Shown here one piece after another: positions 1 to 64,000 of a DNA stretch of 64,000 nt (positions are counted from its first letter, which is position 1; each line of letters begins with the position of its first letter). The translations under genes and the position numbers were made by a program. The notes under the pieces were generated by a model, which had not been told where the DNA came from, made no database searches, and saw only the letters and a list, made by a program, of their open reading frames with translations. Source of the DNA: Pseudomonas syringae (GTDB lineage: Bacteria > Pseudomonadota > Gammaproteobacteria > Pseudomonadales > Pseudomonadaceae); contig NZ_LGSI01000056.1 of assembly GCF_001698815.1 (NCBI RefSeq), positions 149,535 through 213,534 on the forward strand, read 5' to 3'.

Positions 1-19
1 AAAACTGACAGACACAAAA

Positions 20-43
20 AAGGCCACTCTTTCGAGTAGCCTT
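20..43 (-). terminator. Terminator of the tRNA-fMet gene
   Basis: On the minus strand a 10-bp stem with one G-U pair and a four-base loop is followed by a run of Ts. It lies just past the CCA end of the initiator tRNA gene, as expected for a rho-independent terminator. Confidence 0.8.
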
Positions 44-53
44 GTTTGATGTT

Positions 54-130
<77 letters not shown>

Positions 131-143
131 TCTGTGTGTCGGC

Positions 144-171
144 ATTCTACGCCGGATCGCTGTGCTGTCAA
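144..171 (-). promoter_or_regulatory. Sigma-70 promoter of tRNA-fMet
   Basis: On the minus strand a perfect TTGACA (171-166) and a TAGAAT (149-144) are separated by 16 bp. The -10 box ends 13 bp before the tRNA 5' end, so transcription would start at or just ahead of the mature tRNA. Confidence 0.8.
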
Positions 172-378
172 CCGTTAGTTTAAAAAAACTGCTTTTCCTT
201 CAATCGCTTAGCGGCGCCTATTGAGGCCTGATGTGGCTGTGACGCCTTGCCGTGCGGGGTTATGGGCCAAGTTTGGGCGTTTTCAGCTAAGGTTTCATGA
301 CCATTCGCACATCACGCAGTGCCACATCCTGATGCCAATGAGATACTGCGCGACCTTACCTCTCGCAAATCGCCCTAC

Positions 379-1440
379 ATGACGCAGCGAAAAATCATTC
401 ATGTCGACTGTGACTGCTTCTATGCCGCCATCGAAATGCGCGATGACCCGCGACTGGCGAGCAAACCGCTGGCAGTAGGTGGTTCGGCGGATCGACGCGG
501 CGTGATCGCGACCTGCAACTATGAAGCGCGCGCCTATGGAGTGCGCTCGGCGATGTCATCGCGGCATGCTTTGAAGCTGTGTCCGGATCTGACCATCGTC
601 AAGCCGCGCATGGACGCCTATAAAGAAGCATCGAAGGAAATCCAGACGATCTTTCGGGATTACACCGATCTTATTGAGCCGTTATCGCTGGATGAGGCAT
701 TTCTGGACGTGTCCGATGCGAGCCACTTTGGCGGCAGTGCCACGCGCATCGCTCAGGACATACGCCGTCGTGTGTCCAATCAACTGCATATCACCGTCTC
801 GGCGGGCGTTGCGCCGAACAAATTCCTCGCCAAGATCGCCAGTGACTGGAAGAAACCCAACGGGCTGTTTGTGATCACGCCGGATCAGGTCGAGGATTTT
901 GTCGCACTGCTGCCGGTCAACAAGCTGCATGGCGTTGGCAAGGTGACAGCCGACAAGCTCGGCAGACTGGGCATTGTCACCTGCACCGACCTGCGGGGCT
1001 GGAGCAAGCTGTCGCTGGTTCGTGAATTTGGCTCTTTCGGCGAGCGCTTGTGGGGGCTGGCTCATGGCATCGACGAAAGGCCGGTGCAAAACGACAGCCG
1101 ACGGCAGTCGGTGAGTGTGGAAAATACCTACGATACGGATTTACCAGATCTGGCCAGTTGCCTGGAAAAATTACCGGAGCTGATGGAAACCTTGTCCGGG
1201 CGCATGGCGCGCATCGCCGACAACTATCGGCCTGGCAAACCCTTCGTAAAAGTCAAATTCCACGATTTCACGCAGACGACCCTTGAGCAATCCGGGGCGG
1301 GACGGGATCTGACCGGTTTCCAGCAGTTGTTGACCCAGGCGTTTGCCCGCGGCGACAAGCCGGTGCGGTTATTGGGGATCGGTGTGCGTTTGCAGGATCT
1401 GCGCAGCGGTCACGAACAGCTGGAGCTGTTCGCGCCCTGA
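379..1440 (+). CDS. dinB: DNA polymerase IV
   Basis: This is a Y-family translesion polymerase that copies past damaged template bases in the cytoplasm with low fidelity. From the ATG at 379 it is 353 aa, the usual length. The catalytic carboxylates are visible as the DCDCFYAAIE motif (Asp10) and SLDEA at residues 103-107 (Asp105-Glu106). Helix-hairpin-helix and little-finger regions follow. An in-frame GTG at 319 would add 20 residues not typical of the family, so the ATG starting MTQRKII is preferred, although no strong ribosome binding site precedes it. I saw no LexA box in the upstream 150 bp. It faces the lipoprotein gene tail-to-tail. Confidence 0.95.
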   Translation: MTQRKIIHVDCDCFYAAIEMRDDPRLASKPLAVGGSADRRGVIATCNYEARAYGVRSAMSSRHALKLCPDLTIVKPRMDAYKEASKEIQTIFRDYTDLIEPLSLDEAFLDVSDASHFGGSATRIAQDIRRRVSNQLHITVSAGVAPNKFLAKIASDWKKPNGLFVITPDQVEDFVALLPVNKLHGVGKVTADKLGRLGIVTCTDLRGWSKLSLVREFGSFGERLWGLAHGIDERPVQNDSRRQSVSVENTYDTDLPDLASCLEKLPELMETLSGRMARIADNYRPGKPFVKVKFHDFTQTTLEQSGAGRDLTGFQQLLTQAFARGDKPVRLLGIGVRLQDLRSGHEQLELFAP

Positions 1441-1457
1441 GCACGCAGCAGGGGATG

Positions 1458-2414
1458 TCAGTGCTTGGCGCCGGGATCCGCGACCAGGCGACCCGCATCC
1501 TTGGCCAGGGACTTCACAAACTCATGCTGCAACTGGGGATCATTGCGCGTCAGCTCGATAAGGCTCTGCTCCAGTTCGCTGGCTTCATCTTCAAGCCCCA
1601 GCTCCGAGAGACGCTTGACGCGATAGACCCACTGGCTGACTTCATCATCCTCCAGGTCATCGTAGATCAGGCTGTGCGCCTCAAGTAACTTGCCACGCAA
1701 CAGCTTGCTGATGGGCAAATCCGCATTGGCGTGAACCTTGTCCTGATCGTCTTCGACGCTGAAGTAGATTCGCGTGACGTGGCTCAGGTCCTGCTCGGCA
1801 AATGGACTGTCCAGCAGGCTCAGGCGCAACACGCCGTTGCGATCAGTGGTCAGCTCGTGGGTTTGCGTGCCTGACTTGACCAGTACCGGGCGTTCATTCC
1901 AGGGCAGGGTCGAGTTTTCGATGCGCTTGTCCTTCTGGACTTCGTCGATGTGCGCCAGGTTTTGTTGCGCCCGGCCGTTGGACGGCGCGTTCATGAACGG
2001 GTTGAGCCCGGCAACGCCATAGTTGATCCAGTCCTTGGTCACGCTGTCCGGCAGTTGCCCGAAGGCGAGCACGTTGACCACGTTGGCGCCGACACCGGCC
2101 ACCACCGCGACGGCACCCAGCGGAATCTCATAGATTTCCCGCCACGGCTGATACGCGGTGTAACGATCGTAGCGGCGGGTGACTTCGAATTCGGTGACTT
2201 CAAAGGTTTTTTGTTCATGGATGCGCACGCGGCGCTGAGGCAGCTCAAGGGTCTTGGGCTCACCCATATCAATTTGCAGGGTATGTTCGAGCAATTTGCG
2301 TTCGACACGCTCTTCATGCTCGCTGCGTTGTGACAAGTGGTTGGCACAACCGCTGACAAGCAGGCTGGCGCACAGAGCTGTACAGCCGAGGCTTAAGGAT
2401 CTTCGCTTGAACAT
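1458..2414 (-). CDS. Conserved hypothetical outer-membrane lipoprotein
   Basis: A 318-aa protein I cannot assign to a function. The chosen start (MFKRRSLSL, 2414) gives a type II signal peptide with lipobox VSGC and the lipidated Cys at residue 23. The next residue is Ala, not Asp, which favours sorting to the outer membrane. A hydrophobic segment follows near residues 95-115 (IPLGAVAVVAGVGANVV). The C-terminal 60 residues are acidic and helical. The frame is open further upstream to 2642, but that extension overlaps proS and would bury the signal peptide. It lies 85 bp after proS on the same strand and is probably co-transcribed, as in P. aeruginosa where a hypothetical gene also follows proS. 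Confidence 0.85.
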   Translation of the reverse strand: MFKRRSLSLGCTALCASLLVSGCANHLSQRSEHEERVERKLLEHTLQIDMGEPKTLELPQRRVRIHEQKTFEVTEFEVTRRYDRYTAYQPWREIYEIPLGAVAVVAGVGANVVNVLAFGQLPDSVTKDWINYGVAGLNPFMNAPSNGRAQQNLAHIDEVQKDKRIENSTLPWNERPVLVKSGTQTHELTTDRNGVLRLSLLDSPFAEQDLSHVTRIYFSVEDDQDKVHANADLPISKLLRGKLLEAHSLIYDDLEDDEVSQWVYRVKRLSELGLEDEASELEQSLIELTRNDPQLQHEFVKSLAKDAGRLVADPGAKH

Positions 2415-2450
2415 GGGATCTCTTGATGCGGATAAGGCGCGGTGCCTGAA

Positions 2451-2496
2451 ATGGGCGCGCTCCATGCTCGTTTTGGCGAGCGGCGGGCGCGCCCAT
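2451..2496 (-). other. Intercistronic hairpin after proS
   Basis: A 10-bp perfect inverted repeat (2451-2460 with 2487-2496) encloses a second stem (GCTCG/CGAGC). It starts four bases after the proS stop and lacks a U-tract, so it looks less like a terminator than like an mRNA-processing or stabilising structure between proS and the lipoprotein gene. Confidence 0.45.
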
Positions 2497-2499
2497 GAC

Positions 2500-4215
2500 T
2501 CAGCGGCGGATACGGGCCTGGATAAACGACAACACGTCAGCAACCGGCAGGGCCTGGGCCTCAGGCTCGATGCGGCTCTTGTACTCAAGATTGCCTTCGG
2601 CCAGGCCGCGGTCGCTGACCACGATGCGATGGGGGATACCAATCAGCTCCATGTCGGCAAACTTGTTGCCGGGGCTGGTTTTCTTGTCGCGGTCATCCAG
2701 CAGCACTTCGAAACCAGCGGCTTTCAGTTCGGCATAAAGCTTGTCAGTGGCTTCGCGAACCGCTTCAGTTTCATAGCGCAGCGGAACCAGGGCGATCTGG
2801 AAGGGCGCCAGAGTATCATTCCAGATAATGCCGTTGGCATCGCTGTTCTGCTCGATGGCTGCGGCGACGACCCGGGAAACGCCGATGCCGTAGCAACCCA
2901 TGGACAGGTTGACCGGCTTGCCGTTTTCGCCAAGGACCTGGCATTTCATGGCTTCGCTGTATTTGGTGCCCAGCTGGAAAATGTGACCGACTTCGATGCC
3001 GCGCTTGATCTCAAGCGTGCCTTTGCCGTCCGGGCTTGGATCGCCAGACACGACGTTGCGCAGGTCGGCAACGGTCGGAACAGGCAGATCGCGTTCCCAG
3101 TTCACGCCAAAGTAGTGCTTGTCGTCGATGTTGGCACCGATGCCGAAGTCGCTCATCAGTTCTACCGAACGGTCGATGATGCAAGGCAGCGGCAGATTCA
3201 GCGGGCCCAGCGAACCGGCACCGGCGCCAATGGCGTCGCGCAACTCGGCTTCCGATGCCATGACCAGCGGACTGGCAACCAGTTCTTGCTGGGCAGCCTT
3301 GATCTCGTTCAGCTCATGATCGCCACGGATGATCAGTGCGATCAGCTTGCCTTCTTCAGCAGCATGCACCACCAAGGTCTTGATGGTCTTTTCGATAGGC
3401 AGATTGAAGCCTTCGACCAGTTGCGCGATGGTCTTGGCGTTCGGGGTATCGATCAGGCGCAGCTCTTCGGTCGGCGCGGCGCGAGAGGTTTCCCGGGGAA
3501 TCGCTTCGGCTTTCTCGATGTTGGCGGCGTAATCGGAGCCATTGCTGAATACGATATCGTCTTCGCCGGACTCGGCCAGCACGTGGAACTCATGGGAGCC
3601 CGCGCCGCCGATGGAGCCGTTGTCTGCTTCCACTGGGCGGAATTTCAACCCAAGGCGGGTAAACACGTTGCAGTACGCCTGATGCATGCGGTCGTAGGTT
3701 TCCTGCAGGGAAGCCTGATCGGCATGGAAGGAGTACGCGTCCTTCATGACGAACTCGCGGCCGCGCATCAAACCGAAGCGTGGGCGGATCTCGTCGCGGA
3801 ATTTGGTCTGGATCTGGTACAGATTGATCGGCAGTTGTTTATAGCTGTTGAGTTCGTTGCGGGCCAGATCGGTGATCACTTCTTCGTGGGTCGGGCCCAG
3901 GCAGAATTCGCGATTGTGCCGGTCGGTCAGGCGCATCAACTCAGGACCGTATTGTTCCCAGCGGCCGGATTCCTGCCACAGCTCTGCGGGCTGGATGCCC
4001 GGCATCAATACTTCGAGTGCGCCAGCAGCGTCCATTTCTTCACGAACGATGGCTTCGACCTTGCGCAACACGCGCAGGCCCATGGGGAGCCAGGTATAGA
4101 GGCCGGAAGCAAGTTTGCGAATCATGCCGGCACGCAGCATCAGCTGGTGACTGACGACGACCGCATCGGAAGGGGTTTCTTTCTGTGTGGCGAGCAAAAA
4201 TTGACTGGTGCGCAT
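2500..4215 (-). CDS. proS: Prolyl-tRNA synthetase
   Basis: Charges tRNA-Pro with proline in the cytoplasm. The 571-aa length is that of bacterial-type ProRS with an inserted editing domain. Visible landmarks are the catalytic GPTHEE (108-112), motif 2 ([17 protein letters not shown], about 139-155), a YbaK-like cis-editing insertion in roughly residues 230-390 that hydrolyses Ala-tRNA-Pro, motif 3 (GCYGIGVSR) and a C-terminal anticodon-binding domain. The ATG at 4215 gives the canonical [13 protein letters not shown] start. The gene is transcribed away from the porin gene and toward the lipoprotein gene. Confidence 0.98.
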
Positions 4216-4334
4216 GGGAGGCCGTTGTCGGTTGCTGAGACTAGAAATGACTGGGCATTGTACGGGGCCGAGTTACCCCCGTACAGCGCAAGGCCTCTGA
4301 GGGAAGCGAAGCTGATTACTTTATTGTCTGAATA

Positions 4335-4362
4335 AAAAAGCCCGGCATCAGCCGGGCTTTTC
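4335..4362 (-). terminator. Terminator downstream of the porin gene
   Basis: A GC-rich hairpin (AAAAGCCCGGC, loop, GCCGGGCTTTTTT) lies about 25 bp after the porin stop codon. The T-run is in the porin direction. Confidence 0.9.
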
Positions 4363-4385
4363 CGTAACGAGTAGCTGAAGTGCGA

Positions 4386-5708
4386 TTACAGGATCGAGAT
4401 AGGGTAGTCGACAATCAGGCGGAACTCGTTGATATCGCCTTCGCCCTCGTCAGCATTGGCGCGGTGCCAGGCTTGACGGACGCGGAACGACAGGTCTTTG
4501 GCTGGACCGGTTTGAAGCACATATTTGGCTTCAAGGTTGGTCTCGTGGTGCTTGCCGTCTTCACCATACAGGCCAGCATAAGTGCTGTTAGTAGGGGTGT
4601 TGGTACCGTCGATGTCATAACCTTTGATGTAGCGGGTCATGAAGCTCAGGCCAGGAACGCCGTACGGAGCCATGTTCAGGTCGTAACGAGCCTGCCAGGA
4701 TTTCTCGCCAGGACCGTTGAAGTCGGAGTACTGGATGGAGTTGGCCAGGAAGATCGAGTCGCCGCCCTTGTTGTTGTCGCCGATACCGATGTAGTCGAAT
4801 GGCGTATCACCGTTGACCTTCTGGAATGCCAGGGTCAGGGTGTGTGCTGCCAGGAACGAGTAGGCAACGGAACCGGAGAACGCGGTGTTGCTGATGTCGC
4901 CTGCTTTGGCGCTGCCTTCATCGACAGTGCGATACAGGTTGGCGTCAAATGCCAGGGACTGGGAGTCAGTCAGTGGCAGTGCGTAGTTCACGTTCGCGTA
5001 GTACTGGTCCCACACGTCTTCAAGCTTGGCACCGTAGAGGGCAACGCCAAGGTTGTCAGTGATCGCGTATTTACCGCCAACGAAGTCAGCGCTCTTTGCA
5101 GAAACACCGGCGTAGGTAGCCCAGATGTTACCGTTGTGGCTGGTGTCGTCCTGGCTGGTGCCGGAGTAGAAGTGACCGCCTTCCAGATCCAGACCTTTGA
5201 TCTCGCTGCTCTGCAGGCTGATACCGCTGGCAGTTTGTGGCAACAGACGGGAACCGCCTACTGCGAACACTGGGCTGGTAGGCTGCATGTCACCGATTTT
5301 CAACTCGGTTTTCGAGAGACGGAACTTAACAGCGCCACCGGCTTTGCCGAAGCTGTCTTCGTTCTCGCCCTGGCTGTTGGTGACCAGGTTGCCCGAACCG
5401 GAATATTTGTCCTGACCGTCAAGCTTCAGGCCGAAATAACCGAAAGCTTCAACGCCCACACCGATGGTGCCTTGAGTGTAACCAGAGCTGAACGTTCCCC
5501 AGAAACCTTGGGTCCAGTCTTTGTCATCAACGGCGCCGTCTTTCTTGTCGCGATTGAAATAGTAGTTGCGAGCTTTCACATCAAGCGTGCTGCCGTCAAC
5601 GAAACCTTTTGCTTCCGACTGATCGCTGACGAACGCTGCTGCCGTTGCCAGTTGGGTGCTGGCTGCAGTAACTGCCAGTGCGATTGCGCTCCACTTCATC
5701 ACTCTCAT
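4386..5708 (-). CDS. oprD: OprD-family outer-membrane porin
   Basis: A substrate-selective 18-strand beta-barrel porin, probably for basic amino acids, peptides or small carboxylates; the substrate cannot be read from sequence. The start at 5708 is supported by an AAGGAG site 7-8 bp upstream. Residues 1 to about 24 form a Sec signal peptide (hydrophobic core, cleavage near ATAAA). The mature protein has the family opening (AFVSDQSEAKGFVDGS), the NYYFNRD strand, repeated alternating strands with acidic loops, and ends in a hydrophobic C-terminal strand. At 440 aa it has normal length. The symbol rests on the conserved neighbourhood (proS-oprD-HIT-slyX). A terminator follows, so it is monocistronic. 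Confidence 0.85.
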   Translation of the reverse strand: MRVMKWSAIALAVTAASTQLATAAAFVSDQSEAKGFVDGSTLDVKARNYYFNRDKKDGAVDDKDWTQGFWGTFSSGYTQGTIGVGVEAFGYFGLKLDGQDKYSGSGNLVTNSQGENEDSFGKAGGAVKFRLSKTELKIGDMQPTSPVFAVGGSRLLPQTASGISLQSSEIKGLDLEGGHFYSGTSQDDTSHNGNIWATYAGVSAKSADFVGGKYAITDNLGVALYGAKLEDVWDQYYANVNYALPLTDSQSLAFDANLYRTVDEGSAKAGDISNTAFSGSVAYSFLAAHTLTLAFQKVNGDTPFDYIGIGDNNKGGDSIFLANSIQYSDFNGPGEKSWQARYDLNMAPYGVPGLSFMTRYIKGYDIDGTNTPTNSTYAGLYGEDGKHHETNLEAKYVLQTGPAKDLSFRVRQAWHRANADEGEGDINEFRLIVDYPISIL

Positions 5709-6722
5709 CGTGACTTGCTCCTTTGGTTTTAAGAAGAGTTGCTGCCGACCCACCTGTTTTTTTATCTGGGACGGCTCTTTCTTTTTTGTGTCGGCGAAAC
5801 TTATATCACGCTGACAATGGTGGCGATAGTTACAGACCTATCCTTTCGAAATCTTTACGGCGGTGTCGCAAACTGCTCTGTCCATGTCGCAAAAATGCAC
5901 TGTTTCCATATCGACTCTACAACTACCGCATTACTTTTTACGACCTAAGCATAGGGTGAAACAATCTAAGCCTGGTTTCCAAGTAATGCCTGGGTAAGCC
6001 TTCGCATTCTCACGATAGCCGGATCCTGTTTTCCGCCAGGGTCCGTGACAACCTTGTGAGTGATATAGCAACAACCGTGCACAAAGCTCAGCCTGATGAG
6101 AAAAATTTGTGAAAAATGCAGCATTTACCTCGCTTTTCTACCATAACTACTTGATTTATAACTATTTTAAAATTATAGAATTTCTCTCAGGTCGCTGCGG
6201 TTCGAGGTTTTTGGGGCTCTGAAGACTGTGCGGAACGTTACTTTCTGCCCATCGGCATGGGTAAATTCTGGATAGGCAGGCATTTTCGCCGTTATGAGTG
6301 GGTTGTTTTGGTGCACGCCTGGCTCCAGATGCCTGAAGGTGGCCCACGGCTGTGATCTATAAGCTATTCGGACCCGGCAACTGTTTCATCAGGCTCTCAG
6401 CAAAACCCTCTGGGAGGATCTGATGCCTTCGAATAGCGCTTTTAGGTAGCGATTTGTAACAACCGTATCACTGTTGAAAACACTCAATTACCGTCCCAAA
6501 CGAGTGCATTTTGTCAGTCGCTGGTCATTCCTGGTGCAGAAGGGCCTCCGCCGTTGCTGGATCCGGGGCTCGCCATCCCTTGCGCTTGGCTGTGCCAGAT
6601 GTCGTGTAACTGAGCCCGGCAGTGAACTCGAACTTATTCCCGAGTATCCTGCTCGGTAATGCGCCATGCACTTAAACGAGGGTGCGCAAAAAAAACCTAA
6701 CCTGACGATCAGGAGTTATACC
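5709..6722. other. Long intergenic region between oprD and the HIT gene
   Basis: About 1 kb with no convincing gene. It starts with the divergent upstream region of oprD and contains an unusually AT-rich patch at about 6080-6185 in otherwise GC-rich DNA. An 8-bp inverted repeat (GCTATTCG near 6364 and CGAATAGC near 6433) frames about 60 bases. Short open frames here show no recognisable protein and no ribosome binding sites. A regulatory region or a small RNA is possible. Confidence 0.5.
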
Positions 6723-7154
6723 GTGTTCGTTCTCGACTCGCGTTTACAGGCAGATACAGTGGCCATTGGCGATTTTTCGTTATGCCGGCTGCTGTTATCC
6801 AATGATTCAAACTATCCCTGGTTTGTCCTGGTGCCCAAGCGGCCGGACATTAGTGAAATATTTGAGTTGGCACTTGAAGATCAGTTGCAGTTGTGGCAGG
6901 AAACAACTGTATTGTCAGTGATTCTCAATAAGGTATTCGCTGCTGACAAAATCAATGTTGCGGCACTGGGTAATGTAGTTAGTCAGCTACACATGCATGT
7001 TATCGCCCGTCGACACAGCGATCCGGCATGGCCTGCTCCGGTGTGGGGCAAGCATCCCGCGCAACCTTACACGGCGCAGCAAGTGTCGACCATCGTGCAG
7101 CAATTGCGCAGCGAACTGACCGTTGGCTTCACCTTCGTGGAGGAATTGTCATGA
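6723..7154 (+). CDS. HIT-domain protein
   Basis: A small (143 aa) histidine-triad family protein, a nucleotide-phosphate-binding hydrolase or transferase fold. The GTG start at 6723 is chosen because a CAGGAG site lies 8 bp upstream and the protein then begins at the family's first strand (FVLDSRLQ). The triad region reads [10 protein letters not shown] near residue 94: the first His of the usual HxHxH motif is Gln, a variant seen in some branches. Substrate unknown. The last 4 bp overlap slyX (ATGA), showing translational coupling. The same HIT-slyX pair occurs in P. aeruginosa. Confidence 0.85.
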
Positions 7155-7357
7155 CTGTTGAAGCACGAGTGACCGAACTCGAAAGCCGGCTGGCATTCCA
7201 GGACGATACGATTCAGGCATTAAATGACGTGCTGGTGACCCAGCAGCGCGCACTTGACCGGCTGCAACAGCAAATGGCGGCGATGCTCAAGCGCCAGGAA
7301 GAGCTGGGAAGTCAGTTCGACACCTTCGAGGAAGATGCGCCGCCGCCGCACTATTAA
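7151..7357 (+). CDS. slyX: SlyX family protein
   Basis: A 68-aa acidic, almost entirely coiled-coil protein (heptads from about residues 5 to 52) ending in the characteristic PPPHY tail of SlyX. Its molecular role is not known. It starts within the last codon of the HIT gene (ATGA overlap) and is followed by a strong terminator, making a two-gene operon. Confidence 0.9.
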
Positions 7358-7370
7358 TAGCTGCTGGCGC

Positions 7371-7410
7371 AAAAAAACCGCGATCTCCGGGAGGAGGTCG
7401 CGGTTTTTTA
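7371..7410. terminator. Bidirectional terminator between slyX and the cold-shock gene
   Basis: A 13-bp stem with one wobble (AAACCGCGATCTC with GAGGTCGCGGTTT) is flanked by A-runs on the left and T-runs on the right. It can serve both the slyX transcript and the convergent cold-shock gene. Confidence 0.85.
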
Positions 7411-7423
7411 TCAGGCGAGACAA

Positions 7424-8029
7424 TCAGCGGCGGGGAAGTGCCGCGATGACGTCTTCTGCTTGCAGGCCTTTGTCGCGGTTCATGACCGAGAACTCGACAC
7501 GCTGCCCTTCTACGAGGACACGATGGCCTTCGCCGCGAATGGCGCGGAAGTGAACGAAGATGTCATCGCCCGAATCCCGGGAAATAAAACCAAAACCCTT
7601 GGAAGTATTGAACCACTTCACGGTCCCTGTATCGCGATTGGTCATGTCATGACTTTGCGCGGCGGGGGACGGCGAAGATCTATAGAAGCTGATCCCGATG
7701 TGCAAGGCGACCGCAAGTGTGGCGGCGATCAGGCTCAGCATGATGGCGGGTTGACCGGCGACGATCTCCAGCGGGACGAGCAGGGTCAGGATTTGAAGAA
7801 CGACGGCAAGAATGAGCAACGCACTGACAAGGTTTTGCAATTGATGACGTGGACCCCGGTTCCAATAGGGGATCACTGGTGCAAGCAACAGATTGAGCAG
7901 GCCAAAGAACGCCAGATAAAGCGCATCGGGCTGCAGGAGATATGAAGACAAGGCTTCACTACGCAGGCTGGGGATAAAGGAAAGCAGCAGGGCTGCGGCT
8001 CCCGTTAGCAGGTGAACGATTTTCAACAT
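7424..8029 (-). CDS. Membrane-anchored cold-shock-domain protein
   Basis: A 201-aa two-part protein. Residues 1-120 hold four or so hydrophobic segments (about 4-20, 35-55, 66-86, 93-113). Residues 130-199 are a complete cold-shock OB fold with both RNA-binding motifs (KGFGFI and DIFVHF). A free cold-shock protein could start at the internal MTNRDTG, but the frame is continuous and I recall the P. aeruginosa equivalent (PA0961) as similarly long, so the fusion appears genuine. It would place a single-strand RNA/DNA-binding domain on the membrane. Role unknown. Convergent with slyX. Confidence 0.8.
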
Positions 8030-8407
8030 GTTGATAACTCACATTAAGATGGATCACGAGGAAATAGCTGATGACACCCGGTACGCTTCTGGAAAAGTGG
8101 AGGCGTGCTGCACGAGCGAGGGTCAGCCTATGCGTTGCAGGAAAAGTCAGCAACGACACGCGGTGTATTTAACAGCAAAGCATGGGGCTACTCAAATCAG
8201 GAGCCTGCAGGTCCGTCGGCATTGTTGGAAATGGGTTATGTAAAGCGACGAGCGGTGGTTGGAGCAGTGTCTGGCTTCGAAGTTTTTGTCGGCGTCCGGC
8301 GGGACTGATAGCTGAAGCTGTTTTTCCAGGCAGGGCTGCGTCATGGCCGTTCTCTTGGTAGAGTGCCCGCTGTACCTGCTGAATAATCCATCTCTAAGGG
8401 GCAAAAC
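8030..8407. other. Divergent intergenic region before dps
   Basis: About 380 bp between the divergent cold-shock and dps genes. It must contain both promoters, but I could not identify convincing -35/-10 pairs, an OxyR site or any small gene. Confidence 0.4.
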
Positions 8408-8881
8408 ATGGCAATCGATATTGGTATCAGCGAAGAAGATCGTAAGTCGATCGTTGACGGTCTTTCTCACTTGCTCGCAGATACTTACGTGTTGTATCTC
8501 AAAACCCACAACTTTCACTGGAATGTCAGCGGCCCGATGTTTCGTACGCTGCATTTGATGTTCGAAGAGCAATACAACGAACTCGCCCTCGCGGTGGATT
8601 CGATTGCCGAACGCATTCGCGCACTGGGCTTCCCGGCACCGGGTACCTACACAACTTACGCTCGCCTGTCGTCTATCAAGGAAGAAGAAGGCGTGCCGAG
8701 TGCTGAAGCCATGATCAAAAGTCTGGTTCAGGGTCAAGAAGCTGTTGTCCGCACTGCTCGTAGTATTTTTCCTTTGTTGGATAAGGTCAGTGATGAGCCG
8801 ACGGCTGACTTGTTGACCCAGCGGATGCAAGTGCATGAGAAAACAGCCTGGATGCTGCGTTCGATGCTTGAGACCAATTAA
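8408..8881 (+). CDS. dps: Dps/ferritin-like DNA-protecting protein
   Basis: A 157-aa four-helix ferritin-like protein that stores iron and uses peroxide as oxidant, protecting DNA. The Dps ferroxidase ligands are recognisable in [11 protein letters not shown] (about residues 32-42) and the following [19 protein letters not shown] helix, where His, Asp and Glu come from neighbouring subunits of the dodecamer. It has no lysine-rich N-terminal tail of the E. coli kind, so direct DNA binding may be weak. An AAGGGG-type ribosome binding site precedes the ATG. Monocistronic, followed by a GC-rich hairpin. Confidence 0.93.
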
Positions 8882-8890
8882 GATCCTGCT

Positions 8891-8920
8891 GAGCGACGCA
8901 CCCGCTGCGTCGCTTCTCTC
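8891..8920 (+). terminator. Probable terminator of dps
   Basis: A 9-bp perfect stem (AGCGACGCA/TGCGTCGCT, loop CCCGC) starts 11 bp after the dps stop, with a modest pyrimidine tail (TCTCTC). Confidence 0.6.
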
Positions 8921-9216
8921 ACGACTCTCCGATTCCTTCCCCCCTTTGGCTTGTACCTTCCTTCCCCGGTTGGGCTGGCGTTTGTCGATATTTTTCGCGA
9001 CTACATAAATATTAAACACCTGCTTACCGGTCAGGTCGGTTATCACCAGGTGGAAAGTCTGTTTCGCCTATCAATTGTAGTGATCTCCTACACAGTATGA
9101 GTATTGGCTCTACTGGCTATAACGTCGGGATTCGGGCTTTATAAGCAGGCACATTTATTTATATTTAAATGTTTCTTCATGAAGTCTGAATTGATCTGTG
9201 TAGAGGAAATATCACC
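8921..9216. other. Intergenic region before the RHH gene
   Basis: With the terminator this makes about 335 bp without a gene. The last 100 bp are AT-rich and probably hold the promoter of the ribbon-helix-helix gene. No further structure was recognised. Confidence 0.35.
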
Positions 9217-9558
9217 ATGGTTCGAGGGGTTGAACGCGACGTACAAGACTTAAACCGTCACGGAAAAATACGTAATGATCCTTTTGTCGAGGATTTCAAC
9301 ATGAACCTTGCGCAACCGCACTCCAAGTCGGTGCGCCTCAATGGGTTGGCAACTTGCCTGCGGCTGGAAAACGTTTACTGGAACATTCTTGGAACCATTG
9401 CCCGATCAAACAACTGTTCGGTCAATGCGGTGCTGTCCTACATCGACAGGGAAGTTCATTTACGCTACGGCGGTGTGAAAAATTTCAGCGGTCTTATCAG
9501 GGTGGTCTGTGTGGCTCATGTCCTGAAAGGCGATAGCCTGGATCTGGTCCAGGCGTAG
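9217..9558 (+). CDS. Ribbon-helix-helix domain protein
   Basis: A 113-aa protein whose second half (KSVRLNGLATCLRLENVYWNIL and on) resembles the RHH_4 family of predicted DNA-binding proteins. A basic strand (SVRLNG) is followed by two helices, with the family's Leu-Glu-x-x-Tyr/Phe-Trp core. An ATG at 9217 with GAGGA 9 bp upstream is used. An internal ATG at 9301 would give an 85-aa protein nearer the usual family length, and is also plausible. DNA target and role unknown. A GC-rich hairpin follows. Confidence 0.7.
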   Translation: MVRGVERDVQDLNRHGKIRNDPFVEDFNMNLAQPHSKSVRLNGLATCLRLENVYWNILGTIARSNNCSVNAVLSYIDREVHLRYGGVKNFSGLIRVVCVAHVLKGDSLDLVQA

Positions 9559-9580
9559 GTTGGATACGCTCCCATTTTCT

Positions 9581-9607
9581 GCGGGCTCGCCAGTGTGGCG
9601 GGCCCGC
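9581..9607 (+). terminator. Probable terminator of the RHH gene
   Basis: An 11-bp stem with one G-T pair (GCGGGCTCGCC/GGCGGGCCCGC) starts 22 bp after the stop. Its tail is poor in T. Confidence 0.55.
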
Positions 9608-9872
9608 TCTGTATGCGTCCTGATGCATGCGCTTCGTGATGCGTGAGCGGCTGCGACGAACTTATCCTGCCGGGATGGGTTCGTGCGGCTGCACGGCTTC
9701 GATTAACCCTATATAATCCCCCGCCTTGCCGAAACGGGCATGCTTCTGCGCAAACAGAGCGCCCAGCGATGAGCTGACAGCTTGAACTGCATGCCTGGGC
9801 TCTTGCACTATTGAGCGCAAGCCAAGAGCGAAAGCTCCACGAATTTCGAATTACGGAAGTGAAACCACCATC
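9608..9872 (+). promoter_or_regulatory. aspS upstream region with -10 box
   Basis: A perfect TATAAT lies at 9712-9717, about 155 bp upstream of aspS; its -35 region is weak. The leader it implies contains short inverted repeats (for example around GAGCGCAAGCCAAGAGCG), but I saw no T-box or known riboswitch motif. Confidence 0.5.
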
Positions 9873-11648
9873 ATGATGCGCAGCCATTATTGCGGCCAAC
9901 TGAACGAGAGCCTGGAAGGTCAGGAAATTACCCTTTGCGGATGGGTCCACCGTCGTCGTGACCATGGAGGGGTGATTTTCCTCGACATCCGTGATCGCGA
10001 AGGTCTGGCCCAGGTGGTCTTCGACCCGGATCGCGCTGACACTTTCGCCGCCGCCGACCGCGTGCGCAGCGAGTATGTCGTCAAGATCACCGGCAAGGTG
10101 CGTGCTCGTCCTGCGGGCGCAGTGAATGCCAATATGGCCTCGGGCGCCATCGAAGTGCTGGGTTACGAGCTCGAAGTGCTGAACGAGTCGGAAACCCCGC
10201 CGTTCCCGCTGAACGAGTACTCGGACGTCGGCGAAGAAACCCGCCTGCGCTATCGCTTCATCGACCTGCGTCGTCCGGAAATGGCCGAGAAGCTGCGTCT
10301 GCGTTCGCGCATCACCACCAGCATCCGTCGTTACCTGGATGAAAACGGCTTCCTGGACGTCGAGACGCCGATCCTGACCCGCGCGACGCCGGAAGGGGCC
10401 CGTGACTATCTGGTGCCGAGCCGCACACATCCGGGCAGTTTCTTTGCCTTGCCGCAATCGCCGCAGCTGTTCAAGCAGCTGTTGATGGTTGCCGGCTTTG
10501 ATCGTTACTACCAGATCGCCAAGTGCTTCCGCGACGAAGACCTGCGTGCCGACCGTCAGCCTGAATTCACCCAGATCGACATCGAAACCAGCTTCCTTAA
10601 TGAAGAAGACATCATCGGCCTGACCGAGAAGATGATTCGTCAGTTGTTCAAGGAAGTGCTCGACCTGGAATTCGGCGACTTCCCGCACATGACCTTCGAA
10701 GAGGCCATGCGTCGTTATGGTTCGGACAAGCCGGACCTGCGTAACCCGCTGGAACTGGTCGACGTTGCCGATCAGCTCAAGGACGTCGACTTCAAGGTGT
10801 TCAGCGGCCCGGCTAACGACCCGAAATGTCGTATTGCCGCTCTGCGGGTTCCAGGTGGGGCAAGTATCCCGCGTAAACAGATCGACGATTACACCAAATT
10901 CGTCGGCATCTACGGTGCCAAGGGCCTGGCGTACATCAAGGTCAATGAGCGCGCCAACGGCGTTGATGGTCTGCAGTCGCCAATCGTCAAGAACATCCCG
11001 GAAGCCAATCTCAACGTGATCCTCGATCGTGTTGGCGCGGTGGATGGCGATATCGTGTTCTTCGGTGCGGACAAAGCCAAGATTGTCAGCGAAGCCCTGG
11101 GCGCGCTGCGGATCAAAGTCGGTAACGACTTCAAGCTGCACACCTGCGAGTGGGCACCGATGTGGGTCGTGGACTTCCCGATGTTCGAAGAGAACGACGA
11201 CGGCAGCTTCACTGCGCTGCACCACCCGTTCACTGCACCCAAGTGCAGCCCGGAAGAACTGGAAGCCAATCCGGCAACCGCTCTGTCCCGCGCCTACGAC
11301 ATGGTGCTCAACGGCACCGAATTGGGTGGCGGTTCGATCCGTATTCATCGCAAGGAAATGCAACAGGCGGTATTCCGCTTGCTGGGCATTGCCGAAGACG
11401 AGCAGCAGGAGAAGTTTGGCTTCCTGCTCGACGCTCTGAAATACGGCGCGCCACCCCATGGTGGTCTGGCATTCGGCCTGGATCGTCTGGTCATGCTGAT
11501 GACTGGCGCTCAGTCGATTCGTGAAGTCATTGCCTTCCCGAAAACCCAGAGTGCTGCGGACGTGATGACCCAGGCGCCTGGTGTGGTTGACGCCAAGGCA
11601 TTGCGCGAATTGCACATCCGTTTGCGCGAACAGCCGAAAGCCGAGTAA
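9873..11648 (+). CDS. aspS: Aspartyl-tRNA synthetase, probably non-discriminating
   Basis: Class IIb synthetase that charges tRNA-Asp. In Pseudomonas it is known also to mischarge tRNA-Asn for GatCAB transamidation; that is family knowledge, not visible here. The 591 aa show an N-terminal OB anticodon-binding domain ([20 protein letters not shown] near 22-41), motif 2 ([18 protein letters not shown]), a bacterial GAD insertion, and C-terminal motif 3 ([12 protein letters not shown]). ATG codons at 9873 and 9876 are equivalent candidates. It is followed at 124 bp by yebC. Confidence 0.97.
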
Positions 11649-11772
11649 TACCGGGCGGGGCGTATCGCGTCACTATTGACGTCGATGCGCCCCGTTTGCG
11701 TTTTGGCCGGGCAAGCTTGTGGCGGTTGTCTGCGACACACATGAACGTGTTGAAAAGAATCTGGAGCGAGAT

Positions 11773-12519
11773 ATGGCAGGTCATTCTAAGTGGGCGAACA
11801 TCAAGCACCGCAAAGAGCGTCAGGATGCCAAGAAAGGCAAGATTTTCACCAAGTGGATTCGTGAACTGACCGTCGCTGCCCGTCAGGGCGGTAGTGATCC
11901 GGGCACCAACCCGCGCTTGCGTCTGGCGCTGGACAAGGCTCTGGGTGCGAACATGACTCGCGACACCATCGACCGCGCGGTTGCGCGTGGCGCCGGTGCT
12001 GCGGAAGGTGACGATGTAGAAGAGCTGGGTTACGAAGGTTACGGGCCGGGTGGTGTGGCGGTCATGGTCGAAACCATGACGGACAATCGCAATCGCACGG
12101 CGGCAGCGGTTCGCCATGCATTCGTCAAATGCGGTGGCAACCTGGGGACCGACGGTTCGGTGGCCTATCTGTTCGATCGCAAGGGGCAGATTTCCTTTGC
12201 CGCAGGCGTTGATGAAGACGCGCTGATCGAAGCAGCAATGGAAGCCGATGCCGACGACGTGGTGACCAACGAAGATGGCTCCATCGACGTGTTCACGTCC
12301 TTCGCCGGTTTTTATGCCGTTCGCAACGCCCTTGAGGCCGCCGGTTTCAAGGCTGCGGACGCCGAAATCGTCATGCTGCCGACCACCAGTGCCGTGCTTG
12401 ATCTGGAAACCGCTGAAAAAGTCCTCAAGCTGATCGACATGCTTGAAGACCTGGATGACGTGCAGAACGTCTATTCCAATGCGGAAATTCCGGACGAAGT
12501 CATGGAACAGCTTGGCTGA
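11773..12519 (+). CDS. yebC: YebC/PmpR family protein
   Basis: A 248-aa member of the widespread YebC family, starting with the signature [14 protein letters not shown] after a GGAGCGAG site. The three-domain architecture is evident: a basic N-terminus, then two alpha/beta domains rich in acidic residues. Members have been described as transcription regulators (PmpR in P. aeruginosa represses a quorum-sensing promoter) and more recently as ribosome-associated translation factors; sequence alone cannot decide. It lies upstream of ruvC, a conserved order in gammaproteobacteria. Confidence 0.95.
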
Positions 12520-12540
12520 CAGCGTGCTGTCAGCGCTACA

Positions 12541-12597
12541 CAGAAGCCGGAGATCCGACGCGGTGTTGATCACATCGCTATCGGCCTCCGGCTTCTG
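12541..12597 (+). other. Long-stem hairpin between yebC and ruvC
   Basis: A perfect 12-bp inverted repeat (12541-12552 with 12586-12597) encloses a 33-nt loop, 21 bp after the yebC stop and ahead of ruvC. It has only a weak T tail (CCTTTATG), so it may be an attenuating or processing structure instead of a full terminator. Confidence 0.55.
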
Positions 12598-12647
12598 CCT
12601 TTATGCTGCGCTCTTTGCTATGCGTTACTTCTCAAGCTGCAGGCGTT

Positions 12648-13172
12648 ATGACTCTTATTCTTGGTATCGACCCCGGTTCGCGAATTACCGGCTATGGCGT
12701 GGTGCGTGACACCGGGCGTGGTTGTGTCTACGTGGCGTCGGGCTGCATCAGAACCGGAAGCGGCGAGCTGCACGAGCGCTTGCAGATTGTCTATCGCGGC
12801 GTGCGCGAGGTCATTCAAACCTACGGCCCGGTAACCATGGGGATAGAAAAGGTCTTCATGGCGCGCAACGCCGACTCGGCCCTCAAGCTGGGGCAGGCGC
12901 GGGGTGCAGCCATCGTTGCCGGCGCCGAGGAAAGCCTGGAAATCGCCGAGTACACCGCGACCCAGGTCAAGCAGGCGGTAGCGGGGACCGGCGGCGCGAA
13001 TAAAGAGCAGGTCATGATGATGGTCATGCATTTGCTCAAGCTGACCCAGAAACCGCAGATCGATGCGTCGGATGCCTTGGCGATCGCCTTGTGCCATGCG
13101 CATACCCGTTCCAGTCTGATTCCCCATGGCCTGGGCACCGCGCGAAGTCGCGGTGGCCGGTTGCGGTTATAG
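12648..13172 (+). CDS. ruvC: Holliday junction endonuclease RuvC
   Basis: Dimeric resolvase that nicks four-way junctions during recombinational repair together with RuvAB. From the ATG at 12648 it is 174 aa. All four metal-binding catalytic acids are present: Asp8 (GIDPGSR), Glu67 (GIEKVF), Asp139 and Asp142 ([15 protein letters not shown]). In-frame codons further upstream (12603) add non-conserved residues and are rejected. First gene of ruvCAB; a 119-bp gap separates it from ruvA. Confidence 0.97.
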
Positions 13173-13291
13173 CGGAAGGGGCTGGCTATGAATTATTTTT
13201 TGCTTGCAGGGCGTGTCACTCCTGCAATGATTGCGACTATTGATTTGCCGTTGGCTTCTTATCGGGCCAGCGATACGAAAGGATCCGATAC

Positions 13292-13900
13292 GTGATTGGA
13301 CGCTTACGCGGCTTTTTGGCCGAGAAACAGCCGCCGCATCTGGTGCTGGATGTCAACGGCGTCGGTTATGAGCTGGAAGTCCCCATGACTACACTCTATC
13401 GACTGCCGCATGTTGGCGAGCCAGTGACGCTGCACACTCATCTGGTGGTGCGTGAAGATGCCCACCTGCTCTACGGTTTTTACGAAAAGCGTGAGCGCGA
13501 GCTGTTTCGCGAGCTGATCAGGCTTAATGGCGTTGGCCCGAAACTGGCGCTGGCCTTGATGTCGGGTCTGGAAGTCGACGAGCTGGTGCGTTGCGTCCAG
13601 GCTCAGGACACTTCCGCCTTGACCCGGATTCCGGGCGTGGGCAAGAAAACCGCCGAGCGCCTGCTGGTCGAGCTCAAGGACCGGTTCAAGGCCTGGGAAA
13701 CATTGCCTGGCACTTTTACCCTGGTTTCCAATGGCCCGAACGCGCTGGAACCGGTAGCGTCAGCAGAGTCCGACGCGGTCAGCGCACTGATTTCCCTGGG
13801 CTACAAACCTCAGGAGGCGAGTAAAGCCGTCTCCGCGATCAAGGAAAAAGACTTGAGCAGTGCTGATTTGATTCGACGTGCCCTGAAGGGAATGGCTTAA
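13292..13900 (+). CDS. ruvA: Holliday junction branch migration protein RuvA
   Basis: Tetrameric junction-binding subunit of the RuvAB motor. The 202-aa protein has the N-terminal OB domain ([14 protein letters not shown]), two helix-hairpin-helix motifs ([12 protein letters not shown] and [13 protein letters not shown] near residues 71-120), and a flexible linker before the C-terminal RuvB-binding domain ([13 protein letters not shown]). It starts with GTG behind AAAGGA. Its stop codon directly abuts the GTG of ruvB. Confidence 0.97.
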
Positions 13901-14959
13901 GTGATTGATGCTGACCGCCTGATAACCGCCACTGGCGGCCGTGACCGTGACGAACAACTGGATCGCGCGATTCGCCCACTCAGCCTTGCCGACTACATTG
14001 GCCAGCCGACCGTGCGCGAGCAAATGGAGTTGTTCATCCAGGCCGCTCGCGGTCGCAACGAAGCCCTTGATCACACGCTGATCTTCGGCCCGCCCGGCCT
14101 GGGCAAGACGACGCTGGCCAATATCATTGCCCAGGAAATGTCGGTATCGATCAAAAGCACCTCCGGTCCGGTGCTGGAGCGGCCAGGTGACCTGGCGGCG
14201 ATCTTGACCAATCTGGAACCCAATGACGTGTTGTTCATTGATGAAATCCACCGGTTGTCGCCGATTGTCGAGGAAGTTCTGTACCCGGCAATGGAAGATT
14301 TCCAGCTGGACATCATGATCGGCGAAGGTCCGGCCGCACGCTCGATCAAGCTCGACCTGCCGCCGTTTACCCTGGTCGGCGCGACGACTCGGGCCGGCAT
14401 GCTGACCAATCCGTTGCGCGACCGTTTCGGTATTGTCCAGCGCCTGGAGTTCTACAGCATCCCCGACCTGACGACGATCGTGACCCGCTCGGCAGGGATT
14501 CTCGGCCTGCCCATCGAGCCGGAGGGCGCTTTCGAAATCGCCCGTCGCGCGCGGGGCACGCCACGTATCGCCAACCGGCTGCTGCGTCGCGTCCGGGATT
14601 TCGCTGAAGTGCGCGGCAACGGGCAGATCACCAAATCCATCGCCGATCTGGCGTTGAACCTGCTGAATGTCGATGAGCACGGTTTCGATCACCAGGACCG
14701 GCGCCTGCTGTTGACCATGATCGAGAAGTTCGACGGTGGTCCGGTGGGTGTCGACAGCCTGGCGGCGGCAATCAGTGAAGAACGTCACACCATTGAAGAT
14801 GTACTCGAACCCTATTTGATCCAGCAAGGCTATATCATGCGCACACCTCGTGGCCGTGTGGTGACGCGGCATGCTTACCTGCACTTTGGTTTGAATCTGC
14901 CTTCGCGGATGGGGGAAATGCCGGTCGCGGAAGATTTTGTCGAGAACAATGACAATTAA
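13901..14959 (+). CDS. ruvB: Holliday junction helicase RuvB
   Basis: AAA+ hexameric motor driving branch migration. The 352-aa protein has Walker [10 protein letters not shown] (63-71), Walker B with DEIH (114-117), sensor 1 in GATTRAGML, an arginine finger region in LRDRFG, and a C-terminal winged helix. The GTG start is immediately after the ruvA TAA with no spacer, indicating translational coupling. The alternative ATG a few codons later is possible. Confidence 0.97.
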
Positions 14960-15096
14960 AAAGCTGCCGACCACCGATTTATTCGGGGTTTGCGTGGTCA
15001 GACTGGCAGTTGCGCCAATCTGACAGGGAATATCCTGCAAAACCTTGAAAAACAGTTGCCTGGCGGATTGGCAATCTGAGGAGTAAGCACTAGAGT

Positions 15097-15564
15097 ATGC
15101 GCGCGCAAAACGGGGTTCAGTCGTTCGCACATCGTTGTCGGGTTTATTACGAAGACACCGATGCTGGCGGCATCGTCTATTACGTCAATTATCTGAAATT
15201 CATGGAGCGGGCTCGTACCGAGCGGCTGCGGGAATTGGGGTTCGCCCAATCCGCGCTGGCAGGGGAGAACCTGTTGTTCGTCGTGCATTCCAGCGAGGCG
15301 CGTTATCACAAGCCGGCGCGATTGGATGACGAACTGCTGGTCAGCGCCGAAGTAATCGAATTGAACCGTGCCAGCCTGCGCTTCAAGCAACAGGTCAGGC
15401 GGGCCGCGGATGCAACGCTGCTCTGTGAAGGGCAGTTTTTGGTGGCGTGCGTACGCGCCGATAGTTTGAAACCCCGGGCCATTCCCGAAGCTTTGCGTGC
15501 GGCCTTTGCCGACCAGAGCGGCGCGGGTACACATTCAGAGCAGGAGATAAAGCGTGGAAGCTAA
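15097..15564 (+). CDS. ybgC: Tol-Pal-associated acyl-CoA thioesterase
   Basis: Hotdog-fold thioesterase that heads the tol-pal operon. The 155-aa protein carries the family motif [24 protein letters not shown], with the catalytic Asp22. It hydrolyses acyl-CoA or acyl-ACP thioesters and is linked in E. coli to phospholipid synthesis complexes; its exact role in Tol function is unresolved. It overlaps tolQ by 11 bp, so the two are translationally coupled. Confidence 0.95.
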
Positions 15565-16249
15565 CGTCGTCGACCATTCCTCCATGTGGAGTTTGGTCAG
15601 TAATGCCAGCGTCGTGGTTCAGTTGGTGATGCTGATCCTGGTGGCTGCTTCAGTCACTTCGTGGGTCATGATTTTTCAGCGCAGCAATATGCTGCGCGCT
15701 GGGCGGCGTGCGCTGGAAAGCTTCGAGGAGCGTTTCTGGTCCGGTATCGATTTGTCCAAACTGTATCGTCAGGCTGGCAGCAACCCGGACCCTGATTCCG
15801 GTGTGGAGCAGATCTTCCGCGCTGGCTTCAAGGAATTCTCCCGTCTGCGTCAGCAGGCCGGCGTCGATCCTGATGCAGTCATGGAAGGTGTGGCGCGTGC
15901 CATGCGCGTGGCTATTTCCCGTGAAGAAGAAAAACTTGAAGCCGGCCTGTCGTTTCTTGCCACTGTCGGTTCCACCAGCCCCTACATCGGCCTGTTCGGT
16001 ACCGTCTGGGGCATCATGAACTCCTTCCGTGGCCTGGCTACCGCGCAACAGGCGACACTCGCCACTGTTGCACCGGGTATTGCCGAAGCCTTGATCGCAA
16101 CAGCCATTGGCCTGTTCGCGGCGATTCCTGCAGTAATCGCTTACAACCGTTTCGCCGCTCGCAGCGAGACCTTGATCAGCCGTTATTACACCTTCGCCGA
16201 CGAATTCCAGGCCATCCTGCACCGTAAAGTGCACACCAGCGAAGAGTGA
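15554..16249 (+). CDS. tolQ: Tol-Pal system protein TolQ
   Basis: Inner-membrane proton channel subunit (MotA/ExbB family) that with TolR energises TolA. The 231-aa protein starts at a GTG preceded by CAGGAG inside ybgC. Three transmembrane helices are visible, at about 17-37, 130-150 and 165-190. The conserved polar and small residues of the channel lie in helices 2 and 3 ([38 protein letters not shown]). A large cytoplasmic loop separates helices 1 and 2. Confidence 0.96.
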
Positions 16250-16263
16250 GCAGGTAATTCCCA

Positions 16264-16728
16264 ATGGCTTTAATCGCTCGAGATCGACGCAAAAAACGCA
16301 AGCCGACCGCTGAAATGAACGTGGTGCCGTACATCGACGTGATGTTGGTGCTGCTGGTCATCTTCATGGTCACTGCACCCATGATCAACCAGGGCGTGAA
16401 AGTCGATTTGCCCAAGGTCTCCAGTGAGGCCTTGCCGCAAGACAACAACAACCAGGTCCTGACCATTTCGATCAAGGCTGACAAGACCTACTACTGGAAC
16501 CTTGGCAGCGAAGTCGATACCGACAAGCAGATGGACAAGGCAATGACCCTGCCGCAGTTGACCGCGGCGGTGACCAAGATCGTCGCCTCCGGTCGTGAAG
16601 CGGGCAAGCAGACGCAGGTCTTCATTCGTGGTGACAAAACCGTTGATTACGGCTCGGTGATGGGCACGATGGGCGGGTTGCAGAAAGCTGGGGTCGGCAA
16701 TGTTGGTTTGATTACTGAGGCACCCTGA
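16264..16728 (+). CDS. tolR: Tol-Pal system protein TolR
   Basis: ExbD/TolR-type inner-membrane protein of 154 aa: a basic cytoplasmic N-terminus, one transmembrane helix (about 22-42, VVPYIDVMLVLLVIFMVTAP) with the essential proton-relay Asp in IDVMLVLL, and a periplasmic domain that contacts peptidoglycan. Its TGA stop overlaps the tolA ATG by one base. Confidence 0.96.
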   Translation: MALIARDRRKKRKPTAEMNVVPYIDVMLVLLVIFMVTAPMINQGVKVDLPKVSSEALPQDNNNQVLTISIKADKTYYWNLGSEVDTDKQMDKAMTLPQLTAAVTKIVASGREAGKQTQVFIRGDKTVDYGSVMGTMGGLQKAGVGNVGLITEAP

Positions 16729-17822
16729 TGCAGCCAATTCGAGAGCCTTCCGCCTCGGAAAGCTACTTCTGGCCTGGTATCTGGGCCGTGGCCCTGCACA
16801 TCCTGATTTTTGGCCTGCTCTTCGTCAGCTTCGCCATGACTCCGGATCTGCCGGAATCCAAGCCTATCGTTCAGGCAACGCTTTACCAGCTCAAATCCAA
16901 GAGCCAGGCGACGACCCAGACCAATCAGAAGATTGCCGGCGAGGCGAAGAAGTCCGCTGCGCGCCAGACTGAAGCCGAGCAGCTGGAACAGAAATTAGTC
17001 GAGCAGAAAAAGCAGGAAGCTGTAAAAGCTGCGGAACAAAAGAAAGAAGAGGCCGCTCAAAAAGCCGAGGAACAAAAGGCTGAAGACGCTGCACAGAAGG
17101 CTGAGCAGAAAGCAGAGGAAGCCAAAAAGGCCGACGACGTCAAGAAAGCCGACGAAGCCAAGAAAGTGAATGACGCTAAAAAGGCTGAAGAGAAACAACT
17201 GGCGGATATAGCCAAGAAAAAAGCCGAAGAAGACGCCAAGAAAAAGGCTGAAGAAGACGCCAAGAAAGCCGCCGCAGAGGAAGCCAAGAAACAGGCTGCC
17301 GATGACGCGAAGAAAAAAGCGGCAGAAGACGCGAAGAAGAAATCCGCGGAAGACGCCAAGAAAAAAGCGACCGAAGACGCCAAGAAGAAATCCACAGCCG
17401 ATGCGGCCAAGAAGTCGCAGGAAGCTGCGCGTAAATCGGCCGAAGAGAAAAAGGCTCAGGCCTTGGCTGACTTGCTCTCTGATAAACCGGAGCGGCAACA
17501 GGCGCTGGCGGACGAGCAGGGCGATGAAACGGCAGGTAGTTTCGATGATCTGATTCGTGTTCGGGCTTCCGAAGGTTGGAGCCGACCACCATCAGCACGC
17601 AACAATATGTCGGTAATACTGCAGATCGGGATGCTGCCGGACGGTACGATATCGTCTGTGTCGGTGGCCAAATCCAGCGGCGACGGTCCGTTTGACAGTT
17701 CCGCGGTAGCAGCGGTCAAGAATATTGGGCGTTTAACAGAAATGCAGGGCCTGAAGCCGGCTGACTTCGCTCCCTATCGTTCATTCAAGATGACATTCAC
17801 ACCTGGAGATCTAGCCTTGTGA
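16728..17822 (+). CDS. tolA: Tol-Pal system protein TolA
   Basis: Inner-membrane anchored protein that spans the periplasm to TolB/Pal and transmits proton-motive force. In the 364 aa, domain I is a single N-terminal helix (about 17-40, [18 protein letters not shown]). Domain II (about 60-250) is a long Ala/Lys/Glu-rich helix made of imperfect repeats such as [12 protein letters not shown]. Domain III (about 265-364) is the globular TonB-like end that binds TolB, and phage g3p in other species. The repeats also create the low-complexity DNA at 17.0-17.45 kb. It overlaps tolB by 4 bp. Confidence 0.95.
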
Positions 17823-19123
17823 TCAAGCTTTTTCGAGGATTGCTAGTAGTCGTTCTCTGTTGTGCAGCCACATTGGTCGCCGCAGATGAAAAGAACATTC
17901 TGGTCACGAGCGGCAGTGACCGTGCCACCCCGATTGCTGTCGTGCCGTTTGGCTGGCAGGGCGGGGCGGTGTTGCCTGAAGACATGGCGGAAATCGTCAG
18001 CAACGACCTGCGTAATTCGGGTTATTACTCGCCTATTCCAAAGCAGAACATGATCAGCTTGCCGACCCAGGCCAGCGAAGTCATTTTCCGTGACTGGAAA
18101 GCGCTGAATGCGCAATACGTGATGGTAGGCAATATTGTTCCTGCTGGCGGTCGTCTGCAGATTCAATACGCCTTGTTCAACGTCGCGACCGAACAGCAAG
18201 TGTTGACCGGTAATGTTTCGGGGACCAACGATCAACTGCGTGACATGGCGCATTACATCGCTGACCAGTCTTTCGAAAAGCTGACTGGTATCAAGGGCGC
18301 GTTCTCTACCCGTATGTTGTACGTGACGGCTGAGCGCTTCTCGGAAAACAACACCCGCTTCACCCTGCAACGTTCGGATTACGACGGTGCCCGTGCAGTG
18401 ACGCTGTTGCAGTCCCGTGAACCGATCCTGTCGCCGCGTTTCGCACCGGATGGCAAGCGCATCGCTTATGTGTCGTTCGAACAGAAGCGTCCACGTATCT
18501 TCGTTCAACACATCGATACCGGTCGCCGCGAGCAGATCACCAACTTCGAAGGCCTCAATGGCGCGCCTGCATGGTCGCCGGATGGCAGCAAGCTGGCGTT
18601 CGTGCTGTCCAAGGACGGCAACCCGGAAATCTACGTGATGAACCTGGCTTCCCGCGCCTTGAATCGCGTGACCAATGATTCTTCGATCGATACCGAACCG
18701 TTCTTCGGCAAGGATGGCTCGACGATTTACTTCACATCGGATCGTGGCGGCAAGCCACAGATCTATAAAACCAACATCAGTGGTGGCGGTGCCGAGCGAG
18801 TTACCTTTATTGGTAACTACAACGCTAACCCGAAATTATCGGCCGATGAAAAGACGCTGGTAATGATTCACAGGCAGGACGGCTTCACGAATTTCAAGGT
18901 TGCAGTGCAAGATCTGGCACGGGGAAGTGTAAAAATCCTCACAGATAGCAACCTAGATGAGTCGCCTACTGTCGCACCCAACGGCACCATGGTAATCTAC
19001 GCCACCCGCCAGCAGGGCCGGGGAGTCTTGATGCTCGTGTCCATTAATGGACGCGTAAGGCTCCCGCTTCCTACCGCTCAAGGCGAAGTCAGAGAACCTT
19101 CCTGGTCCCCTTACCTGAACTGA
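17819..19123 (+). CDS. tolB: Tol-Pal system protein TolB
   Basis: Periplasmic component linking TolA and Pal. The 434-aa protein starts with GTG overlapping the tolA stop (GTGA). It has a Sec signal peptide (hydrophobic [15 protein letters not shown], cleavage near residue 21), an N-terminal alpha/beta domain, and a C-terminal six-bladed propeller with repeated motifs such as [12 protein letters not shown] and [14 protein letters not shown]. The N-terminal mature segment normally acts as the TolA box. Confidence 0.96.
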
Positions 19124-19175
19124 CGCGGCGCTACACGTTTTGCTTAACACACTGGGGTTCATTAGGAGTTTCAAG

Positions 19176-19676
19176 ATGGAAATGCTGAAGTTTGGTAAGT
19201 TTGCTGCGCTGGCTCTGGCCATGGCTGTAGCTGTAGGTTGCTCGTCCAAAGGCGGCGACAATGCCGGTGCAGGCGCTGCTGTTGATCCAAACGCTGGTTA
19301 CGGCGCAAACACTGGTGCTGTTGACGGTTCCCTGAGCGAAGAAGCTGCTCTGCGCGCCATCACCACCTTCTACTTCGAATACGACAGCTCGGACCTGAAG
19401 CCAGAAGCCATGCGCGCTCTGGACGTTCACGCCAAAGACCTGAAAGGCAATGGCGCTCGCGTCGTTCTGGAAGGCAACACCGACGAACGTGGTACTCGTG
19501 AGTACAACATGGCACTGGGCGAGCGTCGTGCGAAAGCCGTTCAACGCTACCTGGTACTGCAAGGTGTTTCCCCAGCTCAGCTGGAACTGGTTTCCTACGG
19601 CGAAGAGCGTCCAGTTGCTACCGGCAACGACGAGCAGTCCTGGGCTCAAAACCGTCGCGTCGAACTGCGTAAGTAA
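19176..19676 (+). CDS. pal: Peptidoglycan-associated lipoprotein
   Basis: Outer-membrane lipoprotein (OprL of pseudomonads) that binds peptidoglycan and TolB and keeps the outer membrane attached during division. The start at 19176 has AGGAG 8 bp upstream. A lipobox (AVGC) lies at about residue 20, then a flexible Gly/Ala linker, and an OmpA-like domain from about residue 57 with the peptidoglycan-binding motif ([19 protein letters not shown]). At 166 aa it matches the family length. Confidence 0.97.
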
Positions 19677-19682
19677 TTTGAC

Positions 19683-20504
19683 ATGCGAACGTGCCGACGT
19701 GCTCTAACCGTTTTGGCCCTCACCCTTCCACTTGTTGCGTGGGGTGCGGCTCCTGTGGTCGATAACAATTCTGGCTCTGGCAGCAGCAACAGTTATCCGC
19801 CAGCGGGTTATGGCACGTCCGGCGCCTATGCTGGGGGAGGGGTTACGGCTCCTCCCTCGGCACAAGGTCAGCTGTTCATGCAGTTGCAACAAATGCAGGA
19901 CGAAATCGCGCGTTTGCGCGGTATGGTCGAGGTCCAGCAAAACGATATCCAGCGCATGAAACAAGAAGCGCTTGAACGGTATCAGGATCTTGATTCACGC
20001 ATAGGAGCAGGCGGCGCAGCCGCAGCGGCTACCAATAATTCTCAACCCGGTGGCGGTGAAATCAACGCCAGCGGAGCACCTGTCGCACCGGCGGCTCAAG
20101 CACCGGCCGCAGGTACCGAAACGCCCGATCCGGCCAAGGAAAAGCTTTATTACGAAGCCGCCTTTGACCTGATCAAGGCCAAGGATTTCGACAAGGCCAG
20201 CCAGGCTTTCACCGCTTTCCTTCGCAAGTATCCAAACAGTTCATACGCGGGCAATGCCCAGTATTGGCTGGGTGAAGTGAATCTGGCCAAAGGCGACCTG
20301 CAAGGCGCCGGTCAGGCATTTGCCAAGGTCAGCCAGCTTTATCCCAAGCACGCCAAGGTGCCAGACTCGTTGTACAAGCTCGCTGATGTCGAGCGCCGTC
20401 TCGGTCATACCGACAAGGTGAAAGGCATTTTGCAGCAGGTTGTCGCCCAGTATCCGGGCACGTCGGCTGCGCAGCTGGCGCAACGAGATCTGCAACGTCT
20501 CTGA
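19683..20504 (+). CDS. cpoB: Cell division coordinator CpoB (YbgF)
   Basis: Periplasmic protein that couples Tol-Pal to peptidoglycan synthesis at septation. The 273-aa protein has a signal peptide (ALTVLALTLPLVAWG, cleavage near residue 22), an N-terminal trimerising coiled coil (about 60-105, LQQMQDEIARLRGMVEVQQN), an Ala/Pro-rich linker, and three C-terminal TPR-like repeats (from about 152, KLYYEAAFDLIKAKDFDKA). It is the last gene of the ybgC-tolQRAB-pal-cpoB operon; a terminator follows 21 bp later. Confidence 0.93.
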   Translation: MRTCRRALTVLALTLPLVAWGAAPVVDNNSGSGSSNSYPPAGYGTSGAYAGGGVTAPPSAQGQLFMQLQQMQDEIARLRGMVEVQQNDIQRMKQEALERYQDLDSRIGAGGAAAAATNNSQPGGGEINASGAPVAPAAQAPAAGTETPDPAKEKLYYEAAFDLIKAKDFDKASQAFTAFLRKYPNSSYAGNAQYWLGEVNLAKGDLQGAGQAFAKVSQLYPKHAKVPDSLYKLADVERRLGHTDKVKGILQQVVAQYPGTSAAQLAQRDLQRL

Positions 20505-20525
20505 CGTTCTGACCCGAAACTCAAG

Positions 20526-20551
20526 AAAGCCGCGCTTGTCGCGGCTTTTTT
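20526..20551 (+). terminator. Terminator of the tol-pal operon
   Basis: A 9-bp stem (AAAGCCGCG/CGCGGCTTT, loop CTTGT) with a run of six Ts follows the cpoB stop. Confidence 0.9.
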
Positions 20552-20675
20552 CGTTAGAATTCGGCACCCGAAATTCCGGTATTTAATACGCTTCTCTGGA
20601 TTCTGCGTGTGCAGGGTGCCTTGAAGTGCCTGACGGAGGCGGACGGCCTGTTTAGCTGTTACGCCCGTGGCCCCT

Positions 20676-21323
20676 ATGCAAGACACATTACGTATCACCG
20701 AAATCTTTTACTCGTTGCAGGGTGAAACACGTACAGCCGGCCTGCCCACTGTATTTGTGCGCCTCACCGGCTGCCCGTTGCGCTGCCAGTATTGCGACAG
20801 CGCCTACGCGTTCAGCGGCGGCACGATTCAGGCGTTGGACGCCATCGTCGAACAAGTGGCGAGCTATCGCCCTCGTTATGTCTGTGTGACTGGCGGTGAG
20901 CCATTGGCCCAGCCTAACGTCATTGCCCTGCTCAAACGCCTCTGTGACGCCGGCTACGAGGTGTCGCTGGAAACCAGCGGTGCCCTTGATATCTCCGCTG
21001 TAGACACGCGTGTCAGCCGCATCCTCGATCTCAAGACGCCAGGTTCGCTGGAAGTCGCACGCAATCGCTATGAAAATATCGACCTGCTGACCCCGAACGA
21101 TCAGGTCAAGTTCGTGCTGTGTTCCCGCGAAGACTACGACTGGGCGGTTTCCAAGCTGATTCAGTATGGTCTGGAGCGTCGCGCGGGCGAGGTGCTGTTT
21201 TCGCCGAGCCACCATCAACTGAGTGCACGGGATCTGGCTGACTGGATCGTTGCGGACAACCTGCCTGTACGCCTGCAAATGCAGCTGCATAAATTTCTCT
21301 GGAACGATGAGCCGGGGCGCTGA
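20676..21323 (+). CDS. queE: 7-carboxy-7-deazaguanine synthase
   Basis: Radical SAM enzyme that converts 6-carboxytetrahydropterin to 7-carboxy-7-deazaguanine in queuosine biosynthesis. The 215-aa form starting MQDTLRITE is used; a GTG three codons upstream is possible. The SAM-binding cluster motif CxxxCxxC is present (CPLRCQYC near residues 31-38), followed by the glycine-rich TGGEPL SAM-contact motif. One base separates its stop from the possible first ATG of queC. This operon partner makes the next intermediate, preQ0. Confidence 0.95.
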
Positions 21324-21339
21324 GATGAGTGAATCAACC

Positions 21340-22014
21340 ATGACTGAAAAACGTGCGGTAATCCTGTTGTCTGGCGGCCTGGATTCGGCAACCGTCGTGG
21401 CCATGGCCCGTGCCGAAGGTTATGCCTGTTACACCATGAGCTTTGACTACGGCCAGCGCCATCGCTCGGAGCTCGATGCGGCTGCACGCATCGCGCGCGA
21501 CCTTGGCGCTGTCGAGCACAAGGTGATCGGCCTGAATCTGAATGGCATGGGTGGCTCGGCGCTGACCGACAGCTCCATCGCTGTCCCGGAAACCCCTGGC
21601 GAAGGCATTCCGGTGACCTACGTCCCGGCACGCAACACGGTCTTCCTGTCGTTGGCGTTGGGTTGGGCAGAAGTCCTTGGCGCCCGGGATATCTTCATCG
21701 GCGTCAATGCGGTGGATTATTCGGGTTACCCGGACTGCCGGCCGGAATTCATCGAGTCGTTCCAGCGCATGGCCAATCTGGCCACCAAGGCAGGCGTTGA
21801 AGGTAACGGCTTCACGATTCAGGCGCCGCTGCAGAATCTGAGCAAAGCCGAAATCGTCCAGGCTGGAGTGCGTCTGGGCGTCGATTACGGCCTTACGGTT
21901 TCCTGCTATCAGGCGGACGATCAAGGCCGCGCCTGCGGCAAATGCGACAGCTGCCGCCTGCGCGCAGAGGGCTTCGCAAACGCCGGAATTACGGACCCAA
22001 CCCGTTATTTTTAA
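21340..22014 (+). CDS. queC: 7-cyano-7-deazaguanine (preQ0) synthase
   Basis: ATP-dependent enzyme converting 7-carboxy-7-deazaguanine and ammonia to preQ0. The 224 aa begin with a PP-loop ([15 protein letters not shown]). The C-terminal zinc site is visible as [20 protein letters not shown] with four Cys. An in-frame ATG at 21325, two bases after the queE stop, would add five residues; 21340 matches the usual [13 protein letters not shown] start. It is co-transcribed with queE and followed by tRNA-Lys. Confidence 0.95.
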
Positions 22015-22032
22015 ATTAATTACAGTTAGGTG

Positions 22033-22060
22033 TTGAATTACTCATAGAAATCAGTAATAT
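22033..22060 (+). promoter_or_regulatory. Promoter of tRNA-Lys
   Basis: TTGAAT (22033-22038) and TAATAT (22055-22060) are spaced by 16 bp and end 17 bp before the tRNA. This is a good sigma-70 match. Confidence 0.65.
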
Positions 22061-22077
22061 ACGCGCCACGCAACAGA

Positions 22078-22153
22078 GGGTCGTTAGCTCAGTTGGTAGA
22101 GCAGTTGGCTTTTAACCAATTGGTCGTAGGTTCGAATCCCACACGACCCACCA
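22078..22153 (+). tRNA. tRNA-Lys (TTT)
   Basis: A 76-nt gene with full cloverleaf pairing, acceptor GGGTCGT/ACGACCC, anticodon TTT, TTCGAAT T-loop and encoded CCA. The equivalent tRNA-Lys site is a known integration target for pKLC102/PAPI/PPHGI-type islands in other pseudomonads; no island is present in this window. Confidence 0.97.
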
Positions 22154-22173
22154 TTTTTAGATGTAGTAGTTGT

Positions 22174-22218
22174 AAAGCTGTAAGGCCCGTGAAAATGTGG
22201 CCTTACAGCTTTTTTTTT
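22174..22218 (+). terminator. Terminator of tRNA-Lys
   Basis: A 13-bp perfect stem (AAAGCTGTAAGGC/GCCTTACAGCTTT) is followed by nine Ts, 20 bp beyond the CCA end. Confidence 0.92.
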
Positions 22219-22257
22219 GCGTCCGGTTTTTACCGCGCTATTTCGAGTCGAAGCCAT

Positions 22258-22415
22258 CCCGTTGGAGCGAGGCTTGCCTGCGAATCAGACGCCTCGGTGG
22301 GCCAGGCACGCCGCGTCATCGTTCTTCGCGAGCAAGCTCGCTCCCACGGGTAGGTATCGCTCCAACAAGCAGGCAGCAAAAAGCCCCGTCAGATGCTGTC
22401 TGGCGGGGCTTTTGT
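22258..22415. repeat. Tandem unit 1: REPIN plus terminator
   Basis: First copy of a directly repeated unit with a 162-bp period. It consists of a REPIN (two inverted REP arms, GTTGGAGCGAGGCTTGCC... and ...GAGCAAGCTCGCTCCC, 22258-22350) and a terminator hairpin (22378-22414). It differs from copy 2 at only a few positions, with local length-neutral changes around the second REP arm. Confidence 0.85.
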
Positions 22416-22419
22416 TATT

Positions 22420-22577
22420 CCCGTTGGAGCGAGGCTTGCCCGCGAATCAGGCGCCTTGGTGGGCCAGGCACGCCGCGTCATCGTTCTTCGCGAGCAAGCT
22501 CGCTCCCGCAGGGTAGGTGTCGCTCAACAAGCAGGCAGCAAAAAGCCCCGTCAGATGCTGTCTGGCGGGGCTTTTGT
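22420..22577. repeat. Tandem unit 2: REPIN plus terminator
   Basis: Second copy of the unit, offset 162 bp from the first. The REPIN spans 22420-22512. Its hairpin (22540-22576) ends two bases from the mqo stop codon and is the working mqo terminator. The near identity suggests a recent duplication. Confidence 0.85.
22540..22576 (-). terminator. Terminator of mqo (duplicated at 22378-22414)
   Basis: A 15-bp stem with one wobble (AAAAGCCCCGTCAGA/TCTGGCGGGGCTTTT) has A/T runs on both sides. The identical hairpin 162 bp further on forms a second, back-up terminator. Confidence 0.88.
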
Positions 22578-22578
22578 C

Positions 22579-24228
22579 TTACAGCGCCATGTCGGCCGCT
22601 GGATTGCTTTTCTTCGGTGCTGCGGGCTTGTCAGAGGCTGGCGCTGGCGCCACAACCTGATTGTTCACAGGTGGCGGCGGCGTCAGTTGCAGGACTTCGG
22701 CGGTGTAGGCCCATTCCTTGGCAACGGCTTCCGGGCTGGCGTTCAGCTTGGTGCCGTAGCTCGGAACGATCTGGTGCAGTTTTTCCTGCCAGGCCGGTGT
22801 TGCTACCTTGTCCTTGAAGACCTTCTCAAGCACGCTCAGCATGATCGGCGCAGCAGTCGACGCGCCAGGGGAGGCGCCGAGCAGGCCGGCAATGCTGCCG
22901 TCCTGGGACGCAACGATCTCGGTGCCGAGCTTCAGTACGCCGCCTTTCTCTTCATCACGCTTGATGATTTGCACGCGCTGACCGGCTTGCCACAGACGCC
23001 AGTCTTCTTTCTTGGCGTGCGGGAAGTATTCTTTCAGGGCGTTGTAACGGTCGTCATCCGACAGCATCAGTTGACCCGCCAGGTATTCAACCAGCGGGTA
23101 CTGCTCGACACCAACGCGAGCCATCGGCCACACGTTATGCAGCGTGGTGCTGGTCAGCAGGTCCAGGTACGAGCCTTCTTTGAGGAACTTGGTGGAGAAG
23201 GTCGCGAATGGGCCAAACAGGACGACGCGCTTGCCATCCAGCACGCGAGTGTCCAGGTGCGGAACCGACATGGGTGGTGCGCCGGTCGATGCGATGCCGT
23301 AGGCCTTGGCCATGTGCTGCATGGCGATGTCCTGGTTCTCGGTGACCAGGAACGAACCGCCAACCGGGAAGGCGGCGTAATCCTTGGCTTCCGGGATACC
23401 GGACTTCTGCAGCAGATGCAGGGCACCGCCGCCAGCGCCGATGAACACGAACTTGGCATCAGTCGTGGTTTCGGTACCGTCTTTCAGGTTCTTGTACTCG
23501 ACGCGCCACGAACCATCTTTGTTGCGGGTGATGTCCTGCACTTCGCTCGACAGCTTGAGGGCGAAGTTTGGTTGGGCTTTCAGGTGGCCGACGAACTGGC
23601 GAGTGATCTCGCCGAAGTTGACGTCCGTACCGATCGGGCTCCAGGTGACCGCGAGTTTTTGCGCCGGATCACGACCTTCCATCATCAGCGGAACCCACTT
23701 CTTGATCTGCTCTGGGTCCTCGGAGAACTGCATGCCGCTGAACAGCGGGCTCGCCTGCAGAGCGTCGTAGCGCTTCTTCAGGAACTTGATGTTGTTGTCA
23801 CCCCACACGAAGCTCATGTGCGGTGTGGAGTTGATGAACGAACGAGGGTTCTTCAGAACATCGTTCTTGACCTGCCAGGACCAGAACTGACGCGAGATCT
23901 GGAAAGCTTCGTTGATTTCGATGGCCTTGGAGATGTCGACCTTGCCGTTCTTGTCTTCTGGCGTGTAGTTCAGCTCAGCCAGGGCAGAGTGACCGGTACC
24001 GGCGTTGTTCCAGCCGTTGGAGCTTTCCTCGGCGACGCCGTCAAGGCGCTCGACCATTTCCATCGACCAGCCTGGCTCCAGCTCGTTGAGCCAGACCGCG
24101 AGGGTAGAACTCATGATGCCGCCGCCGATCAGTACCACATCGACTTTTTTGGTCTCGGCTGCATGAGTGGGCATGATGCCCATCGACATGGCCAGGCCCA
24201 GCAGGGCCGTGTTCACTTTCTTCAACAT
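22579..24228 (-). CDS. mqo: Malate:quinone oxidoreductase with signal-like N-terminus
   Basis: FAD-dependent, membrane-associated enzyme oxidising L-malate to oxaloacetate and reducing quinone; in pseudomonads it is a main TCA-cycle malate dehydrogenase. In the 549 aa, the dinucleotide-binding motif [11 protein letters not shown] sits at about 31-41, followed by the family blocks [14 protein letters not shown] and [13 protein letters not shown] near the end. Two features are unusual for an enzyme thought to act on the cytoplasmic face: residues 1-24 look like a Sec signal peptide with an AxA-like site (THAAETK), and a Pro/Ala-rich tail of about 35 residues follows the catalytic core. It stands alone between tRNA-Lys and nadA. 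Confidence 0.93.
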
Positions 24229-24807
24229 GCTGTAAATCCATATGGTAGGACGCCATGCGCCTGCCTTGCTGATCAGGGTTCTTGCGGCTCACGGTAAGCC
24301 GGAAGATTCCCGTCACCAGTTTCGGAAGGTGATGGGCACACAAGGCTTAATAAAGCTTAGCCTCACTTTTATGTCCCGCCTGTGCTGACTTTTTATTAGT
24401 CATTGGCTTCAGCTACTTGGGGCGACACTGCTTTTGGTAACTCATTGGCCGACGAGCCCGGAGCTATCCGGCCCATCTGCAAACCCTTGCTCGTCTGTTC
24501 CGGCAAGCGCTCGCGCTGCGACGTTGTGCCCCATGGTGCCGAAACGACGCTGGGGCATAATTCGCTGATTTGTCGCGAGCACGGTTTGTTGGGGCGGCAT
24601 GATATCGGATCGCAGCGTCAATGTCGTAGCATCGAAACAATATCAGTGCGCGAGTCTGCCGCTTGATCGGGCGAATAAGTGGCGTAATGCCGCTAATGAC
24701 GGTGGTCAATGCCGCGCAAATCATTGGTAAATCCATAGTGGGCTGGCTAGAATCCGCTCCGCCTTCAGCGGCTTGATCGACCGGTTTGCCCCCGTCCAGA
24801 TCAAAAC
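24229..24807. other. Intergenic region upstream of mqo
   Basis: About 580 bp without a recognisable gene. The part next to 24228 must hold the mqo promoter. The rest has weak open frames only and probably represents decayed sequence inside a variable tRNA-Lys locus. Confidence 0.4.
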
Positions 24808-24885
24808 CGAACCCTACGACCCAAGGTCGACATACTTATAAAAGCTGGAAGGCCCGTGAGAAACGAGGAATTCCGGCTTTTTTTG
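24808..24885 (+). pseudogene. Decayed copy of the tRNA-Lys 3' end and terminator
   Basis: CGAACCCTACGACCCA (24808-24823) resembles the T-loop/acceptor end of tRNA-Lys (CGAATCCCACACGACCCA). At a similar distance follows a hairpin (24842-24881) beginning AAAGCTGGAAGGCCCGTGA, nearly the same as the genuine tRNA-Lys terminator (AAAGCTGTAAGGCCCGTGA), with a T-run. The 5' part of the tRNA is not recognisable, so this is a remnant, possibly the far boundary of a former insertion. Confidence 0.5.
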
Positions 24886-24947
24886 TGTCTGCCTTTCGGG
24901 TGTAAACTTGCCTTTCGCGCTATAGAGCGCCTTCAGGTCCCGCGAAC

Positions 24948-26006
24948 ATGACGCAGATTTCCGAACGCCTTCTGGTCCAGGCCCATCTCGATGCCAAGCA
25001 GCCTAAAGAGCTGAGCCTCGACGAACAGGCCCATTACCGCGCTGCGATTGCTGCCGAACTCAAGGCGCAGGACGCCGTGCTGGTAGCTCACTATTATTGC
25101 GATCCGGTTATCCAGGCCTTGGCCGAGGAAACGGGTGGCTGCGTGTCCGACTCTCTGGAAATGGCCCGTTTCAGCAATAACCATTCGGCGAAAACCGTGC
25201 TGGTTGCCGGGGTCCGTTTCATGGGCGAAACCGCGAAGATATTGAATCCTGAAAAGCGCGTATTGATGCCGACCCTTGAGGCCACTTGCTCACTGGATCT
25301 GGGTTGCCCTGTGGACGAATTTTCTGCCTTTTGCGATCAGCATCCCGAGCGCACGGTGGTGGTTTATGCCAATACCTCGGCTGCGGTCAAAGCCCGGGCA
25401 GACTGGGTCGTGACCTCCAGTTGCGCGCTGGAAATCGTCGAAAGCCTGATGGACAACGGCGAGAAGATCCTCTGGGCGCCGGACAAACACCTGGGTCGTT
25501 ACATCCAGCGCGAGACTGGCGCCGACATGCTGTTGTGGGATGGCGCGTGCATCGTCCACGAAGAATTCAAATCCAAGCAACTGGAAGACATGAAGGCGCT
25601 GTATCCGGATGCTGCGATTCTGGTGCACCCCGAGTCGCCGGAATCGGTCATCGATCTGGCAGACGCCGTGGGCTCCACCAGTCAGTTGATTGCCGCCGCA
25701 CAGACGCTGCCGAACAAGATGTTTATCGTTGCGACTGATCGCGGCATCTTCTACAAGATGCAGCAGCTATGCCCGGACAAGATCTTCATCGAAGCCCCCA
25801 CCGCCGGCAACGGCGCGGCCTGCCGCAGTTGCGCGCATTGCCCGTGGATGGCGATGAATACCCTGGAGCGCACGCTGCAGTGCCTGCGTGAAGGCACTAA
25901 CGAAATATTCGTCGACCCGGCGGTGATCCCAAATGCGGTACGCCCGTTGCAGCGCATGCTGGATTTCACCCGCGCCGCACGGATGAAACTGGCGGGGAAT
26001 GCTTGA
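24948..26006 (+). CDS. nadA: Quinolinate synthase A
   Basis: 4Fe-4S enzyme that condenses iminoaspartate with dihydroxyacetone phosphate to quinolinate in de novo NAD synthesis. The 352-aa protein has the three repeated NadA domains and the cluster cysteines in LEATCSLD, in [10 protein letters not shown], and in the C-terminal [13 protein letters not shown]. The HYYCDP motif near residue 48 is a substrate-binding signature. Convergent with the M48 protease gene (35 bp apart), with no clear terminator between them. Confidence 0.97.
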
Positions 26007-26041
26007 TAGTCCTGCGGAAAATAAGTCCTGTTGGACCGACC

Positions 26042-27475
26042 TTAATTCATCAAGTCCTTGACCATCCGCTCCTGATCCAGCAGCTCTTTCTGCCGGGCAT
26101 CGATACGTGAAGCCAGTTGGAAATTGTTGTTGGAGCGGCGCTTGGCGAAGTCCAGTTGCTGGATCGCCTGTCGGAAATCACCCACCAGTGCGAAGTATTC
26201 GGCGCGAGCCTGGTGCAAGCCGACGGTATTGCCGTTCAGGCCGCGGGTTTCGGCGACCAGATACCAGATGTCCGGATCGTCAGGACGGTTTTTCAGCAAG
26301 CCGTTGAGGGATTTCTCGGCTTCGGCATTGCGATTCTGCTTCAGCAAAACGTCGACTCGCACCTGATTCAGCGGATAGTTGTCTGGAAACATATTCAGCA
26401 TCCGGTCAACCCGTTGTTGCGCATCTGGCAAGCGATTGTTGGTGATGTCCAGGTCGATCTGCGTGAGGTTGTAAGTGATGTCGTTCGGCGCCTTGTCGAG
26501 CAGCGGCTTGAGGCTTTCGCGAGCTTCGTTGAGCTGTCCGGCCTTGATTTGTGCCAGCGCCAACCCGTAACGGGCAGGATCGGATTTCGGGTTTTCAGTG
26601 AGCTGGGCGCGGAAGCGTTTTGCAGCGATGCCCGGCGTTTCTTCATACATGAGCGCAACCCGTGCACGCATCAGCTGATAACGCAGGCTGTCTTCCTTGC
26701 CGCCCGGTTTTGATTGCTCGGCGCGGTTGCGGGTGTCGGCGATGCGAGATTCGGTAACCGGGTGAGTCAGGAGGAATTCCGGCGGCTTGGCGTCGAAGCG
26801 ATACTGACGCGCCAGCCGCTCGAACATGGTCGGCATGTTGCGCGGGTCGTAGCCGGCTTTTTCCAGGTTGAGGATGCCGATGCGGTCAGCTTCCTGCTCG
26901 TTCTGGCGGGAAAAGCGCCGCTGCTCTTGAATGGCGGCGGCCTGGGAGCCGGCGATGGCGGCAATGCCCGCGTCGCCAGCACCAGCGGCAGCCATGACGA
27001 TACCGGCGAGCATGGCGGCCATTACTGGCACCTGCATGCGTTGCTGGGCTTCGACGCCGCGCGCGAAGTGGCGTTGCGACAAGTGAGCCAGTTCGTGGGC
27101 GAGCACCGAGGCATATTCGCCTTCGGTCTGGGCATTGAGGAACAGCCCGCCGTTGACGCCGACGATCCCGCCTGGAGCGGCGAAGGCGTTGAGTTCCGGG
27201 CTATTGATCAGGATGAACTCAAGGCGTCGATCCTGAACCTGGCTGGTTTCGGCCAGATTATAGACCGACGTCTCGACGAAGTCCTTGAGTTGCGGGTCCG
27301 ACAGCTGTGCTACTTGGCTGCGCAACAGGCCAAGCCAGGCGCGCCCGAGTTGGTGCTCCTGTTCCGGAGAAACGATGGAAGAACTGGCGTCGCCCAGAGA
27401 GGGCAGGTCGTCGGCATGGCTCGGTACAGCGAGCAGGCAGGCCAGCGTCAGCAGGGTGGGTCGCAGAAAATTCAT
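26042..27475 (-). CDS. bepA: Periplasmic M48 metalloprotease with TPR domain (BepA/YfgC-like)
   Basis: Zinc protease/chaperone that in E. coli monitors assembly of LptD and other outer-membrane proteins. The start MNFLRPTLL (27475) yields 477 aa with a signal peptide cleaved near Ala21. The zinc site is HELAH (127-131) plus the downstream NEQEAD glutamate (about 195). The C-terminal half (from about 300) contains TPR repeats. The frame extends upstream to 27802 but that part overlaps the tusA-like gene's leader and lacks a signal sequence. The assignment to BepA itself, as opposed to another M48-TPR paralogue, is by architecture and gene neighbourhood. Confidence 0.88.
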   Translation of the reverse strand: MNFLRPTLLTLACLLAVPSHADDLPSLGDASSSIVSPEQEHQLGRAWLGLLRSQVAQLSDPQLKDFVETSVYNLAETSQVQDRRLEFILINSPELNAFAAPGGIVGVNGGLFLNAQTEGEYASVLAHELAHLSQRHFARGVEAQQRMQVPVMAAMLAGIVMAAAGAGDAGIAAIAGSQAAAIQEQRRFSRQNEQEADRIGILNLEKAGYDPRNMPTMFERLARQYRFDAKPPEFLLTHPVTESRIADTRNRAEQSKPGGKEDSLRYQLMRARVALMYEETPGIAAKRFRAQLTENPKSDPARYGLALAQIKAGQLNEARESLKPLLDKAPNDITYNLTQIDLDITNNRLPDAQQRVDRMLNMFPDNYPLNQVRVDVLLKQNRNAEAEKSLNGLLKNRPDDPDIWYLVAETRGLNGNTVGLHQARAEYFALVGDFRQAIQQLDFAKRRSNNNFQLASRIDARQKELLDQERMVKDLMN

Positions 27476-27623
27476 CCATGGAGCTCTGAGTTGAAGACCC
27501 CGTACTGTAGCTGGCTCAATGGCTTGCTGACCAGAGTGCGGTATTCTTTGTGTCCTGCCTGAAATGTCCGACCTGATTTTTATCGCTGCTTTGCATTTTG
27601 ATGTGCCTGCCTGGAGAGAAACG

Positions 27624-27875
27624 ATGTCTGACGCTGTAACGCGCCCGCAAACGTGTGACGCCCAAGTCGATGCAACCGGGCTCAACTGCCCGTTGCCGCT
27701 GCTCAAGGCCAAGCTTGAACTCAACCGCCTGACCAGTGGCGCAGTGCTTAAGGTGATTGCCACCGATGCCGGTTCCCAACGTGACTTCCGTACCTTCGCC
27801 AAACTGGCGGGGCATACGCTGGTGCATGAAGAAGCCGAAGACGGCGTTTATCAGTATTGGCTGCGCAAGGCTTAG
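27624..27875 (+). CDS. TusA-like sulfur carrier protein
   Basis: An 83-aa SirA/TusA-fold protein with the active cysteine in the conserved CPLPLLK motif (Cys22). Members carry persulfide sulfur. The P. aeruginosa homologue in this position (PA1006) has been linked to molybdenum cofactor and virulence, so it is probably not the tRNA-thiolation TusA itself. The start at 27624 has GGAGAG upstream; the frame is open 20 codons further but without a site. perM begins 35 bp downstream. Confidence 0.88.
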   Translation: MSDAVTRPQTCDAQVDATGLNCPLPLLKAKLELNRLTSGAVLKVIATDAGSQRDFRTFAKLAGHTLVHEEAEDGVYQYWLRKA

Positions 27876-27910
27876 TGGCGGCGGCTTTCCATTTCCCAAA
27901 AGGATTTTTG

Positions 27911-28981
27911 ATGTTCAAGGTGCTTCGCGACTGGGTGCAACGCTACTTCTCTGATGAAGAGGCGGTGGTGCTCGCAGTATTGCTGTTTCTGGCATTCACG
28001 ATCGTTCTGACGCTGGGCGGCATGTTGGCTCCGGTGCTGGCCGGGTTGGTGCTGGCTTTTCTGATGCAAGGCCTGGTGAATCTGCTGGAGCGGCTGCGCG
28101 TGCCCGAGGGCGGCGCGGTGGCGCTGGTGTTTACCTTGTTCATGGGCGCGCTGCTGGTGTTTCTGCTGGTGTTGGTGCCGTTGCTCTGGCATCAGCTGAT
28201 CACGTTGTTCAACGAGTTGCCGGGCATGCTCGCCAAATGGCAGTCGTTGCTCCTGTTGTTGCCTGAGCGCTATCCGCATCTGGTCTCGGATGAACAAGTA
28301 CTGCGCGCCATCGAGGCTGCACGGGGCGAAATCGGCAAGTTTGGTCAGTGGGCGCTGACGTTCTCGCTGTCGAGCCTGCCCTTGCTGGTCAATATCATGA
28401 TTTATCTGGTGTTGGTGCCGATCCTGGTGTTCTTTTTCCTCAAGGACCGGGAAGTCATCGGCCGCTGGGCGCGTGGCTATCTGCCTCGCGAGCGCGCGCT
28501 GATCACCCGGGTCGCCGAGGAAATGAACCGGCAGATTGCTAATTACATTCGCGGCAAGGTCATCGAGATCTTCGTCTGCGGCGGGGTGACCTACATCGCG
28601 TTCGTGGCGCTGGGGCTCAATTACGCAGCCTTGCTGGCGATGCTGGTGGGTGTTTCGGTGGTGGTGCCGTACATCGGCGCGGTGGTGGTTACCGTGCCAG
28701 TGGCGTTGATCGCCTTGTTCCAGTGGGGCTGGAGCGACCAGTTCATCTATCTGATGGCAGTCTACGGCGTGATTCAGGCGCTGGACGGCAATGTCCTGGT
28801 GCCGCTGCTGTTTTCGGAGGCGGTCAATCTGCATCCGGTGGCGATCATCTGTGCCGTGCTGCTGTTTGGCGGGCTGCTGGGCTTCTGGGGCGTGTTCTTC
28901 GCGATTCCGCTCGCCACCCTGTTCAAGGCCGTGCTCGACGCCTGGCCGCGCAATGAGCCCACTGTGGCGCCCTTGCTGTAG
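27911..28981 (+). CDS. perM: AI-2E family transporter/permease PerM
   Basis: A 356-aa multi-pass inner-membrane protein of the AI-2E exporter (UPF0118) family. Hydrophobic segments cluster at about 15-65, 70-95, 150-180, 215-300 and 310-345, with the long soluble stretch near 100-150 typical of the family. Substrates differ among members; for PerM none is firmly established. The ATG at 27911 follows AAAGGA. Probably co-transcribed with the tusA-like gene. Confidence 0.88.
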   Translation: MFKVLRDWVQRYFSDEEAVVLAVLLFLAFTIVLTLGGMLAPVLAGLVLAFLMQGLVNLLERLRVPEGGAVALVFTLFMGALLVFLLVLVPLLWHQLITLFNELPGMLAKWQSLLLLLPERYPHLVSDEQVLRAIEAARGEIGKFGQWALTFSLSSLPLLVNIMIYLVLVPILVFFFLKDREVIGRWARGYLPRERALITRVAEEMNRQIANYIRGKVIEIFVCGGVTYIAFVALGLNYAALLAMLVGVSVVVPYIGAVVVTVPVALIALFQWGWSDQFIYLMAVYGVIQALDGNVLVPLLFSEAVNLHPVAIICAVLLFGGLLGFWGVFFAIPLATLFKAVLDAWPRNEPTVAPLL

Positions 28982-29038
28982 CCAGACGCAACAATCGCTG
29001 CGGGCCTGTTGCAGGCGCGCAGCGAGACGTATCGATCA

Positions 29039-29512
29039 TCAGGCGTTATTCAGCGCCTGCGCCTTCTCAAGCACCGCCGCCACATGGCCGGGCACCTTCA
29101 CGCCGCGCCATTCGTGACGCAGCAGGCCATCCTTGTCGATGAGAAAAGTGCTGCGATCGACGCCAAGGTATTCCTTGCCGTACAGCTTCTTCAGCTTGAT
29201 CACGTCGAACAGCTGGCAAAGGGCTTCATCCTTGTCCGAAATCAGTTCGAACGGGAACGATTGCTTGGCCTTGAAGTTCTCGTGAGTCTTCAGGCTGTCG
29301 CGGGAGACGCCGAAGATGACCGTATTGGCCGCCTCGAAGGGCGCGACATGATCACGGAAGTCCTGGCCTTCGGTGGTGCAACCCGGCGTGTTGTCCTTGG
29401 GGTAGAAATAAACAACGACCTGCTGGCCCTTGAGCGCGGACAAGCTGACCGCTTGCCCGCTGGTGGCCTGGGCCTGAAAGTCGGCGACGGGTTGATCTAC
29501 TGCTACGGCCAT
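29039..29512 (-). CDS. bcp: Thioredoxin-dependent peroxiredoxin Bcp
   Basis: Cytoplasmic thiol peroxidase reducing H2O2 and organic peroxides. The 157-aa protein has the peroxidatic Cys45 in TPGCTTE with the active-site Pro and Thr of the family. The E. coli resolving cysteine five residues later is replaced by Gln50; the only other cysteine is Cys99, which may resolve the sulfenate as in other BCP subtypes, or a 1-Cys mechanism may operate. It starts 9 bp after the gcvR-like stop, so the two form an operon. Confidence 0.93.
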   Translation of the reverse strand: MAVAVDQPVADFQAQATSGQAVSLSALKGQQVVVYFYPKDNTPGCTTEGQDFRDHVAPFEAANTVIFGVSRDSLKTHENFKAKQSFPFELISDKDEALCQLFDVIKLKKLYGKEYLGVDRSTFLIDKDGLLRHEWRGVKVPGHVAAVLEKAQALNNA

Positions 29513-29521
29513 GAAACTTCC

Positions 29522-30085
29522 TTACATTGGGGCTTGTGGGCGCCACGGTTCGATCAGCGCATCGAGGTTCAACGCATCGGCGAAATCAAGGAATTGATCG
29601 CGCAGCCAGCTGATCTGAATGCCGGCGGGCAGGGTCACGGTAAACGTCGCATTGAGCATGGTGCCGCCAGTTTGCGGCGCCAGGTAGGTGTCGCAGATCA
29701 GGTTTTCCAGCTCGACGTTGTGGTCCATGAAAAACTGGCACAGCTCATTGATGATGTCCGGGCGATACGCAGAACTGACGTAAGCCACGTAAGGCAGCGC
29801 CTCAGGACGACTTTCGAGGGTGGCGCTGCGCACGACGCTGGTCGTGAAGGCGTGCTTCTTCGACAGGCCGGGCAGGCCGGTCTCCATACGAGCCAAGGCG
29901 TCCCAGCTACCGGAAATCTGCAGCACCAGCGCACTGTATTCACCGTGCCGGGTCAGGCGTGAGCTGACCACCGAGCAACGGTTTTCATGACTGGCGCGGC
30001 ACAGAACGTTGGTCAGCTCCATGGGGTTTGCGCCAAGGGCACTGATGACAAGGAATTGTTCGCGAACTGTGGGGGTGGACGACAT
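29522..30085 (-). CDS. Glycine-cleavage repressor-like ACT protein
   Basis: A 187-aa protein with two ACT domains (about residues 8-85 and 95-175), resembling GcvR, the accessory antagonist of GcvA in E. coli. The first begins REQFLVISALGANPMELTNVLCRA, the second LPYVAYVSSAYRPDIINELCQFF. No DNA-binding domain is present, so it presumably acts by protein contact on binding an amino acid. Divergent from dapA and upstream of bcp, the same order as in P. aeruginosa. Confidence 0.85.
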   Translation of the reverse strand: MSSTPTVREQFLVISALGANPMELTNVLCRASHENRCSVVSSRLTRHGEYSALVLQISGSWDALARMETGLPGLSKKHAFTTSVVRSATLESRPEALPYVAYVSSAYRPDIINELCQFFMDHNVELENLICDTYLAPQTGGTMLNATFTVTLPAGIQISWLRDQFLDFADALNLDALIEPWRPQAPM

Positions 30086-30408
30086 GCAGCATTCCTAGAC
30101 GATGAGCGGTCGGTACATTTTGGCTTGCTGGACCCTTTCATTGATCGACAGCGCCGGACATCAACCATAACCCCGACGGGGTGCGTCTGCATAATGAAGA
30201 CGTAGCAGGCCGCAACAGCGCTGGAGCAGGGGTTCTGACGATTAAATCGATCAAAAGAGCGAGGCAAGCAGGTGACCAGTACCGATCAAAGAACGAAGGG
30301 TAGCGAAAACCATCGCTCAGGGGAATGCTCACAGTACGGTACTTCGCTTGTGCAAGGCTGATAGCGCCAGTACCATTACCGCTCTCTTTTTCCGGCAGGA
30401 GCGGTTGC
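30086..30408. other. Divergent region between the gcvR-like gene and dapA
   Basis: About 320 bp that must carry promoters in both directions. I saw no clear -35/-10 pair, riboswitch (no lysine riboswitch motifs) or small gene. Confidence 0.4.
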
Positions 30409-31287
30409 ATGATTGCGGGCAGTATGGTGGCACTGGTCACACCCATGGATGCACAGGGACGTCTGGACTGGGACAGCCTGAGCAAACTGGTGGACTTCCA
30501 CCTGCAAGAGGGCACCAACGCCATTGTTGCCGTTGGCACCACAGGTGAATCGGCCACGCTCGATGTGAATGAACACATCGAGGTGATCCGTCGCGTGGTT
30601 GCCCAGGTTGCAGGGCGTATTCCTGTCATCGCTGGCACTGGCGCCAATTCGACGCGCGAAGCGATCGAACTGACGACCAATGCCAAGAACGCCGGCGCAG
30701 ACGCCTGCCTTCTGGTGACTCCTTACTACAACAAGCCGACTCAGGAAGGCCTGTACCAGCATTTCCGGACTATCGCCGAAGCCGTCGATATTCCGCAGAT
30801 CCTGTACAACGTGCCTGGCCGAACGGCTTGCGACATGCTGGCCGAGACGGTCATTCGTCTGTCCACCGTGCCGAACATCATCGCCATCAAGGAAGCCACG
30901 GGCGACCTGCAGCGCGCCAAGGACATCCTGGCTGGCGTGAGCAGCGACTTCCTGGTGTATTCCGGCGATGACGCGACTGCCGTCGAACTGATGCTGCTGG
31001 GCGGCAAGGGCAATATTTCCGTGACGGCCAACGTGGCGCCACGGGCCATGAGCGATCTGTGTGCCGCAGCGATGCGTGGCGATGCAGTTACGGCTCGTGC
31101 GATTCATGAAAAACTCATGCCGCTCAACAAGACCCTGTTTATCGAATCCAATCCTATCCCCGTGAAATGGGCCTTGCATGAAATGGGTTTGATGCCGGAC
31201 GGTATCCGTCTGCCGCTCACCTGGCTCAGCCAAGCCTGTCACGAACCGCTGCGTCAGGCCCTGCGCCAGTCCGGCGTCCTGGTTTAA
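30409..31287 (+). CDS. dapA: 4-hydroxy-tetrahydrodipicolinate synthase
   Basis: Condenses pyruvate with aspartate semialdehyde in lysine and meso-diaminopimelate synthesis. The start at 30409 has GCAGGAG upstream and gives the standard 292 aa. Key residues: the Schiff-base Lys161 (IKEATGD), Tyr133 and Arg138 (YNVPGRT), Thr44-Thr45 (GTTGE) and Tyr107 of the neighbouring subunit. bamC follows at 17 bp, and purC lies further along the run: dapA-bamC-MBL-purC. Confidence 0.97.
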
Positions 31288-31304
31288 TGAGGAAGCACTA
31301 CGCA

Positions 31305-32423
31305 ATGAAGCGATTGGCCGGACTTTCCGCACTAGCCTTGATTATCTCCAGTACCAGTGGCTGCGGTTGGCTATGGGGTGAAGATGGTTACTTCCGCGAT
31401 CGCGGCAGTGATTACCTGGAAGCGACCCAGACAGCACCGATGCAGCTGCCTGCCGGCGTTTCGGAAACCAAACGTCTGGACCCGCTGCTGCCGATTCCGC
31501 GCAACGTCACTGATGACGCGCAGAAAGGCGGCGAATTCGTGGTTCCTCGTCCGCAGCCGCTGTCCGTAACTGCCGATGCCAGCGACTTCAGCCTGCAAAA
31601 AAGCGGCGATGCTCGCTGGGTGCTTGCCCAGCGTGCGCCCGCCGAAGTCTGGCCAGTGGCGCATCAGTATTTCGAAGATAACGGCTTCCGTATTGCTGAA
31701 GACCGTCCGCAGACCGGCGAATTCAGCACCACCTGGCAGCGTCTGGACGAGCTTTCCGCGTCCGTCGCCAAGCGTCTGAGCGCCACCGGCACTGCTGCTG
31801 ATGCAGAAACCCGCGTGCGGGTTCGTATCGAACCGGGCGTACAGCGCAACACCAGTGAAATCTACGTCGTGAGCATCCAGCGTCCAGCTGGCAGCACCGC
31901 CGAAGTCGATTTCCCGACGCGCACCACCAATCTGGGCCTCGATTCGGCGCTGACCGACGACATGCTGGCCACGCTGAGCCGTAGCGCAGAACAAGGCGGT
32001 TCGGTATCGCTGGTCGCAGCACGCGACTACGACACCCCAAGCCGAGTAGCACTGACCGAAGACGGCAGCGGCAACCCGGTTCTGAACGTAGGTTCGGATC
32101 TGGATCGCGCGTGGTCCAGCGTGGGTCGTGCATTGAATCAGGGTGAGTGGCGCGTTGAAGACATCAACCGCAGCCTGGGCCTTTACTACATCAACCTTGC
32201 CGAGAAAGCCAAGACACCTGAAAACGAGCCCGGCTTCTTCGGTCGTCTTTTCGGTAGCAAGGAAAGCAAGGAAGAGATCGATGCCCGCGCCGAGCGCTAT
32301 CAGGTTCGCCTGAGCAAGGTGGGCGACAGCGTGCAGGTAACCGTCGAGAAGAACATCAACACCGTCGCGCCGGCAGACATTGCCCGTCGTGTACTGGGTG
32401 TCATTCAAGACAACCTGGGTTAA
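31305..32423 (+). CDS. bamC: Outer membrane assembly factor BamC
   Basis: Lipoprotein of the BAM complex that inserts beta-barrels. From the ATG at 31305 (GAGGAAG upstream) the 372-aa protein has a lipobox ending SGC (Cys20), an unstructured conserved N-terminal stretch (about 25-90) that binds BamD, and two helix-grip domains (about 95-210 and 250-365). An ATG at 31287, overlapping the dapA stop, is less likely because it lacks a ribosome binding site. The dapA-bamC linkage is conserved from E. coli to Pseudomonas. Confidence 0.94.
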
Positions 32424-33182
32424 GTGCGTTTCGCAGTATTAGGCAGCGGCAGCCGAGGGAACGGCACGCTGGTCGCAAGCAATGACACGTATGTGCTGGT
32501 CGATTGCGGTTTCTCATTGCGAGAAACCGAGCGGCGCCTGGCTCGACTCGGGATCAGTGCCCATCAGTTGAGCGCGATTCTGGTAACCCACGAACATGCC
32601 GATCATGTGCATGGCGTGGGTTTGCTGTCTCGGCGCTACAATCTGCCGGTCTACCTGAGCAGTGGCACGTCGCGCGGGATGCGCAAACCGATCGAGGCTG
32701 CCGGGTTCCTCGTGGGTGGTCAGGCTTTGCAGTTGGGGAGCTTGAACATCGATGTGGTGTCCGTGGCCCACGATGCGCTGGAACCGACGCAGTTCGTCTT
32801 CAATGACGGCCAGCGTCGATTCGGCTTGCTGACCGATCTTGGCTCGTACTGTCCGTCAGTGCTGCAAAGCTACCAGGGCCTGGACGCGTTGATGATCGAG
32901 GCCAACCACTGCCGGGACATGCTTGCCCGTGGTCACTATCCGTACTTCCTGAAGCAGCGGGTCGGTGGCGACGAAGGACATTTGAACAACCATCAGGCCG
33001 CAAACCTGGTGAATGAACTGGGATGGCAAGACCTGCAGCATCTGGTCCTGGCCCATCTGAGCAGCAAGAACAATCTGCCGCATCTGGCCCGGCAATGTTT
33101 CGTCGACACCCTCGGGTGCGATCCGGACTGGCTACAATTGGCCGATCAAGATTCAGGGCTCGACTGGCGACATATCGCCTAG
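32424..33182 (+). CDS. MBL-fold metallo-hydrolase (YycJ/WalJ-like)
   Basis: A 252-aa metallo-beta-lactamase-fold protein. It begins directly after the bamC stop with GTG (TAAGTG). The metal motif HEHADH is at about residues 57-62, with the later conserved aspartate in LLTDLG and a histidine in LVLAHLS. The N-terminal AVLGSGSRGN is typical of the YycJ/WalJ group, some of which are DNA 5' exonucleases; a nuclease function here is inference. Confidence 0.88.
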   Translation: MRFAVLGSGSRGNGTLVASNDTYVLVDCGFSLRETERRLARLGISAHQLSAILVTHEHADHVHGVGLLSRRYNLPVYLSSGTSRGMRKPIEAAGFLVGGQALQLGSLNIDVVSVAHDALEPTQFVFNDGQRRFGLLTDLGSYCPSVLQSYQGLDALMIEANHCRDMLARGHYPYFLKQRVGGDEGHLNNHQAANLVNELGWQDLQHLVLAHLSSKNNLPHLARQCFVDTLGCDPDWLQLADQDSGLDWRHIA

Positions 33183-33210
33183 CCCAACTACTTAGCAAGC
33201 GGAGCCCATC

Positions 33211-33921
33211 ATGGAAAAACGTGAAGAACTCTACCGCGGCAAAGCCAAATCGGTGTACACCACCGACGACGCTGACCGCTTGATCCTGCTGTTTCGCAAC
33301 GACACTTCGGCGTTCGACGGCAAGCGCATCGAACAGCTGGACCGCAAAGGCATGGTGAACAACAAGTTCAACGCCTTCATCATGCAGAAGCTCGAAGAAG
33401 CGGGCGTTCCGACCCAGTTCGACAAGCTGCTGGGCGACAATGAATGCCTGGTCAAGAAACTCGACATGATCCCGGTCGAATGCGTCGTGCGTAACTACGC
33501 CGCTGGCAGCCTGGTCAAACGCCTGGGTATCGAAGAGGGCACCAAGCTCAATCCGTACACCTTCGAACTGTTCCTGAAGAACGACGCCATGGGCGACCCG
33601 TTCATCAACGAATCCCACGTCGTGGCGTTCGGCTGGGGCACCGCCGAGCAACTGGTTCGTATGAAAGAACTGTCGCTCAAGGTCAACGAAGTTCTGAACA
33701 AGCTGTTCGACGACGCTGGCCTGCTGCTGGTGGACTTCAAGCTCGAATTCGGCGTATTCCACGGCGAAATCGTCCTGGGCGACGAATTCAGCCCTGACGG
33801 CTGCCGCCTATGGGACAAGGAAACCCGCAAAAAGATGGACAAGGACCGCTTCCGCCAGGGCCTCGGTGACGTTATCGAAGCCTACGAAGAAGTCGCCAAC
33901 CGTCTGGGCGTTCCGCTTTAA
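33211..33921 (+). CDS. purC: SAICAR synthetase
   Basis: Phosphoribosylaminoimidazole-succinocarboxamide synthase, the ATP-dependent step joining aspartate to CAIR in purine synthesis. The 236-aa protein shows the family signatures [13 protein letters not shown] at the N-terminus, [15 protein letters not shown] (PV-E-V-R motif, about residues 90-105) and LVDFKLEFG. Typical length; last gene before tRNA-Ser. Confidence 0.97.
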
Positions 33922-33972
33922 CCCGAAAAAACGTGCAAGCGCTTGATAGCACAAAATAAATTAGCAAAAAGG

Positions 33973-34001
33973 TTCGCCTTCTGCGTTTGAGCTGTTATGA
34001 T
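33973..34001 (+). promoter_or_regulatory. Likely promoter of tRNA-Ser
   Basis: TATGAT (33996-34001) lies 10 bp before the tRNA, followed by a GC-rich stretch (GCGCGCC) typical of stringently controlled stable-RNA promoters. The -35 (TTCGCC, 17 bp upstream) is poor. Confidence 0.5.
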
Positions 34002-34011
34002 GCGCGCCGTT

Positions 34012-34101
34012 GGAGAGATGCCAGAGTGGCCGAATGGGACGGATTCGAAATCCGTTGTACTGGCGACAGTACCTAGGGTTCAAATCCCTATCTCTCCGCC
34101 A
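34012..34101 (+). tRNA. tRNA-Ser (CGA)
   Basis: A 90-nt class II tRNA: acceptor GGAGAGA/TCTCTCC, long variable arm, anticodon CGA in GGATTCGAAATCC, encoded CCA. It reads UCG. Immediately downstream lies the toxin-antitoxin region, consistent with tRNA genes serving as insertion points. Confidence 0.97.
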
Positions 34102-34109
34102 TACAAATG

Positions 34110-34142
34110 AAAGCCCCAGAAGTTATGCTTCTGGGGCTTTTG
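34110..34142 (+). terminator. Terminator of tRNA-Ser
   Basis: A 13-bp perfect stem (AAAGCCCCAGAAG/CTTCTGGGGCTTT) with a short T-run, 8 bp after the CCA end. Confidence 0.9.
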
Positions 34143-34213
34143 CATTTGGGAAAAATTTGGGGAATGGTGATTGGCTTCTCAACCTTCCTGCAGTATTCGC
34201 AACCGGGCTCCGG

Positions 34214-34507
34214 TTACAAATGACTGGTTGTCCTGGCATGCAACTCTATGCCCATCGCACGCATTACTTTGATTATGGTGTCAAATCGTGGCTTCGCACC
34301 CGGAGCCAGCGCCTTGTACAGGCTGGCTCGGCCCAGGCCCGAATCCTTGGCAATTTGTGCCATTCCACGGGCTTTGGCTACATGCCCAACAGCTCGGATC
34401 AGTTCGTCGGTGTCGCCGTCAGCAAGGACTTGGGTAAGGTACTCGTTGATTGCCTCGTCGCTATCGAGGATTGCCGTCATATCAAACGGCACCAGAGTGG
34501 TGGTCAT
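34214..34507 (-). CDS. Antitoxin of type II module 1 (HTH addiction antidote)
   Basis: A 97-aa Cro/CI-like helix-turn-helix protein of the 'putative addiction module antidote' family. The HTH spans about residues 48-85 (MAQIAKDSGLGRASLYKALAPGAKPRFDT). The start is the ATG at 34507, with a strong AGGAGG 7 bp upstream located inside the toxin's last codons. It should neutralise the toxin encoded just before it and repress the operon. The C-terminal part is closely similar to the antitoxin at 36044-36325. Confidence 0.88.
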   Translation of the reverse strand: MTTTLVPFDMTAILDSDEAINEYLTQVLADGDTDELIRAVGHVAKARGMAQIAKDSGLGRASLYKALAPGAKPRFDTIIKVMRAMGIELHARTTSHL

Positions 34508-34509
34508 GA

Positions 34510-34800
34510 TCAAACCTCCTTAGCCACTGTTTTCGCCTGCTTGATGTCAGCAGGCTGAGTTGATTTATCGCCGCCGACCAGCAGAACGATAATAGTCCTG
34601 TTCCTTGTGGTGAAATAGATTCTGTAGCCAGCGCCAACAGCTACCCGCATCTCGGATACTCCTTCGCCTACAGACTTCACATCGCCTAGATTGCCTGCAG
34701 ACGCGCGTTCGATTCGGCGTGCAATGGCGATTTTTGCCTGGATGTCTCGCAATGTCGCGTGCCATTGAGCAAAAATGCTTGTTTGCCGAATCGTGTACAT
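34510..34800 (-). CDS. RelE/ParE-superfamily toxin of module 1 (HigB-like)
   Basis: A 96-aa basic protein of the 'addiction module killer' family. The start MYTIRQTSIFAQWH (34800) matches the family N-terminus. Recognisable blocks are AIARRIERASAGNLGD, the MRVAVGAGYRIYF strand, and IIVLLVGGDKSTQPADIKQA at the C-terminus. Expected to be an mRNA endoribonuclease acting on or near ribosomes. The toxin gene precedes the antitoxin (higBA-like order) with a 2-bp gap. The frame is open upstream to 34860 without family similarity. Confidence 0.85.
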   Translation of the reverse strand: MYTIRQTSIFAQWHATLRDIQAKIAIARRIERASAGNLGDVKSVGEGVSEMRVAVGAGYRIYFTTRNRTIIVLLVGGDKSTQPADIKQAKTVAKEV

Positions 34801-35098
34801 ATAAGGGTAGTGTATCCAAATGAAGACAGTTTGTGTGCAGCGGTTTGTCTGATTGTCCAAGACAGTTGAATCATGATCGTTCAGTCACAACCGCCGTTTA
34901 CGCGACAAATTGCGCCGTGCATGACGAGGAGGCTTTGGGGTAGCTTAATTGACACCTGACAGCGCACGAGGTGAATATCTATCGCAGACGCCAAATGGAA
35001 TTGGCTGATAATGACTTCGAGCCCGCGCAACAGGCTCGCATTCAGGGCACAGGCGGAATGGCAGCTGCCCGCTCAAGAAACCAGGGCAGGAAATCACG
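34801..35098. other. Intergenic region upstream of toxin module 1
   Basis: About 300 bp between the divergent toxin gene and the small heptad-repeat gene. The 34801-34870 part should hold the autoregulated TA promoter. No repeat, att-like copy of the tRNA-Ser end or further gene was found. Confidence 0.35.
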
Positions 35099-35326
35099 AT
35101 GACAAACGCCGAGCTCGAAAAAATTCAAATCGAGATCACCAAACTGGCAGCCGAAACCCGCAAGCTGGTTGCCGAGGCTGGCAAGCTTAGCGCCGAGTCA
35201 GGCAAGCTCTATGCCGAGGCCGGAAAGATGACTCGCGAAACATTCTGGTATCCCGTGGCAATCGCCAGCGGCATGATTGCTGCGACGGTCGCCGTGACCA
35301 CACTGGTCATCAAATTACTTAACTAA
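35099..35326 (+). CDS. Small heptad-repeat protein with C-terminal membrane helix
   Basis: 75 aa, preceded by AGGAA. Residues about 14-48 are five successive heptads of the pattern K-[LM]-x-A-E-x-x (KLAAETR, KLVAEAG, KLSAESG, KLYAEAG, KMTRETF), giving a near-perfect amphipathic coiled coil. A WYP motif and one transmembrane helix (about 51-72) follow. The design suggests a membrane-tethered oligomer facing the cytoplasm or periplasm. I recall similar small proteins in other bacteria but know no function. It sits between the two toxin-antitoxin modules. Confidence 0.75.
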   Translation: MTNAELEKIQIEITKLAAETRKLVAEAGKLSAESGKLYAEAGKMTRETFWYPVAIASGMIAATVAVTTLVIKLLN

Positions 35327-35355
35327 CCCCCCGACAACCCCGCAGCTTTCCCGTT

Positions 35356-36006
35356 TCAGTCTCGTATCAATCCAAGACCTTGCGCGTTAAGCACTGCCTT
35401 CAGCCCTTCATAATTCGCCAGCGTCGCATGTGCCGTCGTGATCGCCTGCTCGTGCGTCGCAGTAATCACTACCACACTAGCGCCTGCCGCTTCTGCTGCA
35501 GCAATCCCGGCTGGCGCGTCTTCGAAGACCAGACAATCCTTGATATCGACGCCCAGCCGTTTGGCGGCGAGGAGGAAGCAATCCGGCGCGGGTTTGCCTT
35601 GGCTGACGTCTTCGGCAGTGATCAGGTTGACGGGCAGTTCCAGGCCTGCGGCTTTCAGGCGTGCTTCGGCCAGGGCGCGTGGAGCAGAGGTGACGATGGC
35701 CCAGCGTTCCGCAGGCAGCGAAGCGAGGAAGCTGGCAGCGCCAGCAACGGATACGACACCTTCCACGTCCTCGATTTCGGCTTGGGATATGCCCTCAGCC
35801 TCAGTGATCGGGTCGAGTCCCGGCAGGTTCAGGCGGCGGATGGTGTCGACGCTGCGCACGCCATGAATGGTCGGCAAGAAGGCTGCGACGTCCAGATCGT
35901 GCCGCTGCGCCCAAATCGTCCAGACCCGCTCGGCTGCGATGATCGAGTTGAGGAGGGTGCCGTCCATGTCGAACAGGAAAGCTGAAAAGCGTTTTTGGTC
36001 AAGCAT
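35356..36006 (-). CDS. HAD-superfamily sugar phosphatase-like hydrolase
   Basis: A 216-aa HAD subfamily IA phosphatase. Motif I is DMDGTLLNS with nucleophile Asp13 and acid/base Asp15. Motif II is VTSAPRAL, the Lys is in GKPAPD, and the motif IV acids are in VFEDAPAGI. The cap domain after motif I is helical (C1). It resembles YfbT/YniC-type sugar-phosphate phosphatases, but the substrate cannot be read from sequence. It lies 37 bp upstream of antitoxin 2's stop in the same direction. Confidence 0.88.
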   Translation of the reverse strand: MLDQKRFSAFLFDMDGTLLNSIIAAERVWTIWAQRHDLDVAAFLPTIHGVRSVDTIRRLNLPGLDPITEAEGISQAEIEDVEGVVSVAGAASFLASLPAERWAIVTSAPRALAEARLKAAGLELPVNLITAEDVSQGKPAPDCFLLAAKRLGVDIKDCLVFEDAPAGIAAAEAAGASVVVITATHEQAITTAHATLANYEGLKAVLNAQGLGLIRD

Positions 36007-36043
36007 GTACTACCTCACGGTGATAGTGGTTGTGCGGGGACGT

Positions 36044-36325
36044 CTAAGGCCGTTGAGCGATCAACTTGATTCCCAGCGCGTTGAGCACCTTTAACACTGT
36101 GTCATAGCGGGGTTTGGCACCTGGGGCCAGGGCTTTGTACAAGCTCTCCCGACCCAGGCCGGTTTCGCGCGCCAATCGGCTCATTCCATGTGCTTTAGCC
36201 GCCTCGGTCAAGGCCCGCAGGAATACATCGGGGTTTTCATCCTCAAGTGCCGCAGTCAGAAACTCGTGAATGGTTTCTTCATCACTTAGGTAAGTAGACG
36301 CCTGGAATGGGGTTAGTTGGCTCAT
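36044..36325 (-). CDS. Antitoxin of type II module 2 (HTH addiction antidote)
   Basis: A 93-aa HTH antidote, paralogous to the one at 34214-34507: both share GLGR-x-SLYKALAPGAKPR and the following DT-x-x-KV-x-x-A-x-GI-x-L segment, while the N-termini differ (toxin-binding specificity). The start is the ATG at 36325, two bases after the toxin stop. Presumed DNA-binding autorepressor and toxin neutraliser. Confidence 0.87.
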   Translation of the reverse strand: MSQLTPFQASTYLSDEETIHEFLTAALEDENPDVFLRALTEAAKAHGMSRLARETGLGRESLYKALAPGAKPRYDTVLKVLNALGIKLIAQRP

Positions 36326-36327
36326 TG

Positions 36328-36660
36328 CTATAGCTCTCGCTCGATTGTGTTCAAAATCTGTCTGGCATGTTTTATGTCGCGCCATTGCGAGGATTTGTCC
36401 CCGCCGCACAGCAGCAGATAAACCGTTGCGTCCCGGCGCGAGTAATACACTCGATAGCCTGGCCCGGTATGGATCCTCATTTCATTGACGCGATCACCGA
36501 CCATCTGCGTATCACCGAAATTCCCCATTTCGGCAGCAACCAGTCGCGCCGCAATCCGCGCTTTTGCTTTAGGGTCCTTCAGATTGCTCATCCATGAGTT
36601 GAACTCTGCCGTGACAAGGAGTGAATATCGGGCCTGAGAAGTGTATTCCTTCGGATACAT
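36328..36660 (-). CDS. RelE/ParE-superfamily toxin of module 2
   Basis: A 110-aa toxin of the same killer family as the protein at 34510-34800. Shared blocks are AARLVAAEMGNFGD, EMRIHTGPGYRVYYSRRD and YLLLCGGDKSSQWRDIKHAR. ATG at 36660 is used (an upstream TTG adds three residues). About 14 residues precede the usual family start, so the true start may be internal. Toxin-before-antitoxin order with a 2-bp gap, identical to module 1. Confidence 0.84.
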   Translation of the reverse strand: MYPKEYTSQARYSLLVTAEFNSWMSNLKDPKAKARIAARLVAAEMGNFGDTQMVGDRVNEMRIHTGPGYRVYYSRRDATVYLLLCGGDKSSQWRDIKHARQILNTIEREL

Positions 36661-36991
36661 AATCGACAATGTCTTCTGGTCTGAAAGGTCCTGATCATTC
36701 CAGCTTCAAACGGCGGGCTTCGCCAATCTCGCGTATTTGCAAAATAATTCAGGGCTGCGGCTGGCGGTCGTGTGCTGCTCGGCGAAGATACTTCGCATTT
36801 CTTTGCCATCCTTTAGCCATGTAGTAGCGGCGAAATGTCGCAACACGACTTGGCGCGAGTAAGATATGCACCTTGATTTCACTGCCCCGATTTTTCGTGG
36901 CTGGCCCTGATGCGCTCTTGAAGAGATTCCAGCGGCCAGCCACGGCGGTACGAACCGAACACGAGTAGACGAGAAAAGGCGATAACTGAAA
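36661..36991. other. Intergenic region upstream of maeA
   Basis: About 330 bp between divergent toxin 2 and maeA. It holds a palindrome GCGAAGATACTTCGC (36782-36796) that might be an operator. Open frames on the minus strand (up to 97 codons) show no recognisable domain or ribosome binding site. Confidence 0.4.
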
Positions 36992-38680
36992 ATGACCAAG
37001 ACTTCGCGACCTTTATATATTTCCTATGCTGGCCCTTCGCTGCTGGAAATGCCCCTGCTGAACAAGGGCAGTGCTTTTACCCCGCAAGAGCGGGTCGAGT
37101 TCAATCTGATCGGGCTGCTGCCGCAGAACGTCGAGACCATCGAAGAGCAAGTCGCACGGGTCTTCAGCCAGTACAACCAGTGCGCGAGCGACCTGGACAA
37201 GCACATCTACCTGCGTTCGATCCAGGACAACAACGAGACGTTGTTCTTCCGCCTGCTGGATTCGCACCTGGATGAAATGCTGCCGATCATCTACACGCCG
37301 ACGGTTGGCCAGGCGTGTCAGGAGTTCTCGAAAATTTACCGCACGCACCGGGGCCTGTTCATTTCCTACCCGGAACGCGACCGTATCGACGACATCCTGC
37401 GCAGCGCCACCAAAGACCGCATCAAGATCATCGTGGTCACCGACAGCGAACGCATTCTGGGTCTGGGCGACCAGGGCATCGGCGGCATGGGCATTCCAAT
37501 CGGTAAATTGTCGCTGTACACCGCATGCGGCGGGATCAGCCCGGCGTACACCTTGCCTATCGTGCTGGATGTCGGCACCAATAATCAGGAACTGCTCGAC
37601 GACCCGATGTACATGGGCTGGCGCCACAAGCGTGTGACGGGCAAGGAATACGAAGACTTCGTCGCGCTGTTCATCGAAGCTGTTCAGCGTCGCTGGCCGG
37701 ACGTATTGCTGCAGTTCGAAGACTTCGCCCAGACCAACGCCATGCCGCTGCTGGAAAAGTACCGCGACGAGCTGTGCTGCTTCAACGACGATATCCAGGG
37801 CACCGCATCGGTTGCCGTGGGTACGCTGCTCGCCGCCTGCAAGGCCAAGAATGAAACCCTCGGCCAGCAACGCGTGGTGTTCCTCGGCGCGGGCTCTGCC
37901 GGTTGCGGGATTGCCGAACACATCATTGCCGCGATGGTGATTGAAGGCTTGAGCGAAGCCGAGGCACGCAAACGCGTGATGATGGTCGACCGTTTCGGCT
38001 TGTTGACCGACAGCATGGATAACCTGCTGGACTTCCAGAAGAACCTGGCCCAAAAAGCGGGCGACATCGCTGGCTGGTCAAGCAGCGAAGGCTATCCGGA
38101 ACTGCTGGATGTGGTCAGCAATGGCAAGCCGACCGTGTTGATTGGTGTATCCGGCCAGCGTGGCCTGTTCACCGAGCAAATCATTCGCGAAATGCACAAA
38201 CACTGCGCCAAGCCTTTGGTCATGCCGCTGTCCAACCCGACTTCGAAAGTGGAAGTGACCCCGCAGGAAGTCCTGACCTGGACCAACGGCGATGCATTGG
38301 TCGCAACCGGTAGTCCGTTTGCTCCGGTGACTGTAGGCGATCGCACGTTCCATATCGCGCAATGCAACAACTCCTACATCTTCCCTGGTATCGGCCTTGG
38401 TGTGATTGCGTGCAAAGCCACGCGGATCACCGACAAGATGCTGATGGCTGCGTCCAACGCGCTGGCTGAATGCTCGCCGATGGTCACGGGCAAGGGCGAT
38501 GCGGTATTGCCGCCGCTGAAAGAGATTCAGGAAGTCAGCCGCAAGATCGCCCTGGCGGTTGCCAAGCAGGCCCAGGCCGATGGCGTGGCGCTGGAGACCA
38601 CTGAAGAGATGTTGGTCGAGGCTATTCAGCGTAACTTCTGGATGCCGAACTATCGGTCGTATCGTCGCAGCGCTGTTTAA
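36992..38680 (+). CDS. maeA: NAD-dependent malic enzyme
   Basis: Oxidatively decarboxylates malate to pyruvate with NAD. The 562-aa protein belongs to the large (SfcA/MaeA) malic enzyme class. The catalytic Tyr lies in [14 protein letters not shown] (about residue 95) and a Lys in GKEYEDFV. The divalent-metal acids are in [13 protein letters not shown] and [11 protein letters not shown], and the NAD motif is [16 protein letters not shown] (about 294-309). It has no phosphotransacetylase-like tail, unlike MaeB. A strong terminator follows; it is monocistronic. With mqo it gives the cell two malate-oxidising routes in this window. Confidence 0.95.
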
Positions 38681-38698
38681 CGCTCGACGCAGGACCTG

Positions 38699-38733
38699 AG
38701 GCCGCCGCAAGGAAACTTGCGGCGGCCTTTTTT
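38699..38733 (+). terminator. Terminator of maeA
   Basis: A 13-bp perfect stem (AGGCCGCCGCAAG/CTTGCGGCGGCCT, loop GAAA) with six Ts. Confidence 0.93.
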
Positions 38734-38800
38734 GTGCTGCCAGAAACGGGCTGACGATTCTGCACTAGAGCGCCGCCGGCAAGCGGCATAAACTCGGCCC

Positions 38801-39481
38801 ATGAATCTATCCATCGAACCTGCGCCGTTGTCCTACGCCGATAAGCTCAAAGCCATGCTGGATGGCGACAATCGCTACGACGGCGAGCTTTTCAGTTCGG
38901 CGCCAGCCACTGGCCGCAAGACTTCCGCCCAGACCAAGCCACGCGAGCCGTTGCACTTCATGCGCCTGTCCACGCCGCTGGGGCCCATGCTTGCCATGGC
39001 GGAACAACGTGGTCTGGTGATGCTTGAGTTTCTTGATCGGCCGATCCTGATGCGTGAACTCGAAGAGCTGCGCGCTCGATTCGGCTACGCGATAACGCAA
39101 GGGAATAACCCGCATCTGGAGCAGATCGAGGACGAGCTGGCACGTTATTTCGCTGGCACCTTGACCCGTTTCGACGTCGCGCTGCATACGCCTGGCAGTG
39201 TTTTCCAGAATCAGGTCTGGAGTGCATTGCGCCAGGTGCCGTATGGCACAACCTGCACCTATGGGCAGATCGCCATTCTATTGGGCAAGCCGAGCGCCAG
39301 TCGCGCGGTAGGGTTAGCGAACGGGAGTAATCGCATGTCTATCGTCTTGCCTTGCCATCGAGTGATCGGCGCCGATGGCTCGCTGACCGGTTATGGCGGC
39401 GGCAAGCCACGTAAGGAGTTCCTCCTGCGTCTGGAACGTGTGGCGATCCAGATGGCGGATCAACAACAGCTCGCGTTCTAA
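38801..39481 (+). CDS. ogt: Methylated-DNA-protein cysteine methyltransferase
   Basis: Suicide repair protein removing alkyl groups from O6-alkylguanine. The acceptor Cys185 is in IVLPCHRVIG, preceded by the helix-turn-helix containing the arginine finger (SASRAVGLANGSN). At 226 aa it is 50-60 residues longer than Ogt. The extra N-terminus (about 13-38, DKLKAMLDGDNRYDGELFSS) resembles the start of the Ada phosphotriester-repair domain but has none of its zinc cysteines, so it could be a relic of a larger Ada. The symbol ogt is therefore a class label. Confidence 0.88.
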   Translation: MNLSIEPAPLSYADKLKAMLDGDNRYDGELFSSAPATGRKTSAQTKPREPLHFMRLSTPLGPMLAMAEQRGLVMLEFLDRPILMRELEELRARFGYAITQGNNPHLEQIEDELARYFAGTLTRFDVALHTPGSVFQNQVWSALRQVPYGTTCTYGQIAILLGKPSASRAVGLANGSNRMSIVLPCHRVIGADGSLTGYGGGKPRKEFLLRLERVAIQMADQQQLAF

Positions 39482-39669
39482 GCCGGCTTGCCGCGCTAAG
39501 GTTTTGAGTTCTAGTGGATTTTTCCTACCTGAAAAGAAGCTGAACAAGACTATTTGTTCGCATCCTTTTCACAAAAAATTGATGGCTGCCTGACTAAAGT
39601 TTGCTACGTCGGAGGAGTTGCCTGACTTGCGCCGCTCTGACGTATTTCAACTCATAAAAGCAGACTGTC

Positions 39670-41319
39670 ATGCTGAAAGTTAAAGCCATGCGCCCCGAGC
39701 TTGTAACCCTGCTCGCCAGCAGTTTTTTATTGTTCGCGTTCAACGTGACGCTATGGAAACACTTGTTCGCGATCACCGCTTCCGACTGGAAGGGGGTTGC
39801 CATGCGCGCCGCGTTCGGCGTGATGATTTTTTGCGTGTTTAATATCTTTCTGACCTTGTTTGCGTTTAAGCGAACGTTAAAGCCTGTTCTGATCCTGTTG
39901 TTTTTTATCAGTGCCGGCGTTGCTTACTTTATGAGTGAGTACGGCGTAATGATTGACGCCGGGATGTTTCGTAATTTTGCAGAAACCAACGCGACTGAAG
40001 CGCAAGGCCTGTTATCTATAAAGTTGGGCCTCTATATTGTATTTCTGGGTTTGCTGCCATCGTTATTATTGCTCAAGACCCCAGTTAATTATCGCCGCTG
40101 GCACCGGGAATTGATCAGCAAGATATTGGTAAGTGTGGCGTGTGTGGTAGTGATTGGCGGTGTCGCTCTGGCCAACTATCAGGGATTGTCGTCATTGTTT
40201 CGTAACCACCATGAGCTGCGCTTGATGGTCGTGCCGAGCAATTACATCGGCGCATCGTTCGGCTATCTGAAAGAACAGGCGGTTTCGGCTCAGCGCCCGT
40301 TCCTGGCCGTTGGCGAAGATGCCAGGCTCGCGCCGCAGTGGGCGGAGCGCAAACGCAAATCACTGACTGTGTTGGTGGTGGGTGAAAGCGCGCGTGCCGA
40401 GAACTTCGGCATCCTCGGCTACGGCCGTGATACCACGCCCAACCTGAGCAAGGAACAAGGCCTGATCGCTTTTACCGACGTTCACTCCTGCGGCACCGAG
40501 ACTGCGGTTTCCGTCCCGTGCATGTTTTCCAACATGGGTCGCAAGGATTACAGCGCGGTCAAGGCGAAAAACGAGGAGGGGCTGCTGGACGTCATCAAGC
40601 GTGCGGGGCTGAATGTGGTCTGGCGTGACAACCAGTCCGGTTGCAAGGGAACCTGTGATCGGGTGACCTTGCAGGATGTCAGTAACCTCAAGGATCCGGT
40701 GCTGTGCGCCAGCAACGAATGTCGGGACGAAATTCTACTTCAGGGCCTACAAAGCTTCATTGATAACCTGGATAAAGACACCGTTCTGGTATTGCACCAG
40801 ATGGGCAGTCATGGTCCCGAATACTTCAAACGCTATCCCAAAGAGTTCGAGAAGTTTACCCCTGTGTGTGAAAGTAACGCGCTGAACAATTGCACTCGCG
40901 AAAGCATCGTCAATGGTTATGACAATACCTTGCTGTATACCGATCATGTGCTGTCGAGCCTTATCAATATCTTGCGCAGTAACCAGGCCAAGGTCGATAC
41001 CGCGATGCTGTATCTGTCGGACCATGGCGAGTCGCTGGGTGAATACAATCTGTTCCTGCATGGCACACCTTATATGTTGGCGCCGGATCAGCAGAAGCAT
41101 GTTCCAATGTTTGCCTGGTTTTCCGATGCCTATAAAGCGTCTTTTTCGGTTGACACCGGTTGCCTGCAAAAAGAGCGTAATGCACCGCTAAGTCAGGACA
41201 ATCTGTTTCACTCCATGCTCGGTTTGCTGGAGGTTAATACCAAGGTCTACAACCCGAGTCTGGATATGTTTGCCGGCTGCCGTGGCTTAGCCAGCAATAG
41301 TGTCCTGGCAAATGAATAA
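39670..41319 (+). CDS. eptA: Lipid A phosphoethanolamine transferase
   Basis: Inner-membrane enzyme that adds phosphoethanolamine to lipid A phosphates at the periplasmic face, lowering negative charge and cationic-peptide binding. In the 549 aa, five N-terminal transmembrane helices occupy about 10-32, 44-66, 71-91, 118-137 and 150-170. The soluble alkaline-phosphatase-fold domain carries the zinc ligands in VVGESARAENFG (Glu239) and the nucleophile Thr276 in SCGTETAVSVPC, followed by DHGESLGE. An internal ATG at 39688 is an alternative start. No PmrA-like box was obvious upstream. It overlaps the next gene by 8 bp. Confidence 0.92.
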   Translation: MLKVKAMRPELVTLLASSFLLFAFNVTLWKHLFAITASDWKGVAMRAAFGVMIFCVFNIFLTLFAFKRTLKPVLILLFFISAGVAYFMSEYGVMIDAGMFRNFAETNATEAQGLLSIKLGLYIVFLGLLPSLLLLKTPVNYRRWHRELISKILVSVACVVVIGGVALANYQGLSSLFRNHHELRLMVVPSNYIGASFGYLKEQAVSAQRPFLAVGEDARLAPQWAERKRKSLTVLVVGESARAENFGILGYGRDTTPNLSKEQGLIAFTDVHSCGTETAVSVPCMFSNMGRKDYSAVKAKNEEGLLDVIKRAGLNVVWRDNQSGCKGTCDRVTLQDVSNLKDPVLCASNECRDEILLQGLQSFIDNLDKDTVLVLHQMGSHGPEYFKRYPKEFEKFTPVCESNALNNCTRESIVNGYDNTLLYTDHVLSSLINILRSNQAKVDTAMLYLSDHGESLGEYNLFLHGTPYMLAPDQQKHVPMFAWFSDAYKASFSVDTGCLQKERNAPLSQDNLFHSMLGLLEVNTKVYNPSLDMFAGCRGLASNSVLANE

Positions 41320-41947
41320 CGTGGGCGAGAAACCCCGACCGGGGTTCGTCCGGCGATTCAGCCTGTGGCGTGACGAGCAACTGGCGCGCCATGCATTGAA
41401 GGTCGCGGGGGAGCCGGGCCTGGTCCTCGATCTGCCGAGCGGTACGGGAAAGTTCTGGTCGGTGCTGGCCGAACACTCCAATCGCGTAATCCTCGCCGGG
41501 GATCAATCCGCAGACAAGCTGGCCCTGGCCGAGAATCACTGCCCAACGGCTGTGCTAAAGCGCATCAAGACATTTCAGACCTCAGCGTTTTCCATCGACC
41601 TCAACGACAACGCGGTGGACTGCATTTTCTGCATGCGGCTGTTCCACCATATTGCCGATAGCGACGAACGCTCGGAGGTCTTGCGTGAGTTCCACCGCGT
41701 CAGCCGCGACACCGTGATTGTTGCGTTGTGGGTCGATGGCAATATCAGGTCGTGGCGTCGCAAGCGCATGCAGATCCAGCGCGATAGTGGCGGACTGCCA
41801 GCCGCGAGACGCAGCCGGTTCGTCGTCGGCAGGACTGAGATCAAAGGAGAATTCGAGGCGTCAGGTTTCACGATTCTCGGCCATTACGACTTTCTTCCCG
41901 GGTACGCCATGTGGCGGGTATACGTGCTGCGCAAGATCAATCAGTAA
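41312..41947 (+). CDS. Class I SAM-dependent methyltransferase
   Basis: 211 aa with the Rossmann methyltransferase motifs: motif I VLDLPSGTGKFW (about 40-51), an acidic ribose ligand in AGDQSADKL, and post-motif II (AVDCIFCMRLFHHI). Its ATG lies within the last codons of eptA, implying co-expression; a GTG at 41300 is an alternative start. Substrate unknown. The coupling suggests an envelope or LPS-related target, but this is inference. Confidence 0.82.
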   Translation: MNNVGEKPRPGFVRRFSLWRDEQLARHALKVAGEPGLVLDLPSGTGKFWSVLAEHSNRVILAGDQSADKLALAENHCPTAVLKRIKTFQTSAFSIDLNDNAVDCIFCMRLFHHIADSDERSEVLREFHRVSRDTVIVALWVDGNIRSWRRKRMQIQRDSGGLPAARRSRFVVGRTEIKGEFEASGFTILGHYDFLPGYAMWRVYVLRKINQ

Positions 41948-42080
41948 TCCGGTCACCGGTCGGTTTCGTGCGGATTTTGGCCAAAAGCTCAAGATGAAGA
42001 TGTTCAACACTTGTAGGACAGATGCGCGGTAAGCCTCCATGGCGATATATACTGCGCGCCATTCTTCATGGGAGAGCCGT

Positions 42081-43214
42081 GTGGCCATCGATATTCACTG
42101 GATTCGCGACGACGCCAGCCTCGCCCGACATTGCGCTCAATGGCAGGCATTGCCTTTTGTCGCCCTCGACACCGAATTCATGCGGGTCGACACCTTTTAT
42201 CCCATCGCTGCGCTGCTGCAGATTGGTGACGGTTCGTGCGCCTGGCTGATTGATCCGCTGCTCATCAATGATTGGCGTCCCCTGTCTGCGTTGCTGGAAA
42301 ACCCGGACGTCATCAAAGTGGTCCACGCGTGCAGCGAGGACCTCGAAGTCCTGCTGCGCCTGACGGGCAGCCTGCCAGCGCCATTGTTTGACACCCAACT
42401 GGCTGCGGCTTATCTGAACCTGGGCTTCTCCATGGGTTATTCGCGACTGGTGCAGGAGGTGTTGAACATCGACCTGCCCAAGGGCGAAACCCGGTCTGAC
42501 TGGCTGCAGCGTCCACTGTCGGAAACCCAGATCAGCTATGCCGCAGAAGACGCGGTGCATCTGGCTGAGGTTTACAACATCCTGCGGCCGCGCCTTTCGG
42601 ACGACAAGTACGCCTGGGTGCTGGACGATGGCGCCGAGCTGGTCGCCAACCTGCGCCGTGAAGTCGACCCTTACGAGGTGTACCGCGAGGCCAAACTGGC
42701 CTGGAAGCTGTCCCGCGCTCAATTGGCTGTGCTGCGTGAGCTCTGTGCGTGGCGTGAACGCGAGGCCCGCGCCCGTAACCTGCCGCGTAACCGTATCGTG
42801 CGTGAGCACTCGTTGTGGCCGCTGGCCAAGACTCAGCCGGACAATCTCGGTGCGCTGGCAAAGATCGACGACATGCACCCGAAAACCGTACGCCAGGACG
42901 GCGAGTTTTTGCTCGACCTGATCAAACGGTCCGGCAGCGTCCCGCCTGAGCAATGGCCCCAGGCATTGCCCGAGCCTTTGCCGATCGACGCCGCGACCCT
43001 GCTCAAAAGCCTTCGCGCGCTGGGCCAACGCTACGCCGAGCAACTGGACATGGCTCCAGAACTGATGCTGCGCAAGAAAACCCTCGAAGCACTGCTCAAG
43101 AGCGGCTATCCCGACGGGCCTTATCAATTGCCAGAGTCGTTGCGCGGCTGGCGTCGCGACCTGATGGGCCAGGCGCTGCTCGACCACCTGGCCGGTACCG
43201 GAGAACAGTCTTGA
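42081..43214 (+). CDS. rnd: Ribonuclease D
   Basis: 3'-5' exoribonuclease that trims tRNA precursors. The GTG at 42081 (GGAGAG upstream) gives 377 aa. The DEDD catalytic motifs are visible: ALDTEFMR (Exo I), [12 protein letters not shown] (Exo II) and [13 protein letters not shown] (Exo III). Two HRDC domains follow (about 205-285 and 295-377). The frame is open 14 codons further upstream without family similarity. It overlaps ycgL by 4 bp (TTGA). Confidence 0.95.
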
Positions 43215-43504
43215 AGCGTATTTGTTCGATCTATCGCAGCACCAAGAAAAACGAAATGTACCTGTACGTGCTCAAAAGCGACGTACTCAAGCGTGTTCCG
43301 GTTGAGCTGATGGTTGCCTTTGGCACGCCGCATCACGCGTTCGATCTGGTGCTCAGCCCGGAGCGTCCACTGGCACGGGAAGACATCCACAAGGTTCTGG
43401 AGAACCTCGACAAACAGGGTTATCACCTGCAGATGCCGCCGGCTGAAGACGAATACATCGAGCACTTGCCGGAAGAACTGCTGCGTCGCAACGATCCGAT
43501 GTGA
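43211..43504 (+). CDS. ycgL: YcgL domain protein
   Basis: A 97-aa conserved YcgL-family protein of unknown function. It starts [20 protein letters not shown] and has the conserved [11 protein letters not shown] and [22 protein letters not shown] segments. A TTG start overlapping the rnd stop is inferred because it gives exactly the family N-terminus. The rnd-ycgL pairing is common in gammaproteobacteria and suggests a link to RNA metabolism. Confidence 0.9.
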
Positions 43505-43625
43505 GCAACCAATTCCCCTGCGCCTGCGGGCCAGGGTGTTCAAACTGCTTTTTGCATACGCGACCCGGATTTGATCAGGCCCGATCTGTCTCAGTCGCCT
43601 GTTTTGTTTTTAAAGGTTTTGAGCC

Positions 43626-44558
43626 ATGCGCGTTCTGATTGCTGAACACGATTACCCTATTTACACCCAATTGCTACGCCAGGCTGCTCCGGAACTGGAA
43701 GTCATGAGTACCGGCGACTCGGCTGAATTGTCGCGATTGGCGGCCGATTGTCCGGTCTGGCTGGGTCAGCCGGATTTGCTGGCCAACCTGCTGCGCCAAG
43801 GCCATACGCCTCAGTGGCTGCAATCGACCTGGGCGGGCGTTACGCCGCTGCTGGTCGACAGCCTGAGCCGCGATTATCGTCTGACCCGTGCCGTGGGCAT
43901 TTTCGGTCAGGTGATGGCTGAATTCGTTCTGACCTACATGCTCGGCCATGAGCGCGAAGTGCTGGCACGCCTGATGAGTCAGGTTGAGCGCAAGTGGGAC
44001 AACCGCGCCAGTCAGAGCCTGGCAGGTCGCAAGGTATTGATTGTTGGCGCAGGAGACATCGGCCTGAGCGTTGCGCAATTCCTTACACCCTTTGGCGTGC
44101 AGGTCTATGGCATTGCGTCCCAGGCCCGCACCCATGCGCCATTCGTTGAAGTGGCGGCCATGGCGGATCTGGATCGTCTGGTGGGTGAGGTGGATTACGT
44201 GATCAATCTGCTGCCGAACACGCCGGAGACCCACGACCTGTTCGATGCCAAGCTGTTCGCCAAATTCAAGCCAACCGGTTTGTTCATCAATGTTGGGCGC
44301 GGCGCTGCCGTGGTTGACGCTGATCTGGTCGAGGCATTGAAGGAAGGGCATCTGGCTGGCGCAGTCATCGACGTCTGCCGTCAGGAGCCGTTGCCGCAGC
44401 GCCATCCGTTCTGGACTGCATGGGGCTTGCTGCTGACCGGACACAGCGCCGCGCCGACCTCTCCTACGGCCATGGTCGAGTTGTTCCTCGCCAACCTGAA
44501 GGCTTTCGAAGCGGGTGAAGCGTTGCGTGGGGAAGTGGATTTCTCGCGGGGTTACTGA
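43626..44558 (+). CDS. D-2-hydroxyacid dehydrogenase
   Basis: 310 aa of the D-isomer 2-hydroxyacid dehydrogenase family (GhrA-like, possibly glyoxylate/hydroxypyruvate reductase). The NAD(P) motif GAGDIGLSVAQFL is at about residues 138-150. Catalytic Arg is in NVGRGAAVVD, Glu in CRQEPLP, and His in LTGHSAAP. The N-terminal catalytic domain contains QSTWAGVTPL. Substrate not deducible. It follows ycgL after 121 bp, in the same order as in P. aeruginosa. Confidence 0.88.
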   Translation: MRVLIAEHDYPIYTQLLRQAAPELEVMSTGDSAELSRLAADCPVWLGQPDLLANLLRQGHTPQWLQSTWAGVTPLLVDSLSRDYRLTRAVGIFGQVMAEFVLTYMLGHEREVLARLMSQVERKWDNRASQSLAGRKVLIVGAGDIGLSVAQFLTPFGVQVYGIASQARTHAPFVEVAAMADLDRLVGEVDYVINLLPNTPETHDLFDAKLFAKFKPTGLFINVGRGAAVVDADLVEALKEGHLAGAVIDVCRQEPLPQRHPFWTAWGLLLTGHSAAPTSPTAMVELFLANLKAFEAGEALRGEVDFSRGY

Positions 44559-44573
44559 GCCGTTTCTGGCCGG

Positions 44574-44691
44574 TTTTTGTGGGACCGGCCGGGGTGGCGT
44601 TCCACTTCATCCGGGAAGGCGTAGGTGCAGACATGTGGATCGTCACTGTCTGCACCGGCCTGTTCGGGAATAAATTCCCTCCTACAAAAAC
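44574..44691. repeat. REPIN-like inverted repeat downstream of the dehydrogenase
   Basis: Outer arms TTTTTGTGGGA and TCCCTCCTACAAAAA enclose REP-like cores (GGGACCGGCC, TTCGGGAATAAATTCCC). Inside lies a perfect 10-bp stem (GGTGCAGACA/TGTCTGCACC, 44624-44656). It lies between convergent genes and may also stop transcription. Confidence 0.65.
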
Positions 44692-44705
44692 CATTGAATG
44701 GCTGC

Positions 44706-45299
44706 TTACAGCGTGAAATCACCCTCAGCCGCCAGCTCTTCCACCGGACGGCGCGGGCTTGGGACTTCCCGGCCTTGCAGGTATTCAGGCAAGGTCGATT
44801 TATCGCCCAGTTTGCCGATCGCCACTGCTGCGTGGATTTCGTAGCCTTCTGGAATATTCAGCTCCTGACGCGTGCGTTCCTTGTCGAAGCCAGCCATGCC
44901 GTGGGTGTGCCAGCCGCTCAGGCTCGCTTGCAAGGCCAGATGGCCCCAGGCGGAACCGGTATCGAAGGTATGCCACAGCGCTGGCGACTCTTCAGTCGCG
45001 CCGGGTGCAACGAACGTGGTTTTCGAGATCACGATGACCAGCGCCGAAGCGTGTTGCGCCCAGGATTGGTTGAACTCGACCAGCAGGCTCAGGTAACGCG
45101 CCCAGTTCGGCGTGTCACGACGGGCGTACAGAAAACGCCAGGGTTGCGAGTTATACGCTGACGGCGCCCAGCGAGCCGCTTCGAAGAAGCTCAACAGGGT
45201 TTCCTGCGGAATGCTTTCGCCGGTAAAGGCGCGAGGCGACCAGCGTTCAGTGAATTGTGGATCGATAGGGTGATCGGCGATGCGTGGATTTGTGCTCAT
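44706..45299 (-). CDS. Nitroreductase-family FMN oxidoreductase
   Basis: 197 aa from the ATG at 45299. Nitroreductase-fold signatures are the FMN-phosphate motif RWSPRAFTGE (about 18-27), PSAYNSQPWRFLYARRD, and the dimer-interface segment AWGHLALQASLSGWHTHGM. Such enzymes reduce nitro compounds, quinones or other small molecules with NAD(P)H; the physiological substrate is unknown. The frame is open 39 codons further upstream but that part has no family features. Confidence 0.87.
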   Translation of the reverse strand: MSTNPRIADHPIDPQFTERWSPRAFTGESIPQETLLSFFEAARWAPSAYNSQPWRFLYARRDTPNWARYLSLLVEFNQSWAQHASALVIVISKTTFVAPGATEESPALWHTFDTGSAWGHLALQASLSGWHTHGMAGFDKERTRQELNIPEGYEIHAAVAIGKLGDKSTLPEYLQGREVPSPRRPVEELAAEGDFTL

Positions 45300-45508
45300 G
45301 AGAATCCTGAAAAAATAGAATTGCAGACGCTCAAGCAGATGGGCCGTGGACGGCAGGCATCGCGGAAGTCCGGGAGGTAGCGGTCTAAAACTACTGCGCT
45401 GCTGGCAATCTGACAAGTCCTGGCTACCGGCAGTCGTAAGCGCTTGGCCCGCGCCCTCTGTGGCACTAGACTGGCGACCTTTTCACTGTTGATGCTGATT
45501 GCCGAACC

Positions 45509-45958
45509 ATGGCCGCTAAAGTCGAACCCTTCTGGATACGCAAGACCCTCGATCAGCTCGATTCAACCGAGTGGGAATCGCTGTGCGACGGCTGCGGCCT
45601 GTGCTGTCTGCAAAAGCTTGAGGACGAGGACGACAACAGCGTTTATTACACGCGTATCGCCTGCAAGTTGCTGGATCTGAAAACCTGTCAATGCACCGAT
45701 TACAGCAATCGCCGGGCTTCGGTGCCTGATTGCATTCAGCTCACGCCGGGTCAGGCGGACGAGTTCAAATGGTTGCCGCCGACCTGTGGTTATCGGCTGG
45801 TCAGCGAAGGCAAGGACTTGCCGCTGTGGCATCACCTTGTGTGCGGCGATCGCGATGCAGTGCATCGGGAACGCATCTCTCAGTCCGGACGCATGCTCAG
45901 TGAAAACAGCGTGGCCGAGGATGATTGGGAAGACTATCTGATCTTTCGCGCGGGCTAG
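45509..45958 (+). CDS. ycgN: YcgN family cysteine cluster protein
   Basis: 149-aa UPF0260 protein rich in cysteines: [12 protein letters not shown] (about 26-37), [15 protein letters not shown] and PDCIQLTP, probably binding zinc or an Fe-S cluster. Function unknown. Its closeness to rnd and ycgL is conserved in pseudomonads. Followed by a REPIN. Confidence 0.9.
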
Positions 45959-45989
45959 GATTGGTATCTGGCTGAATACCTAATGACCG

Positions 45990-46091
45990 GTAGGAGGGGA
46001 CTTGTCCCCGAATACGATGGTCCTGACAACGAAAATCCGGAAGGTTAACGCTGCCTGAACTGCCGCCTTTCGGGGACGAGTCCCCTCCTAC
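45990..46091. repeat. REPIN (GTAGGAGGGGACTTGTCCCC type)
   Basis: Two near-perfect inverted arms (GTAGGAGGGGACTTGTCCCC... and ...GGGGACGAGTCCCCTCCTAC), each with its own internal palindrome, separated by about 55 bp. It lies between convergent genes, the usual place for mobile REPINs. Confidence 0.85.
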
Positions 46092-46130
46092 CTGATGTTC
46101 TATGTTGACTGCACATAGTGTCCGTTGTGC

Positions 46131-46508
46131 TCAAACCTCAGCTTTAGGCTTGGTCAGTGCATCAACGCCATCGGCAACGACGTTTTCAGCAGTCACTTCC
46201 GCCTTGGTTTTCAGCAAGCTCAGTTCATCACCCGCGCGCTTGATGCGCGCTTTGGCTGTGTCCAGATCGCTGCGGCTTTTCTCGATCAGGCTCTTGGCCG
46301 AGCAGTGGCCGGTAATGCCGCGTGCCAATACAGCGCCACCAATGGCCAGCTGGATCAAACCGAAGATGCCGCCACGACGCAGGCCTTTGCCCATCATCAA
46401 TACGCCGCCTGCCAGAGAGCCGACTCGCTCCCAGCCATGAACGTTCTGTGGGGTATGGCTTTGGAATGGGGTGCTGTCGATGCGTTCAATGATCGGGGTG
46501 TCGCTCAT
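46131..46508 (-). CDS. DUF2892-type small membrane protein
   Basis: 125 aa. Residues about 20-70 match the DUF2892 pattern (NVHGWERVGSLAGGVLMMGKGL, then a hydrophobic helix FGLIQLAIGGAVLARGITGHC), giving two membrane-embedded segments. The C-terminal 55 residues are charged and helical. Function unknown. Monocistronic. Confidence 0.75.
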   Translation of the reverse strand: MSDTPIIERIDSTPFQSHTPQNVHGWERVGSLAGGVLMMGKGLRRGGIFGLIQLAIGGAVLARGITGHCSAKSLIEKSRSDLDTAKARIKRAGDELSLLKTKAEVTAENVVADGVDALTKPKAEV

Positions 46509-46598
46509 GATCGTTCTCCATGATGAGATGAATTCGGTTCAGTAAAACTGACTGCCGCCGTTCGGAACTGTTCAATGCATTTGTCAGCAATCGTGCCA

Positions 46599-47084
46599 CT
46601 AGTCGGCTTTTTCTCTGCCGAACTGCGGCCCGGAGCGCGTATTGATGCCTTTGGCCATGCGATCGTAAAGCACGACATTGACGGTCGCGGCGAGGTTCAT
46701 GCAGCCGGTGGTGGGGATGTAGACGACGTCTTCACACCAATCGCGGATTTCCTGGTCCAGCGAGCCATCTTCCGGGCCGAAGATATACAGCGCGCGATCA
46801 GGGTGGGTGTATTCGGGCAACGAACGTGCGCCTTCAACCAGTTCCACGGCCACTGGAATACAACCCAGAGGCAAGATGTTTTTCAGGTCATCGATGCCGA
46901 TCAGGGGGATGTCCTGATGAATTTTCTTGGTGTCGGTCACGAAATCCCGGGCGCGTTCGTAGCGCTTGCCGGTGTAGAACACCGACGCCACGCCATAACA
47001 ACCCGCTGCACGCATCACGGAGCCGACGTTTTCCGGAGACTTGGGGTTGTACAAGCCGATGCAGGCGTAACGTTTGTTGGCCAC
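46599..47084 (-). CDS. SpoU/TrmH-family RNA methyltransferase
   Basis: 161-aa SPOUT-fold 2'-O-methyltransferase with the family motifs: motif 1 NPKSPENVGSVMRAA (about 13-27), motif 2 IFGPEDGSLDQEI (about 100-112) and motif 3 IPTTGCMNLAATVNVVLYD (about 122-140) forming the SAM-binding trefoil knot. The short length without an extra RNA-binding domain recalls TrmL-like enzymes, but the target RNA cannot be assigned. Confidence 0.88.
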   Translation of the reverse strand: MANKRYACIGLYNPKSPENVGSVMRAAGCYGVASVFYTGKRYERARDFVTDTKKIHQDIPLIGIDDLKNILPLGCIPVAVELVEGARSLPEYTHPDRALYIFGPEDGSLDQEIRDWCEDVVYIPTTGCMNLAATVNVVLYDRMAKGINTRSGPQFGREKAD

Positions 47085-47137
47085 GGGGGAAATGCTCGCT
47101 GGGAAAAGCGAGCGATTATACGGTGGCCAACCTTGCG

Positions 47138-47512
47138 TTATTCGTCTTTCTTCATCAACCCTGCCAACGCCGCGAACGGGTTGTGGGTCGCCTTGGCGAT
47201 TTTCGGGCTGCTGGTGGAGCTTTCCGAGAAATACTGCTGGTCGGTGTAGCGCGAGTGCTCGTTATCGTGACAGTACAGGCACAGCAGCTCCCAGTTGGAG
47301 CCGTCCTGCGGATTGTTGTCATGATTGTGGTCGCGGTGATGGACGGTCAGCTCGCTCAGGCGTTTGCCGGCGAACTCACGGGCGCAGCGGCCGCAGACAT
47401 GCGGGTACATGCGCAGTGCCTTGTCGCGATAACCCATTTCGCGGTCGCGCTGGGCGTCGGCCAGGATGCGATCCAGCTTGGCGGTGTGGGAAGGGGGGTT
47501 GGCCGTGCTCAT
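47138..47512 (-). CDS. yajD: HNH nuclease YajD
   Basis: 124-aa HNH-family putative endonuclease. The zinc-knuckle cysteines (CGRCAREF and LLCLYCHDNEH) flank the beta-beta-alpha-metal core LTVHHRDHNHDNNPQDGSNWE with its His-Asn-His residues. Role unknown. It lies 53 bp upstream of the RNA methyltransferase gene in the same direction. Confidence 0.9.
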   Translation of the reverse strand: MSTANPPSHTAKLDRILADAQRDREMGYRDKALRMYPHVCGRCAREFAGKRLSELTVHHRDHNHDNNPQDGSNWELLCLYCHDNEHSRYTDQQYFSESSTSSPKIAKATHNPFAALAGLMKKDE

Positions 47513-47580
47513 GGGGTCACCTGTGTCATGTTCATTCGTTGAAAACGGTAATGGGCCAAGTCTAGCGCTTCGCGAAGCGT

Positions 47581-48267
47581 TCAGCCCTTGAGTTTTTCCG
47601 CAATCCAGATGGTGTGGCGCGTGCCCTTATTGCCGTGGGCGAAGACTTGCACTTCTTCGGCCTTGAAGCCGGCCTTGCGCAGCTTGTCGGAAAACTTCTG
47701 ATCCGCACTGGCGGACCATACCGCCAGAATTCCTTTCGGACGCAAGGCCTGGGCGCAGGCGGCGAGTCCGCCGGACGAATACAGCCAGCTGTTGGACTTC
47801 TGGGTCAGGCCTTCGGGGCCGTTATCGACGTCGAGCATGATCGCGTCGAAACCGTGGGGTTCGCTCTTCAACACTTGGGCGACGTCACCGATCACCACCT
47901 TGGCGCGTGGGTCGAGCAGCGGATTGCCGGACTTCTCGCCCAGCGGGCCGCGATTCCATTCCACAACGCCCGGCACCAGTTCGGCGACCACCACTTCGGC
48001 GTTCTTGCCCAGGTGTTTCAAGGCCGAGGCGAGGGTGAACCCCATGCCCAGACCGCCGATCAATACCCGCGGTTGCAGGCGCGGTGCGACCTTCTTGCAA
48101 GGGATTTCCGCCAGGGCATCTTCGGAGCCGTGCATGCGGGTGTTCATCAACTGGCCGCCATCGCCGCCCTGGATCTTGATCACGAAATCTTCGCCGTATT
48201 CGAACAGGCACAAGGCACCGCCGTTATCGGGAATGGCGGTGGTGTCGAGCAGGACGAAACGTTTCAT
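47581..48267 (-). CDS. Spermidine synthase-like protein
   Basis: 228 aa from the ATG at 48267. Rossmann fold of the spermidine synthase/methyltransferase clan: VLIGGLGMGFTLASAL (about 66-81), acidic loop end in VVAELVPGVVEWNRG, VVIGDVAQVL, and AIMLDVDNGPEGL in place of the polyamine-synthase DxGHxD-type loop. The usual aminopropyltransferase catalytic Asp context is altered, so true spermidine synthesis is doubtful. Divergent from the Pro-rich protein gene. Confidence 0.75.
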   Translation of the reverse strand: MKRFVLLDTTAIPDNGGALCLFEYGEDFVIKIQGGDGGQLMNTRMHGSEDALAEIPCKKVAPRLQPRVLIGGLGMGFTLASALKHLGKNAEVVVAELVPGVVEWNRGPLGEKSGNPLLDPRAKVVIGDVAQVLKSEPHGFDAIMLDVDNGPEGLTQKSNSWLYSSGGLAACAQALRPKGILAVWSASADQKFSDKLRKAGFKAEEVQVFAHGNKGTRHTIWIAEKLKG

Positions 48268-48371
48268 TGAGCACTCATCGGAAGAAGGCGGTGGCAAAAA
48301 GTTGAACGCGGTCTCAAGGCAAGGAGTAGCCTGAGCCGCACAATGTGACAGGCTGGCATGTGAGGCCATTG

Positions 48372-48656
48372 ATGAAAGGTTCTATTCTAACGGCGATTGT
48401 CCTGACGACGCTCTCGTTAAGTGTCGTGCAGGCGGACAATCTACAACCGATTTCGCCGGCGCCGGAACCCGGTTCACCGGGCACCGCGACACCAACGCCG
48501 TATCCGCAGGTCGTGCCGCCGAGTATTCCCAAGGCTGGTGGGACGCAAGGTAACTCGCCTTTACTGCCCAAAATTGAAATGCCCCGGCCGCCCAAGGATC
48601 AGCCGTTACCGACGGTCGAGAGCGGCCCGGCAGACAAGGACAACGTACCCAAATAA
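48372..48656 (+). CDS. Small secreted proline-rich protein
   Basis: 94 aa from the ATG at 48372 (TGAGG upstream). Residues 1-21 form a Sec signal peptide (ILTAIVLTTLSLSVVQA, cleavage before DNLQP). The mature 73 residues are low-complexity and rich in Pro (about 25%), Gly, Ser and Thr, without cysteines or any domain I recognise. Probably an intrinsically disordered periplasmic or secreted protein. The stop is 14 bp from the convergent cNMP-binding gene. Confidence 0.65.
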   Translation: MKGSILTAIVLTTLSLSVVQADNLQPISPAPEPGSPGTATPTPYPQVVPPSIPKAGGTQGNSPLLPKIEMPRPPKDQPLPTVESGPADKDNVPK

Positions 48657-48670
48657 CGTCGCTGCGCCTG

Positions 48671-49138
48671 TCAGCTCAGCAACTGGCCATCGACCATGCG
48701 CAAGCGTTTGGACAGCGAGGTGGCCAGGGCGCGGATGATCTTTGCGGCGATCTTTGGCGTTTCGTCGAGCATCTTGTCCAGGGAATCCCGCCCCAGATTC
48801 AACAGCTGACAGTTCGACGCGGCGACACAGCTGGCCGAACGCCGTTCGCCGTCCAGCACCGCCATCTCGCCGAAAGCCCGGCCGCGACGCAACGTGGCGA
48901 TTTCCACCGGTTGGCCGTCGGCATTGAGTTTCTGCACCGACACCGAACCCAAATGGATGATGCACATGAATGTGCCAGCATCGCCTTCGCTGAAGATCGC
49001 GTCTCCCTGGCTGATTGACGTCATGTTGAAATAGCCGGCTGCGGCCTGAAATTCGGCAGGCAGCAGGGCGTCGAACAGGCCGCAGTCCATGAGCATGTCG
49101 CGGATTTCATTGTTCAGGTAAGACGGTTGTTCTGGCAT
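48671..49138 (-). CDS. Stand-alone cyclic-nucleotide-binding domain protein
   Basis: 155 aa: one CAP-like effector domain (about 20-135) with the roll and phosphate-binding cassette RGRAFGEMAVLDGERRSAS (about 85-103), close to the cAMP consensus (FGE...R.A). There is no helix-turn-helix or enzymatic domain, so it must signal by protein contact. Ligand (cAMP, cGMP or none) unknown. Located downstream of ptrB on the same strand. Confidence 0.82.
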   Translation of the reverse strand: MPEQPSYLNNEIRDMLMDCGLFDALLPAEFQAAAGYFNMTSISQGDAIFSEGDAGTFMCIIHLGSVSVQKLNADGQPVEIATLRRGRAFGEMAVLDGERRSASCVAASNCQLLNLGRDSLDKMLDETPKIAAKIIRALATSLSKRLRMVDGQLLS

Positions 49139-49224
49139 GGCTCGGTCTGGTTATGAATAAGTGCTGGCCGGACGACAGCAAGCGTCCGGCCAGATGTTAG
49201 TAAGACAAACATTTCAGGCCGAGT

Positions 49225-51285
49225 TCAAACGGCCAGCTGCAATACCTTGAAGATAAATCCGTACTCCAGCGCCACATCGCGCAGCCCCTGATAACGCCCG
49301 CTCATGCCGCCATGGCCAGCACCCAGCTCGGTCTTGAGCAGCAGGAGATTGTCGTCGGTTTTGTGGGCACGCAATTTTGCCACCCATTTAGCCGCTTCCC
49401 AGTACTGCACGCGACTGTCGTTGTAACCGGCGATCACCAGCATCGCCGGATAGGCTTGCGCGCGGACGTTTTCATACGGCGCATAGGCTTTGATACGTGC
49501 GTAAACGTCGGGCTGCTGCGGGTTGCCCCATTCGTCGTATTCGGTGACAGTCAGCGGCAGATCCGGATCGAGCATGGTGTTGAGCACATCTACGAACGGC
49601 ACTTCGGCAATCGCCGCCTTGAACAAGTCAGGACGCTGATTGAGCACCGCGCCGATCAACAGCCCGCCGGCGCTGCCGCCACTGATCACCAGTTGCTCGG
49701 CGCGGGTGTGGTTGTCAGCGATCAGATGCTCGGCACAGGCAATGAAATCGTCAAAGGTGTTCTGCTTGTTTTCCTGCTTGCCGTTGCGATACCAGGCTTC
49801 ACCCAATTCGCCGCCGCCGCGAACGTGGGCGATGGCAAAAGCCACGCCCCGATCCAGCAGGCTCAGGCGCGCATGGGAAAACCACGGGTCGAGGCTTTCA
49901 CCGTAGGCACCGTAGCCATACAGATAAAGCGGCGTCGGTTGGCCGAGCAGTTCGCGTTTGACCACCAGACTGATGGGGATCTGCGTGCCGTCCTTGCCTG
50001 TTGCCCAGATGCGCTGGCTGACATAAGCGTCGGCGTCGAACGGGCCGAGCACCGGGGTTTCCTTGAGCACCACCTGATCGCCTGTCGCCAGAGTCAATTG
50101 ACGGACTTGCGCCGGGCGATTCAGCGACTGGTAGCGCAGGCGAATCTTGTCGCTGTTGAATTCCAGGGAATCCTGCACGTAGAGGCTGTAGGCAGCGTCC
50201 GGCAGTTGCACGCGATAGGCCGGCAAACCTTGTGGGCAAATCTCGATGATCGGCAGGCCACCTTCACGCAGGCTCAGGGTCAAGCCTTTGGCATTCAGGC
50301 TAAAGCCATCGAGCATTACGGTTTGGCTATGCGGTACCAGCACCTGCCAGTCGTCGCGGGTGGGTACGCCGCTGGGCTTTTCTGCGGCCTGATACAGCGC
50401 GAAGTTGATGCCGCCCTGATTGCTGCGGATCAGCCAGCTCCAGTTGCCGTCCACCTGACCGTGATCCACGGAATATTCGTGACCTTCCGCCCGGGGCGCC
50501 ATGCACACGAAGGCGTGTTCAGGCTTTTCGGCGTTCAGCACCCAGGCTTCGCTGGTGGTTTTGCTGTCCAGGCCGAGAATCAACTGCCGCTCCGAGCTGC
50601 TGCGGTAGCAATGCAGGAAAAACCGCCCGTCCGGCTCGTTGAACACCAGATCCGCCGAGTCATTGCCCAAACGGTGGCGATACAGCTTGTGCGGGCGATG
50701 CGTGTCGTCCAGCTCGCCGAAGAACAGAGTCTGGCTGTCGTTGGCCCAGGTCATGCTGCCGTCGCAGTCTTCGAAGGGCAGGGCGCTGACGTTGCCGCTG
50801 CTCAACTCCTTGACGTAAAGCTGGTAAACCTCTTCGCCGCTGGTGTCCAGGCTGTAGGCCAGCCGCTGGTGGTCCGGGCTGATGCTGAAAGTGCCCAGGG
50901 AAAAGAAACCGCCGCCCGCCAGCTGGTTGGGGTCCAGAAGCATTTCTTCGCGGCTTTCGTCTACCGTTTGCGAGTCGTCCGCCGGGCGCGGGCAGCGATA
51001 GTGCCGAGCGTATTCATCGCCCTCGGTGGTGCGGGTGTAATACAGATACGGCCCCCAGGGCGAAGGCAGCGAGAGATCGGTCTCCAGGATGCGGCCCTTG
51101 ATCTCCTGAAACAGCGTCTCGCGCAATGCTTCCTGATCGGTCAGTTGCGCGTGCTGATACGCATTTTCCGCCTTCAGATAATCCAGCACTTCGTCGCTGT
51201 CGCGGTTTTGCAGCCAGGCATAAGGATCGGCGCCATCGGCTTTGTGGGCGATGGGGGCGCTGGAAATCGAATGTGATTGAGACAT
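49225..51285 (-). CDS. ptrB: Oligopeptidase B
   Basis: Serine peptidase of family S9A that cleaves short peptides after Arg or Lys. The 686-aa protein has an N-terminal seven-bladed propeller and a C-terminal alpha/beta hydrolase domain. The nucleophile Ser is in ISGGSAGGLLIGAV (about residue 530), an acid in AGYNDSRVQYWEAAKW, and the His in GAGHGGMSGRYQGLRD. No signal peptide, so cytosolic. The specificity-determining acidic residues were not checked. Confidence 0.93.
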   Translation of the reverse strand: MSQSHSISSAPIAHKADGADPYAWLQNRDSDEVLDYLKAENAYQHAQLTDQEALRETLFQEIKGRILETDLSLPSPWGPYLYYTRTTEGDEYARHYRCPRPADDSQTVDESREEMLLDPNQLAGGGFFSLGTFSISPDHQRLAYSLDTSGEEVYQLYVKELSSGNVSALPFEDCDGSMTWANDSQTLFFGELDDTHRPHKLYRHRLGNDSADLVFNEPDGRFFLHCYRSSSERQLILGLDSKTTSEAWVLNAEKPEHAFVCMAPRAEGHEYSVDHGQVDGNWSWLIRSNQGGINFALYQAAEKPSGVPTRDDWQVLVPHSQTVMLDGFSLNAKGLTLSLREGGLPIIEICPQGLPAYRVQLPDAAYSLYVQDSLEFNSDKIRLRYQSLNRPAQVRQLTLATGDQVVLKETPVLGPFDADAYVSQRIWATGKDGTQIPISLVVKRELLGQPTPLYLYGYGAYGESLDPWFSHARLSLLDRGVAFAIAHVRGGGELGEAWYRNGKQENKQNTFDDFIACAEHLIADNHTRAEQLVISGGSAGGLLIGAVLNQRPDLFKAAIAEVPFVDVLNTMLDPDLPLTVTEYDEWGNPQQPDVYARIKAYAPYENVRAQAYPAMLVIAGYNDSRVQYWEAAKWVAKLRAHKTDDNLLLLKTELGAGHGGMSGRYQGLRDVALEYGFIFKVLQLAV

Positions 51286-51429
51286 ACGGGGCTCTCATGG
51301 GTGGCTGTGCGCTATCGACTGCGCAGTGCCATTTGATGGCAGATGGCATCGATAACTGAAGCCGGGGAAGCCGGGTTGGCGAAAAGCCGTTATCATAAGC
51401 GCCTAATTACCTGCCTTACCACGGACGTC

Positions 51430-51909
51430 ATGACCGAGAACGACTATACGATCGCCTGGGGCCTCTACGCATTTGCTGCGTTGGGTTGTCTGCTGGTGTG
51501 GTTCCTGATGACACGCTGGATGTGGCGCTACCTGCGTGAGCCACTGCTGGTAATCGCTGCCGTCCTGCTGTTGACCCCGACCATCATTGATCCGGTGAAG
51601 GAAAAATTCGCCCCGGCGGTTGCCATCACGGCCCTGGACTTGTTGTTCAAGGTCGGCAGCAATGTCTGGCGTGCGGTGTCTGATCTGGCCATGTACGGCA
51701 TGATCGCCATTGGCCTGTACCTGCTGTTTGTGCTGATTCGCTGGCCCCTCGAGAAAAGCTGGAAGGCGCGCCATCCGCAAGTCGCCGCCGAGCCAGCGAC
51801 GCCCGCGCAGGAACCGCAGGACGAGCCGTTCTCCGATGACGACCGCTTTGATCGCAAACCTGCCGCGCCCGGCGCCGGCAGCCGTTCTCGGGTCGAGCCA
51901 CGTCTGTAG
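51430..51909 (+). CDS. Small multi-pass membrane protein, unknown function
   Basis: 159 aa from the ATG at 51430. Hydrophobic segments at about 10-29, 37-55 and 95-113 suggest three or four transmembrane helices, followed by a charged, Pro/Glu/Ala-rich cytoplasmic tail (about 120-159). I do not recognise the family. The next gene, a glutamine amidotransferase, starts 50 bp downstream on the same strand and may be co-transcribed. Confidence 0.75.
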   Translation: MTENDYTIAWGLYAFAALGCLLVWFLMTRWMWRYLREPLLVIAAVLLLTPTIIDPVKEKFAPAVAITALDLLFKVGSNVWRAVSDLAMYGMIAIGLYLLFVLIRWPLEKSWKARHPQVAAEPATPAQEPQDEPFSDDDRFDRKPAAPGAGSRSRVEPRL

Positions 51910-51959
51910 GCGCTGGTCGCCAAACGCGCCGCTGAACGCCCTCAAACGAGAACCTGAAC

Positions 51960-52733
51960 ATGTGTGAATTACTGGGCATGAGCGCCAATGTCCCGACCGA
52001 TATCGTTTTCAGCTTTACCGGGCTGATGCAGCGTGGCGGGCGCACCGGCCCCCATCGCGACGGCTGGGGCATTGCCTTTTACGAGGGTCGCGGCTTGCGT
52101 TTGTTCCAGGACCCTGCGGCGAGCAGCGAGTCAGAAGTCGCACAGCTGGTTCAGCGTTATCCCATCAAGAGCGAAGTGGTGATCGGGCACATCCGTCAGG
52201 CCAATGTCGGTCGCGTGTGCCTGTCCAATACTCATCCGTTTGTCCGAGAACTCTGGGGCCGTAATTGGTGTTTCGCCCACAACGGTCAGCTCGCGGACTT
52301 CACTCCCCGAGCCACGTTCTATCGACCCGTGGGCGACACCGACAGCGAAGCTGCGTTCTGCGATCTGCTCAATCAGGTGCGCGAAGCGTTTCCCGAGCCG
52401 GTGGAAATCGAACAGCTGCTGCCGTCGCTGGTCGAAGCCTGCAGCGAATATCGCAGCAAAGGCGTGTTCAATGCCCTGCTCAGCGATGGCGATTGGCTGT
52501 TCTGCTTCTGCTCGACCAAGCTGGTGCAAATCACCCGGCGCGCGCCGTTTGGTCCGGCCCGTTTGAAGGACGTGGACGTCATCGTCGATTTCCAGGCCGA
52601 AACCACCCCCAATGACGTGGTGACCGTGATTGCCACCGAACCCTTGACCGAAGACGAGATCTGGAATCGCTACGAGCCGGGCCAATGGGCGCTGTGGCGG
52701 CGTGGCGAATGCGTTGCCCAGGGCAACGCTTGA
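51960..52733 (+). CDS. Class II glutamine amidotransferase (YafJ-like)
   Basis: 257 aa. The N-terminal nucleophile motif MCELLGMS exposes Cys2 after Met removal. Other Ntn-hydrolase features are [18 protein letters not shown], the Arg-containing [10 protein letters not shown], and the FAHNGQL glutamine site. It has no synthase domain, so the ammonia acceptor is unknown; related YafJ proteins are described only as putative amidohydrolases. Confidence 0.88.
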
Positions 52734-52762
52734 GAACATCGACCCAACTGAGAGGGATCTAA

Positions 52763-53284
52763 ATGCTGCGAAGTTATCTGCGATTGGTCTTGTTCACCGT
52801 GGGCCTGTTGTTCGGGGTACAGATTCCTGGTTTTGTCAGTGATTACGGCAAGCGTGTCGAAGCGCACCTGATCGAGGCCCAGCAAAGCATCAAGGGCTAC
52901 AATGCCACTGCCGCGCAGTTCTTCAAAGGCGACGTGCAGGCGCTGATCCAGCATTACCGCGAAAGCGAAGACCCGGTGTTTCGCAGCGATGCCGACAGCA
53001 TCAACGCGCTGCTGACTCGCACGCAGATCCTCGAACGCGAATGGCTGGCCATGCAAGGTCCGTGGTACGCCAGGGCGCTGCATGTGGCCATCGCCGCCGA
53101 TGCCGATATCCGTCGCGAAACCTGGAATGGCTACACCTGGCAGGTGCTGCTGGCCCCTGGAGTGATTGCCTGGGGCATTGTCTGCGCGTTGGTCCTGGCG
53201 CTGCTGATCGAGACGTTCTTCCTGATGCTTGGTTGGGTCGCCACGGGCGGGCGCCGCAAGCACAGGCTTGAGCGGGACTACTGA
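52763..53284 (+). CDS. DUF2937-type membrane protein
   Basis: 173 aa starting MLRSYLRLVLFTVGLLFGVQIPGFV, the DUF2937 opening: one N-terminal transmembrane helix, a central helical periplasmic region (about 28-130) with charged coiled-coil potential, and a second helix (about 138-162) before a basic tail. Function unknown. It lies 29 bp after the amidotransferase gene, so is likely in the same operon. Confidence 0.75.
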   Translation: MLRSYLRLVLFTVGLLFGVQIPGFVSDYGKRVEAHLIEAQQSIKGYNATAAQFFKGDVQALIQHYRESEDPVFRSDADSINALLTRTQILEREWLAMQGPWYARALHVAIAADADIRRETWNGYTWQVLLAPGVIAWGIVCALVLALLIETFFLMLGWVATGGRRKHRLERDY

Positions 53285-53298
53285 CACAAACAGTGAAC

Positions 53299-53392
53299 CC
53301 GTAGGGCCGGCTTCAGCCGGGAGGACAACAGTTCTGACGATGGAGCTGCTGTGAAAATGCCAGCTTGCTCCCGGCTAAAGCCGGTCCTACGG
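53299..53392. repeat. REPIN (GTAGGRCCGGCTTCAGCCGGGA type)
   Basis: Inverted arms CCGTAGGGCCGGCTTCAGCC... and ...CGGCTAAAGCCGGTCCTACGG with about 45 bp between them. The arm sequence is shared with one half of the element at 62895-62946. Confidence 0.85.
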
Positions 53393-53583
53393 ATCGATTA
53401 ACATCGCTCATCACTTTTTCTTATCCATCCCACCCGCTTTTATTAGTTGGACGCCACGTCCGCTACCCTCCAAAAATGCGCTGTACCTGACAGGCTCGTC
53501 GCAACGCTGCCCTTGAACACAAACGGCGCGTTAGACTCTGGCTTTGTTGTCCGAAATTACTTACGCACACAGGAGATACGCCC
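53393..53583 (+). other. Upstream region of pxpABC
   Basis: With the REPIN this makes about 300 bp free of genes. The operon promoter should lie here, with an ACAGGAG ribosome binding site just before pxpA. No operator was recognised. Confidence 0.4.
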
Positions 53584-54336
53584 ATGGGCCGCCTGTTACT
53601 GAATTGCGATATCGGCGAAAGTTACGGCGCCTGGACCATGGGCATGGACGCCGAAGTCATGCCGTTCATTGATTGCGCCAACGTCGCCTGCGGTTTTCAT
53701 GCAGGGGATCCGAGCGTGATGCGCAAGACCGTCAGCCTGGCGCTTGCCAATGATGTAACGATTGGCGCCCATCCGGCCTATCCGGATCTGGTCGGCTTCG
53801 GCCGCCGCTCCATGGCGTGCAGCCCGCAGGAAATCCAGGATCTGCTGCACTACCAGATCGGCGCGCTGGACGGCATTTGCCGCGCTCAGGGCGGGCGAGT
53901 GCAATACGTCAAACCTCACGGGGCGATGTACAACGACATGATGGCCAATCCCGTTCAGCTGCGTGCGGTCATCGAAGGCATCGCCCGCTATGACGCGCAA
54001 CTGCCGCTGATGCTGCTGGCGATGCGCGACAACAGCGCCGCACAGGCGATTGCCGACGAGTTTGGCGTACAACTCTGGTTCGAAGCGTTTGCTGATCGGG
54101 GTTACGACGCAGAAGGGCGTCTGATGCCGCGCCAACTGCCGAACGCCGTTCACCACGATGCAGAAATCATCATCGCCCAAGCCATGACGCTGGCGCGTGG
54201 CGAACCGCTGATTGCCAGCGATGGCACAGCGCTGCACCTCAAGCCGCATACGCTCTGTGTGCATGGCGACAACGCCAGTTCGATTGCGGCCGTGCAGCGC
54301 ATCCGCCAGGCATTGGACGAGCAGTTCGCCTTATGA
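53584..54336 (+). CDS. pxpA: 5-oxoprolinase subunit A
   Basis: LamB/YcsF family, 250 aa, beginning with the signature [16 protein letters not shown] and [13 protein letters not shown]. With PxpB and PxpC it forms the ATP-dependent prokaryotic 5-oxoprolinase that opens pyroglutamate to glutamate, a damage-repair and salvage function. The Asp and His residues of the polysaccharide-deacetylase-like fold ([23 protein letters not shown]) are present. It overlaps pxpB by 4 bp. Confidence 0.95.
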
Positions 54337-55037
54337 AACTGCGTATTGAAGTGGTGGCGATCGATTGCCTGATGGTGCGGCTGTTCGATGCCATCGACGA
54401 AACCAACATGCCCTGGATGCTGGCTGCTACGGCCCGCTTGCGGGAGAGTTTCGGCGTGCATCTGGTTGATCTGGTGCCCTCTTACACCACCTTGATGGTG
54501 CATTACGATGTGCTCGCCCTGAATCCCGATCAGGCCCGGGAGCTGATCCAACGGGCGCTGCGCGATCTGGCCCCGGACCCGGCGGCGCGAGGTCAGCATC
54601 ATGTGTTGCCGGTCTGGTACGACCTCAGCGTCGGCCCGGAATTGACTTTATTGGCGCGGCGCAGCGGCCTGGAAATCAGCGAAGTGATTCGTCGTCACTG
54701 CGAGCGTGAGTATCAGGTCTTCGCCCTGGGCTTCGCGCCGGGTTTCGCGTTCATGGGTCTGGTTGAAGAAATTCTCGCCGCGCCACGCTTGAACACACCA
54801 CGTAAGCGCGTCGCGGCGGGCAGCGTCGGCATTGCCGAGCGGCAGACCGCTGCTTACCCGGTGGTTTCCCCCGGCGGCTGGAACCTGATCGGGCGTACAC
54901 CGAGCAAACTGTTTGATCGCCAACGGGACGGCTACAGCCTGATGCAGCCCGGTGACAGCGTGACTTTCGCTGCAGTCGATCACGCGGAGTTCGTGCGCCT
55001 GGGTGGCGATGACACGCCGCTGGAGGTGCAGCCATGA
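54333..55037 (+). CDS. pxpB: 5-oxoprolinase subunit B
   Basis: 234-aa KipI/DUR1-type subunit. Recognisable blocks are [18 protein letters not shown], the EVIRRH...[16 protein letters not shown] segment, and the [21 protein letters not shown] region conserved in allophanate hydrolase subunit 1. ATG-overlap junctions with both pxpA and pxpC (ATGA) show tight translational coupling, as expected for subunits of one enzyme. Confidence 0.94.
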
Positions 55038-55960
55038 GCGCGCTGTTGATCGAAAACAGCACACCGCTGTGCCTGTTGCAGGACGCCGGGCGTTTTGGCG
55101 TACGGCATCTGGGCGTGACTCAGGGCGGAGCGCTGGACTGGGTGTCCATGTCCTGGGCCAATCGCCTGCTGGACAACGCACTGGATGCTGCGGTCGTCGA
55201 AATTACGCTGGGTGGTTTGACGTTGCTGGCCGAGGAGGATTGCTGCCTGGCCTTGGCGGGTGCTGACTTGGGCGCGATGCTCGACGACCGGCCGGTCCAG
55301 CCATGGCGCAGTTTTTTCGTCGGCAAGGGCCAGCGCCTGCGCTTCAGTCAGCCGCAACTCGGCGCTCGGGCCTATCTGGCCGCACCCGGCGGCTTCGATG
55401 CGCCCAAGGTGCTGGGTAGCTGCGCGAGTGTTAGCCGCGAAGAACTCGGTGGGCTGGATGGCTTGGGCAAAGCGTTAGCCAAAGGTGATCGGCTGGGTTA
55501 TTCAGGGTCGGCTTTCGTACTGCGCACGCTGACCGAACAGCAGATCCCGAATTTCAATGACGCTGCGCCGCTGGACGTGGTCCTTGGTGCGCAAATCGGC
55601 GAATTCAGCGGCCTGAGCCTGTTCGACGTATTCAACAACGACTGGACCCTGGACAGCCGCGCCGACCGCATGGGCATTCGCCTGCTGGGGCCGGAACTGA
55701 TTTATCAGGGCGCGCCGATGATCTCCGAAGGCATTCCCCTGGGCGCGATCCAGGTCCCGCCCGACGGCCAACCCATCGTCCTGCTCAACGACCGACAAAC
55801 CATCGGCGGCTATCCACGGCTGGGCGCACTGACGCCACTTTCGTTGGCCAGGCTTGCGCAGCGATTGCCGGGAAGTACCTTGCGGTTGAGGCCGATTGTG
55901 CAAAACGTTGCGCATCAGCGACATGTTGAGTATTTACGCGGGCTAATCAGCAATTGCTGA
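55034..55960 (+). CDS. pxpC: 5-oxoprolinase subunit C
   Basis: 308-aa KipA/allophanate hydrolase subunit 2-like protein: LLQDAGRFGVRHLGVTQGGALD at the N-terminus, ARAYLAAPGGFD, SDRMGIR-like block (RADRMGIRLLGP), and GAIQVPPDGQPIVLLNDRQTIGGYP near the C-terminus. It forms a heteromer with PxpB that acts with PxpA. Last gene of pxpABC; a solitary REP follows. Confidence 0.94.
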   Translation: MSALLIENSTPLCLLQDAGRFGVRHLGVTQGGALDWVSMSWANRLLDNALDAAVVEITLGGLTLLAEEDCCLALAGADLGAMLDDRPVQPWRSFFVGKGQRLRFSQPQLGARAYLAAPGGFDAPKVLGSCASVSREELGGLDGLGKALAKGDRLGYSGSAFVLRTLTEQQIPNFNDAAPLDVVLGAQIGEFSGLSLFDVFNNDWTLDSRADRMGIRLLGPELIYQGAPMISEGIPLGAIQVPPDGQPIVLLNDRQTIGGYPRLGALTPLSLARLAQRLPGSTLRLRPIVQNVAHQRHVEYLRGLISNC

Positions 55961-55964
55961 GACC

Positions 55965-55989
55965 TGTAGGAGCCGAGCTTGCTTGCGAA
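55965..55989. repeat. Solitary degenerate REP
   Basis: A single arm GTAGGAGCCGAGCTTGCTTG... four bases after the pxpC stop, with no inverted partner nearby. It belongs to the same type as the REPIN at 22258-22350. Confidence 0.65.
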
Positions 55990-56013
55990 CATAGAATCTC
56001 CACCGAGTTGTGT

Positions 56014-57192
56014 TTATTTAGAAAGAAAGCGCATCCCTTCTTCCAAACCGCGCAAGGTCAGCGGATACATCTGATCTTCGATCAAGTCCCGCACGATATT
56101 GGTCGAAGTGGTATAGGCCCAGGCGTCTTTCGGGTAGGGGTTGATCCAGATGAGTTTCTTGAACTTGGCGGTGAAGCGTTGCATCCACAAGTAACCGGGC
56201 TCTTCGTTCCAGTGTTCAACACTGCCGCCCGCTTGAGTGATCTCGTAAGGCGCCATTGAGGCGTCGCCGATGAAGATGACTTTGTAGTCTGCGCCATATT
56301 TATGCAGCAGATCTTGAGTGGAAGTGCGCTCCGAGCCGCGGCGGGAGTTGTTCTTCCAGACCGATTCATAAATGAAGTTATGGAAGTAAAAGTATTCCAG
56401 GTGTTTGAACTCGGTCTTGCAGGCCGAAAACAACTCTTCGCAGATCTTCACGTGGGCGTCCATCGAGCCGCCGATGTCGAACAGCAGCAATAACTTGATG
56501 GTATTGCGCCGTTCCGGGCGCATCTGGATATTCAGCAGTCCGGCGTCGCGAGCGGTGTGGTCGATAGTGCCGTCGATGTCCAATTCTTCGGCCGCACCCT
56601 GGCGTGCAAACTTGCGCAGGCGGCGCAGGGCGATCTTGATGTTGCGGGTGCCCAGTTCCACTTGATCGTCGAGGTTCTTGTACTCGCGCTGATCCCAGAC
56701 CTTGACCGCCTTGCCCTTGCGCTCGCCAGCATCGCCCACCCGAATGCCTTCCGGGTTATAGCCACCCGAGCCGAACGGGCTGGTGCCGCCGGTGCCGATC
56801 CATTTGTTGCCGCCCGCGTGGCGCTCTTTCTGTTCTTCGAGGCGTTTCTTGAACTCCTCGATGAGTTTGTCCAGGCCGCCCAGCGATTGAATCTGCGCGC
56901 GCTCTTCTTCGCTCAGTGAACGCTCGAACTCCTTGCGCAGCCAGTCTTCGGGGATCAACGCCTTGAGATGGTCATCGAGCTTTTCCAGGCCGTTGAAGTA
57001 GGCGCCGAATGCCCGGTCGAACTTGTCGAAATGACGTTCGTCCTTGACCAGGATCGTGCGCGCCAGATAGTAGAATTCGTCCATGTCAGCGAAGGTGACT
57101 CGCTGTTTCAGGGCGTTGATCAGGTCCAGTAGTTCGCGCACCGAGACCGGCACCTTGGCTGCGCGCATTTCGTTGAACAGGTTGAGCAGCAT
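56014..57192 (-). CDS. VWA domain protein (CoxE-like)
   Basis: 392 aa. The C-terminal half is a von Willebrand A domain with the metal-site motif LLFDIGGSMDAH (about 235-246; DxGxS), then an Asp in IGDASMAPYE. The N-terminal half is helical, with charged segments and a Gly-rich linker (GTGGTSPFGSGGYNPEG). Its gene directly follows a MoxR-type ATPase gene (21 bp gap). Such pairs act as chaperone machines for metal-cofactor insertion or complex assembly; the client here is unknown. Confidence 0.88.
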   Translation of the reverse strand: MLLNLFNEMRAAKVPVSVRELLDLINALKQRVTFADMDEFYYLARTILVKDERHFDKFDRAFGAYFNGLEKLDDHLKALIPEDWLRKEFERSLSEEERAQIQSLGGLDKLIEEFKKRLEEQKERHAGGNKWIGTGGTSPFGSGGYNPEGIRVGDAGERKGKAVKVWDQREYKNLDDQVELGTRNIKIALRRLRKFARQGAAEELDIDGTIDHTARDAGLLNIQMRPERRNTIKLLLLFDIGGSMDAHVKICEELFSACKTEFKHLEYFYFHNFIYESVWKNNSRRGSERTSTQDLLHKYGADYKVIFIGDASMAPYEITQAGGSVEHWNEEPGYLWMQRFTAKFKKLIWINPYPKDAWAYTTSTNIVRDLIEDQMYPLTLRGLEEGMRFLSK

Positions 57193-57213
57193 GGCTGTCG
57201 TCTCTCCGCAGGA

Positions 57214-58059
57214 TCAGCGATTGCCGCGACGGCTCATGAACGCCAGTCGTTCCAATAGCTGAACGTCCTGCTCATTTTTGACCAGCGCCCCGGCCAGCGG
57301 CGGAATGGCCTTGGTCGGATCGCGCTCGCGCAGCACCGCTTCGCCAATGTTGTCGGCCATCAGCAGCTTCAGCCAGTCGACCAGTTCCGAGGTGGAAGGC
57401 TTTTTCTTCAGACCGGGCACTTTGCGCACATCGAAAAACACGTCCAGCGCTTCGCTGACCAGCTCTTTCTTGATGTCCGGATAATGCACATCGACGATTT
57501 TCTGCAGGGTCGGGCGATCAGGGAAGGCAATGTAGTGAAAGAAGCAGCGGCGCAGGAAGGCGTCTGGCAGCTCTTTTTCGTTGTTGGAAGTAATGATGAT
57601 GATCGGCCGGATTTTGGCCTTGATGGTCTCGTCGATTTCGTAAACGTAGAACTCCATCTTGTCGAGTTCTTGCAGCAAATCGTTGGGGAATTCGATGTCG
57701 GCCTTGTCGATTTCGTCGATCAGCAGAATAACGCGCTCTTCGGCTTCGAAGGCTTCCCAGAGCTTGCCCTTCTTCAGGTAGTTGCGCACATCGTGGACTT
57801 TATCCACACCCAGTTGCGAATCGCGCAGACGGCTGACGGCATCGTATTCATAAAGGCCCTGATGCGCCTTGGTGGTGGACTTGATGTGCCAGGTGATCAA
57901 TTTGGCGCCGAAGGACTCGGCCAGTTGTTCGGCGAGCATGGTCTTGCCCGTGCCGGGTTCACCTTTGACCAGCAGCGGGCGCTCCAGGGTAATTGCCGCG
58001 TTGACTGCCAGCTTGAGGTCGTCAGTGGCGACGTATGCGCGGGTGCCTTCAAACTTCAT
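57214..58059 (-). CDS. MoxR-type AAA+ ATPase
   Basis: 281 aa from the ATG at 58059 (GAGGA upstream). Walker A is GEPGTGKTML (about 33-42), Walker B ILLIDEIDKAD (about 110-120), sensor 1 IIIITSNNEKELPDAFLRRC, with the arginine-finger LRRCFFHYI. It resembles the MoxR branch found beside CoxE-like VWA proteins. Expected to remodel client proteins together with the VWA partner. The frame is open 57 codons upstream with no similarity, so it is trimmed. Confidence 0.9.
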   Translation of the reverse strand: MKFEGTRAYVATDDLKLAVNAAITLERPLLVKGEPGTGKTMLAEQLAESFGAKLITWHIKSTTKAHQGLYEYDAVSRLRDSQLGVDKVHDVRNYLKKGKLWEAFEAEERVILLIDEIDKADIEFPNDLLQELDKMEFYVYEIDETIKAKIRPIIIITSNNEKELPDAFLRRCFFHYIAFPDRPTLQKIVDVHYPDIKKELVSEALDVFFDVRKVPGLKKKPSTSELVDWLKLLMADNIGEAVLRERDPTKAIPPLAGALVKNEQDVQLLERLAFMSRRGNR

Positions 58060-58180
58060 CGGTAAATCCTCGAACAAGGTGTGCGGACTATAACGCGCAG
58101 CCCCGGCCACTGTGAACGCAGACCGGGCATTCAATCGGTGAATGGGCGGTCGCGGGGTGGCGCTTTTAAGCTGAATTGAC

Positions 58181-59248
58181 CTAACCCTTGCTCCCGTCAT
58201 ACCGCGCGTTGAACGCCTGGACGAACGCATTGCGTAGAATCTGCAAAAACGCCTGAAACGCGCTGATGTCCTGTTTGTGCACGCTGCCGCTGAGGTTCAC
58301 GCGGGTGGCGAACTGGTTTTTGCTCTGGTTTTTCAGCACGGTTTCGCTGGTGCCAACCACCGCTTCCCAGATCGAACGGAAGAAGCCTTTGTTCTGATTC
58401 TCGACATCCTGCTGCCAGTTAAAGACATCAACGTCGCGCAGCAGCGGCTTGATATAACCGGTCAGTTGCCCTTTGTTGGCCTGCGCTTCAATGACCAGAT
58501 CGCCGCTGCCGGCGTTGAAGTCGAACTTGCCGTACGCCGAAGCAAAGTCGTTGAGGCGCTTGAGTTCGATGTCGGTGGCGCGCAGGCGGAAGTCAAAGTC
58601 TTCGAAGTTGCTGAACGGATCGAACGTCGCCGACGATTCCAGATTCGCGTGGCCCAGCAACAGTGCCTTGCCTTCGAAACGCGCGTCACGTTTGCCTTCG
58701 ACGTCTTCGACATTGGTCAGGTTATAAAGGCTGGCATTGACCTTGTCGGCTTCGATTTTCACCTTCGGTGTGGTGGTGAAGTTGTTGAAGGTGATAATCC
58801 CGTCCTGAATGCGCACTTCGTTGAGCGTGATGGGCAACAGCTTGTTCATCTGCGCGCGCCAGTCAGTGCCCTGACCGGTCTGCGACGCTTGTTTGTTGGC
58901 GCCGCCATCGACGAAGTTCAGCTCCGGACGCTGAAACACTACTTCGGCCACCACCGCGTGGTCGTACCACAGCGAATGCCAGCTGACGGCCAGGTCGATG
59001 ACCGGTACTTTGACGAACGGCACTGGCACCTTGCCGTCGACCTTGACGATATTCAGCCCGTTGATCCTGTACGCCCCGCGCCACAAAGCCAGGTCGACAT
59101 CCGTGACCTGTCCGCGGTAATCGCCCATTTCGGCGAGTTTGTCGTTCAAATAGTTGCGCACCACATAGGGGAGGGCGATGTGCACAGCAATCAGCAGCAC
59201 GACGATTCCCGCGAGGGTCCAGAGTGGCCAGCTGTAGCGACGTTTCAT
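58181..59248 (-). CDS. AsmA-like DUF748 domain protein
   Basis: 355 aa. An N-terminal signal anchor (about 7-29, LWTLAGIVVLLIAVHIALPYV) is followed by a long periplasmic region with the DUF748/AsmA pattern: VRNYLNDKLAEMGDYRGQVTDVDL near the start, and repeated beta-rich segments (ELNFVDGG, NEVRIQDGIITFNN). Related AsmA-like proteins bridge inner and outer membranes and move phospholipids; a transport role here is inference. At 355 aa it is far shorter than the large DUF748 members. Confidence 0.8.
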   Translation of the reverse strand: MKRRYSWPLWTLAGIVVLLIAVHIALPYVVRNYLNDKLAEMGDYRGQVTDVDLALWRGAYRINGLNIVKVDGKVPVPFVKVPVIDLAVSWHSLWYDHAVVAEVVFQRPELNFVDGGANKQASQTGQGTDWRAQMNKLLPITLNEVRIQDGIITFNNFTTTPKVKIEADKVNASLYNLTNVEDVEGKRDARFEGKALLLGHANLESSATFDPFSNFEDFDFRLRATDIELKRLNDFASAYGKFDFNAGSGDLVIEAQANKGQLTGYIKPLLRDVDVFNWQQDVENQNKGFFRSIWEAVVGTSETVLKNQSKNQFATRVNLSGSVHKQDISAFQAFLQILRNAFVQAFNARYDGSKG

Positions 59249-59385
59249 GGTAGCGGTCTCGGGTTTTGTTCAGTGGTTGACTGCATGCGCGCGCATCCGT
59301 TCGCTGCGACTGGACGGCCGCAGGGCTGGGGGCATAGGCTTTGGTTTTTCAAAGTCCCTAAATGAACGTGCACAAGGACACCACC

Positions 59386-60360
59386 ATGAGCCGTATCTAC
59401 GCTGACAACGCCCATTCAATCGGCAACACACCCCTGGTGCAGATCAATCGCATCGCCCCGCGCGGGGTTACCATCCTGGCCAAGATCGAAGGGCGCAATC
59501 CGGGCTACTCGGTGAAATGCCGGATCGGCGCCAGCATGATCTGGGATGCTGAAAGCAAGGGCAAACTCAAGCCCGGCATGACTATTGTCGAACCGACCTC
59601 AGGCAATACCGGCATTGGCCTGGCTTTCGTCGCCGCCGCCCGTGGCTATAAATTGATGCTGACCATGCCGGCCTCGATGAGTATCGAACGCCGCAAAGTG
59701 CTCAAGGCGCTGGGTGCCGAGCTGGTGTTGACCGAACCCGCCAAAGGTATGAAAGGCGCCATCGAAAAGGCCGAAGCACTGCTGGCCAGCGATCCTGAAA
59801 AATTCTTCATGCCGGCCCAGTTCGAGAACCCGGCGAACCCGGCCATCCACGAAAAAACCACGGGCCCGGAAATTTGGAACGACACTGACGGCGCCATTGA
59901 TGTGCTGGTCGCCGGCGTCGGCACCGGCGGCACGATTACCGGCGTGTCGCGCTACATCAAGAACACAGCGGGCAAGCCTATTCTGTCTGTGGCGGTCGAA
60001 CCCCTCGGTTCACCGATCATCACCCAGGCGCGTGCCGGTGAAGAGATCAAACCCAGCCCGCACAAGATTCAGGGCATCGGCGCCGGGTTCATCCCGAAAA
60101 ACCTGGACCTGTCACTGGTCGACCGGGTGGAACTGGTCAGCGATGAGGAAGCCAAAACCATGGCACTGCGCTTGATGCAGGAAGAAGGTATTTTGTGCGG
60201 GATTTCCTGCGGCGCCGCCATGGCGGCAGCGGTGCGCATGGCCGAAACGCCGGAAATGCAGGGCAAGACGATCGTGGTGATCCTGCCGGATTCCGGCGAG
60301 CGTTATTTGTCGAGCATGTTGTTCAGCGATCTGTTTACCGACCAGGAGCTGCAACAGTAA
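59386..60360 (+). CDS. cysK: Cysteine synthase A
   Basis: O-acetylserine sulfhydrylase, a PLP enzyme making cysteine from O-acetylserine and sulfide. 324 aa from the ATG at 59386 (AAGGA upstream). PLP-binding Lys is in [11 protein letters not shown] (about residue 43), the substrate loop is TSGNTGIG (about 70-77), the phosphate-binding loop GTGGTITG, and a C-terminal PDSGERYLS signature. An ATG eight codons upstream is possible. It lies head-to-head with the DUF748 gene. Confidence 0.95.
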
Positions 60361-60382
60361 CAATATCTTTAGTCTTGCCAGC

Positions 60383-60411
60383 TTTTGGTAAGGTCGGCTT
60401 GCGTTTATGAT
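60383..60411 (+). promoter_or_regulatory. Candidate promoter upstream of lpxO
   Basis: TATGAT (60406-60411) with a weak T-rich -35 region about 17 bp upstream. Transcription would begin at about 60418, at the foot of the following hairpin. Confidence 0.4.
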
Positions 60412-60415
60412 GGCC

Positions 60416-60469
60416 GGCTCGCGAACCGCAAAGGGGTTGTTCCAGATCATTCTGGGCGGTTCGCCAGCC
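60416..60469 (+). other. Structured leader hairpin upstream of lpxO
   Basis: A 14-bp stem with one mismatch (60416-60429 with 60456-60469) encloses a second perfect stem CCAGA-TCAT-TCTGG. There is no U-tract, 70 bp remain before lpxO, and it lies 56 bp after cysK. It could be a 5'-UTR structure or, less likely, a cysK terminator. Confidence 0.5.
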
Positions 60470-60537
60470 GCATAAGATCCATGATTTTCCAGCACTACGT
60501 TCAGCGCTTGGCCATTGCCTGTTTCGAGGAGAGTTAG

Positions 60538-61476
60538 ATGACGTTTTCATTTGCTGCCAAGGCATCGATCCTGATGCTATTTCTGGCCAGCACGCTGTAC
60601 GTGCATCTGCGCGGTAAAGCGCGGTTGCCGCTGCTACGTCAGTTTGTTAACCACTCGGCGCTGTTCGCACCTTATAACGCCTTGATGTACCTGTTTTCCA
60701 AAGTGCCGTCCAAGCCGTACCTGAACCGTCAGGACTTCCCTGAGCTGGACGTGCTGAAGAACAATTGGGAAACCATCCGCGACGAGGCCATGCACCTGTT
60801 CGACGAAGGCTATATTCGTGCCGCCGAAAAGAACAACGACGCCGGTTTCGGTTCGTTCTTCAAGAAGGGCTGGAAGCGGTTTTACCTCAAGTGGTACGAC
60901 AAGGCGTTGCCTTCCGCCGAAGCGCTCTGCCCAAAGACCGTGGCATTGGTCAACAGCATTCCCAACGTCAAAGGCGCCATGTTCGCGTTGTTGCCGGGTG
61001 ACAGCCATTTGAACCCGCATCGCGACCCGTTCGCCGGTTCTTTGCGTTATCACCTGGGCTTGTCGACGCCCAACTCCGATGACTGCCGCATTTATGTCGA
61101 CGGTCAGGTGTACGCCTGGCGTGACGGGGAAGACGTGATGTTCGACGAAACCTACGTGCATTGGGTCAAGAACCAGACCGACAAAACCCGCGTCATCCTG
61201 TTCTGCGACATCGAACGCCCGTTGCGCAGCCGCATCATGACGCGCATCAATCGTTGGGTCAGCGCCTGGCTGGGCCGCGCCACCGCGCCGCAGAACCTGG
61301 ATGATGAACGCGTCGGCGGCATCAATCGCGCCTACGCCTGGAGCAAGAGCTTCAGCGACGTCTTCAGCGGCAAGGTCAAACAACTCAAACGCAAGCATCC
61401 CAAGGCTTATCGGGTATTGCGCCCGTTGCTGGCAGTGGTGGTGCTGACGTTGCTGGGTTATTGGTTGTTTGGTTGA
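60538..61476 (+). CDS. lpxO: Lipid A hydroxylase LpxO-like (Asp/Asn beta-hydroxylase family)
   Basis: Fe(II)/2-oxoglutarate dioxygenase expected to 2-hydroxylate a secondary acyl chain of lipid A on the cytoplasmic face of the inner membrane. 312 aa with GAGGAG upstream. An N-terminal membrane anchor (about 7-24) and a C-terminal one (about 294-311) flank the catalytic domain. The iron ligands are in NPHRDPFAGSLRYHLGLS (His-x-Asp, about 160-164, as family knowledge suggests) and DETYVHWVKNQT. P. aeruginosa has two such genes; which one this equals is uncertain. Confidence 0.88.
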   Translation: MTFSFAAKASILMLFLASTLYVHLRGKARLPLLRQFVNHSALFAPYNALMYLFSKVPSKPYLNRQDFPELDVLKNNWETIRDEAMHLFDEGYIRAAEKNNDAGFGSFFKKGWKRFYLKWYDKALPSAEALCPKTVALVNSIPNVKGAMFALLPGDSHLNPHRDPFAGSLRYHLGLSTPNSDDCRIYVDGQVYAWRDGEDVMFDETYVHWVKNQTDKTRVILFCDIERPLRSRIMTRINRWVSAWLGRATAPQNLDDERVGGINRAYAWSKSFSDVFSGKVKQLKRKHPKAYRVLRPLLAVVVLTLLGYWLFG

Positions 61477-61727
61477 AATAAACCTCGCCCACACGATGAA
61501 TCATTCGTAGGACCGGATTTATCCGGGAGGGGGCCTGTCTCGTCGCGACGTGATGACCTGACAAAACCCGATACTTTAAGACCGACGCCCTCGCGAATAA
61601 ATTCGCTCCTACGGAGCGCGGGCCCGCCTGCTATTGCTTAACTCGTGTGCCGCTGGTTATAGTCGGCGCTGGCATTGCTGAAACCTTTTGTTGCAATGCC
61701 TCCTCATCCCTCAAGAAGACGAGCGCC
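61477..61727. other. Intergenic region with REPIN after lpxO
   Basis: The first half is the REPIN at 61507-61612. The rest (61613-61727) shows nothing definite. Confidence 0.4.
61507..61612. repeat. REPIN with two different REP arms
   Basis: The left arm GTAGGACCGGATTTATCCGG... and right arm ...CGCGAATAAATTCGCTCCTAC form the inverted outer ends, but with different palindromic cores. The element is therefore a hybrid of two REP subtypes. About 65 bp lie between arms. Confidence 0.75.
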
Positions 61728-61883
61728 ATGCCTGCTTCCCACGTTCAGTTGAAGTTCGACGCCGCAGCTTTTGCTGCTGCCGAGCCGTGTGGATGCAAAC
61801 AGCTCTCCTTCATGCGTTACCCGCCACCTTCCCCTGTGTACACGTCGGTTGCAGCACCGCCAGGCGTCGTCCTGCCGGTTTGA
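61728..61883 (+). CDS. Possible 51-residue ORF upstream of the DMT transporter
   Basis: A 51-codon ATG frame (MPASHVQLKFD...) rich in Ala, Pro and Ser, ending 116 bp before the transporter gene. No strong ribosome binding site and no recognisable domain, but it occupies the leader position. Could be a leader peptide or chance. Confidence 0.2.
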   Translation: MPASHVQLKFDAAAFAAAEPCGCKQLSFMRYPPPSPVYTSVAAPPGVVLPV

Positions 61884-61999
61884 TGGGCCGCTTCTAACCA
61901 AGCCGCGCCTGTCGATACAACCGCAAAAAAATCGAAAAACACATCGTTGGCCCGAACTTGCCGGGCCTGCCAATGCGTGTCCGATCACAGGTGGTATTC

Positions 62000-62857
62000 A
62001 TGTTCATCAATACAAAACTGGCTTCGTTGGCCACTACAACGTTATTTGTCCTGCTGTGGAGCAGCGGAGCGATTTTCTCCAAGTGGGGGCTGGCCCACGC
62101 GTCACCGTTTGCTTTTCTACTGATCCGCTTCCTGCTGGCACTGATCGCCCTTGCAGTATTGATCCCGATGCTGGGCTACAAGCTGCCCGTTACCGGCAAA
62201 CCGCTGCTGTATGCCGCAGCGACCGGTGCCGTGTTACTGGGGGCTTATCAGATTTTCTATCTGCTGGCGCTGGACCTGAAAGTCACGCCCGGTGTGATGG
62301 CGACCATCATGGGCGTGCAGCCGATCCTCACTGCGGTGGTCATGGAGCGCAATCGGGCCTGGACGCGCCTGTTCGGTCTGGGCCTGGGATTGGCCGGATT
62401 GATTCTGGTGGTCTATCAGAGTATCGGTCTGGGCGGGATGTCCATGGCGGGCATGCTGTTTGGCTTGTTGGCGATGATCAGCATGACCTGCGGCTCGATC
62501 ATGCAAAAGCGCATCACCGATAACCCGCTGGGAACGCTGCCGGTGCAATACCTGGCCGGCGCGCTGCTGTGTGGCGTGTTCGTGCCGTTTCAGCCGTTCC
62601 ACTTCGAAATCAGCACCGGCTTCATCGTGCCGGTGCTGTGGATGGGGCTGGTGGTCTCGGTGCTGGCGACGTTCTTGCTGTATCGATTGATCGCCCAGGG
62701 CAATCTGGTCAACGTCACCAGCCTGTTCTATCTGGTCCCGGCAGTAACAGCGATCATGGACTACCTGATCTTCGGCAACCGCCTCGCGTTGCTGAGCCTG
62801 TTCGGCATGCTGCTGATCGTGGTGGGGCTGATGTTTGTGTTTCGTAAGCCGAGTTGA
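62000..62857 (+). CDS. EamA/DMT superfamily transporter 1
   Basis: 285-aa inner-membrane protein with ten predicted hydrophobic helices arranged as two EamA repeats (about 5-130 and 145-280). Motifs of the drug/metabolite transporter family include the start LFVLLWSSGAIFSKWG and YLLALDLKVTPGVMATIMGVQPILTAVV. The substrate (often amino acids or metabolites, exported) is unknown. The ATG at 62000 is used; upstream codons add a hydrophilic extension. Confidence 0.85.
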   Translation: MFINTKLASLATTTLFVLLWSSGAIFSKWGLAHASPFAFLLIRFLLALIALAVLIPMLGYKLPVTGKPLLYAAATGAVLLGAYQIFYLLALDLKVTPGVMATIMGVQPILTAVVMERNRAWTRLFGLGLGLAGLILVVYQSIGLGGMSMAGMLFGLLAMISMTCGSIMQKRITDNPLGTLPVQYLAGALLCGVFVPFQPFHFEISTGFIVPVLWMGLVVSVLATFLLYRLIAQGNLVNVTSLFYLVPAVTAIMDYLIFGNRLALLSLFGMLLIVVGLMFVFRKPS

Positions 62858-62894
62858 CGCCTGACTGCGGCGGCGCACTTTCCCGCAATGGCCC

Positions 62895-62946
62895 GTAGGA
62901 GCGGCTTCAGCCGCGAGGGCTTGCTCCCGGCTGAAGCCGGTCCTAC
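62895..62946. repeat. Compact REP pair
   Basis: GTAGGAGCGGCTTCAGCCGC... and ...CCGGCTGAAGCCGGTCCTAC as inverted arms with only about 8-10 bp between. It lies between the convergent ends of two DMT transporter genes. Confidence 0.85.
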
Positions 62947-62968
62947 AGCCGGTGCTACCTCCTGAAAA

Positions 62969-63871
62969 TCAATGTGCCTTCGCCGACGCAACAGCCGCAG
63001 GCTTCAACACCAGCCACAACGCCACTGCGATCAGCGCGCCGCCATACAGGTGCGCCATGGACAGCGGCTCATCCAGCAGCAACGCGCCCCACAGCACGCC
63101 AAATGGCGGGATCATGAAGGTTACGGTCATGGAGCTGAGCGGGCCGATGCTGCTCATCAGGCGGAAATACAGAATGTAGGCGAACGCCGTGCAAATCAGG
63201 CCCAACCCAAGCAGCGACAACCACACGTTAATACCACCCCAAGTCGCCGGAGGATCGGTGAACACTCTATAGCCGAACAATGGCAGAAGCAGCAGAGTCG
63301 CGCCGAGCATGCTGCCCAGCGCCGAAAGTCGACTGTCCAGACCGCCTTGCTGATCCAGCCAGCGTCGGGTCAGGAATCCTGCGAACGCGTAGCAGGTCGT
63401 CGCCAGCAGGCAGGCCAGTGCGCCGGTCAGCAATTCCAGATTGAATGCCACCGGCCCTGCGCGCGTCAGGATCCCCACGCCAACCAGGCCGAGGAAGACG
63501 CCAATGATTTTCACCGTCGAGAGTTTTTCGCTGAAGAACAGGCCGCCGACCAGGACGCCCATCAGCGGCGTAGTCGCGTTGAAGATCGACGAATAACCGG
63601 CTGGCATGACCTGCGCCGCCAGCGAATACATGGTCGCTGGCAGCCCGGAGTTGATCACGCCCAGCATCATGCAGGTCTTGAGCTTGCCGCGAAAATCCCA
63701 GTCGATGCGCATCAGCCAGAGAATGACCAGGAGCCCGACCGCCGCAATCGATACGCGAAAAAAGGCAGTGGGCACGGTGCCTAGCACCGGCGCGATGATG
63801 CGCATGAACAAAAAGCTCGCGCCCCAGATCGCGGCGAGCGCGATCAGGCGAATAATGTCGGCGGGTTTCAT
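62969..63871 (-). CDS. EamA/DMT superfamily transporter 2
   Basis: 300 aa, ten hydrophobic helices in two EamA repeats. The N-terminal signature ALAAIWGASFLFMRIIAP is typical, and YSSIFNATTPLMGVLVGGLFFSEKLS ends the first repeat. Convergent with transporter 1 but only distantly similar, so not a recent duplicate. The start at 63871 (MKPADIIRL) is preferred over an upstream extension. Substrate unknown. Confidence 0.87.
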   Translation of the reverse strand: MKPADIIRLIALAAIWGASFLFMRIIAPVLGTVPTAFFRVSIAAVGLLVILWLMRIDWDFRGKLKTCMMLGVINSGLPATMYSLAAQVMPAGYSSIFNATTPLMGVLVGGLFFSEKLSTVKIIGVFLGLVGVGILTRAGPVAFNLELLTGALACLLATTCYAFAGFLTRRWLDQQGGLDSRLSALGSMLGATLLLLPLFGYRVFTDPPATWGGINVWLSLLGLGLICTAFAYILYFRLMSSIGPLSSMTVTFMIPPFGVLWGALLLDEPLSMAHLYGGALIAVALWLVLKPAAVASAKAH

Positions 63872-64000
63872 GGAAAGTCTTCCTTGGCAGAAGGCCGGGA
63901 GTTTTACCGGGAGGCGAGGGCGGTTGCAATCTTTGCTGACGATTTTGCTCACCCGTCCAGATGTCTCAGGCGCTGCTAAGCTGCGGCATACGAATCCAGC

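Follow-up and report, generated by a model that had tools for sequence, protein, structure and literature searches.

The doubled unit between tRNA-Lys and mqo

The window, a 64-kb stretch of DNA, contains a tRNA-Lys gene followed by mqo on the opposite strand, whose product we take from the gene name to be malate:quinone oxidoreductase. Between these genes, at 22257-22577, two units follow each other head to tail with a period of 162. Each unit comprises, in + strand order, a 94-nt REPIN, about 12 nt of spacer and a 53-nt segment that contains a terminator hairpin (Table 1).

Table 1. Features between tRNA-Lys and mqo in the window, and further arrays of REPIN type on other contigs (C numbers) of the same genome
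Feature	Position	Strand	Period and copies	Basis
tRNA-Lys (ttt)	22078..22153	+		tRNA call, Rfam
tRNA-Lys own terminator, hairpin and T run, upstream of both units	22174..22218	+		sequence, repeat search, folding
REPIN copy 1 (REP, loop, inverted REP)	22257..22350	+		repeat search, match search, folding
Spacer copy 1	22351..22362	.		sequence, unit alignment
Terminator segment copy 1, arms 22379-22393 / 22399-22413, identical to copy 2	22363..22415	-		repeat search, folding
Inter-unit stretch, poor match to other copy	22416..22418	.		unit alignment
REPIN copy 2, 95% identical to copy 1	22419..22512	+		repeat search, folding
Spacer copy 2	22513..22524	.		sequence, unit alignment
Terminator segment copy 2, arms 22541-22555 / 22561-22575, directly after mqo stop codon	22525..22577	-		repeat search, folding, mqo scan
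mqo	22579..24228	-		reading frame and relatives
REPIN-type array	C67		101 bp x4.8	
REPIN-type array	C55		99 bp x4.9	
REPIN-type array	C56		102 bp x5.2	
REPIN-type array	C9		108 bp x2.9	
REPIN-like array, other REP type	C42:61897-62452 (L237:1897-2452)		109 bp x5.1	read from sequence

The tandem 162-bp duplication of a REPIN with a terminator, recognised in a first-pass annotation of this DNA, is confirmed by TRF, by paired repeats and by hairpins in both units. TRF reports 22257-22577 with a period of 162, 2.0 copies, 95% matches and a score of 591, the only one of its six rows for the window with a period above 36. A repeat search returned two pairs, both at an offset of 162: one of 94 nt (22257-22350 and 22419-22512) with 95% identity, and one of 53 nt (22363-22415 and 22525-22577) with 100% identity. 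The terminator segments are thus identical between the copies, while the REPIN halves agree at 95%. Over the roughly 160 nt that can be aligned, the copies differ by five substitutions, all of them transitions, and two one-base indels; a stretch of 3 nt where the units join does not match. TRF also finds degenerate tandem repeats with periods of 18-36 at 17005-17414, just upstream of a tolB-like gene; these probably encode a low-complexity Lys/Ala/Glu region in a TolA-like protein.

Is the doubled unit real, or was it produced by the assembly? The draft gives some grounds for suspicion, because an N stands exactly at the junction of two other tandem duplications (near C13:36100 and C71:45100). 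Overlapping contig ends could in principle have been joined in the same way here, but the 64-kb window contains no N, at the unit junction or elsewhere, and the seven differences between the copies would not be expected from overlapping ends of one sequence. Assembly overlap is therefore an unlikely source and the doubled unit is taken as real; an artefact of joined contig ends can be given hardly any credence. The two duplications with an N, which lie near REPINs (L004:1284-1439 and L006:1396-1538), had been considered as supporting cases and were dropped on account of that N at each join; they are probably overlapping contig ends of the draft. One of the two extends into a coding-like stretch.

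Terminator hairpins and the dispersed REPIN family

The two REPs of each unit are inverted with respect to each other and can form one hairpin, with predicted energies of -52.2 and -48.1 kcal/mol for the + strand as RNA (z -4.2 and -3.1). Folding also places a terminator-type hairpin in each unit. The first-pass annotation had described a strong bidirectional terminator, and this holds in part. The hairpin does fold in both directions, but in the direction of mqo it is the weaker, with an internal C.A mismatch in its stem and energies of -22.4 and -21.1 kcal/mol for the two copies, compared with -29.4 and -28.3 kcal/mol in the opposite direction. Part of the T run is base-paired within the mqo terminator stem. 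A strict consensus scan, which asks for at least five T directly after the stem, lists neither copy, nor does it list the terminator of tRNA-Lys. The only feature of the region above the Rfam threshold is the tRNA; two weak ncS01 matches that overlap the terminators, at 24.5 and 21.6 bits, stay well below the gathering score of 58.

Which genes would the doubled terminator serve? It had been proposed that the duplicated terminators insulate tRNA-Lys as well as mqo. For tRNA-Lys this is not supported, because the gene has a strong terminator of its own upstream of both units (arms 22174-22187 and 22199-22212, then a long T run, -29.2 kcal/mol), and the duplicate is therefore not needed for it. 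The mqo terminator starts 4 nt past the stop codon, where mqo transcripts would meet it, and the second copy would follow about 160 nt on; it would act solely on mqo transcripts that had passed the first. The redundancy is probably neutral. A hairpin scan of mqo loci, run with our own uncalibrated settings, recovers the mqo terminator in the window. The scan covered 300 nt downstream of mqo at 80 loci, three of which were excluded for too little downstream DNA; among the remaining 77, one hairpin was found at 67, none at nine and two at one.

The two halves of the unit differ in their distribution. With 40 of 482 first-look candidates scored, a comparison of the whole unit with its own genome gives at least 98 matches, counting partial ones and those on the reverse strand. 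The REPIN half is found at dozens of sites, whereas past position ~105 of the unit only the two window copies are found among the matches listed. A pattern for the REP core with up to two mismatches occurs 186 times, against two occurrences of the reversed control pattern. The genome also has two Y1_Tnp matches above the cut-off, with REP matches about 0.1-1.2 kb away; the two genes are putative RAYT-type transposases. A dispersed REPIN family accompanied by such genes would be compatible with a mobile composite of REPIN and terminator that inserted twice at one place. However, the terminator half is not dispersed. All 11 candidates for a 62-nt terminator query in the same genome were scored, giving two strong matches (100% and 97%), which are the window copies; three further matches are weak, with E from 0.016 to 0.66. 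There is one strong match in Pseudomonas sp. CFII64. A 111-nt query of REP-terminator-REP is fully covered in the window only; 118 other genomes of the genus, in a partial look with seven candidates scored per genome, gave partial matches, the longest of which span 41-111 at 78%, 1-84 at 74% and 1-84 at 70%. Dispersal of the cassette at many loci, the outcome that would have spoken for a mobile repeat, was thus not found in the own genome, in CFII64 or in this partial look at 118 genomes, and a composite element inserted twice is very improbable. On these sequence comparisons, the doubled unit represents a REPIN and the neighbouring mqo terminator duplicated locally in tandem, not a mobile composite that landed twice.

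Besides the unit in the window, five arrays of REPIN type were seen in the genome. As a control, 20 stretches of 20 kb, picked by hand and not at random, contained one array with a period of at least 60, namely the REPIN-like array on C42. On either side of that array lies a REP of the first family, which gives it the look of an insertion into an older REPIN. Of all the arrays seen, the unit in the window carries the most non-REPIN DNA. The four arrays of about 100 bp hold almost no flank and may therefore form differently from the window's unit.

Origin of the duplication

The closest relative by Mqo, among the best 80 of 400 Mqo loci, is Pseudomonas sp. CFII64 (98%). The window and CFII64 (L121) share the gene order queE - queC - tRNA-Lys - mqo - nadA, with flanking DNA that is 92.6-94.9% identical. 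At the same site, CFII64 has one terminator and one REPIN without its 5' REP, with about 10 nt extra after the terminator compared with copy 2 of the window. The proposal that a REPIN joined to mqo's own terminator was duplicated locally is upheld by this one-copy sister strain.

How widespread is this arrangement? In comparison collections with one genome per species, tRNA-Lys or queC was found near mqo at one of the 80 mqo loci, that of CFII64 (flanks of up to 4 kb, some shorter), and at none of 58 loci from other genomes of the genus (flanks of about 1.5 kb). Conversely, none of 29 queC loci from other genomes of the genus had an Mqo match of at least 50% identity within about 1.5 kb of tRNA-Lys; in 15 of these 29 it is nadA, and not mqo, that lies within that distance. 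Since the other loci examined do not have mqo beside tRNA-Lys, mqo seems to have moved to, or been acquired at, the tRNA-Lys/nadA site in the line leading to this strain and CFII64. For the same reason, the other mqo loci were ruled out as one-copy comparisons. C13:61328-62740 encodes another Mqo-like protein, which shares 49% identity with that of the window.

The first-pass annotation had suggested that substitutions between the copies could date the duplication, and each copy does turn out to resemble the other more than it resembles CFII64. Over the 3' part of the unit, 2 of about 115 sites separate the copies, compared with 12/114 and 9/111 when each is set against CFII64 (Fisher p 0.006 and 0.03); these counts are low and shift with the placement of gaps. 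The duplication is thus probably later than the split from CFII64. Conversion between the copies could explain why the terminators are identical when the REPINs differ by about 5%, and the dating would then be too young. Alternatively, the duplication might be older than the split, with CFII64 having lost one copy and part of the REPIN by inter-repeat deletion. The REPIN of CFII64 lacks its 5' REP, so that a deletion there is conceivable, and tandem REPIN copies can be lost: the part of PMC8049555 available here describes an E. coli line in which five of six were deleted. The closeness of the two copies to each other argues against such a loss, which is unlikely. A later duplication is preferred. 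Copy number is observed directly in both strains, and the direction of the change would follow from CFII64; it is drawn from one comparison because a single relative with the same gene order was found.

The following sequence of events is proposed. A REPIN would have inserted between the terminators of tRNA-Lys and mqo in the common ancestor with CFII64, as the shared position suggests. In the lineage of this strain, the segment bounded by the outer sides of the REPIN hairpin and the mqo terminator hairpin would then have been duplicated once, head to tail. This account, an ancestral insertion followed by one duplication, is highly probable as a whole.

What determined the ends of the unit? 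The unit starts at 22257 and the REPIN stem at 22258, while the terminator stem ends at 22413 and the repeat at 22415; each end lies about 1-3 nt or less from the base of a hairpin. No direct repeat flanks the units, and the ten bases outside match at 1/10 on each side. The ends near hairpin bases, together with the lack of a flanking direct repeat, point to a hairpin-guided replication error and not to homologous crossing-over. The likeliest event would be a RecA-independent error of replication, with slippage on the template or a switch of template where the two large hairpins cause stalling; slippage is plausible as the mechanism of doubling. The extra ~10 nt in CFII64 means that the unit end at the hairpin base may instead reflect a later deletion.

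A more elaborate version holds that the hairpins set the ends of the duplication, that a REPIN beside a terminator promotes doubling, and that the doubling was kept as compensation for the mismatch-weakened mqo terminator. In the scan of mqo loci this terminator has about -20.5 kcal/mol, against -27 in CFII64. Since both copies have the mismatch, it either predates the duplication or passed from one copy to the other. The compensation reading is disfavoured because single mqo terminators that are about as strong or weaker (-16.7 to -20 kcal/mol) are common at other mqo loci, and the combined proposal is quite doubtful.

Comparison with known tandem REPINs

The duplication had been thought unusual for REPINs, which were said usually to occur singly or in loose clusters. 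This is not borne out by the literature: the available part of the study by Bertels & Rainey 2011 (PMC3116915) describes REPINs tandemly repeated along with flanking DNA and reports 16 tandem REPIN clusters in Pseudomonas fluorescens SBW25. Local amplification and loss of tandem REPINs are treated in PMC8049555, as far as its accessible text goes. The doubled unit fits the description of a tandem REPIN cluster, with near-identical REPINs and flanks and a short unrepeated stretch between them. The doubled unit is therefore an ordinary local duplication of an already described kind, to which the terminator as flank adds a detail. A narrow search of the literature, which is not proof of absence, found no paper on a tandem duplication of REP and terminator in Pseudomonas or on duplicated tandem Rho-independent terminators.

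The finding itself is small and expected. Its value lies in showing clearly, next to a sister strain with one copy, a REPIN locus that took neighbouring regulatory DNA along in its tandem duplication. Were the breakpoints set by hairpins, REPINs would act as local sources of doubled terminators.

With respect to intrinsic (Rho-independent) terminators, the likeness is a GC-rich hairpin right after the stop codon, with a T run that is partly paired in the stem, comparable to the single hairpins at 67 of 77 mqo loci; the differences are the presence of two copies and the stem mismatch in the mqo direction. The BIME units of E. coli are mostly REP plus linkers. The BIME arrays described in the consulted part of PMC3686654 resemble the doubled unit in their tandem REPIN-like doublets and differ in belonging to another REP family. 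A close parallel in form is provided by the tandem REPIN clusters of SBW25 (PMC3116915, from the portion available), with which the locus shares two near-identical units of REPIN and flank and a short unrepeated separator; relative to those clusters, the flank of the unit is here the terminator of a neighbouring gene.
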